Positions 1 through 64,000 of a DNA stretch of 64,000 nucleotides are shown here, one piece after another. Below the pieces are notes generated by a model. The model did not search any database. It saw only the letters and a list, made by a program, of their open reading frames with translations, and had not been told where the DNA came from. The first letter of the stretch is position 1. Each line of letters starts with the position of its first letter. The translations under genes and the position numbers were made by a program. The stretch comes from Methylocystis heyeri (GTDB lineage Bacteria; Pseudomonadota; Alphaproteobacteria; Rhizobiales; Beijerinckiaceae), in the NCBI RefSeq assembly GCF_004802635.2, contig NZ_CP046052.1, forward strand, positions 3,511,501 through 3,575,500, given 5' to 3'.

Positions 1-414
1 CTTCCCGGCCTCCTGCTCGACCTCCTTGCAAGTGGCGCCGGGACGGAGGACGAGTTCCGCCCGGTTCAGCGCAATGAGCCGGAAACGGTAACGATGCGGC
101 CCGTGGCCGCGCGGGGGACAGGGACCGCCGTAGCCGACCTCGCCGAAATCATTGACGCCCTGCCTGAAGTCCTCGAAACCTTCAGCCCGGCCGGCGCCCT
201 CCGCCAGCTCGCTGCGCCCCGAAGGAATGTCGAAAACCGCCCAATGGCGCCATGTGCCGGCGGGCGCGTCGGGGTCATCGCAAAGCAGAGCGAAGCTCTT
301 GGCGTCCATCGGCGCGCAGGTCCACTGAAGCGCAGGCGAAAGATTTTCCCCGTCACAGGTGAATCTGCGCGGAACGACAGCCCCGTCATGGAAAGCGGTC
401 GACGTCAGCATCAT
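1..414 (-). CDS. YbhB/YbcL (PEBP-like) family protein, C-terminus off the window
   Basis: A minus-strand frame stays open from an ATG at 414 to base 1, giving 138 residues that begin MMLTSTAFHDGAVVPRRF. It contains DPDAPAGTWRHW and GYGGPCPPRGHGPHRYRF, the two conserved ligand-pocket blocks of the bacterial YbhB/YbcL branch of phosphatidylethanolamine-binding (Raf-kinase-inhibitor-like) proteins. The family is usually about 150-180 residues, so only the last part is missing. Its cellular role in bacteria is poorly defined. No signal peptide is seen, so a cytoplasmic form is likely. A second ATG directly follows the first. The family call is firm from the two blocks. Confidence 0.85.
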   Translation of the reverse strand, partial: MMLTSTAFHDGAVVPRRFTCDGENLSPALQWTCAPMDAKSFALLCDDPDAPAGTWRHWAVFDIPSGRSELAEGAGRAEGFEDFRQGVNDFGEVGYGGPCPPRGHGPHRYRFRLIALNRAELVLRPGATCKEVEQEAGK

Positions 415-647
415 CTCGCTCGTCCCTTTTCGGAAAAGCGCATTTTCGCGAAAGCCAATATGCTCTGCGACCAAAATGCGCTCCGCCATATGATCTGGAG
501 CGATTTCGTTTCGGCCGAAGGCGGGGTCCGACCGATCATAAAAAAATATTACGGCGCAGTCCGCAAAAGTTGACGGGAACGCGCCGCAATTTGTCGATCC
601 GGCGCAGTTTCCGACGAAGACGGGCTGAGCCCGAACGCGGACGGCGG

Positions 648-3600
648 TCACTCTTCCAGGGAAATCGCTCCCGCCAGCGGCAGGGTGAAGCTGAATCTGG
701 AGCCCGAGGGCGTATTGGGTTCGGCCCAGAGCTTGCCATAATGGCCTTCGATGATCGACTGCGAGATCGCCAGTCCCACGCCGAGACCGTCGGACTTCGT
801 GCTGTTGAAAGGCTCGAACAACTCGGCCCTCGCCGCTTCGGTGAGACCGCAGCCGGTGTCGATCACATCGGTCTGGATATCCCCGTTCCTGAGCTGGGTG
901 GATATGGTGAGAACCCGCTCGTTCGAATGGATCATGGCCTCCCTGGCGTTGCGAATGAGATTGAGCAGCACCTGCTGGATCTGCAGCTTGTCGGCCAGGA
1001 CGGCGTCCTCTCCGGCGTCGAGGCGCAGCACGAATTCGACGCCGGCCTTCTGCACGCGGGAAAGAGAGAGTTCATAGGCCTGCCTGATCAGCTGATGCAG
1101 ATTCTGCATCGATTTCTCGGGCTCGCCATGTGAAATGAACTGCCGCAACTGCCCGATGATGCGCCCGGCCCTGACCAGTTCGCCGGCTGCGCTGTTCAGG
1201 GTCTTGTCTATATCGAACGGCTTTTCCTCGAGCACGACGAACTGCCGCCGCGCCGCCTGCAGATATGTCGCCGCGGCCGCGAGCGGCTGGTTGATCTCAT
1301 GGGCGAGCGCCGTCACCATCTCGGCCATCGAGGAGAGCCGGTTCTTGTGCAGCCTGTCGAGACGGGCCTCGAACTTCCGCTTCTCGGAAAGGTCTCTCAC
1401 AAAAACGATGAACAGCAGTTCCTCGTCGCGCCGGACTTGCGAAACCATCAGCTCCGCCGGGAAATACGAACCGTCCTTGCGCCGCCCCTCGACCTCGCGC
1501 GGAGAGCCGAACATCTCGGCGGCGCCGGCCTCGGCGTAATTCTGCACGAAGGATTTTCGCCGGGAGCCGAAGGGCGGCGGGATGAGAGCGGCCGCGTCCT
1601 TGCCGAGCATTTCCTCCTGCGAATAGCCGAACACTCTGACGGTCGCGCTGTTGACCGATCTCATCGCGCCCGACGCGTCGATGGTGACGATGGCGTCGCC
1701 CACGCCGTCGATGACCGACCTCAAGCGGGCTTCGCTTTCGCGCAGCGCCTCTTCCGCGCGCCTGCGCTCGGTGAAATCGACCAGCGTGACCACCACGCCG
1801 TCGATCTTGTTTTCGACCGTCCGATAGGGCCTCATGCGCATGAGCCGCCAGCTGCCGTCCCGGCTGCGCACCTGCCGCTCGATCGAAGAGAGATCGCGCA
1901 GCACCGCCTGGGCGTCCCGTTCCAGGCCCTCGTAATCGAGATTATGCGTGAAGTCGGTGATGGACCGGCCTTCGTCGCCGGAGACTATGTTGAAGAGGTC
2001 GGTCACCCGGGGCGTGAAGCGCTTGATGCGGAGCCGCCTGTCTAGGAACAATATCCCGACGTCGGTCGCAACCATCAGGTTCTGGATGTCGCTGTGGGCG
2101 CGCGAGACGCTCTCGAGCTTGGTTTTCAGCTCGCTGTTGACCGTCTGCAGCTCCTCGTTGATCGACTGCAGCTCTTCCTTGCTGGTTTCGAGCTCTTCCG
2201 AGGTGGAGCGATATTCCTCGTTGATCGACTGCAGCTCCTCATTGGCGGAACGCAGCTCCTCGTTGGCCGTCTCATATTCCTCGCGCGAGCTGAGAAGCTG
2301 CGAGCGGATGAATTGGAGTTCTTGCGTCAGTTCGCCGACCCGCCGGTCCGGCTCCTGCGCTTCCACGGCGCCGCGCTCCGGGGAGTCGCCGGGCGTTTCG
2401 CCCTCGAAAAAGAAGACGATGGCGGTCTGGATTTTCCGGGAATCGAAAACGAGGGGTTTTACGTGAATGTAAACCCTGCGCCGGCCGTCTTCGAACGTCA
2501 TGGCCGTGGGGCCGCCGAGGGCGTTCCCTCCGTTTGAAAAAGCCCTGTGCAGGGCGGCGCGGAGATCCGACCGCAGATCCTCGCGGACGAGTTCGGAGAG
2601 ATCGTTGCTCAAGGGGCCAGCGGACGGCTGGAGATAACGTCCCGCGGTCTCGGAGAGGTGAATCACCCGGTAGGAATCATCGACCAGCACGCTCGGCGGC
2701 GCGGCGCGTTCGAGCGCCTCGCGGTGCATCGAAGCTTCGGCCCGCTGCCGGGACGCCGGCGTTCTTCTCGCGGGCGCAGGCTCGAAAGCCCGCGAGCCCA
2801 GGGCCGACAACGTGGGCGCGATGTTTTTCGAGCTTTCGACCGGGCGCTGGCTTTCATAAATGCGCGCCTCGCGGTCGACGACCCGGAACATCCCCGCCGG
2901 ACCCTCGACGCTCTCGCAGGAGCCGAGAAAGAGATATCCGCCCGGCCGGAGCGCAAAATGAAAGACCCCGCACACCTGCCGCTGCAATTCGCGATCGAGG
3001 TAGATGAGCAGATTGCGGCACGAAATGAGGTCGAGCTTCGAAAAAGGCGGATCCTTGAGCAGGCTGTGCCTTGCAAAGAGCACCATCTCCCGCAGCTCCG
3101 GCTTCACCCGGTAGCAGTCGATCTCGCGCGTGAAAAACCGGCTCAGACGCTCCTTGCTCACATCCGCTTCTATGGTGAGCGGATAGCATCCCTCCCGCGC
3201 CACGAGCAGCGCGGCGCTGTCGAGATCGGAAGCGAAAATCTGGATTTCGCAGGGCGTCTCCCGTCTCTCGGCTTCCTCCGCCAGAAGCATGGCGATGGAA
3301 TAGGCCTCCTCGCCGGTCGCGCATCCGGCGATCCAGGCCCGGATCGCGTCGCCGGGGCTCTTGTCGAAAAACAGCCTCGGAACGACGGCCTGCTCGAGCG
3401 TTTCGAAGGCGGCCGGATCGCGAAAAAAAGTCGTGACGGAGATCAGCAGATCCGAGAAGAGGGCCTGGGTCTCGTCCGGATTTTCACGCAGGACGCGCAG
3501 ATATTCCCCTTGCGTCGCCGCGCGCCGCACCTGCATCCGCCGCGCGATGCGGCGGCGCACGGTGGTGCCCTTGTATTTGGCGAAGTCATGGCCGGTTCGC

Positions 3601-4286
3601 ACCCGCAGATGCGATAAAATACGCTGCCGGTCGTGATCGTCGGTCTTGGCGAGATCTTCATCGGCGAGGCTGCGTCTCTCATCCACGAGTTCCGGCAGGC
3701 GCTTCGCGATCTCCCGCACCGGCAAGACGAAATCGGCGACGCCGGCGGCGATCGCGCTGCGCGGCATCGAGGCGTATTCTGCCTCTTCGGGGTCCTGGAC
3801 GAGAATGGTTCCGCCGGCCTCCTTGATCGCTCGCGCTCCCAGCGCGCCGTCGGAGCCCGCTCCCGAAAGAACGATCGCGAAGTCGTCGCTCGGCCGGTCG
3901 GCGAGCGACCTGAAGAAAAAATCTATCGGCGTAAGCCGCGCCTTCGGCTCGCGGAACTCTTCGGCCTTCAGGGTCACGCCGCATATGCGCAGCCGAAGAT
4001 TGGGAGAAATCACGTAGACATGATTCGGCTCGACGGTCGCCGCGCCGACTGCCTCATGCACCGGCATGGGCGTATGGGCGGCGAGAACCCGGCTCAGCTC
4101 GCTCGGGTAAGCCGGATCGAGGTGGACGACCACCACGAAAGCGGCGCCGACCTCGAAAGGAAGATTGTCGAAAAACTCGCGCAGGGCGCGAACGCCGCCG
4201 GCCGAGGCGCCGAGCGCGACCACCGGGAATGCTCTCGATCCTGACGCCGCATCACCTGAAAGGGAACCGATCTCTCTGTCGTTCAT
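648..4286 (-). CDS. CheB-CheR-PAS-histidine kinase fusion protein
   Basis: This is a 1212-residue multidomain signalling protein. Residues about 18-205 are a CheB-type methylesterase with GASAGG (Ser28), VVHLDP (His55) and GAGSDGALG (Asp136) as the likely catalytic triad. A CheR methyltransferase follows at about 220-490, with RTGHDF, GCATGEEAYS and SCRNLLIYLD. Next comes a Glu/Ser-rich coiled coil around 650-720 (repeated EELQSINEE-like heptads), then two PAS domains. The C-terminus is a HisKA domain (LAHEINQPLAA, His996) and a HATPase_c with LLNLIRNAREA and GLGVGLAIS. No receiver domain is present, so the response regulator must lie elsewhere. Such fusions are thought to couple chemotaxis-like methylation to a kinase. 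The input is unknown. It is a single-gene unit. Confidence 0.9.
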   Translation of the reverse strand: MNDREIGSLSGDAASGSRAFPVVALGASAGGVRALREFFDNLPFEVGAAFVVVVHLDPAYPSELSRVLAAHTPMPVHEAVGAATVEPNHVYVISPNLRLRICGVTLKAEEFREPKARLTPIDFFFRSLADRPSDDFAIVLSGAGSDGALGARAIKEAGGTILVQDPEEAEYASMPRSAIAAGVADFVLPVREIAKRLPELVDERRSLADEDLAKTDDHDRQRILSHLRVRTGHDFAKYKGTTVRRRIARRMQVRRAATQGEYLRVLRENPDETQALFSDLLISVTTFFRDPAAFETLEQAVVPRLFFDKSPGDAIRAWIAGCATGEEAYSIAMLLAEEAERRETPCEIQIFASDLDSAALLVAREGCYPLTIEADVSKERLSRFFTREIDCYRVKPELREMVLFARHSLLKDPPFSKLDLISCRNLLIYLDRELQRQVCGVFHFALRPGGYLFLGSCESVEGPAGMFRVVDREARIYESQRPVESSKNIAPTLSALGSRAFEPAPARRTPASRQRAEASMHREALERAAPPSVLVDDSYRVIHLSETAGRYLQPSAGPLSNDLSELVREDLRSDLRAALHRAFSNGGNALGGPTAMTFEDGRRRVYIHVKPLVFDSRKIQTAIVFFFEGETPGDSPERGAVEAQEPDRRVGELTQELQFIRSQLLSSREEYETANEELRSANEELQSINEEYRSTSEELETSKEELQSINEELQTVNSELKTKLESVSRAHSDIQNLMVATDVGILFLDRRLRIKRFTPRVTDLFNIVSGDEGRSITDFTHNLDYEGLERDAQAVLRDLSSIERQVRSRDGSWRLMRMRPYRTVENKIDGVVVTLVDFTERRRAEEALRESEARLRSVIDGVGDAIVTIDASGAMRSVNSATVRVFGYSQEEMLGKDAAALIPPPFGSRRKSFVQNYAEAGAAEMFGSPREVEGRRKDGSYFPAELMVSQVRRDEELLFIVFVRDLSEKRKFEARLDRLHKNRLSSMAEMVTALAHEINQPLAAAATYLQAARRQFVVLEEKPFDIDKTLNSAAGELVRAGRIIGQLRQFISHGEPEKSMQNLHQLIRQAYELSLSRVQKAGVEFVLRLDAGEDAVLADKLQIQQVLLNLIRNAREAMIHSNERVLTISTQLRNGDIQTDVIDTGCGLTEAARAELFEPFNSTKSDGLGVGLAISQSIIEGHYGKLWAEPNTPSGSRFSFTLPLAGAISLEE

Positions 4287-4543
4287 TCAGCGGTTCCCTG
4301 ATCCATTCTCAAAAAAATGTCGCCCGGCCCCTGCGGCGTGGCCGATCGCCGCAGCTCTCGCCCCGGCCGTTACGGCCTATGGCGCATATATGGTTCACTT
4401 AATTTCGCTTCCCGTCGCGGCCGGGTCAATATCGCAACCGACCGCCAGATCCGGCCCGCTTCCGGGATCGAGGGGTTGATTAAGTCAGCGGCAATTGCTT
4501 TTAACGCACCGCACAAATTCAATTTACCCAGGAGACCCGCCTA

Positions 4544-5980
4544 ATGTCGCCGCACTGGCCCGTTCACGGTAAAATTACCGGCCCCATCGTCCTCATCGGC
4601 TTCGGATCCATCGGGCGGGGTATTTTGCCGCTGATCGAGCGGCACTTCGAATTCGACAAAAACCGTTTCACCGTCATCGATCCCTCCGACGAACACCGGG
4701 GCCTCCTGGACGTTCGCGGCATCGCCTTCGTCAAGGCGGCGCTGACCGAAGAGAACCACCGCGAGATCCTCACGCCCCTGCTCACCAAGGGCGAAGGCCA
4801 GGCTTTCATCGTCAACCTCTCGGTGGACGTCGGCTCGCTCGACATCATCAAGCTGGCGCAGGAGCTGAAAGCTCTCTACGTCGACACGGTGGTCGAGCCC
4901 TGGCCCGGCTTCTATTTCGATTCCCAGCTCGGAAATGAGGCGCGCACCAATTACGCCCTTCGCGAGACGGTGCTGGCCGAGCGGCGCCGCAATCCGGGCG
5001 GCTCCACCGCCGTATCCTGCTGCGGGGCCAATCCCGGCATGGTGAGCTGGTTCGTCAAGCAGGCCCTCGTCAATATCGCCAGGGAGACCGGCGTTTTCAC
5101 CACCGAGCCGACCACCCGCGCGGAATGGGGCGCGCTGGCGCAAAAGCTCGGCGTCAAGGGCATCCATATCGCCGAGCGCGACACCCAGCGGGCGCGCACC
5201 CCCAAGCCGCGCAACGTCTTCGTCAACACATGGTCGGTCGAGGGCTTCATTTCGGAAGGCATGCAGCCGGCCGAACTCGGCTGGGGCACGCACGAAAAGT
5301 CGCTGCCGGACATCGCCGGCAGGCACGAGACCGGCTGCGGCGCCGCCATCTATCTCAATTCTCCCGGCGCCAACACCCGCGTGCGCAGCTGGACGCCCAC
5401 GCCGGGCCCGCAATACGGCTTCCTCGTCACCCATAACGAGGCCATCTCGATCGCGGACTACCTGACCGTGCGCGACGGCGAAGGCAAGGCGGTCTACCGT
5501 CCCACCTGCCATTACGCCTATCATCCCGCCGACGACGCCGTGCTGTCGCTGCATGAGATGTTCGGCGCGGCGGGAGTGCGCCAGCCCGAGGACCATATTC
5601 TCGACGAGCATGAAATCGTCGACGGCATCGACGAGCTCGGCGTGCTGCTCTACGGGCACGGCAAGAACGCCTATTGGTATGGTTCGCAGCTCTCGATCGA
5701 GGAAACCCGCGAGCTCGCGCCCTACCAGAACGCCACCGGGCTTCAGGTGAGCTCCGCCGCCATGGCTGGCATGGTCTGGGCTCTGGAAAACCCGGAAGCC
5801 GGCATCGTCGAGGCCGACGAAGTGGATTATGGCCGCTGCCTCGAAGTCCAGACGCCCTATCTCGGCCCGGTCGTCGGCGTCTACACCGATTGGACCCCGC
5901 TCGCGAACCGCCCGGGCTTCTTCCCCGAGGATCTCGACCTCGAAGATCCCTGGCAGTTCAAGAATATTCTGGTCCGCTGA
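4544..5980 (+). CDS. hss: Homospermidine synthase
   Basis: The 478-residue protein begins with a Rossmann fold (IVLIGFGSIGRGILPLI, residues about 15-31) and matches the saccharopine-dehydrogenase-like homospermidine synthase family. It also has VVEPWPGFYFD, SCCGANPGMVSWFVKQAL and the C-terminal block VDYGRCLEVQTPYLGP. The enzyme makes sym-homospermidine from putrescine (or putrescine plus spermidine) with NAD as a bound hydride carrier. It is typical of Hyphomicrobiales, where homospermidine is the main triamine. A ribosome site (AGGAG) lies 11 bases before the ATG. The gene stands alone, and its stop is only 69 bases before the first CRISPR repeat. The length is normal for the family. Confidence 0.95.
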   Translation: MSPHWPVHGKITGPIVLIGFGSIGRGILPLIERHFEFDKNRFTVIDPSDEHRGLLDVRGIAFVKAALTEENHREILTPLLTKGEGQAFIVNLSVDVGSLDIIKLAQELKALYVDTVVEPWPGFYFDSQLGNEARTNYALRETVLAERRRNPGGSTAVSCCGANPGMVSWFVKQALVNIARETGVFTTEPTTRAEWGALAQKLGVKGIHIAERDTQRARTPKPRNVFVNTWSVEGFISEGMQPAELGWGTHEKSLPDIAGRHETGCGAAIYLNSPGANTRVRSWTPTPGPQYGFLVTHNEAISIADYLTVRDGEGKAVYRPTCHYAYHPADDAVLSLHEMFGAAGVRQPEDHILDEHEIVDGIDELGVLLYGHGKNAYWYGSQLSIEETRELAPYQNATGLQVSSAAMAGMVWALENPEAGIVEADEVDYGRCLEVQTPYLGPVVGVYTDWTPLANRPGFFPEDLDLEDPWQFKNILVR

Positions 5981-6049
5981 AACAGCGGAACATCAACCAC
6001 CGGCGCGGGGAAGCCACTTCCCCCGCCGGACGCGAGCCGAAGCGCAATA

Positions 6050-6811
6050 GCTACGGCTTGCGACCGCTTCTCGGTTCACTACAATCCAGATTGCCGTCTT
6101 TGACCGTCGCCAGCGGCTGCGGCTTGCGACCGCTTCTCGGTTCACTACAATTTCCTACCTCACAGCCACACTCGACGGCTTGCTGCGGCTTGCGACCGCT
6201 TCTCGGTTCACTACAATATCCACCGTCATCGGGTTTGGCTCCCCCCAGCTGCGGCTTGCGACCGCTTCTCGGTTCACTACAATGCGGACAAGGCCACATG
6301 GCGCGCCCATTGGGCTGCGGCTTGCGACCGCTTCTCGGTTCACTACAATATTCCTTGATGGTTTCCATCACGAGCACCCGCTGCGGCTTGCGACCGCTTC
6401 TCGGTTCACTACAATACGGGCGCGCCTGAGCATCCGCGATGGCGTGCTGCGGCTTGCGACCGCTTCTCGGTTCACTACAATGTCCGGCGTAATCGGAAAC
6501 ATCGGTCGTGCGCTGCGGCTTGCGACCGCTTCTCGGTTCACTACAATCGGCGGGGCGGGAAGCGCTGTTGGACACGAGCTGCGGCTTGCGACCGCTTCTC
6601 GGTTCACTACAATACGACGGCGACGGCGGCGTGTTCGCGATCTGCTGCGGCTTGCGACCGCTTCTCGGTTCACTACAATTGAAACCGCCGATCGCATCCG
6701 TGCCTCTGTGCTGCGGCTTGCGACCGCTTCTCGGTTCACTACAATGGCCGGCGAGGCGGCGATGCAGCTCCGCCAGCTGCGGCTTGCGACCGCTTCTCGG
6801 TTCACTACAAT
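6050..6811 (+). CRISPR. Type II-C CRISPR array, 12 repeats and 11 spacers
   Basis: Twelve 36-base repeats begin every 66 bases from 6050, with eleven spacers of exactly 30 bases. On the plus strand the repeat starts GCTGCGGCTTGCGACCGC and ends CTCGGTTCACTACAAT. All copies read by eye are identical except the first (6050), which has A instead of G at position 4. That points to the left end as the old, leader-distal end. The tracrRNA antirepeat pairs with the plus-strand repeat, so crRNAs read left to right as spacer then GCUGCGG. Each repeat holds TTGCGA (positions 9-14) and TACAAT (31-36) spaced by 16 bases. This would be a promoter in every repeat, as known for Neisseria and Campylobacter II-C arrays. 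Confidence 0.98.
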
Positions 6812-6869
6812 GCCCCCGCCGTAAATGCCTGAAAAAGCGCCGTAATTTTGCGGCGGGGGCATCAAAAAA
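6812..6869 (-). promoter_or_regulatory. CRISPR leader-like flank with hairpin
   Basis: Directly after the last repeat is an inverted repeat with 10-base arms, GCCCCCGCCG at 6812 and CGGCGGGGGC at 6851, followed by ATCAAAAAA. Nearly the same sequence occurs next to the orphan repeat after cas2, in the opposite orientation. The segment is therefore conserved as a unit with a repeat, as expected of a leader. Transcripts started by the last repeat's own promoter would run into this hairpin. It lacks a U-tract in that direction, so it is not a classical terminator. The leader function is inferred. Confidence 0.6.
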
Positions 6870-6983
6870 TGCTGTCGATTTTCAGTCGCCAGGACTTTTT
6901 TTGTCATTTTTTTCCAGACGCCCCGATTCGGGAAAACGGGATTTGCGAGATATGGGGTCGCTTCTGGACGACTTTCGCCAGTT

Positions 6984-7072
6984 GGTTTAAACGCAGTTGA
7001 ACGCGCTCGAAATCTCATTGACGGAGCATGTTCTTTCCCAAAAACCGCTTCGCACTTTTCGGGAAAATGCAC
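6984..7072 (-). repeat. Dispersed repeat family 1, copy A
   Basis: This is the reverse complement of the elements at 35870-35943 and 58794-58882. Shared blocks are GCGGTTTTTGG, TGCTCCGTCAATGAGAT and GCGCGTTCGACYGCGTTT with small changes. It lies between the CRISPR leader and the tracrRNA. No coding potential is visible. It looks like an intergenic REP-type element. Confidence 0.75.
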
Positions 7073-7136
7073 TAAGCCGCAAACTGCAGTGAACCGGGCG
7101 CGCTCAGCCGTGGGAGTTGCATACCGAAAGCGTCCT

Positions 7137-7175
7137 AAAACAACAAAACTCCCCAAGCGTTAGCCGGAGGAGTTT
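7137..7175 (-). terminator. Rho-independent terminator of tracrRNA
   Basis: On the minus strand AAACTCC and GGAGTTT form a stem around a 16-base loop. A T-rich tail (TTTTGTTGTTTT) follows. Confidence 0.75.
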
Positions 7176-7260
7176 AAATTGGGGCGACTGACCTTGGGTT
7201 GCCCAGCCCGCGCGAAGGGTCATTTGCTTGCGACAAGCGACCGCCTCTCGGTTCACTACG
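7138..7260 (-). ncRNA. tracrRNA
   Basis: Read on the minus strand, a transcript starting near 7260 begins with an antirepeat (GTAGTGAACCGAGAGGCGGT). It is complementary to about 23 of 26 bases of the crRNA repeat. It continues TCGCTTGTCGCAAGC, AAATGACCC, then a stem region with GGGCTGGGCAACCCAAGG, and ends in a terminator hairpin. The body closely resembles, as I recall it, the Parvibaculum lavamentivorans II-C tracrRNA (TCGCAAGCAAA, GACC, CCCAAGGTCAG). It is expected to pair with pre-crRNA, be matured with RNase III and load Cas9. The start is inferred from the promoter-like pair upstream. Ends are approximate to about 5 bases. Confidence 0.88.
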
Positions 7261-7265
7261 ACGCC

Positions 7266-7294
7266 AGAATGGCATCGTAAGCGTGGCTTGGCAA
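7266..7294 (-). promoter_or_regulatory. Candidate promoter for the short tracrRNA
   Basis: On the minus strand TTGCCA (plus 7289-7294) and CATTCT (plus 7266-7271) are spaced by 17 bases. A start about 6 bases downstream would fall at 7259-7260, exactly at the beginning of the antirepeat. The -10 match is weak; position supports it more than sequence. Confidence 0.4.
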
Positions 7295-7315
7295 GGCCGA
7301 GCCTGAATGACGAAA

Positions 7316-7351
7316 GATCGCAAGCCGCAGCTAAACAAACGTCTTAGGTCG
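7316..7351 (-). ncRNA. crRNA-like half repeat with pseudo-spacer upstream of tracrRNA (candidate natural single guide)
   Basis: On the minus strand 7331-7316 reads GCTGCGGCTTGCGATC. This matches the first 16 bases of the array repeat with one change, and this is the part that pairs with the tracrRNA. It sits about 55 bases upstream of the antirepeat on the same strand. A longer transcript would therefore contain both guide-side repeat and tracrRNA and could fold on itself. The bases that would act as PAM-proximal seed (GTTTGTTTA, plus 7332-7340) recur at 7412-7420 between this element and cas9. The design resembles the tracr-L natural single guide of type II-A systems. Function is inferred. 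Confidence 0.45.
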
Positions 7352-7411
7352 ACGGTCGCTATGAACACACGTTAGTAGCGGATCATTTGGGTGAACGCAA
7401 AATTTATTACA

Positions 7412-7460
7412 TAAACAAACCAACAATTCTGTTGACCGGACCGTACACCCATGATTGAAA
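7412..7460 (+). promoter_or_regulatory. cas9 upstream region: seed-match site and candidate promoter
   Basis: TAAACAAAC at 7412-7420 repeats the nine bases next to the crRNA-like half repeat. TTGACC at 7432-7437 followed after 17 bases by TTGAAA at 7455-7460 is a possible, weak cas9 promoter. The 7261-7609 gap holds no gene other than the tracrRNA elements. Confidence 0.35.
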
Positions 7461-7609
7461 TTGTCGTCAGATGCTACTGCGATTCGTTTCCTCAGGTTTC
7501 AAGGAAACGCGCGATTTGGCGAAGAACGGTTTGAAGAACGGATAACGCGGCGACATATCCGCCAGCGCATCTGGGAACCTGCGGATAATTCAAACTTTGA
7601 GCGTCTGAT

Positions 7610-10600
7610 ATGCAGCGCATTTTTGGCTTCGACATCGGCACGACCTCCATCGGATTCGCGGTCATCGACTTCGGCAAGGAACGCAAGGCCGGGAAAATCC
7701 TCCGCCTTGGGGCGCGCATTTTTCCCGAGGCGCGCGACCCCGACGGAACGCCCCTGAACCAGCAGAGGCGTGCAAAACGGATGATGCGGCGGCAATTGCG
7801 CCGACGCCGCGAACGCCGACGCTCGCTCAACGAACTTTTGTCTTCGTTCGGACTTCTGCCGCCTTTCGGCGGGAAAGAGTGGGACGAGATCATGAAGCTC
7901 GATCCCTACGCCCTGCGCACCCGGGCGCTGGGCGAGCTTCTGGAGACCTTCGAACTCGGGCGGACGCTCTACCACCTCGCCAAGCGCCGCCACTTCAAGG
8001 AGCGCGATATCGCGGAAACCGGCGAAACCGAAGCTCCCGAGGCGCCCGTGGCGGAAGAAGCGCCGTCGAAGCGCCGTAAGGGGATCTCCAAGCAGAAGGC
8101 CGAAAAAGAGCAAGAGGTCGCGGACGAGGCCAAAGCCGCCGAGGCGAGGGCGCATTTTACCGCCGAGGTCAAAGCTTCCGGCCAGACCATCGGGGCGTTT
8201 TTGTCCCAGCGCAAGAGAGACGCGGTACTCCGCGGCGAGCGCGAAAGCGATGTGAAGCTGCGCGGCGAACACGCCACCCGCGCCCTGGTCGAAGACGAAT
8301 TCGAGAAAATCCTGGCCGCGCAGGAGGCGCATCATCCGGTTCTCAAGGACTCCGCCTTGAAGGGCGCGCTGCATGAGGCGATTTTCGCCCAGCGGCCGGT
8401 ATTCTGGCGTAAGAAAACGTTGGGAAAATGCCGCTTCATGCCGGAAAGTCCGCTATGCCCCAGGGGCTCGTGGATTTCGCAGGAACGGCGAATGCTGGAG
8501 AAGGTCAATAATCTCGAATTTTTAGGCGGCAATGCGCGCCCGCTCGACGCCGAGGAGCGATCGGCTCTGATCGAAGCGCTTCGGGTGAAACCGAAACTGA
8601 CGTGGGCGCAGGCCCGCAAAATCCTCGAACCCCAGTTCGAAAAACGCGGCGAGAGCGCCAGGGCGCTCAAATTCAATCACGAGACCGACAAGGATCAGGC
8701 CGCCGGCCTCAAAGGGAATCTGGTGGATGTCGAGCTGAACAAGGCCTTCGGCGCGGCCTGGGCGAATCACCCGCGCAGGCAGGAATTACGCGAGTTTCTG
8801 CCCGAGGCGCTTTGGCGCGCCGATTACGGAGAGATCGGCGACCAACGCGTCGTCATCCGGTCGGCGCAAAAACGCGCCGAGCAGCGACGCGAGGTCGCCG
8901 CGCGGCTCGCCGCTGAATTTGCCGTCAACCACGAAATCGCAGCATCGCTTTCGCAATTGCATTTCCCGCAAGGCTGGGAGCCCTACTCCACCGAGGCGCT
9001 GCGGATCATGCTGCCGGAGCTGGAAGAGGGAACGCGCTTCGGCGCGCTCCTCAACGGCCCGGATTGGGCCGGATGGCGCGACGAATATTTTCCCGAACGC
9101 GAGCAGCCGACAGGCCAATTTCTCGATCTTCTGCCCAGCCCACGCGCGGATCGCCATGCGAGTACCCCCCAGGAAGAAGAGGCGGAACGAATATCACGGG
9201 TCCGCAACCCAACCGTTGTGCGGGTGCAGAACGAACTGCGCAAAGTGGTCAACAATCTGATCAGGGAATATGGCAAGCCGGACCTCATCCGCATCGAACT
9301 CGCGCGCGACGTCGGGAAATCGAAGCGCGAGCGCGAGGAAATGCAAAAGGGGATGCGCGATCGGGAACGGCTGCGCGAAAAAGCGCGAAAAGATTTGAAA
9401 GAAAAGGGTATCGCCGATCCGAACGACGACGATGTAGAAAAATGGCTGCTATGGAGGGAATGCGGCGAGGAATGCCCCTACACTGGTGCCAGGATCGCTT
9501 TCGCCGATCTTTTCGGCGGCAATCCCGCCTTCGAAGTGGAACACATCTGGCCACGGTCGCAATCGCTCGATAATTCTCTGCGCAACAAGACGCTGTGCGA
9601 AAAGCGGGCGAACCGCGACAAGGGCGCGCGAATTCCTTTCCAATATTTTCGAGATCGACCCGACGCTTGGGCCGCCGCCAAGGACCGCATCTGGAAATTG
9701 GTCGCAAAGGGCGGCATGACCAAAGGCAAGGCCAAGCGCTTTTGTGCGGAATCTATGCCGGACGACTTCGCCGGACGCCAGCTCAACGACACCAGCTACG
9801 CCGCCCGGGAAGCTCGTGCTTTTCTGGAGCGCCTATGGCCCGATGTCGAAATCAAGGGATCGGAAATCAATGTGCGGCCGGTGACCGGCAAGGTCACAGC
9901 GCAACTGCGCCGACGTTGGGGGCTCAACCATATTCTCGCGGATGACGGCGAAAAAACGCGCGAGGACCATCGTCATCACGCCGTCGACGCACTCGTCGTC
10001 GCCTGCGCCGACAACGGCAATACGCAAAGGCTTTCGGAATATTTCGCCAAGGAATGGGACGCGCGGCATTATGGAACCCCGAGGCCAGAGGCCGCGCTCG
10101 TTCCCGAACCCTGGCCGACGATCCGGGAAGACGCCAAGCGAGCGGTCGATCAGATCATCGTCTCGCACCGTGTGCGCAAAAAAGTTTCGGGGCCGCTGCA
10201 CAAAGAAACCTCTTATGGCGACACTGGCGTGGACGTGACGAACAGCAACGGAACCTACCGCCTCTTTGTCTCGCGTAAGCCTCTGGCGTCGCTCTCGAAA
10301 AGCGAATTGGGCGATATTCGCGACGAAGGCGCGAGACGCATCGTCGAGGATTGGGTCGAGGCCCGTGGCGGCGATCCGAAAAAAGCCTTCGCTGCATTCC
10401 CGCTCCGTGGTCCCGACGGCCCTGAAATCAAGAAGGCTCGCCTTATCGCGCCGCAGAAATTGCGGGGGATGGCGCCACTCAAGAACGGCTACGCAACGAC
10501 CGGAAACAACCATCACATCGCCATTTACCGGCTACCAGACGGAAAAATCGAGGGCCGGGTCGTCAGCCTCTACGAAGCGGCAAAACGCATGGCGCGACAT

Positions 10601-10873
10601 GAGCCGGTGATAAGCCGCCAAAGCTACGAACGCGGCGCCTTTTTGATGTCGCTTTCGCTCGGCGACACTTTCTTCGTCCCAAGTGGAGAGCGTGTCGGCT
10701 ACTGGGTGGTGAATTCCATCGCCGGCAACGGTCAAATGTTCTCTCGACCGATCAATGACGCAGGAAAGGACTCGAAAAGCCAATGGGGGCCGAGTCCAGG
10801 GCCTCTCGTGAAACTCGGAGCGAAAAAAATCTCGGTCGATCCCATCGGCCGCGTCCGCCCAGCAAACGATTGA
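7610..10873 (+). CDS. cas9: CRISPR-associated endonuclease Cas9, type II-C
   Basis: At 1087 residues this is a compact Cas9. RuvC-I has FGFDIGTTSIGFAVIDF (Asp8). The arginine-rich bridge helix is RRAKRMMRRQLRRRRERRR (about 53-71). RuvC-II has IRIELARDV (Glu563). HNH runs about 618-670, with CPYTG, VEHIWPRS (His645) and LDNSLRNKTLC. RuvC-III has DHRHHAVDALVVACAD (His790, Asp793). All catalytic residues are present, so both nuclease sites should work. A charged, low-complexity insertion (Glu/Ala/Lys-rich, about 136-180) follows the first recognition-lobe helices. The absence of csn2 and cas4 next to it supports subtype II-C. cas1 starts 6 bases after its stop, so cas9-cas1-cas2 form one operon. 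Confidence 0.98.
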   Translation: MQRIFGFDIGTTSIGFAVIDFGKERKAGKILRLGARIFPEARDPDGTPLNQQRRAKRMMRRQLRRRRERRRSLNELLSSFGLLPPFGGKEWDEIMKLDPYALRTRALGELLETFELGRTLYHLAKRRHFKERDIAETGETEAPEAPVAEEAPSKRRKGISKQKAEKEQEVADEAKAAEARAHFTAEVKASGQTIGAFLSQRKRDAVLRGERESDVKLRGEHATRALVEDEFEKILAAQEAHHPVLKDSALKGALHEAIFAQRPVFWRKKTLGKCRFMPESPLCPRGSWISQERRMLEKVNNLEFLGGNARPLDAEERSALIEALRVKPKLTWAQARKILEPQFEKRGESARALKFNHETDKDQAAGLKGNLVDVELNKAFGAAWANHPRRQELREFLPEALWRADYGEIGDQRVVIRSAQKRAEQRREVAARLAAEFAVNHEIAASLSQLHFPQGWEPYSTEALRIMLPELEEGTRFGALLNGPDWAGWRDEYFPEREQPTGQFLDLLPSPRADRHASTPQEEEAERISRVRNPTVVRVQNELRKVVNNLIREYGKPDLIRIELARDVGKSKREREEMQKGMRDRERLREKARKDLKEKGIADPNDDDVEKWLLWRECGEECPYTGARIAFADLFGGNPAFEVEHIWPRSQSLDNSLRNKTLCEKRANRDKGARIPFQYFRDRPDAWAAAKDRIWKLVAKGGMTKGKAKRFCAESMPDDFAGRQLNDTSYAAREARAFLERLWPDVEIKGSEINVRPVTGKVTAQLRRRWGLNHILADDGEKTREDHRHHAVDALVVACADNGNTQRLSEYFAKEWDARHYGTPRPEAALVPEPWPTIREDAKRAVDQIIVSHRVRKKVSGPLHKETSYGDTGVDVTNSNGTYRLFVSRKPLASLSKSELGDIRDEGARRIVEDWVEARGGDPKKAFAAFPLRGPDGPEIKKARLIAPQKLRGMAPLKNGYATTGNNHHIAIYRLPDGKIEGRVVSLYEAAKRMARHEPVISRQSYERGAFLMSLSLGDTFFVPSGERVGYWVVNSIAGNGQMFSRPINDAGKDSKSQWGPSPGPLVKLGAKKISVDPIGRVRPAND

Positions 10874-10879
10874 TCCGCC

Positions 10880-11812
10880 ATGCTGCGCAAAACGATCGAA
10901 ATCGCGACGCCGGGAACGCGGCTTTCAGTCGCCTTACGCCAGCTGGTAATCGAGCGGCCCGAACAGCCCAAAGCGACCCTACCTATCGAAGACATCGGCG
11001 TGCTCATCGTCGACGACCGCCGCGCGAGCTACACGCAGGCGGTTTTCATTGAGCTGCTCGCGGCCGGCGCCACGGTCATGGTGACAGGGCCGGACCACCT
11101 GCCTCTCGGCATGATGTTGCCGCTCGACGCCCATCATGTCCAAACAGAACGCCACCGCGCACAGATCGAAGCAAGCGAGCCCATTCGCAAACAGATTTGG
11201 AAAGCCCTGGTTTCAAACAAGCTTTTGCAGCAAGGCCGCGTGCTCGATCATTTCGGAGCCAAGCCCAACGGCCTCGCCGCGATGGCGGGCCGGGTCCGCT
11301 CTGGCGATCCCGACAATCTGGAGGCGCAGGGCGCGCAGCGCTATTGGCCCTTGCTTTTCGGAAAGGATTTTCGACGCGACCGCTCGGCGGAGGGGATCAA
11401 CGCCGCGCTGAATTATGGTTACGCGGTGGTGCGCGCGGCGCTCGCCCGTGCCGTGGTGGCGAGCGGACTCATTCCCTCGCTCGGCGTTTTTCACAAAAAC
11501 CGCTCAAACCCCTTTTGCCTCGCCGACGATCTCTTCGAGCCCTACCGCCCTTTGGTCGATTGGCGGGTGAAGCTGCTGACGCAGGAGCGGGGGGAAGAAC
11601 CCCTGAATCTGGAAAACCGCGCCATTCGCGCGGCCCTGCTTTCCCTGTTTAACGAAACCGTTCTGATCGGCGACCGGAAGTTGCCGCTGCTTCTCGCCAT
11701 CGAAGCCGGCGCCGCTTCTCTTGCGCGCGCCCTCACCGCCGGCGACCGGACGCTGGTTTTGCCCAAAAGCGTGCCTCTCGGCCAGGACGTCGCGGCGGAT
11801 ACGGAAGGGTGA
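10880..11812 (+). CDS. cas1: CRISPR-associated integrase Cas1
   Basis: The 310-residue Cas1 is of normal length for type II. The metal-binding residues are visible: Glu148 in DNLEAQGAQRYWP, His205 in GVFHKNRSNPF, and Asp216/Glu220 in LADDLFEPYRPLVD. With Cas2 it forms the complex that integrates new spacers at the leader end of the array. In type II systems Cas9 helps to select PAM-bearing protospacers. It is coupled to cas9 by a 6-base gap, and cas2 follows 4 bases after its stop. Nothing suggests decay, so the adaptation module looks functional. Confidence 0.97.
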   Translation: MLRKTIEIATPGTRLSVALRQLVIERPEQPKATLPIEDIGVLIVDDRRASYTQAVFIELLAAGATVMVTGPDHLPLGMMLPLDAHHVQTERHRAQIEASEPIRKQIWKALVSNKLLQQGRVLDHFGAKPNGLAAMAGRVRSGDPDNLEAQGAQRYWPLLFGKDFRRDRSAEGINAALNYGYAVVRAALARAVVASGLIPSLGVFHKNRSNPFCLADDLFEPYRPLVDWRVKLLTQERGEEPLNLENRAIRAALLSLFNETVLIGDRKLPLLLAIEAGAASLARALTAGDRTLVLPKSVPLGQDVAADTEG

Positions 11813-11816
11813 GGCG

Positions 11817-12170
11817 ATGGCCAGGAAGCTCCGGGCGCCTGATCTGCCCTGGGGATGGCGCAGCATGTGGGTCATCGCCATGTTCGACCTTCCGACCGAT
11901 ACGCCGGCTGCGCGAAAGGCCTATGCGCGTTTTCGAAAGAACCTGCTCGAGGACGGCTTCACCATGATGCAGTATTCGATCTACACGCGGCACTGCGCTT
12001 CAATGGAGAACGCCGACGCCCACATCGCCCGAATGGGCCAAAAACTGCCCCCGGCGGGCGAAGTCCGGTTTCTCGCCATCACCGATCGGCAGTTCGCTCG
12101 AATCAAGGTGTTTTGGGGCAAAAAACGGCAAAAAGGCGCTCCGGCGCCCTCGCAAATGGAACTTTTTTGA
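11817..12170 (+). CDS. cas2: CRISPR-associated endoribonuclease/adaptation protein Cas2
   Basis: The reading frame opens further upstream inside cas1, but ATG 11817 is preferred. It follows the cas1 stop by 4 bases with a GAAGGGTGAG ribosome site and gives MARKLRAPDLPWGWRSMWVIAMFDLP. The ferredoxin-like start WVIAMFDLPTDTPAARKAY carries the conserved Asp24. RKNLLEDGFTMMQYSIYTRHC is typical of type II Cas2. The length of 117 residues is normal. Its last codons and stop (CTTTTTTGA) are the start of a segment duplicated beside the array, which matters for the history of the locus. Confidence 0.96.
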   Translation: MARKLRAPDLPWGWRSMWVIAMFDLPTDTPAARKAYARFRKNLLEDGFTMMQYSIYTRHCASMENADAHIARMGQKLPPAGEVRFLAITDRQFARIKVFWGKKRQKGAPAPSQMELF

Positions 12171-12258
12171 CGCCCCCGCCGCAAATTTACGGCCGTTTTT
12201 CAGTGGTTTGCGGCGGAAGGAAATTGTAGTGAACCTAGAAGCGGCCGCAAGCCGCAGC
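12163..12258 (-). repeat. Inverted orphan CRISPR leader plus single degenerate repeat
   Basis: Positions 12223-12258 are the reverse complement of the array repeat with two mismatches (CTAG for CGAG, GGCC for GGTC). Positions 12163-12222 match the array flank 6812-6869, including TTTTTTGA, GCCCCCGCCGCAAA and the CGGCGG end. No second repeat follows. It is a minimal leader-repeat unit mirroring the main array at the other side of the cas genes. The repeat's TACAAT faces cas2, so any transcript would be antisense to the end of cas2. Confidence 0.85.
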
Positions 12259-12267
12259 GCGGTCCAA

Positions 12268-12300
12268 TAAAAAACCGGACCGGACTCAGGCCCGATCCGG
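12268..12300 (-). terminator. Terminator of grxD
   Basis: On the minus strand CCGGATCGG and CCGGTCCGG pair (one G-U) around an 8-base loop. TTTTTT follows. It lies downstream of grxD. Confidence 0.75.
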
Positions 12301-12393
12301 CATGCGGAATTGAATTCGCCGGCGCGACGAGGCGGACCGCGTGACGAAACGCACGCCACGGCGGCGTGCGCCGACCGGTTCGCTCTCGCGCCG

Positions 12394-12735
12394 TCAGGCC
12401 TTGGCGGCCTGCTTGTGCGGAATGCCTTCCTTGTCGAAAAGCGCGGCCAGCTCGCCGGACTGGAACATCTCGCGGGTGATGTCGCAGCCGCCGATGAACT
12501 CGTTCTTGATATAGAGCTGGGGAATGGTCGGCCAGTTCGAATAGGTCTTGATGCCTTCGCGGATGTCGCCGTCGGCGAGGACGTTGATCGCCTTGTAGGG
12601 GGCGCCGAGGTGATTGAGGATCTGCACCACCTGCATCGAGAAGCCGCACTGCGGCGCCTGGGGCGTGCCCTTCATGAAGAGCACGACGTCGGCGCTTTCG
12701 ATCTCGCCTTTGATGCGTGAATTTACGTCGGTCAT
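12394..12735 (-). CDS. grxD: Monothiol glutaredoxin, Grx4/GrxD type
   Basis: The 113-residue protein has the CGFS active site (residues 30-33 in PQCGFSMQ), the WPTIPQLYIKNEFIGGCDI glutathione-binding block, and the family's normal length. Such proteins carry [2Fe-2S] clusters together with BolA partners and pass them to client proteins. A bolA gene lies just upstream on the same strand, as is common in alphaproteobacteria. Together with purL this makes a purL-bolA-grxD unit, ending at the terminator at 12268-12300. Cytosolic. Confidence 0.96.
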   Translation of the reverse strand: MTDVNSRIKGEIESADVVLFMKGTPQAPQCGFSMQVVQILNHLGAPYKAINVLADGDIREGIKTYSNWPTIPQLYIKNEFIGGCDITREMFQSGELAALFDKEGIPHKQAAKA

Positions 12736-12809
12736 TATTTGTCCTTTCCTGCGGAATTCAAGGTTCCGCGTTTATGGCGGGACAATCGTCTCACGCCCGC
12801 CGCAAACCC

Positions 12810-13040
12810 TCAAGCCGCCTTGGTCGTCAGCGCCAAAGCGTGCAGCTCGGTTCCCAGCCTGTCGCCGAAAGCCGCATTGACCAGCTGGTGCTGGCGCACC
12901 CGGGTCAATCCGGCGAAAGCCGACGAGGTGACGGTCGCCGCCCAATGGTCGTCGTCGTCCGCGAGCGCCGTAAGTTCGACGGTGGCGTCCGGCAAGGCGG
13001 TCTTGATAATGCGTTCGATCTCAACGGCGGGCATCGGCAT
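12810..13040 (-). CDS. bolA: BolA family iron-sulfur regulator protein
   Basis: The frame is open further upstream, but [23 protein letters not shown] is the usual start of alphaproteobacterial BolA. That places the ATG at 13040 and gives 76 residues. It contains the class II KH-like fold with the helix [21 protein letters not shown] and the conserved His in RQHQLV. BolA binds monothiol glutaredoxin through a shared [2Fe-2S] cluster. Its start overlaps the end of purL by about 20 bases, so translation is probably coupled. The alternative ATGs at 13052 and 13034 cannot be excluded. Confidence 0.9.
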
Positions 13041-15276
13041 CTTCACGTACATCCTTGTCGTAAAAAGCACGGTCGTTTCCCGCCATGTAATCGGGAAACG
13101 GGGCTTCATGCGCCTCGCGAAGCTCCGAGAGCAATATCGGCGCCTCTTTCGGCAAGTTCAATGCGTCTCCTCCGGTCGAGCCGATCCGCATGATCGGGAC
13201 GCCCCTTTCCTGCGCCGAGCCGAGCAAGGCGTCGGCTTTCTCCGGCGGGCAGGAGACGAGATAGCGCCCCTGGTCCTCGCCGAACAGAACGGCATGGACG
13301 GGCCCTGCCGGCAAAGTCTCGACGGCGGCGCCGACGCCCCCCGCGAGGATCATTTCCGCCAGGGCGACGGCGAGGCCCCCGTCGGAGAGATCGTGAACCG
13401 CGTCGACCGCGTCCGAAAGGACGGCCTCCCGAACGAAATCGCCGTTGCGCCGTTCAGCGGCGAGGTCGACCGGCGGCGGCGCGCCGTCGGAGCGTCCGGC
13501 GAGATCGCGAAGATAAATCGACTGGCCCAGCCAGCCGGATGTTTCCCCGATCAGGAAGAGGGCATGCCCGTCGCCAGAAAAACCCGTCGGCGCCGCGAGA
13601 GCGACATCGGCGATGACGCCGACCCCGCCGATCGCGGGCGTCGGCAGAACGCCTTTGCCCCGGGTTTCGTTGTACAGCGAGACATTGCCCGAAACGATGG
13701 GGAAATCGAGCGCCCTCGCCGCCTCGCCGATCCCCTCGAGGCAGCCGACGAACTGGCCCATGATCTCCGGCTTTTCGGGATTGCCGAAATTGAGATTGTC
13801 GGTCAGCGCCAACGGCCTGGCGCCTCGCGCGGAGATGTTGCGCCAGCATTCGGCGACCGCCTGCCTGCCGCCTTCGCGCGGGTCGGCGGCGCAGTAGCGG
13901 GCGGTCACGTCGGTCGCGAGGGCGAGGCCCTTGGGACCCTCGCCGATCCGGATCACGGCGGCGTCGCCCCCCGGGGCTCGCACCGTATTGCCCAGAATGA
14001 GATGGTCATATTGCTCCCAGATCCAGCGCCTGGAGCAAAGATCGGGCGTCGCCAGCAAAGCCAGAAGAGCGTCCCGGTTGGAGAGCGGCGCGATCGCCGA
14101 GGAAGAGTCGATCGGCTGCGGCCGCGGCGTCAAAACATAGGGGCGGTCGTAAAGGGGGGCCTGGTCGCCCAGCTCCTTGATCGGGAGATCGGCCTTGATC
14201 TCGCCCTCGTGCTTGACGACGAAGCGAAGCGTGTCGGTGGTCTTGCCGACGATGGCGAAATCGAGCCCCCATTTCCTGAAGATCGCTTCGGCTTCTTTCT
14301 CTTTTTCGGGCAAAAGGACCATGAGCATGCGCTCCTGGCTTTCGGACAGCATCATCTCATAGGCGGTCATGCCCTCCTCGCGGCAGGGAACGGCGTCGAG
14401 ATCGAGCTCGATCCCGAGATTTCCCTTGGCTCCCATCTCGACGGCGGAGGAGGTCAGTCCCGCCGCGCCCATGTCCTGAATGGCGATGACCGCGCCGGAG
14501 GCCATCAGCTCCAGGCAGGCCTCCAGCAGCAGCTTTTCCGAGAAGGGGTCGCCGACCTGCACGGTGGGGCGTTTTTCCTCGGCGTCGGCCTCGAAAGACG
14601 CCGAGGCCATGGTGGCGCCGTGAATGCCGTCGCGTCCGGTCTTGGAGCCGAGATAAACGATCGGGTTCCCGACCCCCGCAGCGGCGGAATAGAAGATCGA
14701 ATCGGCGCGCGCGAGGCCGACCGCCATGGCGTTGACCAGAATATTGCCGTCGTAGCTCGAATCGAAGGCGGTCGAGCCCCCGACCGTGGGCACGCCGAAG
14801 GAATTGCCGTAGCCTCCGACGCCGGCGACCACGCCGGCGACGAGGCGCCGGGTTTTGGAATGCGACGGCGCCCCGAACCGCAGCAGGTCGAGGCAGGCGA
14901 TCGGCCGCGCCCCCATGGTGAAGACGTCGCGGAGAATTCCGCCGACGCCCGTCGTCGCGCCCTGATAGGGTTCGATGAACGAGGGGTGGTTATGGCTCTC
15001 CATCTTGAAGACGCAGGCGTCTCCGTCGCCTATGTCGATCACGCCCGCGTTTTCGCCGGGCCCCTTGATGACCCATGGCGCTTTTGTAGGCAGCTTCCGC
15101 AGATGAACGCGTGAAGATTTATAAGAGCAATGCTCGTTCCACATCGCTGAAAAAATCCCGAGCTCGGTGAAGCTGGGAACGCGGCCGATGAGGGCGAGGA
15201 TGCGCTGATACTCGTCGGGCTTCAGGCCGTGGGCCGCGACGAGAACGTCGGTGATCTGCGGTTCTTGAGTGGTCAA
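13021..15276 (-). CDS. purL: Phosphoribosylformylglycinamidine synthase subunit II
   Basis: The 751-residue protein is the small (PurL-only) form, which needs PurQ and PurS. It has [61 protein letters not shown] (ATP and metal site) and [19 protein letters not shown] second half repeats the fold ([16 protein letters not shown]). It converts FGAR, glutamine-derived ammonia and ATP to FGAM in purine synthesis. The length is normal. It is followed by bolA with overlapping frames. The 295 bases upstream (15277-15571) hold no convincing gene. Confidence 0.98.
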
Positions 15277-15571
15277 AAGGTCGCACCCCGGCTTGAGAAT
15301 TGAGGCAAATCCTGAGATTGAACGCCCGGAGCGGCTTTATCGAAGACTCTTCCGCCGCGGCCGCTCTCTGCAAATCCCGATTAAAGCCCGCCCTCTCATA
15401 TGGCAACCGCCTCTCCCTGTTGCCAAAGAGACACAGCGGCGAAGAAACAGCTTGGTTCCGCCCAGAATTTGACCAAGATCAAGTCATTTTTGAGCAAATC
15501 AATGCAACCTTACGCCGACTCGACTTGGGACCTGTGCCCGGGTTGATACCAAATTCTCTCAGGGGGTTACA

Positions 15572-16501
15572 ATGAAGACTGCCTTTCGTGGCGCACTAGC
15601 CGCCGCAATTTTGGGCGCCGCGAGCGCTCCCGGCCTGGCCGCCGATCTTCCGTCCGTCAAGGCGCCGCCGCCGCCGCCCCCGGTCTTCGTGGACACCTAT
15701 CAGCCTTTTCAGGTTCGCCTGAAGGTCGGCGCGGTCGTCCCCACCCAGGGCACCGCCAGCATTTTTGACGCCGGCGCGGTTTACCCGGGTCTCCCCAACG
15801 CGGGCAGCCTCGGCATCGCCACCGGCCTTTCCGGCGGCTTCGGCACGCAGGTTCCCGGCGCCAGCACCTCCATCTCCACCTCGGTCATTCCGATGCTGGA
15901 CGTCGCCTATTACCTGACCCGGAACTGGGCGATCGAGGCGATCTGCTGCGTCACCCCGCATCACATCCAGGGCACCGGCACGCTCGCTGGCGGCGATCTC
16001 GGCCGCACCTGGGCGTTCCCGCCGTCCGTGATGCTGCAGTATCACTTCACCAACTTCGGCGCCTTCCAGCCTTACCTCGGCGTCGGCGTGAACTTCACCA
16101 CCTTCTGGGGCACCCGCGCCGGCAACAACAACTGGGCGCTCAACGTCGTTCCGGGCTCTCTGCTCGGCGTTGGCGGTCCGGTTCTCGGCGCTGCGGGTCT
16201 CGTCGGCGTCAACGCCAGCTTCTACAACCTCAACATCACCCCGTCCTGGGGCGTGGTCGGCCAGGTCGGCTTCGACTACATGTTCAACGAACATTGGGGC
16301 GTGAACCTGGACGTCAAATACATCCAGATGGAGACCGGCGCGCAGGCTCGTATCGTCGCCTTCAGCCCGCAGATCCCGGCTCTTGGCCCGCTCTACATCC
16401 CGGTTCACGGGCATGTGAACATCGACCCGCTCGTCGTCAGCACCGGTCTGACCTATCGCTTCGGCGGCGGCTCTGCGGCCCCGGTTCTCGCGAAATACTG
16501 A
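15572..16501 (+). CDS. OmpW family outer-membrane beta-barrel protein
   Basis: The 309-residue precursor starts with a signal peptide, MKTAFRGALAAAILGAASAPGLAAD, cleaved after the AxA near residue 24. A proline-rich linker (APPPPPPVFVDTYQPFQVRLKVG) follows. The barrel strands include VIPMLDVAYYLTRNWAIEAICC and PSVMLQYHFTNFGAFQPYLGVGVNFTTF. The end is LVVSTGLTYRFGGGSAAPVLAKY, as in OmpW proteins (8-stranded barrels for small hydrophobic molecules). The glycine/asparagine-rich stretch around 180-215 is longer than in E. coli OmpW. An AGGGGG ribosome site lies just before the ATG. It is monocistronic, with its own terminator. Confidence 0.92.
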   Translation: MKTAFRGALAAAILGAASAPGLAADLPSVKAPPPPPPVFVDTYQPFQVRLKVGAVVPTQGTASIFDAGAVYPGLPNAGSLGIATGLSGGFGTQVPGASTSISTSVIPMLDVAYYLTRNWAIEAICCVTPHHIQGTGTLAGGDLGRTWAFPPSVMLQYHFTNFGAFQPYLGVGVNFTTFWGTRAGNNNWALNVVPGSLLGVGGPVLGAAGLVGVNASFYNLNITPSWGVVGQVGFDYMFNEHWGVNLDVKYIQMETGAQARIVAFSPQIPALGPLYIPVHGHVNIDPLVVSTGLTYRFGGGSAAPVLAKY

Positions 16502-16517
16502 TCGGCTGCAAAGCCAG

Positions 16518-16556
16518 GAAAAAGCCGGTCCGAAAGGGCCGGCTTTTTTGTTTTTG
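16518..16556 (+). terminator. Rho-independent terminator of the OmpW gene
   Basis: AAAGCCGG and CCGGCTTT form an 8-base-pair stem around a short loop. A T-rich run follows. Confidence 0.9.
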
Positions 16557-16735
16557 CGATATGATTGCCCCGTTGCAAAAATCGGCTCGGATTACTGATT
16601 TTGAAGCGGTCGCGTCGGTGGATCGAGAAGAGCCGCACGACCAAACGGCGCTGTCTAACAAGCGCCAGGCGCCGAATAGCAGGCTCATCGCCGCCGCCGA
16701 AATGAGAGCGCGCCTCAAACCTTTTCCTTTTGAAC

Positions 16736-16833
16736 ATTTCCAGCCGAAGTGGACGCCAGTTCGGCGTAGGAAACGCGTTAAATCAAAAGCTTAGAGCCTT
16801 TTCACGTTTCCATGAAACATGAAAACGCTCTAA
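16736..16833 (+). repeat. Dispersed repeat family 2 (two hairpins), copy 1
   Basis: Two palindromes lie in tandem. The first is TTTCCAGCCGAAGTGG...TTCGGCGTAGGAAA, and the second is TTAGAGCCTTTTCACG... paired with ...CATGAAAACGCTCTAA. The same composite lies inverted at 30773-30853. It is intergenic, and no gene is seen between 16557 and the integrase relic. Confidence 0.7.
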
Positions 16834-16854
16834 CCGAGGGCGAGCGCGAAAAGA

Positions 16855-17030
16855 CTTTCGGCGGCCATTCCTTGCGCGCCGGCCTTGCCTCTTCGGCGCA
16901 AATCGAAGAGGCGCATGTGCAAAAGCAGCTCGGCCGCGCCAGCGCCGAAATGACTCGCCGCGATCAGCGCAAACGTGACCGCATCAAGGTCAATCTCACC
17001 AAGGCCTGCCGGGCTGTGAGCCGTTTCGGA
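16855..17030 (+). pseudogene. Relic of a tyrosine recombinase/integrase C-terminus
   Basis: Within an open frame from 16812, residues about 17-66 read FGGHSLRAGLASSAQIEEAHVQKQLGRASAEMTRRDQRKRD. This is the catalytic HxLRAG...LGxxSxxMTRRYxR block of phage-type integrases. The tyrosine nucleophile position is Asp in RRDQR, and no upstream catalytic domain exists. What remains is a dead fragment. It marks an old mobile-element insertion in the poorly conserved stretch between ompW and the partition genes. Confidence 0.7.
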
Positions 17031-17097
17031 GCCGTCGGAGTCGTCTCAAATATATCCGCCGCCAAGCGAGGGGGCGACGAAGGCGCTGCTGCCTCCG

Positions 17098-17517
17098 TTA
17101 CGCTTCATTCGCAGCAAGGCGGATGACCTCGCGCCGAATGCGATCGCCATGGCAGGGCCGCTGCGGCCGGCCCGGCGGTTGGGCGCACCAGCAACGCAAG
17201 GCGATTTTCTCGCCCGCACGCAGACGGTCGGCGATCGCGCTTATGGCTAGGGTTTTGGGGCCGTTTTCTGAGAGATCCTTGTCGAGGTCGCTCTCATAAG
17301 CCGCGATGACCCGCAGCCGCTCCTGCAGGTCGTGCTGGTCACGCAGGACATAGGGATTCCCGAGAACGGGGTTAGTCCGGTCGACATCGATTATCATCTC
17401 ATCCGGTTCCGCGGCGAGACCGCCCTTGCGTTTCGAGACGACGCGGATGCGCGCTTCGAGATTTTCCCGCCAGTCTGGCGCGGACGAGTCGAAGAGGGAG
17501 AAGAGATTTGACTGCAT
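17098..17517 (-). CDS. DUF4326 domain-containing protein
   Basis: The 139-residue protein has IDVDRTNPVLGNPYVLRDQHDLQERLRVIAAYE near residues 43-75 and IALRCWCAQPPGRPQRPCHGDRIRREV near the end. These are the two signature parts of DUF4326 (GNP.. and LxCWCxxxxCHGD). The paired Cys and His residues may bind a metal. DUF4326 proteins are frequent in phages and accessory islands and have no established function. The integrase relic downstream fits an accessory origin. The start ATG at 17517 gives MQSNLFSLFD. Confidence 0.85.
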   Translation of the reverse strand: MQSNLFSLFDSSAPDWRENLEARIRVVSKRKGGLAAEPDEMIIDVDRTNPVLGNPYVLRDQHDLQERLRVIAAYESDLDKDLSENGPKTLAISAIADRLRAGEKIALRCWCAQPPGRPQRPCHGDRIRREVIRLAANEA

Positions 17518-17664
17518 GGGTCTAATTGGCGTCGTTGCGGGAGGGGGCGAAAAACCAGGTTAAGACATAATCCGTTGATTTAGAAGCTTCCCTGTCACGC
17601 CGTCCCAGATACAGGCATAGTTCCGCAGTCTCTGGTCGATGGCGGATAGGGCGACACAGGTCTC

Positions 17665-18771
17665 TCATTGCGTTTCCCGCGCGCAAACCGCGTCGATGAT
17701 GGACGCCGCTGCGTCGATTTCGCTTTCCTCGACGGTGAGCCGAGGAAATAGGCCAAGGAACGATCCCATGGCCCGGGTCAGGAGCCCGCATTCAGCCAGC
17801 ATCGCACGCACTGGCTCAGCTCCTCCGGGGCATGCCAGGCCTTGCATCAGGCCAATGCCGTCCCGCGCCGTAAACGCTCCGCGGCGCTTATAGAACAATG
17901 CCGCGAGCCGATCTTCGAGACGCCAACTTCGATTCTGCGCCTGTTCCAGAAAGCCAGGAGTCGCCAGCGCATCCACCAGGGCGTGCCCGGCCAGAAGCGC
18001 CGCCCGATCGACGAAAGTCGGGCGCCCCGGCGCCCCGCGCGCCACCTTTTGCGTGACCACCAGCGCGGCCAATGGCGAGGCGTTTCCATGCCGATGAAGG
18101 GCGACCATCACGTCCGGGGCCACGCCCGCCCATTCATGCGCCCACAGCATGCCTGTGCGACCGAGGCCACAAACGCTTTCGTCGAAAGCAAGGACGAGCC
18201 CATATTCGTCCGCGGTCTCGCGCAGCCGAGCCAGCATCTCTGGCGGGACGATCTCGAAACCGGCTTTCGTCCTCACCGGAGCAATCAGAATTCCAGCGGC
18301 CCTATTGTCGATTTCCGTGGCCAATCGGCCCGGATGGTCAGTTTGAAGCAGTGTGATTTCGTCATCGCCTTCCAAGCCAGGAGGCAAGCCTCCCGGTCCA
18401 TCCGAAACTCCGGCGCAGACTATGAGCCGGCGCCGCTTTGGACGGCCGCCGATCCGATGATGACGCCGCATCGTCTCCACGGCGCAGCGCCAAGCCTCCG
18501 CCTCGGAATCAAACAAGAAGGCGCGGTGGCCAAAAGAAACTGACGCGATTTTAGCGCAGAGAGCATCGGAGAGCCCGGCTGTATCCAGCGCCAATTCCGG
18601 CGCGCGAAACGGCTCATCCCCTAGCTGAGCCGATCCCGCCGACTTCTCCGGAAAACCGAGCGATGAACCCGAAAAGTCGAGTGGACCCCTCACTACAGAC
18701 CCGTCGCTCGCGACGACTGTCTCGATACGGTCACTGTGCTCATTGGCCGAATCTGAGGATGCGCCGGACAT
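17665..18771 (-). CDS. Class III aminotransferase-like protein lacking the PLP lysine
   Basis: The 368-residue protein resembles acetylornithine/ornithine aminotransferases in its second half: ETADEYGLVLAFDESVCGLGRTGMLWAHEWAGVAPDVMVA. The FDE aspartate (Asp197) is kept. In the next block, normally ..KGxGGGFP.., the sequence is LHRHGNASPL, so the Schiff-base lysine is replaced by His226. The N-terminal phosphate-binding GAEA..HG region is also unrecognisable. It is therefore probably not an active transaminase. It may be a degenerate or repurposed paralogue, although the frame is uninterrupted. It lies between accessory genes and the parB side. Confidence 0.65.
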   Translation of the reverse strand: MSGASSDSANEHSDRIETVVASDGSVVRGPLDFSGSSLGFPEKSAGSAQLGDEPFRAPELALDTAGLSDALCAKIASVSFGHRAFLFDSEAEAWRCAVETMRRHHRIGGRPKRRRLIVCAGVSDGPGGLPPGLEGDDEITLLQTDHPGRLATEIDNRAAGILIAPVRTKAGFEIVPPEMLARLRETADEYGLVLAFDESVCGLGRTGMLWAHEWAGVAPDVMVALHRHGNASPLAALVVTQKVARGAPGRPTFVDRAALLAGHALVDALATPGFLEQAQNRSWRLEDRLAALFYKRRGAFTARDGIGLMQGLACPGGAEPVRAMLAECGLLTRAMGSFLGLFPRLTVEESEIDAAASIIDAVCARETQ

Positions 18772-18887
18772 ATTCCGCTGCTCGAAGGCGAGGCGGCCCG
18801 TTTATCGAACTCGCGCCTGGCCTTCCGAATCAGCAGCAAACATCGAGCCACATGCTCTTGAGAGTTTGATGCCGTTCATCCGACGCC

Positions 18888-18990
18888 TAGAGCATTTTCA
18901 AGTCAGGCGGAAACGCCTGACGACTCGGAAAATGCGATACTCCAAGAAGTTAGAGCGCCGGTTTTGATTCAATCAAAACCGGCGCTCTAA
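18888..18990 (+). repeat. Dispersed repeat family 3 with long perfect palindrome
   Basis: The element has two parts. The first is AGCATTTTCAAGTCAGGCGG...CGGAAAATGC. The second is a perfect 20-base palindrome around one base at 18950-18990, with arms TTAGAGCGCCGGTTTTGATT. The gap 18772-19184 holds no gene. Confidence 0.75.
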
Positions 18991-19089
18991 GGGGAAATTT
19001 CGCGCGCGCGTTTGCTAAAGAAAATGCTCATTTTTACTTCGCCAGCCGCGCACCCGGCTTTTCCTCGCGCCGATCGAATATCGCTTACA

Positions 19090-19160
19090 GGGGGAAACAG
19101 CTGACGACCTGGAAATTGCGGCAACGGTTAGAGCGCCGGTTCTGATGCGATCGAAACCAA
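19090..19160 (+). repeat. Decayed second copy of repeat family 3
   Basis: GGGGGAAACAGCTGACGACC...GGTTAGAGCGCCGGTTCTGA follows the same order as 18905-18970 but with many changes, and the palindrome arm is broken. It is a direct repeat about 190 bases from the intact copy. Confidence 0.55.
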
Positions 19161-19184
19161 AGGCGCGTCTGCCGTTTCCAAACG

Positions 19185-20054
19185 TCACTCGGTCAGGCGC
19201 CGGCACAAGGCGTCGAGCTGTTCCAGGGTTTCGTAGCGAATCTTGAGCTCGCCCCGTTCGCCCTCGTGGCGGATGGCGACGGAAAGACCCAGGCTGTCGC
19301 TGAGGAGCTTTTCCATGGCCCTCGTATCGGCGTCCTTCTCTTCCCTGGGCTTGCGCGGCTTCGCCCCGGCTTCGGACGCCTGGCGCTGAGCGAGATGTTC
19401 GATATCGCGAACCGTCAGGCCCTCGTCGACGATCCGCCGCGCCACCGCGTCGGGATCCTTCACCGCCAGAAGCGCGCGCGCGTGCCCGGCCGAAATCGCG
19501 CCGTCCGCCACCAGACGGCGGCTCGCCTCGGGTAAATTCAGCAGCCGCAGCGTATTGGCGACATGAGGCCGACTCTTGCCGATGATCTTGGCGAGGTCGG
19601 ACTGCGAATAGCCAAAGTCTGCCGCAAGTCTTTCATAACCTTTGGCTTCTTCGATCGCGTTGAGATCGGCGCGCTGGACGTTCTCAATGATGGCCAGCTC
19701 CAGCGCCTCGCGGTCGTCGGCCTCGTGGATGACGACGGGAAGATCGGCCAGACCCGCGAGTTGGGCGGCGCGCCAGCGCCTCTCGCCGGCGATGATCTCA
19801 TAGGCGTCGGCGACGCCGGCGATGGTGCGCACGACGACGGGCTGGATGATGCCCTTTTCTTTTATCGAGGCGGCGAGATCGGAAAGCTCATCCTCGCGGA
19901 AAGTGGTGCGCGGGTTGCGCGGGTTGGGGCGCAGGAATTCGATGGGAATGCGGCGCTGTCCTCGGAAGCGTTCAGCAGTCGGCGCATCATCGCCGGCGTC
20001 GCCAATTAGAGCCGCCAATCCCCTGCCGAGGCGCGGCCGCGTTTCTTCAGCCAT
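19185..20054 (-). CDS. parB: Chromosome partitioning protein ParB
   Basis: The 289-residue protein has the N-terminal CTP-binding domain with IPIEFLRPNPRNPRTTF and the GERRWRAAQLAGL box. An HTH follows around SQSDLAKIIGKSRPHVANTLRLL (about residues 145-168), and the C-terminus is the dimerisation domain. ParB binds parS, spreads as a CTP-dependent clamp and recruits ParA and condensin to segregate origins. Two perfect parS sites lie within 3.4 kb. parA starts 24 bases upstream on the same strand. The order mnmE-mnmG-rsmG-parA-parB is the classic origin-proximal operon. Confidence 0.98.
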   Translation of the reverse strand: MAEETRPRLGRGLAALIGDAGDDAPTAERFRGQRRIPIEFLRPNPRNPRTTFREDELSDLAASIKEKGIIQPVVVRTIAGVADAYEIIAGERRWRAAQLAGLADLPVVIHEADDREALELAIIENVQRADLNAIEEAKGYERLAADFGYSQSDLAKIIGKSRPHVANTLRLLNLPEASRRLVADGAISAGHARALLAVKDPDAVARRIVDEGLTVRDIEHLAQRQASEAGAKPRKPREEKDADTRAMEKLLSDSLGLSVAIRHEGERGELKIRYETLEQLDALCRRLTE

Positions 20055-20078
20055 TTGTGTTATTTCCCTCGGCCTGCC

Positions 20079-20900
20079 CTATGCTGCGCGCAGCCGCCGT
20101 TCACGCTGGATCACTTCCGAAGCCAATCTCAAATAGGCCTGGCTGCCGGTGCATTTCAAATCATAGAGCAGGACGGGCTTGCCATGCGAGGGGGCCTCGG
20201 AGATGCGCACATTTCGAGGGATCATGGTCTCATAGACCTTATCTCCCATGAAACGGCGCACATCGGCCACCACTTGCGTCGCGAGATTATTGCGCGCGTC
20301 GAACATGGTGAGCACAATGCCATGGATTGAAAGCTTGGGGTTTAGCGTCCGCTTGATCTGATCGACCGTGGACAGAAGCTGCGAAAGACCCTCGAGGGCG
20401 AAGAACTCGCATTGCAGCGGCACCAGTATGGCGTCGGCGCTGGCCAGGGCATTGATGGTCAGCAGGTTCAGCGAGGGCGGACAATCGATCAGTATATAGC
20501 TGTAATGACGACCCTCGGCATGATTGGCGACCGCCGCCAACTCCCCGAGAGCGCGCTTCATGCGAAAAGCGCGATCCTTGTCGCCGGCGATCTCCAGTTC
20601 GACGCCCAGCAGATCCAGGGTGGAAGGCGCAACCGACAGCCGGGGCACGGCGGTTTCGACAATGGCGTCGTCCAGGCTGCTTTCGCCGACCAATACGTCA
20701 TAGGTCGAGACGGTCCGGCTCTTTCTGTCGACGCCGAGGCCGGTGGAGGCGTTGCCCTGCGGATCGAGATCGATGACCAGAACATTCTCGCCCACGGCGG
20801 CGAGAGCGGTTCCGAGGTTTATGGCCGTCGTGGTTTTACCCACGCCGCCTTTCTGGTTTGCCAGCACGAGAACGCGCGAGGCGTTGCGGGTTTCGGTCAA
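20079..20900 (-). CDS. parA: Chromosome partitioning ATPase ParA
   Basis: The 273-residue ParA/Soj has the deviant Walker A motif NQKGGVGKTTTAINLGTALA (about residues 14-33), Walker B DLDPQGNAST (about 45) and IDCPPSLNLLTINAL. It is the nucleoid-bound ATPase that moves the ParB-parS complex. There is no N-terminal HTH, so it is the chromosomal (type Ib-like) short form. It lies 4 bases after rsmG and just upstream of parB in the same operon. Confidence 0.98.
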   Translation of the reverse strand: MTETRNASRVLVLANQKGGVGKTTTAINLGTALAAVGENVLVIDLDPQGNASTGLGVDRKSRTVSTYDVLVGESSLDDAIVETAVPRLSVAPSTLDLLGVELEIAGDKDRAFRMKRALGELAAVANHAEGRHYSYILIDCPPSLNLLTINALASADAILVPLQCEFFALEGLSQLLSTVDQIKRTLNPKLSIHGIVLTMFDARNNLATQVVADVRRFMGDKVYETMIPRNVRISEAPSHGKPVLLYDLKCTGSQAYLRLASEVIQRERRLRAA

Positions 20901-20904
20901 GGAC

Positions 20905-21582
20905 TTAATCTCCCGAGACTTGCCCTGAAAATTGGCGGTCGGCGCGAAACTCTTTCGCTACAGCGATCAACCGCGCAGCGGAATTGGTGCGGCTGGCGAT
21001 GGTTCTGAATTGAAAACTACCTTCCGCCTCGAGGCTGGTCAATTCATTGCGCCAGTCTTCTCCCTTCAAAAAGGCGCCAATCCCCCCTTTCCACAGAACT
21101 TCTTGCGACCAGGCGACGAGTTGCGGCAGAGGCGCCAGAGCGCGCGCGCTCACGCCTTCGATTTTGCCGACGAGAGCGGGCAGTTCCTGCTCGATTCGTC
21201 CGACATGAACAATGGCAGGGGCTCCTGTTTCACGTGAAACAGCGCGCAGGAAGGCGGCCTTGCGCTGGTCGCTCTCGATCAGGTGAACCACTGCCCCTTC
21301 TCTCCCTTTCAGCAGCAGAGCTGTGACCATGCCCGGAAAACCGCCCCCAGACCCCAGATCGGCCCAGCACAAAATATCGGGGAACGAAGCGGCGATCTGC
21401 GCCGAATCGGCGAAGTGCCGCAGCCAAAGCGAGGGCAACGTCTGGGCCGATACCAGATTGATTTTCTTCTGCCAGGCGCGCAGAAGCGTTTCGTAGATAT
21501 CGAGCTCAGCGGTCACGGGGCGCAAAATCGGACAAAGATCGAGAGCCATCTCCCGATCACTCTGGGCGGCGGACCTGCTCAT
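20905..21582 (-). CDS. rsmG: 16S rRNA (guanine-N7) methyltransferase RsmG/GidB
   Basis: The frame is open to 21687, but the ATG at 21582 overlaps the mnmG stop as ATGA and gives [18 protein letters not shown], 225 residues, the normal size. The SAM site is [20 protein letters not shown] (about residues 72-91), followed by [21 protein letters not shown]. It methylates G527 of 16S rRNA, and its loss gives low-level streptomycin resistance. A perfect parS sequence is embedded in the gene, encoding part of AVSRETGAP. Confidence 0.96.
21226..21241. promoter_or_regulatory. parS site 1
   Basis: TGTTTCACGTGAAACA is a perfect 16-base parS palindrome. It lies inside rsmG, about 1.2 kb from the parB start. 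Confidence 0.95.
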
Positions 21583-23429
21583 GCCCGTCTCGCCCTCGCC
21601 GCCAGAAGAGTCAGGGCCGCGGGGGTCATGCCTTCGATACGCTGAGCCTGTCCGATGGTTCGTGGTTTGAGGAAGGCGAGCTTGCACCTCAGTTCGGCCG
21701 ACAGCCCGGAGATCGCCCCGTAATCCAATTCCGGCGGAAGCGACAATTGCTCATCGCGCCGGAAGGCCTCGATATCGGAAGCCTGCCGATCGAGATAGAC
21801 CGCATAACGCGCGTCGATCTCAACCTGAGCTCCGGTCGCGGAGTCTATCGCCCCAAGCTCCGGCCAGATGGTCCGCAAACGATCCAGCGTGATCGCCGGA
21901 AAAGACAGCAGCGCAAAAGCGCTGCGCCGCTGCCCATCCTGATTCACCGCAAGCCCATGACGCGCGGCCGCTGATGAACTCAGACTCAACCCGGAAAGCA
22001 GCCGCCTTGCTTTTTCCAGCCGCGCCGCCCTGTCTTTAAAATGATCGGCCCGCTCCTTACCCACACAGCCGATAATCACACCGCGCGGCGTGAGTCTCTC
22101 GTCGGCATTGTCGGCCCGGAGAGAGAGTCGATATTCAGCGCGGGAAGTGAACATGCGATAGGGTTCGCTGACGCCCTGGGTCACGAGGTCGTCGATCATG
22201 ACCCCGATATAGGCTTCCGCCCTATCGAACAGCACCGGCGCCATATTGCCGACCGACGTCGCGGCGTTGAGGCCGGCGACAAGACCCTGGGCTGCAGCCT
22301 CCTCATAACCCGTAGTGCCGTTGATCTGCCCCGCGAAGAACAGTCCTTTTATTTTCTTGGTTTCGAGCGTCGCGAGAAGTTCGCGAGGGTCGATGAAGTC
22401 ATATTCTATGGCGTAGCCGGGACGTAAGATTCGAGCTTGCTCCAGACCCGGCACTGAATTGATGAAGGCCTGTTGGGTGGTTTCCGGCAGAGAGGTCGAG
22501 ACGCCATTGGGATAGATGGTGGCGTCGTCCAATCCTTCCGGCTCCAGAAAAATCTGATGTCCATCGCGGTCGCCAAAGCGCGTGACCTTGTCCTCTATCG
22601 AAGGACAATAACGCGGGCCCGGGCCCGAGATAGCGCCGGTGCGCATCGGCGATAGATCCAGATCCTTTCGAATGATCTTGTGGCTCTCGGCCGTGGTCCG
22701 AGTGATATGGCAGGCGATCTGCCGATTGACCACGACCTTGGTCAAAGACGAAAACGGCTCTGGCTCGGAGTCGCCCCATTGTTGCTCGAGCTTCTCCCAG
22801 GCGATGGTGGTTCCGTCCAGCCGCGGCGGGGTTCCGGTTTTCAGCCGGGCCACCGAGAAGCCCGCGTTGCGGAGGCTCGCCGCGAGGCCGATTGCGGCTG
22901 GATCTCCCATACGGCCGGCAGGGATGCGCTTGGGTCCGATATGGATGACGCCGTCGAGGAATGTGCCGGTCGCGAGCACGACCGCGCCCGCCTCGATAAA
23001 ACCTACGTCGAGGCGAACGCCGATCACCCGCCCCTGCTCGATCAGGAGATCCTCGACCGAGGCTTGCAGAAGCTTCAGCCCCGCTGTTCCGGCTATGGCG
23101 GCCTGCATGGCCTGGCGATAGAGCTTGCGATCGGCCTGGGCGCGTGGACCCCGGACTGCGGGCCCCTTGGAGCGATTGAGGACCTTGAACTGAATTCCTG
23201 CAGCGTCGGCGACTCGCCCCATCAGGCCGTCCAGTGCGTCGATCTCTCTAACCAGCTGCCCCTTGCCCAACCCGCCTATGGCCGGATTACAGGACATGGC
23301 GCCGATAGTCTCGCATGAGTGGGTGATGAGCGCGGTTTTTGCGCCGAGCCTCGCCGATGCGGCTGCGGCCTCGCAGCCGGCGTGGCCTCCCCCTATCACC
23401 ACAACGTCAAAGGCTCGCGCCTGTTTCAC
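21579..23429 (-). CDS. mnmG: tRNA uridine-5-carboxymethylaminomethyl modification enzyme MnmG/GidA
   Basis: The protein has the FAD motif [28 protein letters not shown] at its N-terminus. It also has [43 protein letters not shown] and the C-terminal helical MnmE-binding domain. With MnmE it makes (c)mnm5U34 in tRNAs. I place the start at GTG 23429 ([10 protein letters not shown]), with AAGGA 9 bases before it. TTG 23438 is possible, and the longer upstream frame runs into mnmE. The start codon lies within the second parS, so the palindrome encodes FHVKQ. About 616 residues, normal length. Confidence 0.95.
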
Positions 23430-23437
23430 GTGAAACA
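23422..23437. promoter_or_regulatory. parS site 2
   Basis: TGTTTCACGTGAAACA is a second perfect parS. It spans the start codon region of mnmG, 14 bases from the end of mnmE, and is about 2.2 kb from site 1. Confidence 0.95.
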
Positions 23438-23442
23438 ATCCT

Positions 23443-24747
23443 TCACTTCCCGATGCAAAAACGGGAAAAAACCGCGTCGAGAACCTGCTCGACCTCCACC
23501 GCGCCGAGAATCCTCTCCAACTGCCGCGAGGCCAATCGGATGTCTTCAGCAACGATCTCGAGCGGTTTATCCCGAACCATCGCACCTTCCAACAGGCTTC
23601 GCGCGCTTTCGATCGCCGCGCGATGACGCTCCCGGATCAGCAGAGCCGTTTCTCCGCCACCTAAAGCCTTATAAGCTCTCTCAGCGATCGCGTGGCAAAG
23701 CGCCTCGACTCCCTCCCCGCTCACCGACGAGATCGAAATTACGCCCGGAGCCGTTTCCGCTATGTCGGCCTTGGTCCCGATCCTGATGACTTCTGCATCC
23801 CCACCCAAGGACGGAACCGGCGCGCGCCCCCCTTCGGATAGCCATAAGATCAGATCGGCCTGCCCGGCGCGCGCCCTTGTGCGGGCGACGCCGATCCGCT
23901 CGATCTCGTCTCCGCTGTCCCGCAGGCCGGCGGTGTCGACCACGATCACCGGCAATCCTTCGAGATCCAGCTGCACCTCGATCATGTCCCGGGTCGTTCC
24001 GGGCAGTTCCGACACTATCGCAACTTCCCTTTGCGCAAGGCGATTCATCAAAGTGGATTTCCCCGCGTTGGGCGGTCCGAGCAGCAGGACCAGGAACCCT
24101 TCGCGCAGTCGTTCCGCGGCCGGCGCAGCCTTCAGCGCCTCCTCCATCTGGAGCAGCATCGGCGCAATAAGCCCGGTGAGCGAATCGATTGAAAAAACTC
24201 CAACGTCCGATTCGTCGGCAAAATCCAGCTCGGCCGCCGTCATCGCCTGCGCCCCGATGAGAGTCGCGCGCCACAGCTCCATCCTCTCCCGGAGTGCGCC
24301 CTCGGCCACCCGCAGCGCCTGGCGCCGCTGAAAAGCGGTCTGGGCGTCGATCAAATCCGCCAGACCCTCGGCCTGGGAAAGATCCATCTTCCCGCGCAGA
24401 AAAGCCCGCCGCGCAAATTCCCCGGGCTCCGCTGGCCTCAAGCCGCGAAAGCGCGCCAGCATCGACAGGACGGCCTCGACGATCGCCCGCCCGCCGTGCA
24501 GATGCAGCTCGGCGCAATCTTCTCCGGTTGCAGAACCAGGGGCAGGAAAATAGAGCGCCAGACCGTGGTCCAATATCTCCAGAGTCTGCGGATCGCGAAA
24601 ATAAGCGTAATGGGCGTGACGCGCCTTTAGAGCGACGCCGGTCAGCTCCTTCAGCGTCGATCCCGCCTCAGGCCCGGAAAGGCGCACGACCGCGACCGCA
24701 GAACGGCCGGCCCCCGTCGCCAAAGCAAAGATAGTATCCGCTGGCAT
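23443..24747 (-). CDS. mnmE: tRNA modification GTPase MnmE/TrmE
   Basis: The start at 24747 ([26 protein letters not shown]) is preferred to the upstream ATG because it matches the family start and has AGGGTGAGG before it. That gives 434 residues. It has an N-terminal formyl-THF domain, a central helical region, and a G domain with [16 protein letters not shown] (G1), GTTRD (G2), DTAGLRD (G3) and TKAD (G4). The C-terminal end FSRFCIGK carries the essential CIGK. It works with MnmG on U34 of tRNA and is first in the mnmE-mnmG-rsmG-parA-parB cluster. Confidence 0.97.
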
Positions 24748-24967
24748 TCTCGACCTCACCCTGGCGCGCTCACCCGCGAACGGAACCGTTCGAGCCTGAA
24801 GAAATCGCGCCGGATCACGTTGGAGCGCATTCATCGCAAATGCGCGTCAATTTTTATGGGATGCGCCACCAAGGATTTGGGGGATTCAGCCGCAAAATTG
24901 CAAGACCCATATCGCCATCGCCTCGCCTTAAGAGGCCATGCCCGCGAGCCGAGCCGCCCGCCCGACG

Positions 24968-25082
24968 TCTCATCCTGAGGCGCTTTTTGTGGAACGCAAA
25001 AAAGTCTCGAAGAATGTTCCAGCAGACGCGGCAGTCGACCGCCCTTCGAGACGCCCGCTGCACGGGCTCTCAGGGCGAGGGG
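24968..25082 (+). repeat. REP-like inverted repeat between rho and mnmE
   Basis: CTCATCCTGAGGCGC...AGTCTCGAAGAATG and CCCTTCGAGACGCCCGC...CTCTCAGGGCGAGG are typical of the common Hyphomicrobiales intergenic palindromic repeats. The rest of the 24748-25229 gap has only the rho terminator and no credible gene. Confidence 0.55.
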
Positions 25083-25154
25083 ACTTATTTTCTCGATATG
25101 GCTGCTCCCGAGCAGATCAACTGGATTTCGTATCACAACGAACCGTGCAGCTTA

Positions 25155-25197
25155 TCCAAAAGAAAGGGGCTCGCGAATGCGCTTCGCGAGCCCCTTG
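25155..25197 (-). terminator. Rho-independent terminator downstream of rho
   Basis: On the minus strand AAGGGGCTCGCGAA and TTCGCGAGCCCCTT form a perfect 14-base-pair stem with a 5-base loop. TCTTTT follows. Confidence 0.9.
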
Positions 25198-25229
25198 CAT
25201 GTCGTTTCCGGGACTTGTCGTCGTCCGGG

Positions 25230-26498
25230 TCAGGTGTTCATCGAATCGAAGAACGCGGCGTTGCCTTTCGGCGTCTCGCGCAATTTCCCGAGCAGGAATT
25301 CGATCGCGTCCACCGTGCCCATCGGGTTGAGGATGCGCCGCAGCACGTAGGTCTTTTTGAGGATATCGGTCGGAACCAGCAATTCCTCCTTGCGGGTGCC
25401 GGAGCGCGTGATGTCGATGGCGGGGAAGACGCGCTTGTCGGCCACCTTGCGGTCGAGGATGATCTCGGAATTGCCGGTGCCCTTGAATTCCTCGAAGATC
25501 ACTTCGTCCATGCGCGAGCCGGTGTCGATCAGGGCCGTCGCGATGATGGTGAGCGAACCGCCTTCCTCGATGTTGCGGGCGGCGCCGAAAAAGCGCTTGG
25601 GACGCTGCAGGGCGTTGGCGTCCACGCCGCCGGTGAGAACCTTGCCGGAGGAAGGCACCACAGTGTTGTAGGCGCGCCCTAAACGCGTGATCGAATCGAG
25701 CAGAATCACCACGTCGCGGCGATGCTCGACCAGGCGCTTGGCCTTTTCGATCACCATTTCGGCGACCTGCACATGCCGGACCGCCGGTTCGTCGAAGGTC
25801 GAGGAGACGACTTCGCCGCGCACGGAGCGCTGCATGTCGGTCACTTCCTCGGGACGCTCGTCGATCAGCAGAACGATCAGATAACATTCCGGGTGATTGG
25901 TGGTGATCGACTGGGCGATATTCTGCAGCAGAACGGTCTTGCCGGTGCGCGGCGGGGCCACCACCAGCGCGCGCTGGCCCTTGCCGATCGGCGCCACGAT
26001 GTCGATGACGCGGGCCGAAAGCTCCTTGCGGGTGGGATCGTCGATCTCGAGCTTGAGGCGCTCATTCGGATAGAGCGGCGTGAGATTGTCGAACGGTACC
26101 TTGTGCCGGATCTTCTCGGGCTCCTCGAAATTGATCGTATTGACCTTCAGGAGCGCGAAATAGCGTTCGCCCTCCTTCGGGCTGCGGATGATGCCCTCCA
26201 CGGTGTCGCCGGTGCGCAAGCCGAATTTGCGGATCTGGGAGGGGGACACATAGATGTCGTCTGGGCCCGCGAGATAGTTCGCGTCGGGCGACCTCAGGAA
26301 GCCGAAACCGTCCTGAAGAACCTCCACCACGCCTTCGCCGACGATTTCGACGTCGCGGCTGGCGAATTGCTTCAGTATTGCGAACAGCAGCTCCTGCTTG
26401 CGCAGCAGCGAGGCGTTCTCGACCTCGTGCTCTTCCGCAAAAGCCAGCAGCTCTGCAGCGGTTTTCGATTTAAGTTCTGAAAGTTTGATTTCCCGCAT
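25230..26498 (-). CDS. rho: Transcription termination factor Rho
   Basis: The 422-residue protein starts [23 protein letters not shown] (N-terminal helix bundle). The CSD/S1-like RNA-binding fold follows, with [31 protein letters not shown]. The ATPase has [21 protein letters not shown] (Walker A), [16 protein letters not shown] (Walker B), the Q-loop and the R-loop region. It is the hexameric RNA helicase that ends transcription. The length is normal. It is followed by its own intrinsic terminator. The 309 bases upstream to hemJ hold nothing recognisable; a long rho leader is common. Confidence 0.98.
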
Positions 26499-26807
26499 GG
26501 GGAGAAGCCTCGAATAGATAGGCGAGCGGATTGAGCGGAGAGATGGCAGGAAAGAGGGGAGATCGACACCCTATGCGTCGGCTAAAGACCGGCGGTCGCG
26601 ACTGCAACATTCTGCCTTCGGGTGAGACAATTGTGCAATAAACGCTTTTCGCGCCGAGCGCAAGACGCAAGGCCCTCCCGCGAAGAGAGATTTGCCGCCC
26701 AAGGCCGATCGTGGGCTCCGCTACGGCTCCGACGACGGCCGGAAAGCGCCGTCGGCTTAACGGCGCGGTCGCGCGCACCCGGGCCATAATCGATCGCAAA
26801 GCACGGT

Positions 26808-27230
26808 TCAGAACGGCTTCACGATCACCAGGATAACGATCGCCATCATCAGCACGGTCGGGACTTCGTTGTAGAAACGATAGAATTTCGGATCCCGGAC
26901 GTTGCGGTCTTCCGCAAATGCGGCGACCAGCCGCCCATTGTAGAAGTGCACTCCGGTCATCAGCACGACCGCCAGCAGCTTGGCGTGAAACCAGCCGGCG
27001 TGAAAAAAACCCGCCTCGAAGGCCAGCGTCAGTCCGGTCGCCCAGGCGAGCAGCATCGACGGGATCATGATGATGCGGAGCAGCTTGCGCTCCATCGTCT
27101 TGAACAGCTCCGACTGCCCGCTCCCGGCCGGAACCCCGGCGTGGTAGACGAAGAGCCGCGGCAGGTAGAACATGCCCGCCATCCAGGCGATGATGGCGAT
27201 TACATGCAGGGCTTTGATCCAGAGATACAT
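26808..27230 (-). CDS. hemJ: Protoporphyrinogen IX oxidase HemJ
   Basis: The 140-residue membrane protein has four hydrophobic segments. It carries the family residues LWIKALHVIAIIAWMAGMFYLPRLFVYHAG (conserved His9) and RKLLRIIMIPSML. It oxidises protoporphyrinogen IX to protoporphyrin IX in the inner membrane, replacing HemG/HemY in most alphaproteobacteria. It starts 9 bases after the hemE stop, so hemE-hemJ form a haem operon. The length is normal. Confidence 0.95.
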   Translation of the reverse strand: MYLWIKALHVIAIIAWMAGMFYLPRLFVYHAGVPAGSGQSELFKTMERKLLRIIMIPSMLLAWATGLTLAFEAGFFHAGWFHAKLLAVVLMTGVHFYNGRLVAAFAEDRNVRDPKFYRFYNEVPTVLMMAIVILVIVKPF

Positions 27231-27239
27231 TTTGATCCC

Positions 27240-28286
27240 TTATGAAAATCGATTTTCCGATGAGCGCACGCGGGCGACCAGCCGCTCGACATTCTCGATC
27301 GGCGTTTGCGGCAGAATGCCGTGGCCGAGATTGAAAATATGCGCGCAGTCCGAAAAAGCCGCCAAGATGTCGTCGACGCCCCGATCGAGCGCTTCGCCCC
27401 CGGCGAGCAGCGCCAGCGGATCGAGATTGCCTTGCAGCGCCGTGCGTCCTGCGCCGAGGCGCGCCGCCCACACGGGGTCCTCCGCCGTCTCCAGCCCATA
27501 GGCGTCTGCGCCGAGGCCGTCGATAAGCTCAACCAGATGGGTCCCCGCCCCTCTGACGAAAGCGATGATCGGCGTCTGCGGACGCTCCTTCTTGATCGTC
27601 AGCACCATTCTGCGCAGCGGCGCGAACACCCATTTGCGGAACTCGGCAGGCGGCAGCACCCCCGCCCAGCTGTCGAAGATCTGAACCGCCTCCACTCCCG
27701 CTTCGATCTGCCGGAGGAGATAGGCGGCGGAAGCATCGGCGAGGAGCCCGATCAGCCGTTCGAAGGCTTCCGGATGCCGGTAGGCGAACAGCCGCGCCGG
27801 CGCCTGATCCGGCGTGCCGCGGCCGGCGATCATGTAGCTCGCCACCGTCCAGGGCGCGCCGCAAAAGCCGATGAAGGCGGTTTCGCGCGGGAGGGCCCCT
27901 TTCACCCGGTCGATGGTCTCGAACACGGGATCGAGACGCGCGAGGTCGATGCTCTGCTGCAGGCGGGACAGCTGCTCCGGCAGCTCGATGGGCTCCAGCT
28001 TCGGCCCCTCGCCCGTCTCGAAGGAGACTTTTTGCCCCAGCGCATCCGGCACCACCAGAATGTCGCTGAAAAGAATGGCGGCGTCGAAACCGAAGCGCCT
28101 GATCGGCTGCAAGGTGACTTCCGCGGCGGCGGCCGGCGAATAGCAAAAATCGAGAAAGCTTTTCGCCTTCGACCTCAGCTCGCGGTATTCGGGAAGATAG
28201 CGTCCGGCCTGGCGCATGAGCCAGAGCGGGGGAACCGGGGTTTTGTTTCCGCTCAGAACAGACAGCAGCGGTTTTTGTTCGTTCAT
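27240..28286 (-). CDS. hemE: Uroporphyrinogen decarboxylase
   Basis: MNEQKPLLSVLSGNKTPVPPLWLMRQAGRYLPEYRELR is the usual HemE start, so ATG 28286 is used (348 residues). An ATG 12 bases earlier is also open. The family motifs PLWLMRQAGRYLPEYR and GFCGAPWTVASYMIAGRG are intact, as is the catalytic Asp in AILFSDILVVPDALG. It removes four acetate carboxyls from uroporphyrinogen III. It is the conserved left neighbour of the chromosome origin in many alphaproteobacteria, including Caulobacter. Confidence 0.97.
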   Translation of the reverse strand: MNEQKPLLSVLSGNKTPVPPLWLMRQAGRYLPEYRELRSKAKSFLDFCYSPAAAAEVTLQPIRRFGFDAAILFSDILVVPDALGQKVSFETGEGPKLEPIELPEQLSRLQQSIDLARLDPVFETIDRVKGALPRETAFIGFCGAPWTVASYMIAGRGTPDQAPARLFAYRHPEAFERLIGLLADASAAYLLRQIEAGVEAVQIFDSWAGVLPPAEFRKWVFAPLRRMVLTIKKERPQTPIIAFVRGAGTHLVELIDGLGADAYGLETAEDPVWAARLGAGRTALQGNLDPLALLAGGEALDRGVDDILAAFSDCAHIFNLGHGILPQTPIENVERLVARVRSSENRFS

Positions 28287-28399
28287 GTGCTGGCCCAATG
28301 CGGGGTGACGGCCCAGTGCGGCGGCGCGAGGGCCCTGACCGACTGCGGAGGAAGCCGCTTCGGTTTGCGGCGGAAAACGTGGACAGACAACGGCCTAAA

Positions 28400-28766
28400 C
28401 CGGATGAAAGTAAAAAGAAAGAGAATACTAATAAGATATTAATGTTTCTTATTGGCACGCTCGAATCGTTGGTAAACTTTTCTTAACGCTTTTTTCACAG
28501 CTTATCCCACGGTGGAAAATCCCCCAGCCCTTCCTGTGAAAATGTGGAAAACTTTATAATTTTGTGATTTATCAGTGTCTTACGGGATATGCGGCTTTCC
28601 CTTCCGTAACAACACGTAGACGGCGCCCGTTGAACAACGTTTCCGGTCGGATTCCAACCCAGAGCAAAACGCCTGTTGAAAGATCGCCCGGCTTATCCGA
28701 AGCCATACAATCCGCCCTGGTTTCGGCTTTGATTTTTCCCCATTATTCCACTTTCTCCCAGGCGCT
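28400..28766. other. Putative chromosomal replication origin (oriC)
   Basis: The gap between divergent hemE and maf has an AT-rich stretch (28408-28456) unlike its GC-rich surroundings. DnaA-box-like sequences cluster just after it. TTTTTCACA (28491) and TGTGGAAAA (28543, reverse) fit TTWTNCACA exactly. TTATCCCAC (28502) and TGTGAAAAT (28535) are near matches. A second AT-rich block follows at 28549-28575. GTAA-N7-TTAAC at 28472-28487 is one base from a CtrA site. The hemE side is where oriC lies in Caulobacter and many alphaproteobacteria, and parAB/parS lie about 5-9 kb away. No function can be proved from sequence alone. Confidence 0.75.
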
Positions 28767-29426
28767 GTGGACGGAGCCCTCGTGACCTCGCAAAACACCA
28801 AAGCTTCGGGCGCAAAGCTGTGGCGCCGCGATCAACCTCTGATTCTGGCCTCCAAAAGCTGGGGCCGGCGTCTCGTTCTCCAACAGACCGGCATTCCCTT
28901 CGATTGCGTTCCCGCCGAGATCGACGAGCGGGCGCTGGAACGCGAAATTCGCGCCGAAGGGGGCGGTCCGGACGCGGTGGCCCTGGGGCTGGCGCGGGCC
29001 AAGGCGCTGCAAATATCCGCGGGATCGCCCGACTGCTTCGTCCTCGGCGCCGATCAGGTCGCGAGTTGCGAAGGACGGCTGTTCGGAAAGCCCAAGGATC
29101 TGCCGGCGGCGGCGGAGCAATTGTCGCTTCTTTCCGGGCGCGTCCACCGGCTGCATTCCGCAGTTGCGCTGGCGCGCGGGGGGATCGTAGGATTCGAGAC
29201 GGTCAGCCACGCCGATTTGACCATGCGCCCCTTGAGCGCGGATTTTTTGCAGGCCTATCTCGGGACGGTCGGCGAGGCGGCGCTCGGCAGCGCCGGCGCC
29301 TATCAGATCGAGGGACTGGGCGTTCATCTTTTCAGCGAGATTTCGGGGGATCACTGGACCATCCTCGGGCTTCCCCTGCTGCCGGTGCTGGAAGCCTTGC
29401 GGCGCGAATCGGCGCTCGCCGGCTGA
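28767..29426 (+). CDS. maf: Maf family nucleotide pyrophosphatase
   Basis: The 219-residue protein has LILASKSWGRRLVLQQTGIPFDCVPAEIDE, the usual Maf substrate loop (ASxSxxR) with Trp for the usual Pro. It also has VLGADQVASCEGRLFGKPKD and the C-terminal GSAGAYQIEGLGVHLF..ISGDHWTILGLPLLPVL. Maf proteins hydrolyse non-canonical or modified NTPs. A GTG at 28782 (VTSQNTKA) is an alternative start. It is first in the maf-coaE-dnaQ cluster that flanks the origin in many alphaproteobacteria. Shikimate dehydrogenase, often between maf and coaE, is absent here. Confidence 0.9.
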   Translation: MDGALVTSQNTKASGAKLWRRDQPLILASKSWGRRLVLQQTGIPFDCVPAEIDERALEREIRAEGGGPDAVALGLARAKALQISAGSPDCFVLGADQVASCEGRLFGKPKDLPAAAEQLSLLSGRVHRLHSAVALARGGIVGFETVSHADLTMRPLSADFLQAYLGTVGEAALGSAGAYQIEGLGVHLFSEISGDHWTILGLPLLPVLEALRRESALAG

Positions 29427-29444
29427 CCAAAGGATATTCGCGAC

Positions 29445-30044
29445 ATGATTCTCGTCGGCCTTACGGGGTCCATCGGAATGGGCAAATCGGCAACGGCCGA
29501 AATTTTTCGCAGCGAGGGAGCGCCTGTCTATGATTCCGACCGGCTCGTGCATGAGATTTACGCCGGCGCCGCAGCGCAGGAGATCGAAAAGGCTTTTCCC
29601 GGTTCGACCCGGGAGGGCGCGGTCGACCGCAGTCTTCTCTCCCGCATGGTCCTGAACGATCCCGAAGCCATGAAGAGGCTTGAAGCCATCGTGCATCCGC
29701 TGGTCTGGGAGGGGCGGCGCAAATTCCTCGAGGAGCAGGAGCGCCTCGGGCAGGACGTGGCGGTGCTGGACATCCCCCTGCTGTTCGAAACAGGGTCGGA
29801 AAAGGACGTCGACAAAATCGTCGTCGTGACGGCGCCGAAATCGCTGCAAAGGGAAAGAGTGCTGGCCCGCCCCAATATGACCGAGGAAAAATTCGAGGCC
29901 ATTCTGGCGCGGCAGACGCCCGACGAAGAAAAACGCCGGCGCGCCGATTTCATTATTCACACCGACAAGGGATTTGACGCCGCGCGCGAGGAGGTCCGCG
30001 CCATATTGCGGGCGCTTCGCCCCGAGAAAGAAGGAAACTGCTGA
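29445..30044 (+). CDS. coaE: Dephospho-CoA kinase
   Basis: The 199-residue protein has the P-loop [17 protein letters not shown] (residues about 5-21), [24 protein letters not shown] and [14 protein letters not shown] with [15 protein letters not shown]. It phosphorylates dephospho-CoA in the last step of CoA synthesis. Its stop codon shares its A with the dnaQ ATG (TGATG), so the two are translationally coupled. The length is normal. Confidence 0.97.
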
Positions 30045-30742
30045 TGCGCAAGATCGCGCTGGATACGGAGACGACCGGGCTCGATCCTTCCAAGGGCGAC
30101 CGGGTGGTGGAGATCGGCGCCGTCGAGATCGCCAATCTCATCCCCACGGGGCGCGTCTTTCACGTCTATATCAATCCGGAACGCGACATGCCCGAGGAGG
30201 CCTTCAGGGTCCATGGGCTTTCCGCGGAATTTCTCTCCGGGCACAAAAAATTTGCGGAGATTGCTGCGGATTTCAACGAATTCATCCTTGGCGCGGAACT
30301 CATCATCCACAACGCCGAATTCGACGTGCGCTTCCTCAACGCGGAATTGTCGCGGCTGAGCCTGCCCGGGATAGATTTATCGAGCGTCACCGATACATTG
30401 GCGCTGGCGCGTCGCCGACATCCGGGCGCTTCGAATTCGCTCGACGCCCTGTGCCAGCGCTACGGCGTCGACGCCTCGCGGCGCGAGAAGCACGGGGCCT
30501 TGCTCGACGCCCAGCTCCTCGCCGAAGTCTATGCGGAATTGATGGGAGGGCGCCAGGCGGCGCTGTCCTTGAGCGTCGAGAGCAGGGTCGTGGCGAAAAC
30601 CCAGCAAGGCCTGCTCAAAAGTCGGCCCCAGCCTCTGCCCCCGCGGCTCACCGCCGAGGAGGCCGAGGCGCACCGGGCCTTCGCCCGCACGATCGGCAAG
30701 ACCCCGCTCTGGGGCCGCTATCTGGCTTTGGAGGAAGGGTAG
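30044..30742 (+). CDS. dnaQ: DNA polymerase III epsilon subunit (proofreading exonuclease)
   Basis: The 232-residue DEDDh exonuclease has ALDTETTGLDPSKGDRVVEIGAVE (Exo I, Asp7/Glu9), HNAEFDVRFLNAEL (Exo II) and HGALLDAQLLAEVYAEL (Exo III, His and Asp). The C-terminal tail with RPQPLPPRLTAEEAEAH should bind the polymerase alpha subunit. It overlaps coaE by one base. It is followed by a dispersed hairpin repeat rather than an obvious terminator. Confidence 0.96.
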   Translation: MRKIALDTETTGLDPSKGDRVVEIGAVEIANLIPTGRVFHVYINPERDMPEEAFRVHGLSAEFLSGHKKFAEIAADFNEFILGAELIIHNAEFDVRFLNAELSRLSLPGIDLSSVTDTLALARRRHPGASNSLDALCQRYGVDASRREKHGALLDAQLLAEVYAELMGGRQAALSLSVESRVVAKTQQGLLKSRPQPLPPRLTAEEAEAHRAFARTIGKTPLWGRYLALEEG

Positions 30743-30772
30743 GCTTCTCGAACGCTCGACGCGTTCGTCACC

Positions 30773-30853
30773 CAGCGTGTTTTCATGTTTCACGGAAACA
30801 TGAAAACACGCTGCGTTTCCCACGCCGAACCCGTGTCCGCTTCGGCTGGAAAC
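30773..30853 (-). repeat. Dispersed repeat family 2 (two hairpins), copy 2
   Basis: Positions 30773-30813 form a perfect 19-base palindrome around ACG, with arms CAGCGTGTTTTCATGTTTC. It is followed by GTTTCCCACGCCGAACCC...CTTCGGCTGGAAAC. The whole is the reverse complement of 16736-16833. It sits between convergent dnaQ and the SDR gene and may act as a bidirectional terminator. Confidence 0.75.
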
Positions 30854-30873
30854 GCTTCAATATGCGAGGCGCT

Positions 30874-31599
30874 TCAGGCCGTCGCGCCGGCGTCCACCGT
30901 CAGCACCGTGCCGGTGATGTTGCGGGCGCGGTCGTCGAGCAGATAGCCGACCGCGCTGGCGACATCCGAAGGCTCGGCGAGACGGCGCAGGGCGGCGCGG
31001 CCGGCTATCTTCGCCCGGTCCCGCTCGTCGAGCGAGGCGGTCATTTCAGTGGAGATGAAGCCGGGCGCCACGGCGTTGACCGTGATCCCGAGCCCGCCAA
31101 CCTCGCGCGCCAGCGATTTGGTGAACCCGACCAGAGCCGCCTTGCTGGCTCCGTACACGCTCAGCCCGTTATAGCCGGTTCCGGCGATAATCGAGGAGAT
31201 ATTGACCACCCGGCCTCCGCCCGCCGCCATCATCTGCCGAACGACATATTTGGTCAGCACGATGGGAGAGGTCACGTTGAGGCGCAGCAGCTCCTCGATC
31301 TGTGAATTATGCATGGTCGCGAGAAGCCCCTCGGTTCCGCAGGCGGCGTTGTTCACGAGGCCGAAAGGCGGGCCGTATTTTTTCCTGATCGAGGCTGCGA
31401 GGCCGGGCAAGGCGTCGATATCGGAAAGATCGAAGGGTTCGAAGCAGAGCGCGCCTTCCGGCGCGTTCCCCATCTCTCGGCGTAGATCGTCGCTTTCGCG
31501 CCGGGCCACCGCGACGACGCGGAATCCGTCGCCGACGAGGCGCTGCGCCATCGCGAGTCCGAGGCCGCGGCTTGCTCCAGTGACAATGACGTTACGCAT
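30874..31599 (-). CDS. SDR family oxidoreductase (FabG-like)
   Basis: ATG 31599 (MRNVIVTGASRGLGLAMAQRL) overlaps the ligase stop by 8 bases and gives 241 residues. It has TGASRGLG (NADP site), NNAA, the catalytic Ser in NISSIIAGTGYNGLSVYGASKAA with Tyr and Lys in YxxxK, and the C-terminal GxxLTVDAGATA. It is close to 3-oxoacyl-ACP reductases. The operon with an ACP and an acyl-activating enzyme suggests that it reduces a carrier-bound keto group. The substrate is unknown. Confidence 0.88.
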   Translation of the reverse strand: MRNVIVTGASRGLGLAMAQRLVGDGFRVVAVARRESDDLRREMGNAPEGALCFEPFDLSDIDALPGLAASIRKKYGPPFGLVNNAACGTEGLLATMHNSQIEELLRLNVTSPIVLTKYVVRQMMAAGGGRVVNISSIIAGTGYNGLSVYGASKAALVGFTKSLAREVGGLGITVNAVAPGFISTEMTASLDERDRAKIAGRAALRRLAEPSDVASAVGYLLDDRARNITGTVLTVDAGATA

Positions 31600-32953
31600 G
31601 GTTGCGGGCCAGCTTTCCACTCGCGAGAACCTCGATATGCGGGACGAACCTCATTACCGCGGGGACCATATGGCGCGGGAGCTGCGCCCGGCAGCTCTCG
31701 AGGATTTCCCGCTTCGTTTCCTCGTCGCCGTCGGCCGCGTCCTTCAACACGACGTCGGCAACGACGATGTTTCCGCTGATCGGATTGCGTCTTGCGCCGA
31801 CGCGGGACATCCTCACCCTTTCGTCCGCATTGATGACGCGCTCGATTTCTTCCGGATGGACCTTGAGGCCGCCGATATTGATCACGCCGGCGCGGCGGCC
31901 CTTGAAGAAACAGCGATCCCCTATCCGTTCGACCATGTCGTCGGTGTCGACGAAGCCGTCCTCGGAAAGCAGCTTCAGATCGTCGCGGCCGACATAGCGC
32001 GCCGCGGTGCGCGGCGAACGCAGGTGTAGCGAGCCGTCGCGGAGGCGAAGCTCGACCTCTCCGCACCCGTCCAGGAAAGACGCCGGAAATCCTTCCATTT
32101 CGTCGGTCACTTCGAATCCGACGCCGGCCTCAGTCGAGGCGTAGGCGTGGACGATGCGCGCCCCGGGATAGGCCTCGCGCAAGGCGGAGAGGATCGCGCG
32201 ATCGGCGATCTCGCCCGAGAGGCGAATATATTCCGGCTCCAGCAGCTTGCGCCCGGGATGCATCAGAAGCTTGCGCCAGTGCGAGGGCGTTCCCGACACA
32301 TGTGTGACGCGGGCCGAGCGGCAGCGCAGGATGAATTCATCGAGCGTTTCTTCCGCCTCGGCGATCAGCAGGACTGCGCCGGACACGCAGGCGCGCAGGA
32401 AAATCTGCAGGCCGCCGTAGCGGCGAATATCGTAAAAGGTGGCCCAGACCGGAGGCCGGGCGTCGCCGGGAGCTTTGATCGCGCCGAGAAGGCTGGCGAG
32501 ACTGTGGGCGACCAGCTTGGGAGCGCCCGTGGTGCCGGAGGTCGGTAGCAACCACTGGCTGTGCAGCGGCGCCGAACACGCCGACTCATCCTGGCGGGCG
32601 CTGCAATCTGCGATCTCCGCCACCGGGCGCGGGACACCGAAGTCTTTTTGCGGATCGTCGCTCGCGACGACCTCGACATTTGCCTGTTCAATGGCGCTGG
32701 CGAGGCGTTCGGCTGTAAAGTCCGGCGGGCAGATGACGAGGCGCGCGGCGAGGCCGTCGAGCTCCACCAAGGCCCGGGCGGCCGCGAGCTGCGAGCGCGC
32801 GCCGATCAGAACCGAGCGGCCGGCGAGCGCCGCGGCTCCGCGGACATGACCCCGCGGGGCGTCGCCGAGGAGCGACCCGGCCGCCGTCTCGAAACGCAGG
32901 CCGGGCCCCGAGCGGAGGAGCGCGCGAAGGGTTTCAGGCGGGGCGGCGTTCAT
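31592..32953 (-). CDS. AMP-dependent acyl/aryl ligase (ANL superfamily)
   Basis: The 453-residue protein is short for the family but has the core motifs: SGTTGAPK (about 139-146), YASTEAG, DTDDMVERIGDR, GVINIGGLKVHPEEIE and the C-terminal ASGKLARN with the catalytic lysine. It should activate a carboxylic acid as an acyl-AMP and load it on CoA or, more likely here, on the neighbouring acyl carrier protein. That ACP gene overlaps it by 20 bases upstream. The N-terminal subdomain is reduced. The substrate cannot be told from sequence. Confidence 0.85.
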   Translation of the reverse strand: MNAAPPETLRALLRSGPGLRFETAAGSLLGDAPRGHVRGAAALAGRSVLIGARSQLAAARALVELDGLAARLVICPPDFTAERLASAIEQANVEVVASDDPQKDFGVPRPVAEIADCSARQDESACSAPLHSQWLLPTSGTTGAPKLVAHSLASLLGAIKAPGDARPPVWATFYDIRRYGGLQIFLRACVSGAVLLIAEAEETLDEFILRCRSARVTHVSGTPSHWRKLLMHPGRKLLEPEYIRLSGEIADRAILSALREAYPGARIVHAYASTEAGVGFEVTDEMEGFPASFLDGCGEVELRLRDGSLHLRSPRTAARYVGRDDLKLLSEDGFVDTDDMVERIGDRCFFKGRRAGVINIGGLKVHPEEIERVINADERVRMSRVGARRNPISGNIVVADVVLKDAADGDEETKREILESCRAQLPRHMVPAVMRFVPHIEVLASGKLARNHA

Positions 32954-33179
32954 AAAGTTCGATAAACTCGCCGAGTGTGGTCGGAAAATAAACTTCTTCG
33001 GACGCGGTGAAGGGATCGACCCCGAGCTCGTCCTCGAGACGCGCGACCAATATCGCGAAACACAGCGAATCCAGCCCGGATTCGGAAAGAAGGAGCTTGT
33101 CGTCGAGCGGCGCGATTTTCTTGTGCTGCTCGGCGGCGATGTTTTGAATCTGTGAAGTGATCGTTAATCTTATAGACAC
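32934..33179 (-). CDS. Acyl carrier protein
   Basis: The 81-residue protein has the phosphopantetheine attachment motif SESGLDSLCFAILVARLEDELG, with the serine near residue 38, inside a four-helix ACP fold. It is not the housekeeping AcpP: it lacks the DSLDTVEL motif and lies far from fab genes. It is first in the operon ACP-ligase-SDR, with overlapping genes. It shares an 86-base divergent promoter region with the GNAT gene. Confidence 0.88.
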   Translation of the reverse strand: MSIRLTITSQIQNIAAEQHKKIAPLDDKLLLSESGLDSLCFAILVARLEDELGVDPFTASEEVYFPTTLGEFIELYERRPA

Positions 33180-33265
33180 GTATCGGTCCCGCCGTTCTCA
33201 GAGTTTCAATAGTTTTCTTTTTTTGTCTGAGCCGTGCAAGCTGTTCGGAAATTGATGGTGAACAA

Positions 33266-34144
33266 ATGACCGGCGATATGGCTCCTCGCATTCGGTGCCG
33301 CTTGATCACCGAGGAGGACGCCCCTGAAATAACCGGGCTGCTGGCCCGGGGATTCCCTTCGCGACCGAAAGAATATTGGTCTCGCGCGCTCGAAAGGCTT
33401 GCGCAGCGGGAGACGCCGCCCGGCTGTCCCCGCTTCGGCTATATGCTCGAATGCGGGGGGACCGCGGTCGGCGTGATCCTGATGATATTCTCCAAAGGCC
33501 GGGACGGGGGCGCCGCCAGGGCGCGCTGCAACATCTCCAGCTGGTATGTCGATCCGCGCCATCAGGGCTACGCCTCGCTTCTGATCGCCGCAGCGGTGCG
33601 CCTCAAAGACGTGACCTATATGAACGTCTCGCCCGCGATCCACACCTGGCCCGTCATCGAGGCTCAGGGGTTTCGGCGCTATTGCTCCGGGCAGGTCGTC
33701 TCCATCCCCGCCCTCGGCCCATGGGCGCCGGGAGCCGGCGTGCAGGACTTTTCAAGCGACGAGGATTACGGCCCCTCCCTGACCAGCGCAGAAAGAAACA
33801 TTCTGGAGACGCATCGCAACTATGGCTGCCTTTCCCTCGTCGTCCGGGAAAAAGGAGAGACCCATCCTTTCGTCTTTCTGGAAAGGCGTCTGTTTTCCGA
33901 AGTCCTGCCCGCGCTGCAACTCATCTACTGCCGGGAGCTGAAGGACTATGTGCGTTTTTCGGGAGCGCTCGGCCGCAGGCTGTGGCGCAGGGGTTATTTC
34001 GCCGCGATCGTCGATTCCGAGGGAAAGCCGCCCCGAACGGTAGGGCTTTATCGCCCCGAGCGCGGACCGAAATATTTCAAGGGCCCGGAACGCCCGCGCA
34101 TCGGCGATCTGAGCTTCTGCGAATCGGTCGTCTTCGGCCCCTGA
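33266..34144 (+). CDS. GNAT-like acyltransferase
   Basis: The 292-residue protein begins RIRCRLITEEDAPEITGLLARGFPSRPKEYW and has a GNAT-like core: GVILMIFSK, ISSWYVDPRHQGYASLLI and VTYMNVSPAIHTWPVIEAQGFRRY. The acetyl-CoA loop is imperfect (RHQGYAS). The C-terminal half is unfamiliar. It is divergent from the ACP operon and 39 bases upstream of the ThDP enzyme. It may transfer an acyl group from CoA or from the neighbouring ACP. This is context-based only. Confidence 0.65.
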   Translation: MTGDMAPRIRCRLITEEDAPEITGLLARGFPSRPKEYWSRALERLAQRETPPGCPRFGYMLECGGTAVGVILMIFSKGRDGGAARARCNISSWYVDPRHQGYASLLIAAAVRLKDVTYMNVSPAIHTWPVIEAQGFRRYCSGQVVSIPALGPWAPGAGVQDFSSDEDYGPSLTSAERNILETHRNYGCLSLVVREKGETHPFVFLERRLFSEVLPALQLIYCRELKDYVRFSGALGRRLWRRGYFAAIVDSEGKPPRTVGLYRPERGPKYFKGPERPRIGDLSFCESVVFGP

Positions 34145-34183
34145 GAAACCAACCGCCCGACAACCAGCTTCAAAGAGCGCATC

Positions 34184-35857
34184 ATGACGCAAGGACATGC
34201 AACCGCGGCGCAGGCCCTGGTCGATCAACTGATCGTCAACGGCGCAGACCGGATTTTCTGCGTTCCGGGAGAGAGCTATCTTTCGGTTCTCGACGCCTGC
34301 TACGAGCGCAAGCTCGCAATAACGGTGTGCCGCAACGAGGCCGGGGCGGCGATGATGGCCGACGCTTACGGCAAAGCCACGGGCCGGCCGGGAATCTGTT
34401 TCGTCACCCGCGGCCCGGGGGCCGCAAACGCCTTCGGCGGCGTGCTCGTCGCCCAGCACGACTCGACGCCCTTGATCCTGTTCGTCGGCCAGGTCGAGCG
34501 TTCCTTGCGCGAGCGAGGGGCGTTCCAGGAAGTCGATTACGAAAGGATGTTCGGCGGCGTCGCGAAATGGACTGCCGAGGTCGTCGAGGCCGGCCGGATG
34601 CGGGAATTCGTTTCCCGCGCCTATGCGGTCGCCGCCGCCGGACGGCCGGGACCTGTGGTCCTTTCTCTTCCCAAGGACATGCTCGACGAAAAAGCGGAAG
34701 GCCCGGCCTATCCGCCCCATCGGGACATTGAAACCGCGCCCGGCGCCTATGAGATGCGCGAATTGGAGCGGCTGATCGCCCAGGCGCAGAAGCCGGTTTT
34801 CGTGCTCGGCGGATCCCGCTGGGATCAGGACTCCCGGCGCCTGATGCATGAATTCGCACGGCGATTCGCTGTTCCGGTCGCGACCAGCTATCGGCGTCTT
34901 CCCCTGTTCGACGCGCTCGACCCGCATTACGCCGGAGATCTCGGGCTCGGCGCCAATCCCGAGCTTGTAAAGCGGGTTCGGGAAAGCGACCTGCTGGTCC
35001 TTGTCGGCGGGCGTCTGGGCGAGGTTCCCTCGCAATCATATCGGCTGCTGGATATTCCGATTCCAGGCATGAACTTTGTTCATGTCTACCCCGAGGCGGA
35101 AGAATTCGGCCGGATCTATACGCCGAGCCTCGCCATTCACGCGACGCCGCGCGCCTTCGTCAAGGCGCTCTGCTCGCTGCGCCCGCCCAAAGCTCCGGCC
35201 TGGGCCGGGGAGACCGCCCGCGCCCATGAGGCCTATCTGGAGTTCTCGTCGCGGAGCGAGCCTTCCGCCGAGGTCGATCTCGCGCGGGTCATGAGCTGGC
35301 TGAGCGACAATCTCCCCGAGGACGCCATCATTTGCAACGGCGCCGGCAATTATGCGGCCTGGATCCATCGCTACTACCGCTTCAGGCGCTTCGCCTCCCA
35401 TATCGCGCCGACCTCCGCGACCATGGGTTACGGCGTGCCCGCCGCCGTCGCCATCAAGCAGCTTTTACCCGATCGTCTGGTGCTCTCGATCAACGGCGAC
35501 GGCGATTTCCTCATGAACGGTCAGGAATTCGCGACCGCCGTTCAATATGATCTGCCCATAGTCGCGATCGTCTGCGACAACGCCAGCTACGGCACCATAC
35601 GCATGCATCAGGAACGCAGTTTCCCCGGCCGTGTGATCGCAACGGATCTGAAAAATCCCGATTTCGCCGCCCTCGCCCTCGCCTATGGTGGCTTTGGCGC
35701 GACGGTCGAGCGCACCGACGATTTCGCCCCGGCCTTCGAGGCCGCGCGCGCCAGCGGAAAACCCGCCATACTGCATGTGAAGATGGACCCCGACCGCATC
35801 ACGCCGACCGCCGGCCTGACGGCGATCCGCGAGGCCGCCCTCGCCGGGAAAGGGTGA
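34184..35857 (+). CDS. Thiamine diphosphate-dependent enzyme, acetolactate synthase-like
   Basis: The 557-residue protein has the three POX-family domains. The N-terminal Pyr domain has the catalytic Glu52 (CRNEAGAAMMADAYGKATG). The middle domain has VFVLGGSRWDQDS and DLLVLVGGRLGEVPSQSY. The PP domain has INGDGDFLMNGQEFATAVQYDLPIVAIVCDNASYGTIRMHQE, which holds the ThDP-Mg GDG..N motif. There is no small regulatory subunit next to it, so it is probably a catabolic or pathway-specific decarboxylase or carboligase rather than IlvB. It follows the GNAT closely and likely shares its transcript. Confidence 0.85.
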   Translation: MTQGHATAAQALVDQLIVNGADRIFCVPGESYLSVLDACYERKLAITVCRNEAGAAMMADAYGKATGRPGICFVTRGPGAANAFGGVLVAQHDSTPLILFVGQVERSLRERGAFQEVDYERMFGGVAKWTAEVVEAGRMREFVSRAYAVAAAGRPGPVVLSLPKDMLDEKAEGPAYPPHRDIETAPGAYEMRELERLIAQAQKPVFVLGGSRWDQDSRRLMHEFARRFAVPVATSYRRLPLFDALDPHYAGDLGLGANPELVKRVRESDLLVLVGGRLGEVPSQSYRLLDIPIPGMNFVHVYPEAEEFGRIYTPSLAIHATPRAFVKALCSLRPPKAPAWAGETARAHEAYLEFSSRSEPSAEVDLARVMSWLSDNLPEDAIICNGAGNYAAWIHRYYRFRRFASHIAPTSATMGYGVPAAVAIKQLLPDRLVLSINGDGDFLMNGQEFATAVQYDLPIVAIVCDNASYGTIRMHQERSFPGRVIATDLKNPDFAALALAYGGFGATVERTDDFAPAFEAARASGKPAILHVKMDPDRITPTAGLTAIREAALAGKG

Positions 35858-35869
35858 GCGCGGTCTCCA

Positions 35870-35943
35870 GAGCGCGAAGCGGTTTTTGGAAAAGAAAAAT
35901 GCTCCGTCAATGAGATCCGGGGCGCGTTCGACTGCGTTTAAGC
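35870..35943 (+). repeat. Dispersed repeat family 1, copy B
   Basis: GCGAAGCGGTTTTTGG, TGCTCCGTCAATGAGAT and GGCGCGTTCGACTGCGTTT match copies A and C. It lies directly after the ThDP enzyme stop. Confidence 0.8.
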
Positions 35944-36016
35944 CGAAGGCGCGTCTTCGGCGGTCGCCCCCTCCCCATCTTCGTCCGATCGCTGTTTTGC
36001 TTTCTCCGCCGTGATT

Positions 36017-36043
36017 TTGACATATATCGTTATACGATATAAT
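36017..36043 (+). promoter_or_regulatory. Promoter with palindromic operator (site 1)
   Basis: TTGACA (36017) and TATAAT (36038) flank and overlap a perfect palindrome TATATCGT-TAT-ACGATATA (36023-36041). The -35/-10 spacing is 15 bases, shorter than ideal. Repressor binding would block the promoter of the MFS gene. The same core, ATCGT-N3-ACGAT, recurs at 37791 and 40077. Confidence 0.7.
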
Positions 36044-36158
36044 TCGACTGGAACACGGATGCTTCCATCGGGGCGGGGCCTTGACCCCCGAGACCCCCGC
36101 TCACGCGAAGCAGGTCCTGCCGGAAGACGCGCCCACCACGGCGCCATCGGAGCGAGCG

Positions 36159-37745
36159 ATGATCGCCGACGAGAAGCCCCTGCGCGGCTGGCGCCTATGG
36201 TTGTTCACTGCTGTGCTCGCTCTCGGCACCATGGTCGTCTTAACCAACGTGCCCGGCTACACCATCACCGTTCCCTATGTCTCCGGCAGCCTGGGCGGCG
36301 TTACGCCGAGTTTCGGCGGCTGGGCGACGACCGACCACATGGTCGGGCTCGCGCTGGGCCTGCCTTTCGCGCGCTGGCTTTCGGCCCGTTTCGGCGATTA
36401 CCGGGTCTATGTCGTCGCCTTCCTGCTCTATGCAGCAGCAGCCTGGATTTGCGCCACCAGCGAAACCCTGTGGCAGTTCCTGCCGGGGCGCATCGTGCTC
36501 GGCTTCATCGGGGGCGTGACGCTTCCCCTCGGCCAATCGCTCGCGCTGCGGGAGTTTCCGGAACAATCCCGGACCCTCGTCGTCGGATTCTGGGGCGTCC
36601 TGAGCATGACGCCCTTCACCATCGGCGTTTTCATCGCCGGCTGGTTCGCCGAATTCATGAGCTGGCGCGCTCTGTTCTACACCGACATCATTGCGGGCGC
36701 GCTGATCGCGGGCGTCGTCGGCGCTCTGCTTTACGGACGCGGCTTCAGCGCCAGGATCGTGCGTTTCGACCTCATCGGCGTGGCGCTGCTCACGGCCGTG
36801 GTTTACGGCCTGCAGACCATCTTCAACATGGGCAATGATTTCGACTGGTTCGCCTCGCCCATATTGCAGACGGCCCTCGTCGTGGTGTCGATCGCCCTTC
36901 CCGCTTTCGTGATCTGGGAGCTCGGCGAGCGCAACCCGGCGCTCGACCTGCGCCTGTTCCGGAACCGCAATTACGCCATCGCGACCTTCAGCTCGGTATT
37001 CGGCTTCCTGGTCATCCAGGGCCTGCTGTCGATATTGGTGAGCCAGCTGCAGGTGCTCAACGGCTATTCCTCCTCGCTCGCGGGCCTGGTCTATCTGCTG
37101 ATGTTCGCGGTCGCAGGGCCCATCGTCGCCATTCTCCACGAACTCAACAAGACGGTCGACGTGCGGCTGGTTTCCTTCTTCGACTTCCTGGGACTTGCGG
37201 CGACGCTGACCTGGTTCGGTCTATTCGACCGATTCGCCTGGTTCGATCAGCTTTCCTGGCCGGTGCTGTCCTTCGGCGTCTTCATCGCCCTGTTTTTCGC
37301 GCCGCTCGCGAGCCTCGCCATGCATGGGCTCTCGGGGTCGAAGCTGATCCGCGCCGCGGAGGAACTCGCCTTGTTGCGCACCGTTGCGGGGGCTTTCGGC
37401 ATTTCGCTGATCGCAGTGGTGCAGTTCCGGCGGACGCCTTTCCATCAGCTGGGTCTCGCGGACCACCTCGGCGGACGGCGTTTCGCCTCGCTGGACCTCG
37501 TGTCGCAATTGACCGCCAAACTCGAAGCCGCCGGCGTCATGCCCGCCGCGATCACCCGAGAACTCGGAAACCTGATGCGCGAACAGTCCTCGCTGCTGGG
37601 GATGAACGACGCCTTTCTTCTCGGCGCGTCGGTGTTCGTCGCGCTGGCGATCCTCGTCTGGTTTGCGCATCCGACCCTCATCGCCTTCTGGAGGCGCGGG
37701 GATCGGGCGCATCTGCAGGCCGAGGAGCTCATGGAGTCGCCATGA
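36159..37745 (+). CDS. MFS transporter, DHA2 (EmrB/QacA) type
   Basis: The protein has about 14 hydrophobic segments. TM1 is RLWLFTAVLALGTMVVL, and RWLSARFGDYRVYVV is the loop 2-3 motif. Motif C-like ALREFPEQSRTLVVGFWGVLSMTPFTIG follows. The frame is open from TTG 36081, but ATG 36159 (MIADEKPLRGWRL) has GGAG six bases upstream and a normal pre-TM1 tail, giving 528 residues. Such proteins export drugs or organic compounds by proton antiport in the inner membrane. The operator-promoter upstream suggests induction by a TetR-like regulator not seen in this window. No membrane-fusion partner is adjacent. Confidence 0.88.
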   Translation: MIADEKPLRGWRLWLFTAVLALGTMVVLTNVPGYTITVPYVSGSLGGVTPSFGGWATTDHMVGLALGLPFARWLSARFGDYRVYVVAFLLYAAAAWICATSETLWQFLPGRIVLGFIGGVTLPLGQSLALREFPEQSRTLVVGFWGVLSMTPFTIGVFIAGWFAEFMSWRALFYTDIIAGALIAGVVGALLYGRGFSARIVRFDLIGVALLTAVVYGLQTIFNMGNDFDWFASPILQTALVVVSIALPAFVIWELGERNPALDLRLFRNRNYAIATFSSVFGFLVIQGLLSILVSQLQVLNGYSSSLAGLVYLLMFAVAGPIVAILHELNKTVDVRLVSFFDFLGLAATLTWFGLFDRFAWFDQLSWPVLSFGVFIALFFAPLASLAMHGLSGSKLIRAAEELALLRTVAGAFGISLIAVVQFRRTPFHQLGLADHLGGRRFASLDLVSQLTAKLEAAGVMPAAITRELGNLMREQSSLLGMNDAFLLGASVFVALAILVWFAHPTLIAFWRRGDRAHLQAEELMESP

Positions 37746-37787
37746 TCGTCATTGCGGAAAGGCGGCGAGTGTTGCATCCGTCATGAA

Positions 37788-37808
37788 TATATCGTAGCAC
37801 GATGATAT
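37788..37808. promoter_or_regulatory. Palindromic operator (site 2)
   Basis: TATATCGT-AGC-ACGAT-G-ATAT shares the ATCGT-N3-ACGAT core of sites 1 and 3, with one extra base in the right arm. It lies in the gap between the MFS gene and the antiporter start. Confidence 0.55.
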
Positions 37809-37999
37809 CGCTCAGCCATTGCGGGCGGCGCCTCGTTCTTCCCGCGACAGACAGACACGAAGCGCATGGTCGGGCTCCGCGCCGACACGGCGCTTTTCGA
37901 TGCTGGGCATTCGCGTTCCTCGCCGCAGAAAGGGCTCCGGGAAGCGCCGCATCAAAAAAGAATGTGAGAACGACAACCACTCGATCCGCAGGAAGTAAT

Positions 38000-39160
38000 A
38001 TGACCGCAGCTTTGACCGTCGCAGCGCTATGGGTCGCGCTGGCCTTGATCGCAGGCCTTCTTTCCTACTCGTTCAGGGTGTCCGCCGCCCTGATGGAAAT
38101 CGTCATCGGGGTCGTCGCCCAACTCTTGCTCGGTCCGGAGATCATGGGCGCCGACGCGAGCTGGATCAAGTTTCTGTCGACCGTCGGCGCGGTGCTTCTG
38201 ACCTTCCTCGCCGGCACCGAAATCGAGCCCGAGGTCCTCAAGCTCAAATGGAAAGAGGCGGGCTCCGTCGGCTTCGCCAGCTTTCTGGCTCCCTTTCTGA
38301 TCTGCGCCGGCGCCGCCCATTTTCTGCTGGGATGGGGCGTCATGGGCAGCTGGCTCGCGGGTCTTTCGATGTCGACGACATCGGCCGCTGTGATCTATGC
38401 GGTGACGCTGGAATTCGGCTTCAACAAGGTCGAATATGGCAAGACGCTTCTCATCGCCACCTTCGTCACCGATGTCGCCACGGTTCTGGCGCTGGGCCTC
38501 ACCTTCACCCCGTTCACGATGAAGACGCTCACGGCCGTGTTCATCGCGGTGGTGGTTCTGCTGGCGCTGCCGAAGATCGCGACTCCTTTCTTCAGGCAGT
38601 TCGGCGGACTCTTGTCCGAGCTGGAGACCAAATTTTTGCTCCTGTGCCTGCTCGGCATGGCCGCTCTGGCTACATGGGCCGACAGCGAGGCGGTGCTGGC
38701 CGGCTATGTCGTCGGCATGGTGCTCGCCGGCAGCGTCGGCTCCAACCACGAGCTCATTCGGCGGCTGCGCACATTGACCTTCGGCCTGCTGACGCCATTC
38801 TTTTTCATACTCGTCGGGTCGCTGGTTTCAGTGCCTGCATTGATAGCCGCGCCGGGCGCGACGATTTTCTTCTTCGTGACCAAGGTGCTCACCAAAACCG
38901 CGGGCATCTTTCCGGTGGCGAAGCATTTCGGTTCGACGACCAGGGAGGCGATGTACACCAGCCTGATCATGTCCACCGGGCTGACTTTCGGCACGATCGC
39001 GGCGCTGTTCGGCCTCAAGCACGGCATCATCGACGCAGGTCAGTATTCGAGCCTCGTCGCCGCGGTCATCACGACGGCCGTGATACCGACCATCGTCGCC
39101 AATATCTACTTCCTGCCGACCCACCTGCTCCCGAAAGCTCCCGAGCAAGAGAACCAATAG
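38000..39160 (+). CDS. CPA2-type cation:proton antiporter
   Basis: ATG 38000 has AGGAAG nine bases upstream and gives MTAALTVAALWVALALIAGLLSYSF, 386 residues. The upstream part of the frame is non-coding. About 12 transmembrane segments include GVVAQLLLGPEIMGADASWIKFLSTVGAVLLTFLAGTEIEPE and LSMSTTSAAVIYAVTLEFGFNK, characteristic of the KefB/NapA-like Na+/K+:H+ exchanger domain. No TrkA-N domain follows. A universal stress protein starts 20 bases downstream, a common pairing. It probably serves ion or pH homeostasis. Confidence 0.9.
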   Translation: MTAALTVAALWVALALIAGLLSYSFRVSAALMEIVIGVVAQLLLGPEIMGADASWIKFLSTVGAVLLTFLAGTEIEPEVLKLKWKEAGSVGFASFLAPFLICAGAAHFLLGWGVMGSWLAGLSMSTTSAAVIYAVTLEFGFNKVEYGKTLLIATFVTDVATVLALGLTFTPFTMKTLTAVFIAVVVLLALPKIATPFFRQFGGLLSELETKFLLLCLLGMAALATWADSEAVLAGYVVGMVLAGSVGSNHELIRRLRTLTFGLLTPFFFILVGSLVSVPALIAAPGATIFFFVTKVLTKTAGIFPVAKHFGSTTREAMYTSLIMSTGLTFGTIAALFGLKHGIIDAGQYSSLVAAVITTAVIPTIVANIYFLPTHLLPKAPEQENQ

Positions 39161-39179
39161 ATTCGAGAGAAGGCCACAC

Positions 39180-39599
39180 ATGTTCGCCAAAATCCTGAAC
39201 GCCAACGATGGTTCCGAGACCGCCTTCCGCTCCTTCTCGCTGGCGATGTCGCTCGCCAAGCGGGACGGCGCCGAGCTGCACATGGTTTGCGTGGAGGAAA
39301 TTCCCTACATGCCCGAATTCGTGCAGGAGGTGGAGGTCCTCGACGACAAAACGGCGCGCCGCATCGATAAGCTCCTGCAGCAAGCGCAGGCGATGGCGGA
39401 AGCCGAGCAGGTGAAGCTCGTGACCCATGTGCTGAAAGGACATCCCGTGCGGGATATCGTCAGGCTCGGGGAGGAGCTGAAAGCCGATCTGATCGTGATC
39501 GGCGCGGTGGGACATTCCGCGCTGTATGAGCGGCTGATCGGGAGCCGCGCCGATCGCATCGTGCAGCTCGCCAAATGCCCGGTGCTCGTCGTGAAATAG
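39180..39599 (+). CDS. Universal stress protein (UspA family)
   Basis: The 139-residue single Usp domain starts MFAKILNANDGSETAFRSFSLAMSLAKRDGAELHMVCVEE. It ends with the ATP-binding signature VIGAVGHSALYERLIGSRADRIVQLAKCPVLVVK (G-2x-G-9x-G-S pattern). It is cotranscribed with the antiporter and may sense ATP for it. Cytosolic. Confidence 0.93.
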   Translation: MFAKILNANDGSETAFRSFSLAMSLAKRDGAELHMVCVEEIPYMPEFVQEVEVLDDKTARRIDKLLQQAQAMAEAEQVKLVTHVLKGHPVRDIVRLGEELKADLIVIGAVGHSALYERLIGSRADRIVQLAKCPVLVVK

Positions 39600-39615
39600 G
39601 ACGATTTCCAAAAAA

Positions 39616-39652
39616 CGCCGGGACCGCGAATTTGACGGTCTCGGCGTTTCGC
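39616..39652 (+). terminator. Hairpin after the usp gene
   Basis: AACGCCGGGACCG and CGGTCTCGGCGTT pair with one mismatch around a 9-base loop. There is only a weak T-rich tail, so termination may be partial. Confidence 0.5.
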
Positions 39653-39749
39653 CACCGGGCTCCGCGTTGGATCGGGGCGTCGCCTCCGCGCCGATCAGTT
39701 CGCGCGGAGTTTCGCGCTCACTATCCTGCATTCAATTGAGCGTTCGCTG

Positions 39750-40010
39750 ATGAAACGAGTTCTGCGCTACGGGGCCTGTCTCATGTGCCTCACACAGAGC
39801 GCCGCCGGGCAACAATATGAGTCCGGGGGAGGCCATTCCTATCTTTCGGGGGAAACCGCCAACCCTTACGCCTATCAGCGACATACGGAAGATCGGTCGT
39901 CGGATTACGGGTATCGGCATCCCGCCAACGGCTACGCCTATCCCTATGAGGATGGCGAGCATTATTCACCCTATGCGTATGATCGGTTCCGCGGCTATCG
40001 GGATCGCTGA
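39750..40010 (+). CDS. Small secreted Tyr-rich protein
   Basis: The 86-residue frame begins with a signal-peptide-like MKRVLRYGACLMCLTQSAAG. A hydrophilic region very rich in tyrosine, histidine and glycine follows (NPYAYQRHTE, NGYAYPYEDGEHYSPYAYDRF). I do not recognise a family. Such Tyr/His-rich tails occur in small envelope or metal-associated proteins. Coding status is likely but not certain, because a frame on the other strand is also open. Confidence 0.55.
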   Translation: MKRVLRYGACLMCLTQSAAGQQYESGGGHSYLSGETANPYAYQRHTEDRSSDYGYRHPANGYAYPYEDGEHYSPYAYDRFRGYRDR

Positions 40011-40073
40011 TCGGACATATCCGCCTGCGTCGATCCGTCACACTCAACGTCCTTGCGTTCAACGCCGAAAAAC

Positions 40074-40092
40074 TACATCGTATTACGATGTA
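40074..40092. promoter_or_regulatory. Palindromic operator (site 3)
   Basis: TACATCGT-ATT-ACGATGTA is a perfect 8+3+8 palindrome. A -10-like TATATT (40091-40096) follows at once. The next gene downstream is the small membrane peptide at 40241. Confidence 0.65.
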
Positions 40093-40240
40093 TATTATCC
40101 GCGTCGGGGCGCTAAGCCGCTAAACCGATATGGGTTCATGTGGCGGCGAATGCGCGCCAACTCCTTTATCATGCGCGCTTTCCTTTCGGTACAACAATTC
40201 CGGCAGAACGAGAGGCGCGTCGCTTATGGAGAACATCACT

Positions 40241-40348
40241 ATGAAAACGATCCAAGGCAAATCCGATCGTGTGCGGGCCGCCATGGCGGCGGGTGCGATC
40301 ACGCTCGGAATTTTCTTCGTCACGCTGATCGCCAAAGGCTTCGGCTGA
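40241..40348 (+). CDS. Small single-span membrane peptide
   Basis: ATG 40241 with GGAG nine bases upstream gives a 35-residue peptide, MKTIQGKSDRVRAAMAAG followed by AITLGIFFVTLIAKGFG. A basic N-terminus is followed by one hydrophobic span of about 17 residues. It lies 150 bases after operator site 3. The function is unknown; it could be a stress-induced membrane peptide. The gap 40349-40693 after it shows no further gene. Confidence 0.5.
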   Translation: MKTIQGKSDRVRAAMAAGAITLGIFFVTLIAKGFG

Positions 40349-40693
40349 TATCATGACGAAAGCCGGCTCAAGCGCATTCGGTACAAATCGAGCCGAACGC
40401 GCTTCGAGATCATAGATTTGGCTTACGGAGTTTTTCGCGACACGCCTTGTCTGATGACTGTGCGCAAGGGAAGCGCTGCGAGAGCGTCGTCGCTCTCTCG
40501 GCGCCGAGGAGGCGCTGATCCTTCGGAGAAGATCTCTCCGTGGACCTCCGATCAAAAACGCCGTCGCGAAGGATTCCCGGCCGTGGGTCCGTAGGGGAAC
40601 GCAAGCGCCGACATTTAAGCAAACTTAACTTGAGTCGGCCGCCCGCTGAATTACCTTCGTCTGATATCGCACGTCGAATATAGAGAGGCCGTC

Positions 40694-40978
40694 ATGAAGC
40701 TCAGCAGCGCAGCAGTGCTTGCGATCCTGGTCGGTTCTTCGACCCCCGTCTTCGCGCAATTCCCGATCCCCCCGTCCCCGCCGCCGGAACAAACCGGCAT
40801 TCACTGCCAGGACTTCCGTCAGCTGTCGAATGGAGCCTGGACCCCGGTCAGGCGAGTGACGCTGACCGCGCCGCAGGGGCCCTTCACCGTCGAGCCGGGA
40901 GAATCCTTCGGCATCGAGACCGGAGGCCATCTCTTCAACCTGAGAATCGCCCGAATACTGAACGACCAGTGCCGGTAA
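40694..40978 (+). CDS. Small secreted protein, paralogue of 43075-43350
   Basis: The 94-residue precursor has the signal peptide MKLSSAAVLAILVGSSTPVFAQ. The mature part is CQDFRQLSNGAWTPVRRVTLTAPQGPF.VEPGESFGIETGG..NLRIARILNDQCR. The shared pattern C-x-DFR...GAW...GP.GPF.VE.GE.F.I..GG...A.IL...CR also defines the protein encoded at 43075-43350. Two cysteines may form one disulfide. I do not recognise a named family. It lies convergent with the porin gene. Confidence 0.75.
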   Translation: MKLSSAAVLAILVGSSTPVFAQFPIPPSPPPEQTGIHCQDFRQLSNGAWTPVRRVTLTAPQGPFTVEPGESFGIETGGHLFNLRIARILNDQCR

Positions 40979-41124
40979 ATCCGGATTCGGACCGTTTATG
41001 GGGCGAAGGTTTCCCCCCGGGCCAAAAGCGTAAGCGCATTTGCGCTTCGGTCAAATATCCGCGCGATCGCCGCTGCTCGCGCCGATCTCTCGGCGCGAGC
41101 GGTAAACCGGTCGAGCGGGCCGCG

Positions 41125-42918
41125 TCACCAGTCGATCTGCGTGCGCACCAGGAAGGTGTTGGGGTGCGCGCCGTTGAGATAGGGCTGGCTGTAGGGCGCC
41201 GCGAGCGCCATCACTCTGGTCCAGTTGGCCATCACGCGCACGCCCGGTTCGGCGTACCAGTTGAGGCCGACGGTGACGTCCTGTTCGCGTCCGCCATTGA
41301 CCCCGGAGTTGAAAATGAGGGTCTTCGCCTTGGTCGTAGGCGCCAATGCGATCAGATTGGCGAATGTGCTTCCCTGATACGGACCGCTGTTCAAATCCAC
41401 CTCGCTGTAGCGCGCGGTGAGCGCCCAGGCTCCCCAGCCGCCCTGGCTGAGCGGATGCTTGATCTGGATTTGCCTGAAGCTGCCTCCGCCGGAATTGTTG
41501 TCGACCTGATAAGCGGCGGCCTTGGACTCCCCGGTCAGGAAATATATCCCCGACACATAATAGCCGCTGTAGTTCAGCGAGGAGCCGCCGGGGGAAAGAA
41601 TCCCGGCCAGATTGGCCTCGAGAATGCGCGAGTTGTCGCGGTTGTACTGCGCATTCATATATTCGGCCTGGATAGACGCCGGCCCGAACACGGCGACGCC
41701 CTCGAGGCCGTAGCCGAGCAGGTTTTTCACGCAATGACCGGCGACGGCAGGGTTGCCCGCTATGCCATAGGCGCCGCAGGAAAGGTCGGGCGTGCCGAGA
41801 AGATTCGTCTTCAGCACGTTGCTTTCCATATAGGTGTTGGCGCCCGGCGTCAGGACGCGGTCGTCGTTGCCGGCGGTCGAGTCGTTGGGACGATGATAGC
41901 GGCCCGAGGCGCCGAAATGCAGCAGGCGATCTTCCGACCAGATCGGCGCGTAAGTGGCGCGAGCCGTCACGTCGAAATACTGGCTGCCGCCCGTGGAGAT
42001 CCAGCCCGCCTTGGAAGGAACCCAGAGCGGGACCGGATAGTCGGCGGTCGGCTTGAGCGCTGCGTCTTCGACGCTGGTGCTGCTGAGGGCCGCCTTGAAG
42101 GTCCAGTTGGCGCCGTGGGTCAGAGCCGCGACGCCGACATGGCGGGCGGCGCCGAAAGTATCGGACATCAGCGAGCGCTCGATGAAGTCGATATAGTTTT
42201 TGGAGCCGGTGCGCTCCATGCCGTGAGGCAGGTAGAAATTGCCGATCTGGATTTCGATCGGATTATCGAGGAAGGGCGGCTTGAGCCCCGGATGTATCAG
42301 GGCGAGATAGGCGTCGCGGATGCCGCCGACCGCGCCGACCGTCGCGGCGTTGCTGCCGCCGACGAAATCGTACTGGAATTTATATTCCCAGATGCTGCGC
42401 AGCCGGCCTTCGACCTGGAGGCGCGCCTGGGTGAGATTGGCGGTCTCCGAAAGGCCTTTCTCAGGTTGGGTGGATCCGCCGCCATCGACATAAATGCGGC
42501 CGCCCAGATGAAAGGAGTCGGCGTGGTCGAGCGACTGCACGGAAAGCCCGTGGCTCAAGTCGATGAAGAACGGAAGCGGCGCGTGGCCGGAACCGCTTTT
42601 CCCCGGTTCGACGTCGCGCGAGGCGTCCGCAACCTTCCTTTTGTGGGTTTCGGTGCGGACTTCTTTCAGCTTGCGGTCCTGCTCGGCGGTCTTTCCCTCG
42701 TAGCGGTGCAACTGCGACTTCAGCGATTGGACCTCGCCGATGGTCTGTTCGAGTTTTTTCTTCAGCTCACGGATTTCGGCCGCGGTGTCGTCCGCCCGCG
42801 CCGCCTGCGTTGGCAGGAGCGCAAATGCGCTCAGCGCGGCGACGGTAAGTGGTTTGCCTTTTCCTGAATGTTTCAATTTTTGCCCCAACGATTGCGCCGC
42901 TGCGGAAAACCTCCGCAT
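41125..42918 (-). CDS. OprP/OprO-like porin with N-terminal coiled coil
   Basis: The 597-residue precursor has a long signal region (PLTVAALSAFALLPTQAARAD). A coiled coil follows (TAAEIRELKKKLEQTIGEVQSLKSQLHRYEGKTAEQDRKLKEV, about 45-90). Then comes a beta barrel of the phosphate-selective porin O/P type, with HLGGRIYVDGGG, QARLQVEGRLRSIWEYKFQYDFVGG and a last strand NTFLVRTQIDW ending in an aromatic residue. The coiled coil probably anchors to or reaches the peptidoglycan. The substrate is unknown. The gap upstream has no clear Pho box. Confidence 0.88.
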   Translation of the reverse strand: MRRFSAAAQSLGQKLKHSGKGKPLTVAALSAFALLPTQAARADDTAAEIRELKKKLEQTIGEVQSLKSQLHRYEGKTAEQDRKLKEVRTETHKRKVADASRDVEPGKSGSGHAPLPFFIDLSHGLSVQSLDHADSFHLGGRIYVDGGGSTQPEKGLSETANLTQARLQVEGRLRSIWEYKFQYDFVGGSNAATVGAVGGIRDAYLALIHPGLKPPFLDNPIEIQIGNFYLPHGMERTGSKNYIDFIERSLMSDTFGAARHVGVAALTHGANWTFKAALSSTSVEDAALKPTADYPVPLWVPSKAGWISTGGSQYFDVTARATYAPIWSEDRLLHFGASGRYHRPNDSTAGNDDRVLTPGANTYMESNVLKTNLLGTPDLSCGAYGIAGNPAVAGHCVKNLLGYGLEGVAVFGPASIQAEYMNAQYNRDNSRILEANLAGILSPGGSSLNYSGYYVSGIYFLTGESKAAAYQVDNNSGGGSFRQIQIKHPLSQGGWGAWALTARYSEVDLNSGPYQGSTFANLIALAPTTKAKTLIFNSGVNGGREQDVTVGLNWYAEPGVRVMANWTRVMALAAPYSQPYLNGAHPNTFLVRTQIDW

Positions 42919-43074
42919 GCGCTCAGCTCGCGCCCAGAAAAACCCGAGTCGGCAACAAAGTCAAGTCGATCTATAGACTATAGGTGGTAGGTGAACTCCT
43001 GTCGCCCGCAGAATAGGCCGAACGGCCTCAGGCAACATTCGCGGGCGCTCGATCGAAAACAAGAGGAGGCCTCG

Positions 43075-43350
43075 TCAGCGACAGCGACTGTCGAGGATCT
43101 CGGCGACCTTCACCCCATAATTTGTTGTGCCTCCAAGCTGGATCCTGAAAATCTCGCCCGCTTCGACAGCAAAGGGGCCGTGGGGCCCGTAGATCACGCT
43201 GGGATGGACAGCGACCCATGCGCCGTCTTGCCTGAGGCGGAAGTCGGCGCAGGAAAGGGTCGCCATGCTTGGCCCAGGCTGGGCGGCGGCTGCGCCCAAA
43301 CCAAGCTCCAGGACCACAAAGGCGAGCATTAAAAGCCTGGTGCGGATCAT
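43075..43350 (-). CDS. Small secreted protein, paralogue of 40694-40978
   Basis: ATG 43350 gives 91 residues with signal peptide MIRTRLLMLAFVVLELGLGAAAAQ. The mature part is CADFRLRQDGAWVAVHPSVIYGPHGPFAVEAGEIFRIQLGG.NYGVKVAEILDSRCR. It matches the protein at 40694 along its whole mature part. The frame is open upstream, but this is the only start that exposes a signal peptide. It sits upstream of the porin on the same strand. Confidence 0.75.
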   Translation of the reverse strand: MIRTRLLMLAFVVLELGLGAAAAQPGPSMATLSCADFRLRQDGAWVAVHPSVIYGPHGPFAVEAGEIFRIQLGGTTNYGVKVAEILDSRCR

Positions 43351-43624
43351 CGACGACTCCCGAAAAAAGCGCCTCATGGAGCTCGACCGGCTCTGTTGGA
43401 CAAGGGAACAAATGGCGCGCTTCCAGCTGTTTTCCAATCGTTTTTCGAAAGGGAAACCCGCAGGTCATGTTGTTCGTCTCCCGGAAAAAGCAGCTAGAAA
43501 TCCTGCGGGCGCGCAAACTTAATACTTTTTCATTTGTATATGACAGCCATATGACACACGATTTCAGAATAGGCCAAAGCAGGGGCTTTGGGGGGTGCGC
43601 ACGACTGAATAGGGAGCAAAGACT

Positions 43625-43885
43625 ATGATTGGACGTTCAATTCGCCATGTTTTTCCCGCGGTCGCGGGGTTCTTTCTCGTTTTGTCCTTCGCCCCGGCGC
43701 ATGCCGAAGAGAGCGCGATGGACGCCTGCCGCAGATGGACAGGGAATGGCGGCGGCGAGCAATATAAGTGCTTCGACTGTCTGAGGGCCGTCGGCGCCGG
43801 ACCCAATGAGCACTGGGTCAATACATGTGCAAATGAAACGCAGCCCGGCATGCCCCGCCCGGGGTGGATCTCCCCCTTCGACTGA
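43625..43885 (+). CDS. Small secreted cysteine-containing protein
   Basis: The 86-residue precursor begins MIGRSIRHVFPAVAGFFLVLSFAPAHAEE, a clear signal peptide. Its mature part has four cysteines (DACRRW, YKCFDCLRAVG, VNTCANE), probably two disulfides or a metal site. No family is recognised. It is one of several small exported proteins around the two porins. The 274-base gap before it has no other gene. Confidence 0.65.
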   Translation: MIGRSIRHVFPAVAGFFLVLSFAPAHAEESAMDACRRWTGNGGGEQYKCFDCLRAVGAGPNEHWVNTCANETQPGMPRPGWISPFD

Positions 43886-43921
43886 CGGATACGACTTCGA
43901 TCGGTGAACGCTGCGCCTGAA

Positions 43922-43954
43922 ACAAAAAAACCTCCGGCCGCGCGGGCCGGAGGT
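43922..43954 (-). terminator. Rho-independent terminator of the second porin gene
   Basis: On the minus strand ACCTCCGGCC and GGCCGGAGGT form a strong stem with a 4-base loop. TTTTTTTG follows. Confidence 0.92.
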
Positions 43955-44001
43955 AAGTTGCGGAAAGCGCAGGCTTAACCAGCCTGCGCGGCGCCTTCAA
44001 A

Positions 44002-45708
44002 TCAGTTGAAGGGTATGTAGCGAAGGCTGGTGAAGAACATGTTCTCGGTGCCTTTGTAGGCGCCCGAGTAGCCCGTGAAGGAGTCCTTGACCGTGTAGGA
44101 ATACTGGGCGCCGACGCGAATCTTGCCGGCCGGGCCGTCATAGAAGTTATGCCAGAAGCCCGTGGTGACCTGGCGCACGTCCTTGATCTGACCGACGCAG
44201 GTGGCGGTGGTCGGACCTTCGAAGGCGCAGCCGAAGTTGTTGTAGGCCGGGTTGCCGTAGCCATAGGCGTAGACGCCCGGAACGGTGCCGAACACGGTCT
44301 TCGGCCAGGCGGCGAAGGTGTAGTTCTTGCTGGCGAACTCGCCGCCGGCGAAGACATAGACGTCGGTCGCCGGGGTCGGATGGGCGGTCACGCCGACCAT
44401 GACCTGGCGCTCGTGGATCGGCTGGGCGCCGCCGCTCCAGGTGAAGGTGGCGTCGTTGATCTGCGCGGCGCCGTAGCGGCCGTTGCCGAGACCGCTCACG
44501 CCCGAGAACTGGAAGTCAAGCAGCTTCGGGATGATCGGGATGATGATGCCCGCCTCGATGTTGGAGCCCCAGGTGGTGTGGTTGCCCCAGAAGACGCGAT
44601 CGGTGAAGTTGCGCAGCATGCCGCCGACTTCGACGTGGATCGTGCGGTCGAATAGGGTCGGATCCCAGGCGACCTTGCCGATCATGTCCGGAACGCTGCC
44701 GTAGGTGACCGGGTTGAGCGAGTTGTAGAGAGAGCCGCCAACCGGGCCGACATTGTACAGGCCGGGAAGCGAGCCGCCCGAGCAGGTCGCGCCCGCGACG
44801 ACGGCGGTGGCGCCGGCGAGACAGGGGCCTTGATGACCCAGGAAGTCCGTGCCCACCCCGATATAGGTGGTCTGGAAGTTTTCGATCGCGAACGCGGCCT
44901 CGATGTCCTTGGTGACTTCCTTGCTGATGCGCACGCCGGGCTGACGCGCCCAGGTGAAGCCCGGCATGTACTGGTCGTCGATGACCGGCGGGGTGAGGAA
45001 GGTTGCGGCTTCCGTTCCGCGCGAGTTCAGGCCGATGAGCGAATAGGCCTGACCGGCCGAGACGTGCAGACCGAGGTCCTTCCGATCCACCTGCGTATAA
45101 AGCTCGCGGAAGCGGAAGTTGAACGAGTCGCTCTGGTTGAGGTTGGCGGTCTGGCCGGCGCCGAGGAAGTCGGTCGCGAGATACATGGTCGCGTGCGTGA
45201 CTTCGTCGAGATCGGCGTCGGTCTTCAGCGTAAAGCGGCTGCGGCGGGGCGAGAAGCGGGTCTCGCCGTTCTTCGAAGCCCCGCTCGCCGGATAGGGGAT
45301 GTTCTGGAACGGCGTGGCGATGTCGGCGCCGATATAGTGGTCGCGGTTCACAGTGGCGAATTCGAAGAAGCCGCCGGGGGTGATCGTGACCGCTTTGTAG
45401 TAGAACTTGGCCGGCCAGGGAGCGTCGCCGTTGGAGCCAATCGGATGGACGTCGCTGATCACGCCGGCCTGACCCTTGGCGTGAGCGACGTGCTCGACCT
45501 CCTGCTGGGTCTTCTTCTGGGCCTGAGCCTGAGCCTCGAGCTTCTGTTCCAGGTGGCGCAGCTGAGCCTTGAGGGCCTGGATCTCGGCCTTGGTGTCGTC
45601 CGCGAGAGCCGGAGCGCAGAAAGCAGCGAAAACCGCCGCCGAAGACACGCCCGCGAGGAACTTTGTCAGCCCCTGACCGCCAGCGCGATTTTTCACTGTA
45701 ACATCCAT
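44002..45708 (-). CDS. Coiled-coil porin (DcaP-like)
   Basis: The 568-residue precursor has the signal VSSAAVFAAFCAPALAD. A coiled coil follows (TKAEIQALKAQLRHLEQKLEAQAQAQKKTQQEVEHV, about 38-75). Then comes a large barrel with GGFFEFATVNRDHYIGADIATPFQNIPY, SRFTLKTDADLDEVTHATMYLATDFLG and a C-terminal MFFTSLRYIPFN. This resembles DcaP-type trimeric porins of proteobacteria. It is unrelated in detail to the porin at 41125, but shares the coiled-coil-plus-barrel plan. The strong terminator and codon bias suggest high expression. Confidence 0.85.
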   Translation of the reverse strand: MDVTVKNRAGGQGLTKFLAGVSSAAVFAAFCAPALADDTKAEIQALKAQLRHLEQKLEAQAQAQKKTQQEVEHVAHAKGQAGVISDVHPIGSNGDAPWPAKFYYKAVTITPGGFFEFATVNRDHYIGADIATPFQNIPYPASGASKNGETRFSPRRSRFTLKTDADLDEVTHATMYLATDFLGAGQTANLNQSDSFNFRFRELYTQVDRKDLGLHVSAGQAYSLIGLNSRGTEAATFLTPPVIDDQYMPGFTWARQPGVRISKEVTKDIEAAFAIENFQTTYIGVGTDFLGHQGPCLAGATAVVAGATCSGGSLPGLYNVGPVGGSLYNSLNPVTYGSVPDMIGKVAWDPTLFDRTIHVEVGGMLRNFTDRVFWGNHTTWGSNIEAGIIIPIIPKLLDFQFSGVSGLGNGRYGAAQINDATFTWSGGAQPIHERQVMVGVTAHPTPATDVYVFAGGEFASKNYTFAAWPKTVFGTVPGVYAYGYGNPAYNNFGCAFEGPTTATCVGQIKDVRQVTTGFWHNFYDGPAGKIRVGAQYSYTVKDSFTGYSGAYKGTENMFFTSLRYIPFN

Positions 45709-45780
45709 TACTTACCCCCCATTCGCGGAAAAAATGCGAGCGCGCGGCTCAATCCGTGCGCGAAGAGGTAGAAGCGCTAC

Positions 45781-45798
45781 ATGACGCTTTTGTAACAG
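45781..45798 (-). promoter_or_regulatory. Possible Pho box upstream of the second porin
   Basis: On the minus strand CTGTTAC-AAAA-GCGTCAT resembles two PhoB half sites (CTGTNAT, 11-base period), 73-90 bases before the porin start. The second half has two mismatches. The rest of the 45709-46090 gap shows no gene. Confidence 0.3.
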
Positions 45799-46090
45799 TC
45801 GTGTCTCAAACCTTTGTTTTGACTAAATTTGGGCTTGGTGTTGCGCGAATGCCACGCCTTCGGTCGTGTTCAGCGGAAATGCGGCCTGACGATTAAATAC
45901 ATTCGTATACAGTAGCTTGTGGCGCAACGTGGCAATTGCATGTCGATTCCGCAGCGACACCGTAAACCTCGCGTAATGCCGAAGCCGAGCATTAACCATT
46001 CGCGCGGCCCCTCGGCCCCCGGCGTTCCGATCCTTCCTTGGCCGCCCGGAACGGCTTCGCCATCAAGAGTTCCAGCGTCCCGGCGATCGA

Positions 46091-46498
46091 TCACGAAGAA
46101 ATCATTTCCCCGTCGAAGCACCCGTCCTCCGCATGGGTCACTCTCCAGCAAGCCTTGTGGCCCGAGAGCGCCGCGGGCTGCGGGGCGAAACGCAGGCAGT
46201 GGCCGGCGGCGCTCCACCAGGACGTCAGTTCGTCGCGACGGTCGACGGGGGTCAACCCGCCTTCGAGGAAAGACCAATAGACGCATTTCTTGCAGACCGC
46301 CGCCCGCAGTGGCGTGGCGTCGGCGCCGGTCCAGTCGCCGCAATATTCCTCGCGAAGAGTGTGGGCCCAATGCGCCACTTCGTCCCGCTCCTCGCCCGGC
46401 TGCGGCGCGTGCAGGCGGCAGGATCCGAGATGATCGGCGTGATGAAGCCAGAACGCGCAATTGCCGCAAAAGCGTCCCGGATGCCGATTTTCCTGCAT
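46091..46498 (-). CDS. Cys-rich protein with two related zinc- or iron-type motifs
   Basis: ATG 46498 gives 135 residues starting MQENRHPGRFCGNCAFW. Two half-repeats are seen. The first is FCGNCAFW...GSCRLHAP...EEYCGDW. The second is VCKKCVYWSF...GHCLRFAPQP...HKACWRVT...DGCFDGE. Each has a CxxC.xW start, a GxC(R) and a late Cys-W/G. Nine or more cysteines in a cytosolic-looking protein point to metal binding. The family is not recognised. It starts 12 bases after the stop of the efflux outer-membrane gene, so it is probably the last gene of that operon. Confidence 0.7.
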   Translation of the reverse strand: MQENRHPGRFCGNCAFWLHHADHLGSCRLHAPQPGEERDEVAHWAHTLREEYCGDWTGADATPLRAAVCKKCVYWSFLEGGLTPVDRRDELTSWWSAAGHCLRFAPQPAALSGHKACWRVTHAEDGCFDGEMISS

Positions 46499-46512
46499 GG
46501 TCTGCTCCCCAT

Positions 46513-48075
46513 TCAATGCGACATGCAAATTTGTTCGGGCGCCGGGGCCGGCGTCGGCCAGCCGCCGCCCAGCGCCAGCATGAGGGCTACGGCGGCTTCC
46601 TGGCGGCGCGTCTTCAGGCTGAGGACCGAGCGCCTCGCCTCGAGCGCCGCGGTCTGCGCCGTCACCACGTCGAGGTAATTGGTCGCTCCGTCACGATACA
46701 GCGTGAGCGAGATGCCGAGAACCTTGTCTGCGGCGTTCGAGGCCGTCTCCATGCTCTGCACCCCCTTGGCGAGCCAACGCAGATTGGCGAGGCTGTCCTC
46801 GACTTCCTGGATCGCCCGCAGCACCGAGCCGCGATAACGCGCCACCGTCTCCAGATAGGCGGCTTCCGCTCCCGCAAGATCGGCGGCGCGCGCGCCGGCG
46901 TCGAAAATCGGCAGCGTGATGGAAGGGCCGAGCGACCAGATGCTGTTGCGCATATTGAGCAGGCTGAGCCCGGTGTCCTGCGTCCCGCCCGAAAGATTTA
47001 TCATGAGACGCGGAAAAAACGCCGCGCGCGCTACGCCGATCTGGGCGTTGGCGGCGGCGACCTGGCGTTCCTCCGCGGCGATATCGGGGCGGCGCTCCAG
47101 CAAGGCCGAGGGAACGCTCGGCGGAATCGCGGGCGTCTTCTCGACGAGCGACGCCGGCCGGAGCGTGAAAGACGAGGCGGGCTTGCCGATCAGCGTCGCA
47201 ATCGCATGTTCGAGCTGCGCCCGCTGCCCCAGCAGGTCGACGACCTGCGCCCTGGCGAGTTCGAGCTGGGCCTCGGCCCGCGCCTGATCCTCGGGCGAAG
47301 CGATTTGGCCCTCGACGCGAACTCTGGTCAGCGCCAGTGCGCGCTTATAGGCTTCGATGGTGTCGTTCAAGAGCCTGACTTCGCTGTCCAGCCCCCGCAG
47401 TGCGAGATAGATGCGCGCCAGCTCGGCCTGTAGGCTCAGCCGGACCGATTCCATCTGCGCCGCGCGGCCCTCGGCGTTGGCCTCTCCGACCGCAATGGAA
47501 TTGCGCACTCGCCCCCACAGGTCGACCTCATAGCTCGATTGCAGGGTCAGGAGGTTGTCGCCGTAATGATCGGGTTCGTTGAGGGGCCGCGTATCCTGCC
47601 AGGATTCGATCTGGCCGTTGACCGAGAACGGCGTATTGGCCTTGCGCAACGGACGATGGCGGGATTGCTTGTTGGCGGAATAGCTGTTGTCGAGGTTGAC
47701 CGACGGCAGCAACGCCGCCTGGGCTTTGGCGACATAGGAACGGGCCTGGTCCAGCGCGGCGAGCGCGGCGGCGAGGTCCTGGTTCGCTTCGTCGATCTGA
47801 GGCTCGAGCTCGTCGAGTCCGCGGTCGTTGAAACTTCGCCACCATGTTCCCCTGGGCTGATCGTCGCAGGGCCGCGCCGTCTCCCAGCCGACGCCGTGCG
47901 CCTCCTTGAATTGCGCCGGCATCTCGATGACCGGAGGCGCATATTCCGGGGCGAAGTTGCATGCGCCGAGCATCAACGGCGCGAGCACGGCCGAGAGCCG
48001 CAGGGGCGTTCGCTTGAAGCGCGCGACCGTTCGACGGCCTCTCCCTTCATGGGGAGATGACGCAACCAGCCTCAT
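46513..48075 (-). CDS. RND efflux outer-membrane lipoprotein, NodT/OprM family
   Basis: The 520-residue protein has a lipobox LMLGAC (Cys39) after a long N-terminus. Two repeats of the TolC-type outer membrane factor follow, with GTWWRSFNDRGLDELEPQIDEANQDLAAALAALDQARSYVAKAQAALLPSV and RRPDIAAEERQVAAANAQIGVARAAFFPRLMINLSGG. It forms the exit duct for the RND pump encoded immediately upstream. It starts right after the adaptor stop. The ATG is followed by 20 basic residues, so a somewhat later start is possible. Confidence 0.92.
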   Translation of the reverse strand: MRLVASSPHEGRGRRTVARFKRTPLRLSAVLAPLMLGACNFAPEYAPPVIEMPAQFKEAHGVGWETARPCDDQPRGTWWRSFNDRGLDELEPQIDEANQDLAAALAALDQARSYVAKAQAALLPSVNLDNSYSANKQSRHRPLRKANTPFSVNGQIESWQDTRPLNEPDHYGDNLLTLQSSYEVDLWGRVRNSIAVGEANAEGRAAQMESVRLSLQAELARIYLALRGLDSEVRLLNDTIEAYKRALALTRVRVEGQIASPEDQARAEAQLELARAQVVDLLGQRAQLEHAIATLIGKPASSFTLRPASLVEKTPAIPPSVPSALLERRPDIAAEERQVAAANAQIGVARAAFFPRLMINLSGGTQDTGLSLLNMRNSIWSLGPSITLPIFDAGARAADLAGAEAAYLETVARYRGSVLRAIQEVEDSLANLRWLAKGVQSMETASNAADKVLGISLTLYRDGATNYLDVVTAQTAALEARRSVLSLKTRRQEAAVALMLALGGGWPTPAPAPEQICMSH

Positions 48076-48076
48076 G

Positions 48077-49279
48077 CTAATGGTTCCCCTTCGACGTCGG
48101 CGAGGCTTTGGGCGCTCCGACTTCCATCAGGCGGACGACGTCGCCGTCGCGAATCATATCCGAGGGATTCTCGATGATGCGATCCGACGCCGTTACGCCG
48201 GAGGCGACTTCGATTTCGGACCCGAGGTCGCGCGCGATTTCGATGGGCTTGACCAGAACCTTGTCGCCGGGTCCCACCGTGGCGACGTTGAGGCGATTGT
48301 CGCGATAAAGGATCGCATCCGCCGGAATGCGCAGGATCTCGGGGTTACCGGGCAGTTGAAAATGAACCTCGGCGAAGGAGCCGGGCAGAAGCGCGCCTTC
48401 GGGATTATCCGCGATGAGCTGGACCAGCAGCGCTCGGGATTGCTCGGCGATCGCATTGGAGGTGGCGACGAGCTTCGCGGAGAACAGTTTGCCCGGATAT
48501 TGCGGCAGCCTCAGCTTCGCCGACATTCCCTCGTGAAGCTGGGCCACATAGGACTGGGGAACGCTGACATAAATGCGCACCTGATGAATATCCGCGACGG
48601 AGAACAGCTCCCGCGCCCGGTCGGGCCCGACGAGGTCGCCGATGTCCACGTTGCGCGCGGTCACGACGCCCGTGAAAGGCGCAGTGATCTGGGTGAATCC
48701 CTGAAGCGCCTTGAGCCTTTCCACATTGGCGCGCGCGGCGGCGACCTGCCCCTGCTTGGCGCCGTATTCGCCGCTCTTTTCGTCGACGCTCTGCTGCGAA
48801 ACGGCGGTGGACGCGCGCAGGGCCGACCAGCGTTTCGAGGTCACCTTCGCGAGCTGGGTTTCCGACTCGGCCCGGGCCTGCTCGCCCTTGGCCTGCTCGA
48901 GCTGCTGTTCGAGATCCGGCGCGTCTATTGCGGCGATGATCTCGCCCGCCTTCACATGCGCGCCGATATCGTATTTCCAGCTCTTGACGTAGCCGCTGAC
49001 GCGGGCGCGCAGCCGGGCGTCGTAGAACGCCTGGATATTGCCGGGAAGCACCAGCTCCTGCACGCCGGCGTTCGCCTTGGGCGGAACCGCCTTGACGGTC
49101 GGAACGGCCTGGCGCCGGGTCCAGTCGTCGAGACGCTCCGCATTGAGTCCGCGAATGACTATGCCTCCCGCCGCCAGCGTTGCGGCGATGGCTATCCCGA
49201 TCAGGAAACGTCGTTTGATCTTGCGCAAGGCGCGTTTTTCGCCGCTGCCCGGAAGGGCGCCGTCGTCACTGTGGACCAT
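48077..49279 (-). CDS. RND efflux periplasmic adaptor subunit
   Basis: The 400-residue protein has one N-terminal membrane anchor (FLIGIAIAATLAAGGIVI). A lipoyl half, LRARVSGYVKSWKYDIGAHVKAGEIIAAIDAPDLEQQL, and a helical hairpin of about 70 residues follow. The second lipoyl half is APFTGVVTARNVDIGDLVG, and a beta-barrel domain ends the protein. It links the permease to the outer-membrane duct. It starts 4 bases after the permease stop and abuts the outer-membrane gene. No regulator gene is next to the operon. Confidence 0.94.
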   Translation of the reverse strand: MVHSDDGALPGSGEKRALRKIKRRFLIGIAIAATLAAGGIVIRGLNAERLDDWTRRQAVPTVKAVPPKANAGVQELVLPGNIQAFYDARLRARVSGYVKSWKYDIGAHVKAGEIIAAIDAPDLEQQLEQAKGEQARAESETQLAKVTSKRWSALRASTAVSQQSVDEKSGEYGAKQGQVAAARANVERLKALQGFTQITAPFTGVVTARNVDIGDLVGPDRARELFSVADIHQVRIYVSVPQSYVAQLHEGMSAKLRLPQYPGKLFSAKLVATSNAIAEQSRALLVQLIADNPEGALLPGSFAEVHFQLPGNPEILRIPADAILYRDNRLNVATVGPGDKVLVKPIEIARDLGSEIEVASGVTASDRIIENPSDMIRDGDVVRLMEVGAPKASPTSKGNH

Positions 49280-49283
49280 CGCA

Positions 49284-52200
49284 TTAAGACTCTCGTTGCG
49301 CAGGGCCTTGCGCGCGGTGGGGAGTTTTGTGAACCAGACTGAAGACGACCGGCACGAAGAAGAGCGTCGCGATCGTGGCGCAGGAAAGCCCGCCGATGAC
49401 GGCGCGCCCGAGCGGCGCGTTCTGCTCGGCGCTGAGCGCCATGGGAATCATGCCGATGATCATTGCGAGCGCGGTCATCAGCACCGGTCGAAACCGGGTG
49501 AAGCCGGCGTCGAGAGCCGCAGTGGTCGCATCGGCGCCCTCGGCGAGACGCTCCCGGGCGAAGCTGACCACCAGAATGCTGTTCGCCGTCGCGACGCCCA
49601 TGCACATGATCGCGCCGGTGAGCGCCGGGACCGAAAGCGTGGTGAAGCTCAGGAAGAGCATCCAGACAATGCCGGCGAGAGCGGTCGGAAGCGCGCTGAC
49701 GATCACGAAGGGATCGAGCCAGGACTGGAAATTCACGACTATGAGCAGATAGATCAGAACGATCGCCAGCGCGAGGCCGCCAAAGAGCTGGATATAGGCG
49801 GTCGTCATCGTGGAAACCTGACCGCGCAGCGAGATCCTGGCGCCCGCCGGGGCGTCCTTTGCGGTGTCCTTGAGGATCGACTGGATGTCGCGGGCGACCG
49901 CGCCGAGATCGCGGCCGTGGGTGGTCGCGTAGATGTCGATGACCGGCTGCACGTCATAGTGCGAGACGACGGCGTTGCTCGGTTCGCGGGAGACGCCGGA
50001 CACGGCGCCCACGAGCTGGTCCCCCGTCTTGGACGTGATCGGCATGTTGTTGAGATCGCCGAGGGAGGACATCCAATATTGCGGGGTCTGCACCACGATC
50101 GGATAGGAGACGCCGGTCTTGGGGTTGAGCCAGAAGGTCGGCGCGTTTTGAATGCTGCCCGCGAGCGTGTTCTGCATCGACGCCGCGACGTCCCTTTCGC
50201 TCAGGCCGACGTCGATCGCACGGGACCGATCGACCTCGACCCGCAGGGTCGGGGCGTTGAAGGCCTGCTGGATGCGCGGATCGGCGACGCCGGGGACAAG
50301 TGAAATCTTCCGAAAAATCTCCTCGGCATAGGCGCGGTTCGCAGCCGTCTTGTTGCCCGCGACCTGCACGTCGATCGGCGCAGGGAGGCCGAAGTTCAGG
50401 ATTTGCGTGACTATGTCCGCCGGCAGAAAGGCGAAGCTCGTCCCCGGAAACAGGCGCGGGAGTTCGTCGCGCAGCTTTCCGATATATTCGTCGGTCTTGT
50501 TTTCGAATTCGGGCTTGAGCGTGATCATGATGTCGGCGTCGGTGACGCCGATCGTCCCCGAATTGCCGTAGGCCATGTTGATGCCGCTGATCGGCAGGCC
50601 GATGTTGTCGACGATCGACTCCAGAGCGCCTTCGGGCGCCAGCTTGCGCACCTCGGTCTCGACCTTGTCGCAAATACGGGAGGTTTCCTCGATTCGGGCG
50701 CCTATCGGAGCGCGCATATGCAGCTTGATCTGGCCCGCCTCGATGGCCGGAAAGAAGTTCTGGCCCAGAAAGGGCGCGAGGCCGAAGGACACGACCACCA
50801 GGCCGAGGAGCGAGAAAACAAAAGGCCAGGGCCGCCCGAGAGCGACAGTGAGCAGATCCTTGTAGATGAAGCGCAGTCTTTCGAAACGGTGCTCGAAGCC
50901 GCGCTGGAACCGCACCAGCGGATTGGTCGAGGGTTTCTTCTCTCCCTCGGCGCCGTGGGAGTGCGGCCCCGCGAGTATATAGCGGGCGATCGTCGGCACC
51001 AGCGTATAGGTGAGGATATAGGAGGCGATCAGGGAAAGGATCACCGCCTCGGCCATGGGCCGGAAAAGATAGCCCGCGACGCCGCCCAGCGTGAAAGTCG
51101 GCACGAAAACGATGGAGATCGCCAGCAGCGACACTGTGGCGGGGATGATGATCTCCTGTGCGCCGTTCAATATCGCATCGACGATATATTCGCCGCCCTC
51201 GAGATGCCGGTCGATGTTCTCGATCGTGACTGTCGCGTCGTCCACGAGAATGCCGACCGCGAGCGCGAAGCCGCCGAGGGTCATCACATTGATCGTCTCT
51301 CCCATCAGGGAAAGGACCGTGATGGCGCTCAGAATAGAGAGCGGAATCGAAATGGTGATGATGAGCGTCGAGCGCCAACTGCCGAGAAAGAGCAGGATCA
51401 TCATGCCCGTGAGCGCGGCGGCGATGGCGCCCTCCCGGATGACGCCGGCGACGGCCGCCTGAACGAAGGCGGATTGATCGCCGACGGCGACGAGGCGAAG
51501 CTCCTTGGGCAGCGAGGCCTGGATCTTCGGCAGCAGCGCCTTGACCCCGTTGATGACGTCCAGCGTCGAGGCGGAGCCGGATTTTTGTATCGACATCAGC
51601 ACCGCTGGCGCGCCGTCCACCCGGACCTCGTTGATCTGTGGCGGGCTGCTGTCGTGGACGAAAGCGACGTCCCGGATATAGAGGATCGTCCCTTCCGTCT
51701 TCTTGATCGGAAGGTCGTTGAGCTCCGCGATTTGGAGGGGCGAGACGTTCAGGGAAACGATATACTCGAATTGTCCGATCTTTTGCGTGCCGACGGGCGT
51801 GATGAGGTTCTGGGTGGCGATCGTCTCGACCACATCCTGTGCGGACAGCCCGTATTTTTGCAGCTTGCGCTGATCGATGTCGATCTGGACCTGCCGAACC
51901 TTGCCGCCATAGGGCGAAGGTATCGCCGCGCCCGCCACGGTTGCGAGCTGCGGGCGGATGAAATTCTGTCCGTAGTCGAAAAGTTCGGTTTCCGTCAGCG
52001 TATCGCTCGACAGAGCGAGCTGCAGCACCGGCACGCTCGAAGCGTTGAAGGTCAGCACATAGGGCGGCGTTATTCCCGCGGGAAGAAATTTGAGCACGGT
52101 CTGCGACGCAGCGGTCACTTGCGCGAGCGCCATGTCGATCTTCACATTGGGCTGGAAATAGACTTTGACTATTCCGTATCCCGGCAGCGATTGCGACTCG

Positions 52201-52445
52201 ATATGCTCGATATCGTTGACCTGGGCGGTCAAAGTCCGCTCATAGAAATAAATGATGCGTCCCGACATGTCGTCCGGCGGCAGGCCATTGTAGGTCCACA
52301 CCACGCTGATGACCGGTATGCCGATATTGGGAAAAATATCCGTCGGCGTCTTGATCCAGGACATCACGCCGAAGATCAGGATCAGCATCGCCATCACCAC
52401 GAAGGTGTAAGGGCGTTGCAGCGCGGTCCGGACGATTGCGAGCAT
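49284..52445 (-). CDS. RND efflux permease (HAE1/HME-like)
   Basis: The 1053-residue protein has 12 transmembrane segments in two halves, each with a large periplasmic loop. TM4 carries GGFALAVGILVDDATVTIENIDRHLEGG with the paired aspartates of proton-coupled RND pumps. The heavy-metal DFG/E signature is not obvious, so drugs or organic compounds are more likely substrates than metal ions. It is first in the operon permease-adaptor-outer-membrane factor-Cys-rich protein. The length is normal. Confidence 0.95.
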   Translation of the reverse strand: MLAIVRTALQRPYTFVVMAMLILIFGVMSWIKTPTDIFPNIGIPVISVVWTYNGLPPDDMSGRIIYFYERTLTAQVNDIEHIESQSLPGYGIVKVYFQPNVKIDMALAQVTAASQTVLKFLPAGITPPYVLTFNASSVPVLQLALSSDTLTETELFDYGQNFIRPQLATVAGAAIPSPYGGKVRQVQIDIDQRKLQKYGLSAQDVVETIATQNLITPVGTQKIGQFEYIVSLNVSPLQIAELNDLPIKKTEGTILYIRDVAFVHDSSPPQINEVRVDGAPAVLMSIQKSGSASTLDVINGVKALLPKIQASLPKELRLVAVGDQSAFVQAAVAGVIREGAIAAALTGMMILLFLGSWRSTLIITISIPLSILSAITVLSLMGETINVMTLGGFALAVGILVDDATVTIENIDRHLEGGEYIVDAILNGAQEIIIPATVSLLAISIVFVPTFTLGGVAGYLFRPMAEAVILSLIASYILTYTLVPTIARYILAGPHSHGAEGEKKPSTNPLVRFQRGFEHRFERLRFIYKDLLTVALGRPWPFVFSLLGLVVVSFGLAPFLGQNFFPAIEAGQIKLHMRAPIGARIEETSRICDKVETEVRKLAPEGALESIVDNIGLPISGINMAYGNSGTIGVTDADIMITLKPEFENKTDEYIGKLRDELPRLFPGTSFAFLPADIVTQILNFGLPAPIDVQVAGNKTAANRAYAEEIFRKISLVPGVADPRIQQAFNAPTLRVEVDRSRAIDVGLSERDVAASMQNTLAGSIQNAPTFWLNPKTGVSYPIVVQTPQYWMSSLGDLNNMPITSKTGDQLVGAVSGVSREPSNAVVSHYDVQPVIDIYATTHGRDLGAVARDIQSILKDTAKDAPAGARISLRGQVSTMTTAYIQLFGGLALAIVLIYLLIVVNFQSWLDPFVIVSALPTALAGIVWMLFLSFTTLSVPALTGAIMCMGVATANSILVVSFARERLAEGADATTAALDAGFTRFRPVLMTALAMIIGMIPMALSAEQNAPLGRAVIGGLSCATIATLFFVPVVFSLVHKTPHRAQGPAQRES

Positions 52446-52635
52446 GGATTTCCTGGGCTTTCTTCCAAACTGAGCCGTGGTGCGCCTCTGGGAAGCCGCG
52501 CCCGACCACGGCTCAGCTTTTTAGCTTACCCGCCGCGGGGGCAAAAGTTAATTGTCGTTGAATCAAGGCCTGGAACAGCAGGCGCTAGAATTGGGCAATA
52601 TATTGATGTTGAATTCTATTCGCCGGGCTGATGCG

Positions 52636-52712
52636 GCTTCCGCGAGATCGCTTCGCGATCCGCGGAAGCGACCGCCGCAAAAATCACCGATCGGCATCGA
52701 TTTTTTGCGGCG
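52636..52712. repeat. Tandem hairpins in the RND-aminotransferase gap
   Basis: GCTTCCGCG...CGCGGAAGC with inner GATCGC/GCGATC forms one strong hairpin (52636-52670). CCGCAAAAATC...GATTTTTTGCGG forms a second (52674-52710). The 52446-52842 gap has no credible gene. The second hairpin may terminate the aminotransferase transcript or be a REP-type repeat. Confidence 0.6.
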
Positions 52713-52842
52713 AACGAATACGAAATGCCGCTCCGATCGAGCGGATTTCATATGACATAGGCTCGGGTCCGGCCTCGGCGCGCGCCGGCCGGGCGATTCT
52801 CCGCAAAACAAGGCTTATCGCGAGCCGCTTCCCGCGGCGGGA

Positions 52843-53757
52843 TCAAGACGCGGCGGCCAGCGTCGGCTTGCGGCCTTCGCCATGGGCGAAATCCCAATAG
52901 AGTTCGCGCGCTTTCTTAAAGAACGGCCCCGGTTCGAGTTCGCGCTGGTCGATCCGCGTCATCGGCGCGACCTTCTGGAAGTTTCCGGTAGAAAAGATTT
53001 CGTCGGCTTCGAGAAAGTCCTTGTAGGAAAGAACAGTCTCCACGACCTCGACCCCGGCCCCGCGCAGAAGGCCGATGACGCGCTGGCGCGTCACGCCGTC
53101 GAGGAAGGTCCCGTTGGGCGCGGGAGTGAACACGGCGCCCTCCCTCGCCAGGAAGGCGTTGGAATTGGCGAATTCGGCTACATTGCCGAGCGCATCGAGC
53201 ATCAGGCAGTTGTCGAATCCGCGCCGCGCGGCTTCTATCAGGGCGCGTGCGCCATTGGCGTAGAGGCAGCTCGCCTTGGCGTTCACCGGGGCCGATTCCA
53301 GCGTGGGCCTGCGGAAAGGCGAGAGAGTGACGCCGCCGCCGCGAGGCGCGGGCATCGGCGCTTCATAAATGGTCAGGCACCAATTGGTGGATTGAGGCTC
53401 GAAGCGCACGCCGCCCCCGAGACCCTGTTCGGCCCAATACATCGGGCGGATGTAAAGCTGCGCGTCCGGCGCGAAACGGCTCAAGCCCTCTTCTACGAGG
53501 CTTCGCCACCGGTCCACGCCGACCAGCGGCTCCAGCAGCATGTTTTCGGCCGAGCGGTTCACGCGTTCGAGATGCTTGTCGAGATCGGGAGCGACGCCTT
53601 CGAAGGCCCGGGCGCCGTCGAATACGACCGAGCCCAGCCAGGCCCCATGGGAGCGCACGCCGAGCACCGGCTGATTGCCTTCGCGCCATTCCCCTCCGAA
53701 ATAGGTCCAGGTCCTCGAAGGCGCGGCGGAGATCGGCGAGGAAGCGGCGATATTCAT
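52843..53757 (-). CDS. Branched-chain/class IV aminotransferase
   Basis: ATG 53757 (MNIAASSPISAAPSRTWTYFGGEWREGNQPVLG) gives 304 residues. The frame is open upstream, but that part has no similarity. It has HGAWLGSVVFDGARAFEG, the Schiff-base lysine in APVNAKASCLYANGARALIEA, NVAEFANSNAFL and FLDGVTRQRVIGLLR. It belongs to the fold-type IV BCAT/D-amino-acid aminotransferase group. It most likely moves amino groups between branched-chain amino acids and 2-oxoglutarate, but the exact substrate is not certain. It stands alone. Confidence 0.87.
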   Translation of the reverse strand: MNIAASSPISAAPSRTWTYFGGEWREGNQPVLGVRSHGAWLGSVVFDGARAFEGVAPDLDKHLERVNRSAENMLLEPLVGVDRWRSLVEEGLSRFAPDAQLYIRPMYWAEQGLGGGVRFEPQSTNWCLTIYEAPMPAPRGGGVTLSPFRRPTLESAPVNAKASCLYANGARALIEAARRGFDNCLMLDALGNVAEFANSNAFLAREGAVFTPAPNGTFLDGVTRQRVIGLLRGAGVEVVETVLSYKDFLEADEIFSTGNFQKVAPMTRIDQRELEPGPFFKKARELYWDFAHGEGRKPTLAAAS

Positions 53758-53815
53758 GTTCAATCGACCTCTGGCTGCGGGAATCGCTTTCGATTTGTTC
53801 AAGCTCGCGCCGACG

Positions 53816-54280
53816 TCAGGCGACTTCTCCGAACATGGCGGATGCGGAGCTGTCGCCTTTGCGCAGGCCGAGGGCCCGCAATATGTTTTTCGCCGTTTCC
53901 AGGGCGACCACATAGGCCCGGTGAGGCGGCCGCCGGCAAAAGGCGACCTTGCGGACATAGGATTCGACGCGCCACAAGGCGGTTGTTCCGGCGGGGAAAA
54001 AAACAGTGTCTCCTTGCCCGAGAACGACGGTCCTGTCCCCGTCCGACACCGTAACCGAACCTTCGAGGATGAAGACGGTTTCGTCGATGTCGTAACGCCA
54101 CTCGAATACGCCGCCGGTGCAGTCCCATATCAGCGTGAAGGCCGAGCCGTCTGCGCTGCGCGAAAGAAGGCCGTTGCGCGCCACGGGCGCGCCTTCGCGG
54201 ATCCACTCGGGATTGATCGGCGCCGGCTGCAGGGCGAGGCCGTTGGCGCTGCCGAACTCGATTTTCTTTTCCTCGGACAT
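53816..54280 (-). CDS. Cupin domain protein (DUF861/EutQ-like)
   Basis: ATG 54280 gives MSEEKKIEFGSANGLALQPAPINPEWIREG, 154 residues. The cupin core is SAFTLIWDCTGGVFEWRYDIDETVFILEGSVTVSDGDRTVVLGQGDTVFFPAGTTALWRV. The metal ligands of classical cupins are partly replaced (FEWRYDIDE for HxHxxxxE). This matches the DUF861 group, related to ureidoglycine aminohydrolase. Catalytic role unknown. It is upstream of the aminotransferase on the same strand, 58 bases away, so they may be cotranscribed. Confidence 0.8.
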   Translation of the reverse strand: MSEEKKIEFGSANGLALQPAPINPEWIREGAPVARNGLLSRSADGSAFTLIWDCTGGVFEWRYDIDETVFILEGSVTVSDGDRTVVLGQGDTVFFPAGTTALWRVESYVRKVAFCRRPPHRAYVVALETAKNILRALGLRKGDSSASAMFGEVA

Positions 54281-54473
54281 TATCGGTCTCCTCAAAACGG
54301 CTTGCTCTCCGCCGCAGCTTGAAGCCTCGTATCGGACCTTCCGGCCGGCATTGGGCGCCGGCGAGCTTAAGGAGTGGTTGAAACCCGGGAGCGATTGGCG
54401 GGAGGGTTAAAGCCTTTCAACTTTCCTCTCGATCGGAACGCGCCTATCGAGACCGCAGCCCTGCCGTCCGAGT

Positions 54474-55433
54474 TCAAGAAGCGCTCAGGAAGCGGCGTCT
54501 CTTCTCCTGTGCGATGTCGGCGAACCAGTTCCTGTAAAGTCTTGCGGCGTCATCGGCCCAGTGGTTCGCGAGCGGCTCCGCCGCGAGAACTGCGTGCAAT
54601 TTTTCGGCGAAGGCTGCGCGGCTTGAGCCCTGCGGCTTTCGGCGCAATTCTGCGAGCTGCGTCTCGGCGGCGGCGGAGAAGTAATTTTCGGGGGGCTCCG
54701 GGAACCCTCTGCGTTCTCCGGTCAGATAGCGCAGAACGTCGCGCCGAAACTCCCGCGCCAGGGTGTCGGCGTCATATTCGGGATGCCCCTGCGTGAACAG
54801 AAACAGGCTCGGCTCGCGGCGCCAGAAATTGTCGGCGCCGACCGCGGGCGACCATGACGAAATATTGTAGCCGCAGTTTTCGAGATCCTGCAGCGGGAGG
54901 CCGTTGTAGCGCGAGTGGGGCGCGACGATCGCGCCCGCCGCGCCCTCATTGGCCCAGTCCGGCCCGAGGATTTCGCATTTGAAAATCCCGCTGAGCTTTG
55001 CGTCGAGGCGTCTTCTTCTTATGCCGTCCAGGCGCTGGACCGCGGCATGGGCTCCAAGGCAGGACCACAAGGCGCCGAGCGTATGCGTTAGCGCCCAGTC
55101 CACCAGCCGCGCAAAATCGTCCCAATAGGGCTCCTGGTCGAGAGATTCCGCGCGAGGCTCCGTGCCCGTGACGATCAGGGCGTCGGCCCCTCGCGCATAG
55201 AGCGCCTCGATGTCCTCGTAGGACTGCGCCAGCGCCCGGCGCCCGGTTTCGCTGCGCGGCACGCTGGCCAGGGCGTAGCAGCTGAGGCGAAACGGAACGC
55301 CCGCCGCAGCGGCGCTCGCGAGCTGCGCAAACTGGCGCCTGGTCGCTTCGAGCGCCTGGTCGGGCATGTTGTTCACCAGAGCGATTTCCAGCGCGTCTGC
55401 GCCGCGCGCCTGCGGCAGGATCGAGACCGGCAT
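54474..55433 (-). CDS. Homoserine O-succinyl/acetyltransferase-like protein
   Basis: The 319-residue protein belongs to the MetA family. It has EIALVNNMPDQALEATRRQF at the N-terminus, ALIVTGTEPRAESLDQEPYWDDFARLVDWA, the nucleophile LWSCLGAHAAVQ and the late FTQGHPEYDADTLAREFRRD with the catalytic His and Glu. It acylates homoserine for methionine synthesis. The ATG directly follows the stop of the sulfhydrylase gene (TGAATG), so the pair works as an operon. Acetyl versus succinyl specificity cannot be decided here. Confidence 0.88.
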   Translation of the reverse strand: MPVSILPQARGADALEIALVNNMPDQALEATRRQFAQLASAAAAGVPFRLSCYALASVPRSETGRRALAQSYEDIEALYARGADALIVTGTEPRAESLDQEPYWDDFARLVDWALTHTLGALWSCLGAHAAVQRLDGIRRRRLDAKLSGIFKCEILGPDWANEGAAGAIVAPHSRYNGLPLQDLENCGYNISSWSPAVGADNFWRREPSLFLFTQGHPEYDADTLAREFRRDVLRYLTGERRGFPEPPENYFSAAAETQLAELRRKPQGSSRAAFAEKLHAVLAAEPLANHWADDAARLYRNWFADIAQEKRRRFLSAS

Positions 55434-56750
55434 TCAGCAGGCCCCTTCCCGCAACAGCGCGGAGGACGCTCCAGCCGCCGCCGCGGCGCCGAGCGCCTGA
55501 TCGAGATCGGCGATGATGTCGTCGCTGTGCTCTATGCCGATGCTGAGACGGATCATTTCCGGCGTCACGCCGGCTTTGGCCTGTTCGGCGGGCGACATCT
55601 GGCGATGGGTGGTGGAGGCGGGATGGCAGGCGAGCGTCTTGGCGTCGCCGATGTTCACCAGGCGTTTGACGAGGCGCAGCGCATCGTAAAAGCTTTTTCC
55701 CGCCTCGAGTCCCCCGACGACGCCGAAGGTCAGCAGCGAGGGCGCTCTGCCGGCGAGATATTTTTCGCAGAGGGCGAAATTGGGATTGTCTGGGAATCCT
55801 GCGTAATTGACCCAGGCTACGCGGGGGTCGTTCTTTAGAAACTCGGCGACCTTGCGCGCGTTCTCGACATGCCGCTCCACGCGCAGAGCGACGGTTTCCA
55901 GCCCTTGCAGCAGCAGAAAAGCGGATAGCGCCGGAAGGACGGCGCCCATGGTGCGCTGGTAGACGCTGCGGGCGCGCGCGACATAGGCTTTTTCGCCGAA
56001 ACGATCGACATAGACGAGCCCGTGGTAGGAGGCGTCCGCTACGTTGAACATCGGAAAGCGCGCGGGATGGTCGCGCCAGGGGAAGCGTCCGCTGTCGACG
56101 ACCGCGCCGCCGAGCGTCGTTCCATGGCCGCCGATGAATTTGGTGAGGGAATGGACCACGATGTCTGCGCCGTGCTCGATCGGCCGCAGCAGCACCGGCG
56201 TCGCCACGGTATTGTCCACGATCAGCGGAACGCCGTGGGCGTGGGCGAGTTCGGCGAGCGCCGCGATGTCGCAGATGTTGCCGGCCGGATTGCCTATGCT
56301 CTCGCAGAACAGGGCGCGGGTGTCCGCGTCGATGGCGCGGGCCATGTCTTCGGGCGCGTCGCTGCTCGCGAAACGAACGCCGGCCCCCTGGCGCGGGAGG
56401 ATATGCTGCAACAGGGTGTGGGTGGTGCCGTAGAGCGTGGGCGCGGCGACGATATTGCCGCCATGGTCGACCAGATTGGCGAAGGCGCAATAGAGCGCCG
56501 CTTGTCCCGTCGAGACTGCGAGAGCCCCGACCCCGCCCTCCAGCAAGGCGACGCGCTTTTCCAATATCTCCACGGTAGGATTGGCTATGCGGCTGTAGCG
56601 GAAGCCTTCCGCTTCGAGGTCGAACAAAGCGGCGGCGTGATCGGCGCTGTCGAATTCATAGGCGACGGTCTGATATATCGGAACCGCGACCGCCCCGGTC
56701 GCGGGGTCTTTCTCGAAGCCGCCATGCACCGCGATCGTTTCACTACGCAT
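55434..56750 (-). CDS. metY: O-acetylhomoserine aminocarboxypropyltransferase/sulfhydrylase
   Basis: ATG 56750 (MRSETIAVHGGFEKDPATGAVAVPIYQTVAYEFDSADHAA) is the family start and gives 438 residues. PLP-site blocks are FRYSRIANPTVEILEKRVALLEGG, VDNTVATPVLLRPIEHGADIVVHSLTKFIGGHGTTLGG (Schiff-base Lys in SLTKF) and DAKTLACHPASTTHRQMSPAEQ. It forms homocysteine from O-acylhomoserine and sulfide. It is cotranscribed with the MetA-like gene. I looked for a SAM-II riboswitch in its 200-base leader and could not match one. Confidence 0.93.
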   Translation of the reverse strand: MRSETIAVHGGFEKDPATGAVAVPIYQTVAYEFDSADHAAALFDLEAEGFRYSRIANPTVEILEKRVALLEGGVGALAVSTGQAALYCAFANLVDHGGNIVAAPTLYGTTHTLLQHILPRQGAGVRFASSDAPEDMARAIDADTRALFCESIGNPAGNICDIAALAELAHAHGVPLIVDNTVATPVLLRPIEHGADIVVHSLTKFIGGHGTTLGGAVVDSGRFPWRDHPARFPMFNVADASYHGLVYVDRFGEKAYVARARSVYQRTMGAVLPALSAFLLLQGLETVALRVERHVENARKVAEFLKNDPRVAWVNYAGFPDNPNFALCEKYLAGRAPSLLTFGVVGGLEAGKSFYDALRLVKRLVNIGDAKTLACHPASTTHRQMSPAEQAKAGVTPEMIRLSIGIEHSDDIIADLDQALGAAAAAGASSALLREGAC

Positions 56751-56976
56751 ACGCGACCTTTCCGAAAACGCGAGGCCCTTCGAAAACAAGAAGCCGGAAC
56801 CGGTATGACTGATAACCATGAATAAAGCCCGAGACGGGAGCGAAAAGAAGCGAATGTAACCGGTAACCCTAACAACTCGCCGTGCTTGGGACCGGATTTC
56901 GCCCGCGATAAAGCAGTTTCAGGCTAGGCGGAAAATCCCGACGCGCGAAGCGGCTTTTCAAGGACGTATCCTGGAC

Positions 56977-58794
56977 ATGAACGGCTTCCATATGGACGGC
57001 GCGACGACGAAAGCGGGATCCGAGAAACGCTCGGTCAACAAGGACTGGTTGCGGGCGCTGCAGCTGACCGCGGCCGTCGAAGCGGATCAGAGCCGCATTC
57101 TCGGCGTCGCCTTCGAGGAGGTCGCCAGAGACCGGGGCGACGCCGCGGCCGTCATCGATAATGACGAAAGCCTGTCTTTCGCGCAATTCGCCGCCAGGGC
57201 CAACCGCTACGCCCGCTGGGGCCTCGCCAGGGGCCTCGGCAGGAACGATGTCGTCGCGCTGCTCATGGGTAATCGCGCCGATTACGCCGCGATCTGGCTC
57301 GGACTGACCCGCATCGGCGTCGTCGTCGCGCTTCTCAACGGCAATCTCCCCGCGCCGTCGCTGGCCCATTGCCTCGGCGAGGCGAAGGCCTGCTGCATCA
57401 TCGCCGACCAGGAGCATTTCGAGGCCGCGTGCGCGGCGGCGGGACTCGCCGATCCTTCTCCCGAGATCGTCACGTTTGAAGAAGGGAGCGCGGTCCAAGG
57501 GGGCTTGCGGAAGGAAGTCGCCAAACTTTCCGGCGAAGCTCTCGGCCCGTCGGAGGAGCGGGAGGTCGTTCTCTCCGATCGCGCCCTCTATATTTTCACC
57601 TCCGGAACCACCGGCCTGCCCAAGGCGGCGGTCGTCACGCATCGCCGCCTGATGAACTGGAGCCTGTGGTTCTCCGGCCTCGCCGACGCCGGGCCGGCGG
57701 ACCGCATGTATAATTGCCTGCCGATGTATCACTCGGTCGGCGGCGTGGTGGCGGTGTGGTCGACGCTGCTCGCCGGGGGCTCCGTGGTCCTTCGTCCGCG
57801 ATTCTCCGCCTCCAATTTCTGGCGGGACGTCGCCGAGCAGCAATGCACCATGTTCCAATATATCGGCGAATTGTGCCGCTATCTGCTGACGGCGCCGGAC
57901 CGTGAAGCCCAGCAGCGGCACAAATTGCGCCTCGCCCTCGGCAACGGCCTGCGGGGCGACATATGGACGCCGTTCCAGAGCCGTTTCGGCATCCCCCGCA
58001 TCATCGAGTTCTACGCCGCGACCGAGAGCAATTTCTCGCTCTACAACGTCGAGGGCGAGCCCGGCGCGATCGGGCGCGTTCCCGCATTTCTGGCGCAGCG
58101 TTTTCCAGTCGCGCTGGTGGCTTTCGACGAGGGCGCCGACGCCCCGGCGCGCGGCGCGGACGGGCGCTGCATCCGCTGCGCGACCGACGAGCCGGGCGAG
58201 GCTATCGCGCGGATCGACCTCGAGCGGGGTTCGGCGGCAGCCTTCGACGGCTACGTCAACCGCAAGGATTCGGAAAAGAAGATCCTGCGCGACGTTTTCG
58301 AGCCCGGCGACCTTTGGATGCGCAGCGGCGATCTGATGCGCAAGGACGCGCGCGGGTTCTATTTTTTCGTGGACCGGATCGGCGACAGCTTCCGCTGGAA
58401 GGGCGAAAACGTCTCCACCTTCGAGGTCGCGCAATATCTGAGGAGTTTCGGCGGAGTCCTCGACGCCGCGGTTTACGGGGTCGCCGTGCCGGGGCGCGAA
58501 GGGCGCGCCGGAATGGCCGCGCTCGCAGTCGAGGGGCTGGTCGATTTCGCGGCTCTCGCCCGGCATATGGAGGCGTCGCTGCCGGTCTACGCCCGGCCCT
58601 TGTTCCTGCGGCTGGGCGGGCGGCTCGAAATGACCGGGACTTTCAAGCACAAGGCGCAGGCCCTCGCCGCGGAGGGTTTCGATCCCCGGCGGATCGGCGA
58701 TCCGCTTTATTTCGCAGCGCCCGGGACGCGCGATTATGTGCGGCTGGACAAAGCCTTGTACGACAGGATCTGCTCGGGAGACATCCGGCTTTAG
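56977..58794 (+). CDS. Very-long-chain acyl-CoA synthetase (FATP/FadD6-like)
   Basis: The 605-residue ANL enzyme has the AMP motif YIFTSGTTGLPKAAVVTHRR (about 205-224). NCLPMYHSVGGVVAVWSTLLAGGSVVLRPRFSASNFW follows. It then has FQYIGELCRYLL, EFYAATESNFSLYNVEG and DRIGDSFRWKGENVSTFEVAQYL, all diagnostic of the fatty-acid-transport-protein/VLCFA-CoA ligase family. The C-terminal lysine lies in LEMTGTFKHKAQAL. It activates long-chain fatty acids to acyl-CoA, probably at the inner membrane. Start alternatives exist nearby (ATG 56992). It is monocistronic. Confidence 0.93.
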   Translation: MNGFHMDGATTKAGSEKRSVNKDWLRALQLTAAVEADQSRILGVAFEEVARDRGDAAAVIDNDESLSFAQFAARANRYARWGLARGLGRNDVVALLMGNRADYAAIWLGLTRIGVVVALLNGNLPAPSLAHCLGEAKACCIIADQEHFEAACAAAGLADPSPEIVTFEEGSAVQGGLRKEVAKLSGEALGPSEEREVVLSDRALYIFTSGTTGLPKAAVVTHRRLMNWSLWFSGLADAGPADRMYNCLPMYHSVGGVVAVWSTLLAGGSVVLRPRFSASNFWRDVAEQQCTMFQYIGELCRYLLTAPDREAQQRHKLRLALGNGLRGDIWTPFQSRFGIPRIIEFYAATESNFSLYNVEGEPGAIGRVPAFLAQRFPVALVAFDEGADAPARGADGRCIRCATDEPGEAIARIDLERGSAAAFDGYVNRKDSEKKILRDVFEPGDLWMRSGDLMRKDARGFYFFVDRIGDSFRWKGENVSTFEVAQYLRSFGGVLDAAVYGVAVPGREGRAGMAALAVEGLVDFAALARHMEASLPVYARPLFLRLGGRLEMTGTFKHKAQALAAEGFDPRRIGDPLYFAAPGTRDYVRLDKALYDRICSGDIRL

Positions 58795-58882
58795 AGCATG
58801 TTCCCAGAATGTGCGGAGCGGTTTTTGGAAAAGAACATGCTCCGTCAATGAGATTTGGAGCGCGTTCGACCGCGTTTGAACC
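58794..58882 (+). repeat. Dispersed repeat family 1, copy C
   Basis: GCGGTTTTTGGAAAAGAACATGCTCCGTCAATGAGAT and GCGCGTTCGACCGCGTTTG match copies A and B. It starts at the stop codon of the acyl-CoA synthetase gene. The rest of the gap to 59269 has no recognisable gene. Confidence 0.85.
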
Positions 58883-59269
58883 AAACGCTATCCAGCGTTT
58901 CGGGGCGCGGCTCGCGCGCGGGTTTCAAGTTGCAATAGAGATCAACGCGACTCCGGCCCTCGTTTCGCCTCCAATTTGGAGTATCTAAACCATTCTCCCA
59001 AGCTGCGTTCATAATTGGGACGGCGTTCCGACGGGCCGATTTCCCTCGACCGCTTTGGGGCCGATCCCGGAATTCCTCAGGCGCCACAATAGGGAAAGCG
59101 TGATCGAAGATTCTTGAATTGCTCCGAGCCGAGGAAAAATTTTCTCCTTCGGAGCCGGAAAAGGCGTCAACCTTAAAAAAATCTCCAGGTTGAGAGAAAA
59201 AGTCGCCCCTGCGATTGTCTCAGCCAGAGCCGGCCTGCGCCGCAACTGAATATCGCCAGGGGATGTGCC

Positions 59270-59863
59270 ATGCGTTTCTTCCGTTTACTCCTTGCCGTTT
59301 TTTTAACCCTGTTCGGATCTGTCGCCGCGGCCAACGCCACCGTGCGGATACATATCGATCTCAGCTCCCAGCGGATGCACGTCGACTCCTCCAACGGAAG
59401 CTATGATTGGCCGGTCTCGACGGCGAGATCGGGCTATTCGACCCCGCGCGGCTCCTTCGCGCCGACCGGGCTCCAGCGCATGCATTATTCCAAGAAATAT
59501 CACATGTCGCCCATGCCCTATTCGATCTTCTTCCGGGGCGGCTACGCCATTCACGGCACTTACGCTGTGGGAGCCCTGGGGCGGCCGGCGTCGCACGGCT
59601 GCGTGCGCCTCTCGCCCGGCAACGCCGCGCAGCTCTTCCATATGGTTCAGGCCGAAGGGGCCAGCATCTCGATCACGGGCTCGCCGGCCGGCTCCACGCG
59701 ATACGCCAGCCTGCGCCATGCCAATCACGCCCATTACGCCAGCATGCACGGTCACGCCGCTCATCACGGAGGAGCCCTGGCCTATGCGCCCGTTCACCGC
59801 CATCATGTCGAGGGCGTGAAATCCTGGCAGGCTCGTCCCTATTACATGCCCTGGGGTTACTGA
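59270..59863 (+). CDS. L,D-transpeptidase (YkuD) family protein
   Basis: The 197-residue precursor has a signal peptide, RLLLAVFLTLFGSVAAANA. The YkuD domain has VSTARSGYSTPRGSF, the first catalytic His in YAIHGTYAVGALGRPASHGCVRLS and the catalytic Cys in SHGCVR. It makes 3-3 peptidoglycan cross-links or attaches proteins to the wall in the periplasm. The tail is His-rich (HANHAHYASMHGHAAHHGG), which is unusual and might bind metal. It stands alone, with a hydrophobic, AT-richer start. Confidence 0.93.
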   Translation: MRFFRLLLAVFLTLFGSVAAANATVRIHIDLSSQRMHVDSSNGSYDWPVSTARSGYSTPRGSFAPTGLQRMHYSKKYHMSPMPYSIFFRGGYAIHGTYAVGALGRPASHGCVRLSPGNAAQLFHMVQAEGASISITGSPAGSTRYASLRHANHAHYASMHGHAAHHGGALAYAPVHRHHVEGVKSWQARPYYMPWGY

Positions 59864-59936
59864 TCCCACGCTTTCGGCCCTTGAAACTTCATCCGAAGTT
59901 GCGAGAAGAACAACCGCGAGAGCGGAGCGGGGGCCA

Positions 59937-61211
59937 ATGATGAAGAAATGCCATGCGCTGACGACGCCCCTCGACATTGCGGGGCGCGAGGGCGGGCTGC
60001 TGGCCGGGCTGAGCTTCGTCGTAAAAGAGAATATCGACGTCGCGGGCCATGTCACGACCAATGGGCAGCCGGCTTTCGCCGCGACCCATCCCCCGGCCGG
60101 GTTGTCCGCGCCCGCGGTGGAGCGGCTGCTCGCCAGCGGCGCGAGGCTCGTCGGCAAGGCCCATATGGACGAGATGGCCTATAGCCTGTTCGGCGCCAAC
60201 CATCACTACGGCGCGCCGGAGAACCCCAAGGCTCCGGGGCGCCTTACCGGAGGGTCGTCCTCGGGTTCGGCCGCGGCGGTTGCGGGGGGCCTCGCCGATT
60301 TCGCCCTCGGCACCGACACGGCCGGATCATGCCGCGCGCCGGCCTCTTTTTGCGGCGTCTATGGTTTTCGTCCCTCGCATGGGGCGGTGTCGTCGGAGGG
60401 CGTCGTTCCGCTGGCGCGGTCGCTGGATACGGTCGGCTGGTTTGCGCGCGATATTTCGGTTTTCGAAAGGGTCGCCGGCGTCTTGCTGCCCGACGACATC
60501 GATGGCGCGCCCTTTGGGACCGCGCTGCTCCCGATCGAGGCTCTGGCCGACTGCCCGGCTCGGGAACTCGCTTTGTTCAAATCTGCGCTGGAGCTGCTGG
60601 CGCCGCTCTTTAGAGTGTTTTCGAGCGAAGTGGATACCGGCTCGCGTGAAGAAAACACGATAAAACAGGGGGATCTAGACTCTTTCCGGTTCAATCCGAA
60701 CCGGAAAGAGTCTAGGGTGCGCGAGGTCGAGCTGCCGCAGGCGTTCTCGGCGCAGGCGCTGGGCCATTTCCGCAATCTTCAGGCCTATGAAGCCAATCAG
60801 TCCCAGGGGGGCTGGATCGCCTCGGCGCGGCCGGAACTGGGGCCGGGCGTCGCCGAGCGCTTCGCTTACGCCGCCACGGTGACGAAGGACCAGAAAGCCC
60901 AAGCCGACGCCTTTCGCCTCGAAGCGAAGGCGGAGATCGAGGCGCTGCTCGGCGAGGACGGCTTTTTCATCCTGCCGACGACGCCTTTCTTCGCGCCGCC
61001 GCTCGATGAGAGCGCCGAAGAGCTGGACCGCAAGCGCTACCAGATGTTCCCGCTGTTCATCACGGCGAGCTTTTTCGGCCTGCCCCAGATCAGCCTGCCG
61101 CTTGCGGGCGGCGCGCTTCCTCTAGGGTTGTCGTTGATCGGCCGGCGCTGGTCGGACCGCAATCTGCTGGTTTTGGCGCAGAAGGCGGCGGCGTTGCTGG
61201 GATCGGAATAG
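59937..61211 (+). CDS. Amidase signature enzyme with in-frame repeat insertion
   Basis: The 424-residue protein has the Ser-cisSer-Lys triad: Lys30 in FVVKENIDVAG, Ser107 in TGGSSSGSAAAVAGG and Ser131 in GTDTAGSCRAPASFCG. It resembles small amidases of the indole-acetamide hydrolase/AtzE type. Residues about 226-260 (VFSSEVDTGSREENTIK...NPNRKESR) are encoded by a dispersed DNA repeat inserted in frame at 60611-60716. Removing them would join LLAPLFR to VREVELPQAF smoothly. The inserted, charged segment is probably a surface loop. Whether activity survives is unknown. The substrate cannot be inferred. Confidence 0.87.
   Translation: MMKKCHALTTPLDIAGREGGLLAGLSFVVKENIDVAGHVTTNGQPAFAATHPPAGLSAPAVERLLASGARLVGKAHMDEMAYSLFGANHHYGAPENPKAPGRLTGGSSSGSAAAVAGGLADFALGTDTAGSCRAPASFCGVYGFRPSHGAVSSEGVVPLARSLDTVGWFARDISVFERVAGVLLPDDIDGAPFGTALLPIEALADCPARELALFKSALELLAPLFRVFSSEVDTGSREENTIKQGDLDSFRFNPNRKESRVREVELPQAFSAQALGHFRNLQAYEANQSQGGWIASARPELGPGVAERFAYAATVTKDQKAQADAFRLEAKAEIEALLGEDGFFILPTTPFFAPPLDESAEELDRKRYQMFPLFITASFFGLPQISLPLAGGALPLGLSLIGRRWSDRNLLVLAQKAAALLGSE
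60611..60716 (+). repeat. Dispersed repeat family 4, copy D, inside the amidase gene
   Basis: GTGTTTTCGAGC...GAAGAAAACAC forms the first half. A perfect palindrome with arms CTAGACTCTTTCCGGTTC forms the second. It is homologous over its whole length to 62703-62808 but is coding here, read without stops. Confidence 0.9.
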
Positions 61212-61303
61212 CCTTCGGCGGATTCTTTTTTTCGCGTGAGATGAGCCAACCCGCCGGCAGACGGGTCGGCTCGCGCAAAAAATATTGGAACGACGGACGG
61301 GAA

Positions 61304-61936
61304 TCAGGCCGGCTCCCAAGCGCGCCTGGAGGCGAGCTTTTCCGCCTGAGCGCCGGCGCGCAACCGAGCAGGGCGGTTCTCCAGGCCGCTCCAATAGGCC
61401 TCGAATTCCGGACGCTTCTCGATCACGTCGTAGCGCAGGCCGAAACCGATCATCGACCCGACATAGACGTCGGCGGCCGTGAAATTCTCTCCGGCGATAT
61501 AGCGACGATCCGCTACAGTCTTTGCGAGGACATCGATCACGGCCGCGTAGGAACCATAGCCGAAGCGCCCCTGCATCTCCGGCGTCGGATCCCAGCCGGC
61601 GGCTTTATTGCTCATCGCTGCTTCCACGCATCCAGCGGCGAAAAAGAGCCATTTGTAGTATTCGCCGCGCTCGGCGGGGGCCGGCGCGAGTCCGGCTTCG
61701 GGGAACGCATCGGCGAGATAAGCGCAAATGGCCGCGGTTTCCGTGACCACCGTGTCGCCGTGTTTGATGGCCGGGACTTTGCCCATCGGGTTGATGGCCA
61801 GATATTCCGGCGCCTTCATCGTGGTTCCATATTCCTTGACCTCGACCGAATAAGGGACGCCGATTTCTTCCAGCATCCAATGCACGATCATGCCGCGGGA
61901 CTGAGGATTGGTGTAGAAAACGAGCTCTTTCGCCAT
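61304..61936 (-). CDS. Glutathione S-transferase family protein
   Basis: ATG 61936 with AAAGGAG eight bases upstream gives 210 residues. The N-terminal thioredoxin-like domain reads MAKELVFYTNPQSRGMIVHWMLEEIGVPYSVEVKEYG, then NPMGKVPAIKHGDTVVTETAAICAYLADAFPE with the glutathione-site Glu-Thr. The helical C-terminal domain has IAGENFTAADVYVGSMIGFG. It is in the same frame as the upstream WYL regulator with no stop between, so it may also be made as the C-terminal part of a fusion. Its own ribosome site argues for separate translation. Confidence 0.9.
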   Translation of the reverse strand: MAKELVFYTNPQSRGMIVHWMLEEIGVPYSVEVKEYGTTMKAPEYLAINPMGKVPAIKHGDTVVTETAAICAYLADAFPEAGLAPAPAERGEYYKWLFFAAGCVEAAMSNKAAGWDPTPEMQGRFGYGSYAAVIDVLAKTVADRRYIAGENFTAADVYVGSMIGFGLRYDVIEKRPEFEAYWSGLENRPARLRAGAQAEKLASRRAWEPA

Positions 61937-62671
61937 GGCTTCTCCTTTGGCCTCGTTTGAGGCGGGCCGACGATAAGCGAGCATGCTGTCAGTTTCTGTC
62001 AGCATGCTCCGGCGCCATTGCTTCAAGAGCGTCCGGCGCGGCTGTGGCGGCGCATCCTGCAGGATTTCAGCTCCCTCGATTCGGTCGGCGCGAAAATGGC
62101 GGAAGGCCGACCGAAGCTCGCACCAGCCCGCAAGAACGCGAGTCGATTCGAAAAAGCCGAGCGCCACGGGCCAGACGACCCGGTCGGTGCGCGCGCCCTT
62201 CTCGTCTCGATAGGAAATCGCGAGCTTGCGCTCATCGCGCAGCGCCCGGCGCAGAAGCTTCAGATCGACATGGTGAGGGCGCTCCCACCCTGGGCCGACG
62301 AGAAGCGCCTCGTCGTTCAAATCGGCCCGCAGATCCTCCGGGAGAACCGCTGAAAGCTTGGCGACAGCGTTGCGAGCCGCGTCCGAAAGCGCGTCGTCGG
62401 TGCGGCGCGACACCCATTTCGCGCCCAAGGCGAGCGCCTCTATCTCCTCCCTGGAGAACATGAGGGGCGGCAGAAGGAACCCGGGCCGCAGGACATAGCC
62501 GACGCCCGCCTCTCCTTCGATTTCGGCCCCCATCGCCTGTAAGGCGGCGATGTCACGGTACAGCGTGCGCAGGGAAACGCCGGCCTCGCGCGCGAGCTCC
62601 GCTCCGCTGACTGGCCGGCGGCGGCGGCGTAGCGCCTGCAAGATATCGAATAATCTATGGGTGCGGGACAT
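61304..62671 (-). CDS. YafY-type HTH/WYL regulator reading through into the GST
   Basis: From ATG 62671, MSRTHRLFDILQALRRRRRPVSGAELAREAGVSLRTLYRDIAALQ is the HTH_11 of YafY-like regulators. The WYL domain follows (LAISYRDEKGARTDRVVWPVALGFFESTRVLAGWCELRSAFRHFRADRI, about 145-195). The regulator proper should end near LLKQWRRSMLTETDS (about position 61990). The frame instead continues without a stop through the GST, 455 residues in all. An ATG further upstream lies inside repeat copy E and is unlikely to be used. Such regulators often control the adjacent GST or glyoxalase-type gene. Confidence 0.8.
   Translation of the reverse strand: MSRTHRLFDILQALRRRRRPVSGAELAREAGVSLRTLYRDIAALQAMGAEIEGEAGVGYVLRPGFLLPPLMFSREEIEALALGAKWVSRRTDDALSDAARNAVAKLSAVLPEDLRADLNDEALLVGPGWERPHHVDLKLLRRALRDERKLAISYRDEKGARTDRVVWPVALGFFESTRVLAGWCELRSAFRHFRADRIEGAEILQDAPPQPRRTLLKQWRRSMLTETDSMLAYRRPASNEAKGEAMAKELVFYTNPQSRGMIVHWMLEEIGVPYSVEVKEYGTTMKAPEYLAINPMGKVPAIKHGDTVVTETAAICAYLADAFPEAGLAPAPAERGEYYKWLFFAAGCVEAAMSNKAAGWDPTPEMQGRFGYGSYAAVIDVLAKTVADRRYIAGENFTAADVYVGSMIGFGLRYDVIEKRPEFEAYWSGLENRPARLRAGAQAEKLASRRAWEPA
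61979..62009. promoter_or_regulatory. Candidate operator upstream of the GST
   Basis: GAGCATGCTG and CAGCATGCTC form a perfect 10-base inverted repeat. Within and beside it TGTCAG occurs twice, exactly 10 bases apart (61987 and 61997). It lies 43-73 bases before the GST start, at the point where the regulator should end. Confidence 0.5.
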
Positions 62672-62702
62672 GGCGCCGGGATTTTTAGCCTCAAGGGCGG
62701 AT

Positions 62703-62808
62703 AGCGTGTTTTCGAGCGAAGTGGATACCGGTTCGCGTGAAGAAAACACGATCAAGAAACGGGGGGCTGGGGCCTTTCCGGTTCAACCTGAATCGGAAAG
62801 ACCCCAGG
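62703..62808 (+). repeat. Dispersed repeat family 4, copy E
   Basis: GTGTTTTCGAGCGAAGTGGA...GAAGAAAACACG then a hairpin with arms CTGGGGCCTTTCCGGTTC and GAATCGGAAAGACCCCAG. Compared with copy D, the outer arm bases differ on both sides in a mostly compensatory way, which argues that the hairpin itself is maintained. The following stretch to 63048 has only short GC-rich palindromic sequence (around 62938-62986) and no gene. Confidence 0.85.
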
Positions 62809-63048
62809 TTCCGCTTGCCTCGATCATGGCGAAATATTTTTGAAAGGCCACCTTCCCGCACAGCAGCGATCGGATGCGCGCATCGCTCCGGGGGACGTCA
62901 TGGCCGGGACTTAGAGGGATAATTGACGATAATTCACCCCGCCGCTTCGCGGCGACCCTCCCCCTCGACGGGAGGGTAAGCGCCTTTCGCCCAATCGCGC
63001 TGGGCCTGAGTTCGACCGCCGTGCGCTGGCGTAAAGGCGCCCCGCCCT

Positions 63049-63507
63049 TTACCGCCGCGCCAAAAACTCCTTGATGCGGACCGCGAGGCGGTCCCGCACC
63101 TCGCGATAGGCCTGAAGCATGGTTTCGCGGGAGCCTTGCACCGCGGTGGCGTCGGGCGTCGGCCAATAGATCACCTCGACCGCCATGGTTCTCGTGAACT
63201 CCAGGGCGCGATGGTGCGCCTCGGGGGACAGCGTGACGATCACGTCGAAATTGGAATCCTCGAGGTCCTCGAAGGTGTGGGGCTTGTGGCGGGTCAGGTC
63301 GACGCCGATTTCGTCCATGGCGGCCATGGCGAAGGCGTCGGGTTCGCCGCGCTTCAATCCGGCCGAGGCAAAATAGATGTCGCGCCCGAAATAATGCCGC
63401 GCCAGGGCCTCGGCCATGGGCGAGCGCACGGTGTTGAGCGTGCAGGCGAACAGAACCGATTGCGGGCGCGCCGCCCGGGGCTGCGCCGCATTGTCTTGCG
63501 CCGCCAT
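63049..63507 (-). CDS. Low-molecular-weight protein-tyrosine phosphatase family protein
   Basis: The 152-residue protein has the P-loop VLFACTLNTVRSPMAEALARHYFG (Cys-x5-Arg-Ser, Cys near 22). It also has the family's later GVDLTRHKPHTFEDLED and VIYWPTPD blocks. The acid Asp lies in WPTPDAT. It could be a phosphatase or an arsenate reductase-like protein. It starts 5 bases after the UPF0262 gene. This pairing next to hisD and infA is common in Hyphomicrobiales, but infA is not found downstream here. Confidence 0.88.
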   Translation of the reverse strand: MAAQDNAAQPRAARPQSVLFACTLNTVRSPMAEALARHYFGRDIYFASAGLKRGEPDAFAMAAMDEIGVDLTRHKPHTFEDLEDSNFDVIVTLSPEAHHRALEFTRTMAVEVIYWPTPDATAVQGSRETMLQAYREVRDRLAVRIKEFLARR

Positions 63508-63512
63508 AGCCT

Positions 63513-63992
63513 TCAGCCCCTCCAGTGCAGAGCCGTGACCAGGGTGAAGATCCGCCGGGCGGTGTCGATGTCGGTGTCGATCTTGCCCTTGAGACGCTCC
63601 AGCAGAAGATGCGCGCCCTCGTTGTGCAGTCCGCGCCGGCCCATGTCGATCGCTTCGATCCGGCTCGGCGTCGCGCTGCGAATGGCTGCGTAATAGGATT
63701 CGCAGACCATGAAATAATCCTTGAGGATGCGCTTGAACGGCGTGAGCGACAGGATATGCGTGACGACGCCGGCGCCCTCCTGGTCGCTCACCGCGAGCGC
63801 GAGCTTGGCGTCGTGAAGCGCGATGACGAGGCTGTAGGGCCCGCCGTCATGGCCTACGACTCCGAACTTGTTGTCCTCTATCAGATCGTAGATCGCGATG
63901 GCGCGCTCATGCTCCTGGTCCGCCGAGCCGCGCCCGATCGAGTTCTCGTCGAGCGTGACCTGCGCCAGCCGCTTTTGCGAGCCTGAATTCAA
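63513..63992 (-). CDS. UPF0262 family protein
   Basis: The 159-residue protein reads [36 protein letters not shown] at its start, then [62 protein letters not shown]. This is the conserved body of UPF0262, found almost only in alphaproteobacteria. The function is unknown. It is followed directly by the phosphatase. The length is normal, and the start lies just inside the window. Confidence 0.92.
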
Positions 63993-64000
63993 CTTCAGGC

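Follow-up and report, generated by a model that had tools for sequence, protein, structure and literature searches.

Here we describe a type II-C CRISPR-Cas locus of Methylocystis heyeri, contained in a window of 64,000 nucleotides (the whole stretch of DNA that was analysed), in which a truncated copy of the CRISPR repeat lies in the gap between the tracrRNA and cas9. The explanation that we prefer, and put forward tentatively, is that the locus carries a lineage-specific, tracr-L-like natural single guide, which probably binds the tracrRNA-cas9 gap itself. In this explanation a long form of the tracrRNA gene would start upstream of position 7331 on the minus strand, would be transcribed and would be loaded into Cas9. 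The long RNA would constitute a natural single guide, because base pairing is predicted between its truncated repeat copy and its own antirepeat. The bases ahead of the repeat copy would serve as the guide, the last nine of them matching positions 7420-7412, where Cas9 would bind without cutting because the match is short. Such binding would lower the transcription of cas9, and perhaps also that of the long RNA itself.

Layout of the locus

The CRISPR array (6050-6811) is composed of 12 repeats of 36 bp, the first with one change, and 11 spacers of 30 bp. Its crRNA sense is the plus strand, an orientation that follows from the pairing of the repeat with the antirepeat. The tracrRNA gene is encoded on the minus strand and comprises the antirepeat (7226-7259), a body 3' of the antirepeat (7181-7225), which by eye resembles the same part in related loci, and a terminator made up of a stem-loop and a T-rich stretch (7138-7180), which was placed from the sequence, the terminator scan and the fold. 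The duplex of crRNA repeat and antirepeat covers almost the whole repeat, with an energy of -63.3 kcal/mol. Scanning of 7100-7640 for terminators returned a single stem, at 7169-7151, as compared to 0.8 expected in shuffled sequences. On the plus strand, profile search identified cas9 (7610-10873), coding for a protein of 1087 aa, followed by cas1 (10880-11812) and cas2 (11817-12170). The locus was assigned to type II-C because it has Cas9, Cas1, Cas2, tracrRNA and array and because the list of open reading frames, when read through, showed no cas gene beyond these three; the profile search was confined to these proteins. A saccharopine-dehydrogenase-like protein is encoded on one side of the locus and a glutaredoxin on the other. 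Comparison of the window with Rfam gave three sub-threshold matches only, one of which overlapped the tracrRNA on the opposite strand, and no relatives of this Cas9 were found in the plasmids or viral contigs searched. Shortly upstream of cas9, the tandem GAAGAACGG-TTT-GAAGAACGG occupies positions 7521-7541 and is possibly an operator.

A truncated repeat copy upstream of the antirepeat

A sequence-only reading of this DNA had noted, on the minus strand upstream of the tracrRNA, a 16-base copy of the crRNA side of the repeat with one mismatch, and the observation was borne out. Positions 7331-7316 read GCTGCGGCTTGCGATC, which shares 15 of 16 bases with the array repeat at its 5' end (GCTGCGGCTTGCGACC...), the first 14 bases being identical throughout. 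The copy begins exactly at the first base of the repeat and lies on the same strand as, and upstream of, the antirepeat (7259-7226). By arithmetic, an exact 14-base copy of the repeat start is expected in a 350-bp gap with a chance of one to three in a million; its presence is far beyond chance. Past base 16 of the copy, no homology to the repeat could be detected (1886 of 2000 shuffles were as good), nor was there extra pairing (727 of 1000 shuffles as good).

For an RNA whose first base is at 7331, the predicted fold paired 12 of the 16 bases of the copy with the antirepeat stretch with probabilities of 0.93-0.97 and the last two with probabilities of 0.86 and 0.71, while two bases stayed free in an internal loop, as they do in the crRNA:tracrRNA duplex. 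The single mismatch of the copy would become a G-U pair with the antirepeat. The part of the repeat that is retained corresponds to the lower stem, the internal loop and the first upper pairs, and in the long RNA a predicted hairpin (7256-7280, minus strand) would connect the side of the repeat copy with the antirepeat. The RNA from 7331 to 7138 had a folding energy of -80.6 kcal/mol, whereas its shuffles averaged -66.6 kcal/mol (z = -3.0; none of 200 was as good), a z-score to which the tracrRNA's own stems contribute in part. No terminator was found between repeat copy and antirepeat in the scan of 7100-7640, the only one being the stem at 7169-7151, behind the antirepeat. Sequence and predicted fold together support a natural-single-guide architecture.

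The repeat copy is preceded by the 20 guide-like bases of the putative single guide (7332-7351, minus strand), the last nine of which, GTTTGTTTA (7340-7332), form the seed. When the guide is part of the RNA, the first two bases of the copy were predicted to pair with the antirepeat stretch with probabilities of only 0.25-0.38, because the seed competes. For seven of the nine seed bases, the probability of being unpaired was 0.03-0.26 when the RNA started at 7352 and 0.13-0.42 when it started at 7366, the partner being 7228-7222. Keeping the seed single-stranded would cost the free long RNA about 3.1 kcal/mol, and Cas9 binding might prevent this pairing.

A different role would involve no DNA target: the antirepeat and the bases adjacent to it would be paired with the repeat copy and the guide-like bases. 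The long form might thereby keep the tracrRNA away from the crRNA or provide a double strand for RNase III; we consider such a role improbable. Predicted pairing of the copy with the antirepeat, and of the seed with 7228-7222 in the free RNA, is what either role would call for. However, the crRNA duplex is far stronger than the pairing of 7331-7291 with the antirepeat (-63.3 versus -36.9 kcal/mol), and the guide pairs with the tracrRNA no more strongly than shuffled guides do (178 of 1000 as strong). Moreover, the recurrence of GTTTGTTTA at 7412 is left unexplained.

A nine-base match in the tracrRNA-cas9 gap

The natural single guide proposed here takes its target from that recurrence. As the sequence-only reading had it, the seed occurs again in the same orientation at 7420-7412; both copies of GTTTGTTTA are on the minus strand, and there is no third site in the window. 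The whole genome (4,727,788 bases) contains eight copies, two of them in the tracrRNA-cas9 gap. At the putative target (7412-7420, minus strand), which is flanked on the PAM side by TGTAATAA, the guide matched exactly nine anchored bases and 11 of 20 bases overall, and its next best anchored match in 7262-7640 was four bases long. The same reading had cautioned that nine bases may match by chance, and the caution could be given a size: a match of at least nine bases was reached in 11 of 2000 dinucleotide shuffles of 7341-7609. In the real sequence, 328 guide boundaries are possible within 7262-7609, and four of them reached a match of at least nine, two of these being the two ends of the GTTTGTTTA pair and the other two the tandem GAAGAACGG at 7521 and 7533. 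With p at about 0.005-0.012, a chance origin of the match is unlikely. Nor is the match too short, since the lengths given for tracr-L in the available text of two publications are 9 bp (PMC8730458) and 11 nt (PMC8616872). On the sequence, the target at 7412 is a plausible hypothesis.

At the six other genome sites of GTTTGTTTA, the anchored match to the guide was 9 or 10 bases long and 11-13 of 20 bases agreed overall, no worse than at 7412. These sites, one of them with ten anchored bases (L160), raise the alternative that the Cas9-loaded RNA acts on another gene, in the manner of the scaRNA of Francisella. None of the six exceeds ten anchored bases, and we regard a single guide with such another target as unlikely.

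Protospacers and the PAM

Spacer 10 (6680-6709) was identical at 30 of 30 bases to positions 3093657-3093686 of the organism's own genome (contig C1; L111). This site falls within a gene of the phage Mu GemA family, and a Mu-type transposase is encoded nearby. Spacers 1, 9 and 11 also matched this prophage region, with 26, 26 and 25 of 30 bases identical, respectively. The bases downstream of the four prophage sites are CGGCCCTC for spacer 10, CCCCATAA for spacer 1, GGCCTTGA for spacer 9 and CCTGAAAG for spacer 11. PAM position 4 is C in three of these four, resembling the NNNCAT PAM of Parvibaculum Cas9, whereas the 7412 target (TGTAATAA) has A. This four-site comparison speaks mildly against the target at 7412. 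Such data are too few to decide, because only one of the four matches is perfect, and that one lies in a resident prophage that may have escaped. Two sites in family genomes, L139 (spacer 11, 26/30, followed by GAACCGGG) and L129 (spacer 10, 25/30, followed by TGCTGGCA), were left out of the count because they were not shown to be phage, though they match as well as three of the four prophage sites; at position 4 these two carry C and T. Weaker sites for spacers 6 and 9 (22-24/30) were left out as well. The cell evidently tolerates a self-targeting spacer, that is, spacer 10 against the resident Mu-like prophage.

To infer the PAM, the array was compared with phages (best 40 of 71 matched records, E up to 10), plasmids (best 15 of 124 matched records), 39 genomes of the genus (at E up to 0.1, 30 of them matched, the organism's own included) and 397 genomes of the family (43 with matches at E up to 0.003). 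One spacer matched 27 plasmid records at about 92% over 24 bases, which we judged to be chance, and three 20-base spacer ends had no match in viral contigs. Relatives of the prophage tail gene were taken from 12 viral loci and four other genus genomes, and no site in them reached 24/30; L140 and L141 were best at 23/30, and none of the remaining 14 loci had a site of at least 22. The arrays of the related loci yielded no trusted protospacer, and against phages none at E 0.1. For extra arrays seen in two family genomes, the stretches examined contained neither a match to cas9 nor a tracrRNA motif.

Candidate promoters

The TTGACC hexamer that had been read as a -35-like box next to the target is indeed present on the plus strand, the strand of cas9, at 7433-7438, but no sigma-70 promoter was found around it: scanning of 7100-7640 gave none, against 0.4 expected. 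By eye, the related loci show a -10-like box about seven or eight bases ahead of the antirepeat. At this position the window has CATTCT, with TTGCCA 17 bases upstream of it. This weak candidate (7266-7294, minus strand), which is absent from the promoter scan, lies between the repeat copy and the antirepeat and could possibly yield a short tracrRNA. For the long form, our guess, also by eye, is a very weak candidate at 7400-7372 on the minus strand (TTGCGT, 17 bases, TACTAA; three of six positions per box), where the scan likewise reported no site.

The proposal of the sequence-only reading, that this II-C locus has an equivalent of tracr-L that gives Cas9 autoregulation, accordingly divides into two parts. 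Its single-guide architecture agrees with sequence and predicted fold. Autoregulation is hinted at by a seed match that is unusual (about 0.5-1%), but this is set against a lack of PAM support, of a recognisable promoter at the site and of any relative with the element.

The module is lineage-specific and the locus is rearranged

We compared the locus with 12 related loci (L002-L011, L088 and L089) whose Cas9 is 50-60% identical. They represent ten distinct loci, since L004 is wholly inside L009 and L006 inside L008 (all 200-base words shared). The repeat copy was found in the gap of none of the 12 (ten distinct). The distance from antirepeat to cas9 was 43-66 bp in all 12, the cas9 start of L006 being placed by analogy with L008, as compared to 350 bp in the window. 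The sequence-only reading had named, as a finding that would refute its proposal, related loci that conserve tracrRNA and cas9 but not the seed match. Taken literally, this is what was observed: all 12 related loci retain both genes and have neither the copy nor the long gap. Among 39 genomes of the same genus, the stretch 7130-7610 was present only in the organism's own. The module of repeat copy and gap is, by sequence, lineage-specific among the genomes compared. As the relatives are without the whole module, its absence from them does not show that it is inactive here, and conservation neither supports nor refutes its function.

The array flank at 6816-6869 is an inverted copy (85%) of 12163-12216, and the two enclose the whole cas block. 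The array is located upstream of the tracrRNA here, whereas in the 12 related loci the repeats sit on the other side of cas9. On that side the window retains a lone degenerate repeat (12223-12258, minus strand), 1350 bp past the end of cas9. The inverted flank and the lone repeat look like the outcome of array relocation by inverted duplication. It is conceivable, and we offer the idea with reserve, that this type II-C locus independently evolved a natural single-guide tracrRNA for the autoregulation of Cas9: a rearrangement would have dropped a repeat fragment beside the tracrRNA and widened the gap, and the gap would then have supplied both the guide and the bound site.

The main rival to a self-targeting guide draws on the same traces. 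A rearrangement may have left the repeat fragment and its flank between tracrRNA and cas9 as a functionless relic, the nine-base match being chance. We consider this doubtful, albeit a serious contender. The marks of rearrangement are clear (inverted flank, position of the array, lone repeat at 12223-12258), the copy breaks off after 14-16 bases, all 12 related loci are without it, and the p value of the match leaves some room for coincidence. A mere leftover would, however, have had to keep just that part of the repeat which is predicted to be still able to pair, in an orientation and order that suit a single guide, and next to a seed word, GTTTGTTTA, that is rare genome-wide.

Three other origins were tried and dropped. 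A degenerate mini-array, with a second repeat past the 7412 site, was set aside because its similarity did not exceed that of shuffled sequences (reached by 329 to 842 of 2000), and tandem duplication joining both GTTTGTTTA copies found no support in flanks that were no more alike than shuffled ones (768 and 2000 of 2000). Derivation of the guide from a former phage spacer was likewise rejected, its last 18 bases having no exact match in viral contigs.

Comparison with known natural guides

In S. pyogenes (type II-A), tracr-L is a long tracrRNA that acts as a single guide with a short match ahead of the cas genes, as described in the available text of three publications (PMC8616872, PMC8730458, PMC11417352). 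As far as that text goes, the two systems are alike in the long form serving as single guide (here putatively), in the short match before the cas genes and in the placement of the extra part upstream of the short tracrRNA. They differ in subtype, the present locus being II-C with cas9-cas1-cas2. They also differ in that the tracr-L target, according to the same text, lies beside a known PAM and its repression was measured, whereas the target and the repression here are putative. Lastly, no related locus has the element described here (0 of 12). In our explanation the element would work like tracr-L, yet it is not a member of the tracr-L family as defined, being of another subtype, having no relative with it and being a putative repressor only.

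The scaRNAs of Francisella novicida (II-B; PMC8730458) and Neisseria meningitidis (II-C; PMC13431127), as far as covered by the available text of these sources, resemble the element in having a derived repeat copy or an sgRNA-like fold near the CRISPR locus, and further in their Cas9 partner and their part in regulation. Going by the same text, scaRNAs are separate transcripts, whereas no terminator between copy and antirepeat was found here, and the meningococcal scaRNA acts on an mRNA (PMC13431127). Of the features of a scaRNA, the locus has a derived repeat able to pair with the antirepeat (-36.9 kcal/mol, predicted) and does not have a separate terminator. A further likeness is to Listeria, for which Guzina et al. 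2018 (PMC6199352) describe in silico, in the text available, two pairing repeat-like segments in one transcript upstream of cas; those segments belong to type II-A, and no self-target is discussed in that text.

For type II-A, natural single guides have been described that repress the cas genes of their own locus. According to the available text of a review, the long tracrRNA was not found in subtypes other than II-A (PMC8616872), and among the open-licence papers listed by our searches none reported such a guide for type II-C; on both grounds the element, if confirmed, is probably new. Confirmation would mean Cas9 autoregulation with a separate origin outside type II-A. The II-C case, if true, would indicate that the trick evolves repeatedly, with a short piece of repeat next to the tracrRNA as its starting point, and it would provide a recent, lineage-specific example whose origin can still be read. 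How this strain controls its Cas9 activity is a pertinent question, because one of its spacers perfectly matches its own prophage.

Similar elements in a wider survey

We surveyed 76 further loci, mostly from Bacteroidota, of which 38 had an array and 29 an automatically called antirepeat at most 900 bp from cas9. Among the 29 loci with both repeat and antirepeat, a 14-base copy of a repeat end was present in the gap of a single one, L086. At positions 2384-2640 of this locus, from a metagenome-assembled genome of Flavobacteriaceae, a crRNA-like repeat end lies between tracrRNA and cas9. It is followed on the minus strand by what appears by eye to be a terminator-like hairpin with a T-run, and it adjoins a truncated duplicate of the cas9 start. 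By eye, this element is possibly scaRNA-like, and it offers a lead for a wider search for such arrangements. Matches of 10-12 bases in L022, L045, L050 and L067 were provisionally judged to be the antirepeat itself, off-register or chance. L022, a Bacteroidales Cas9 locus, carries a degenerate CRISPR repeat copy beside its antirepeat, at positions 2708-2742.
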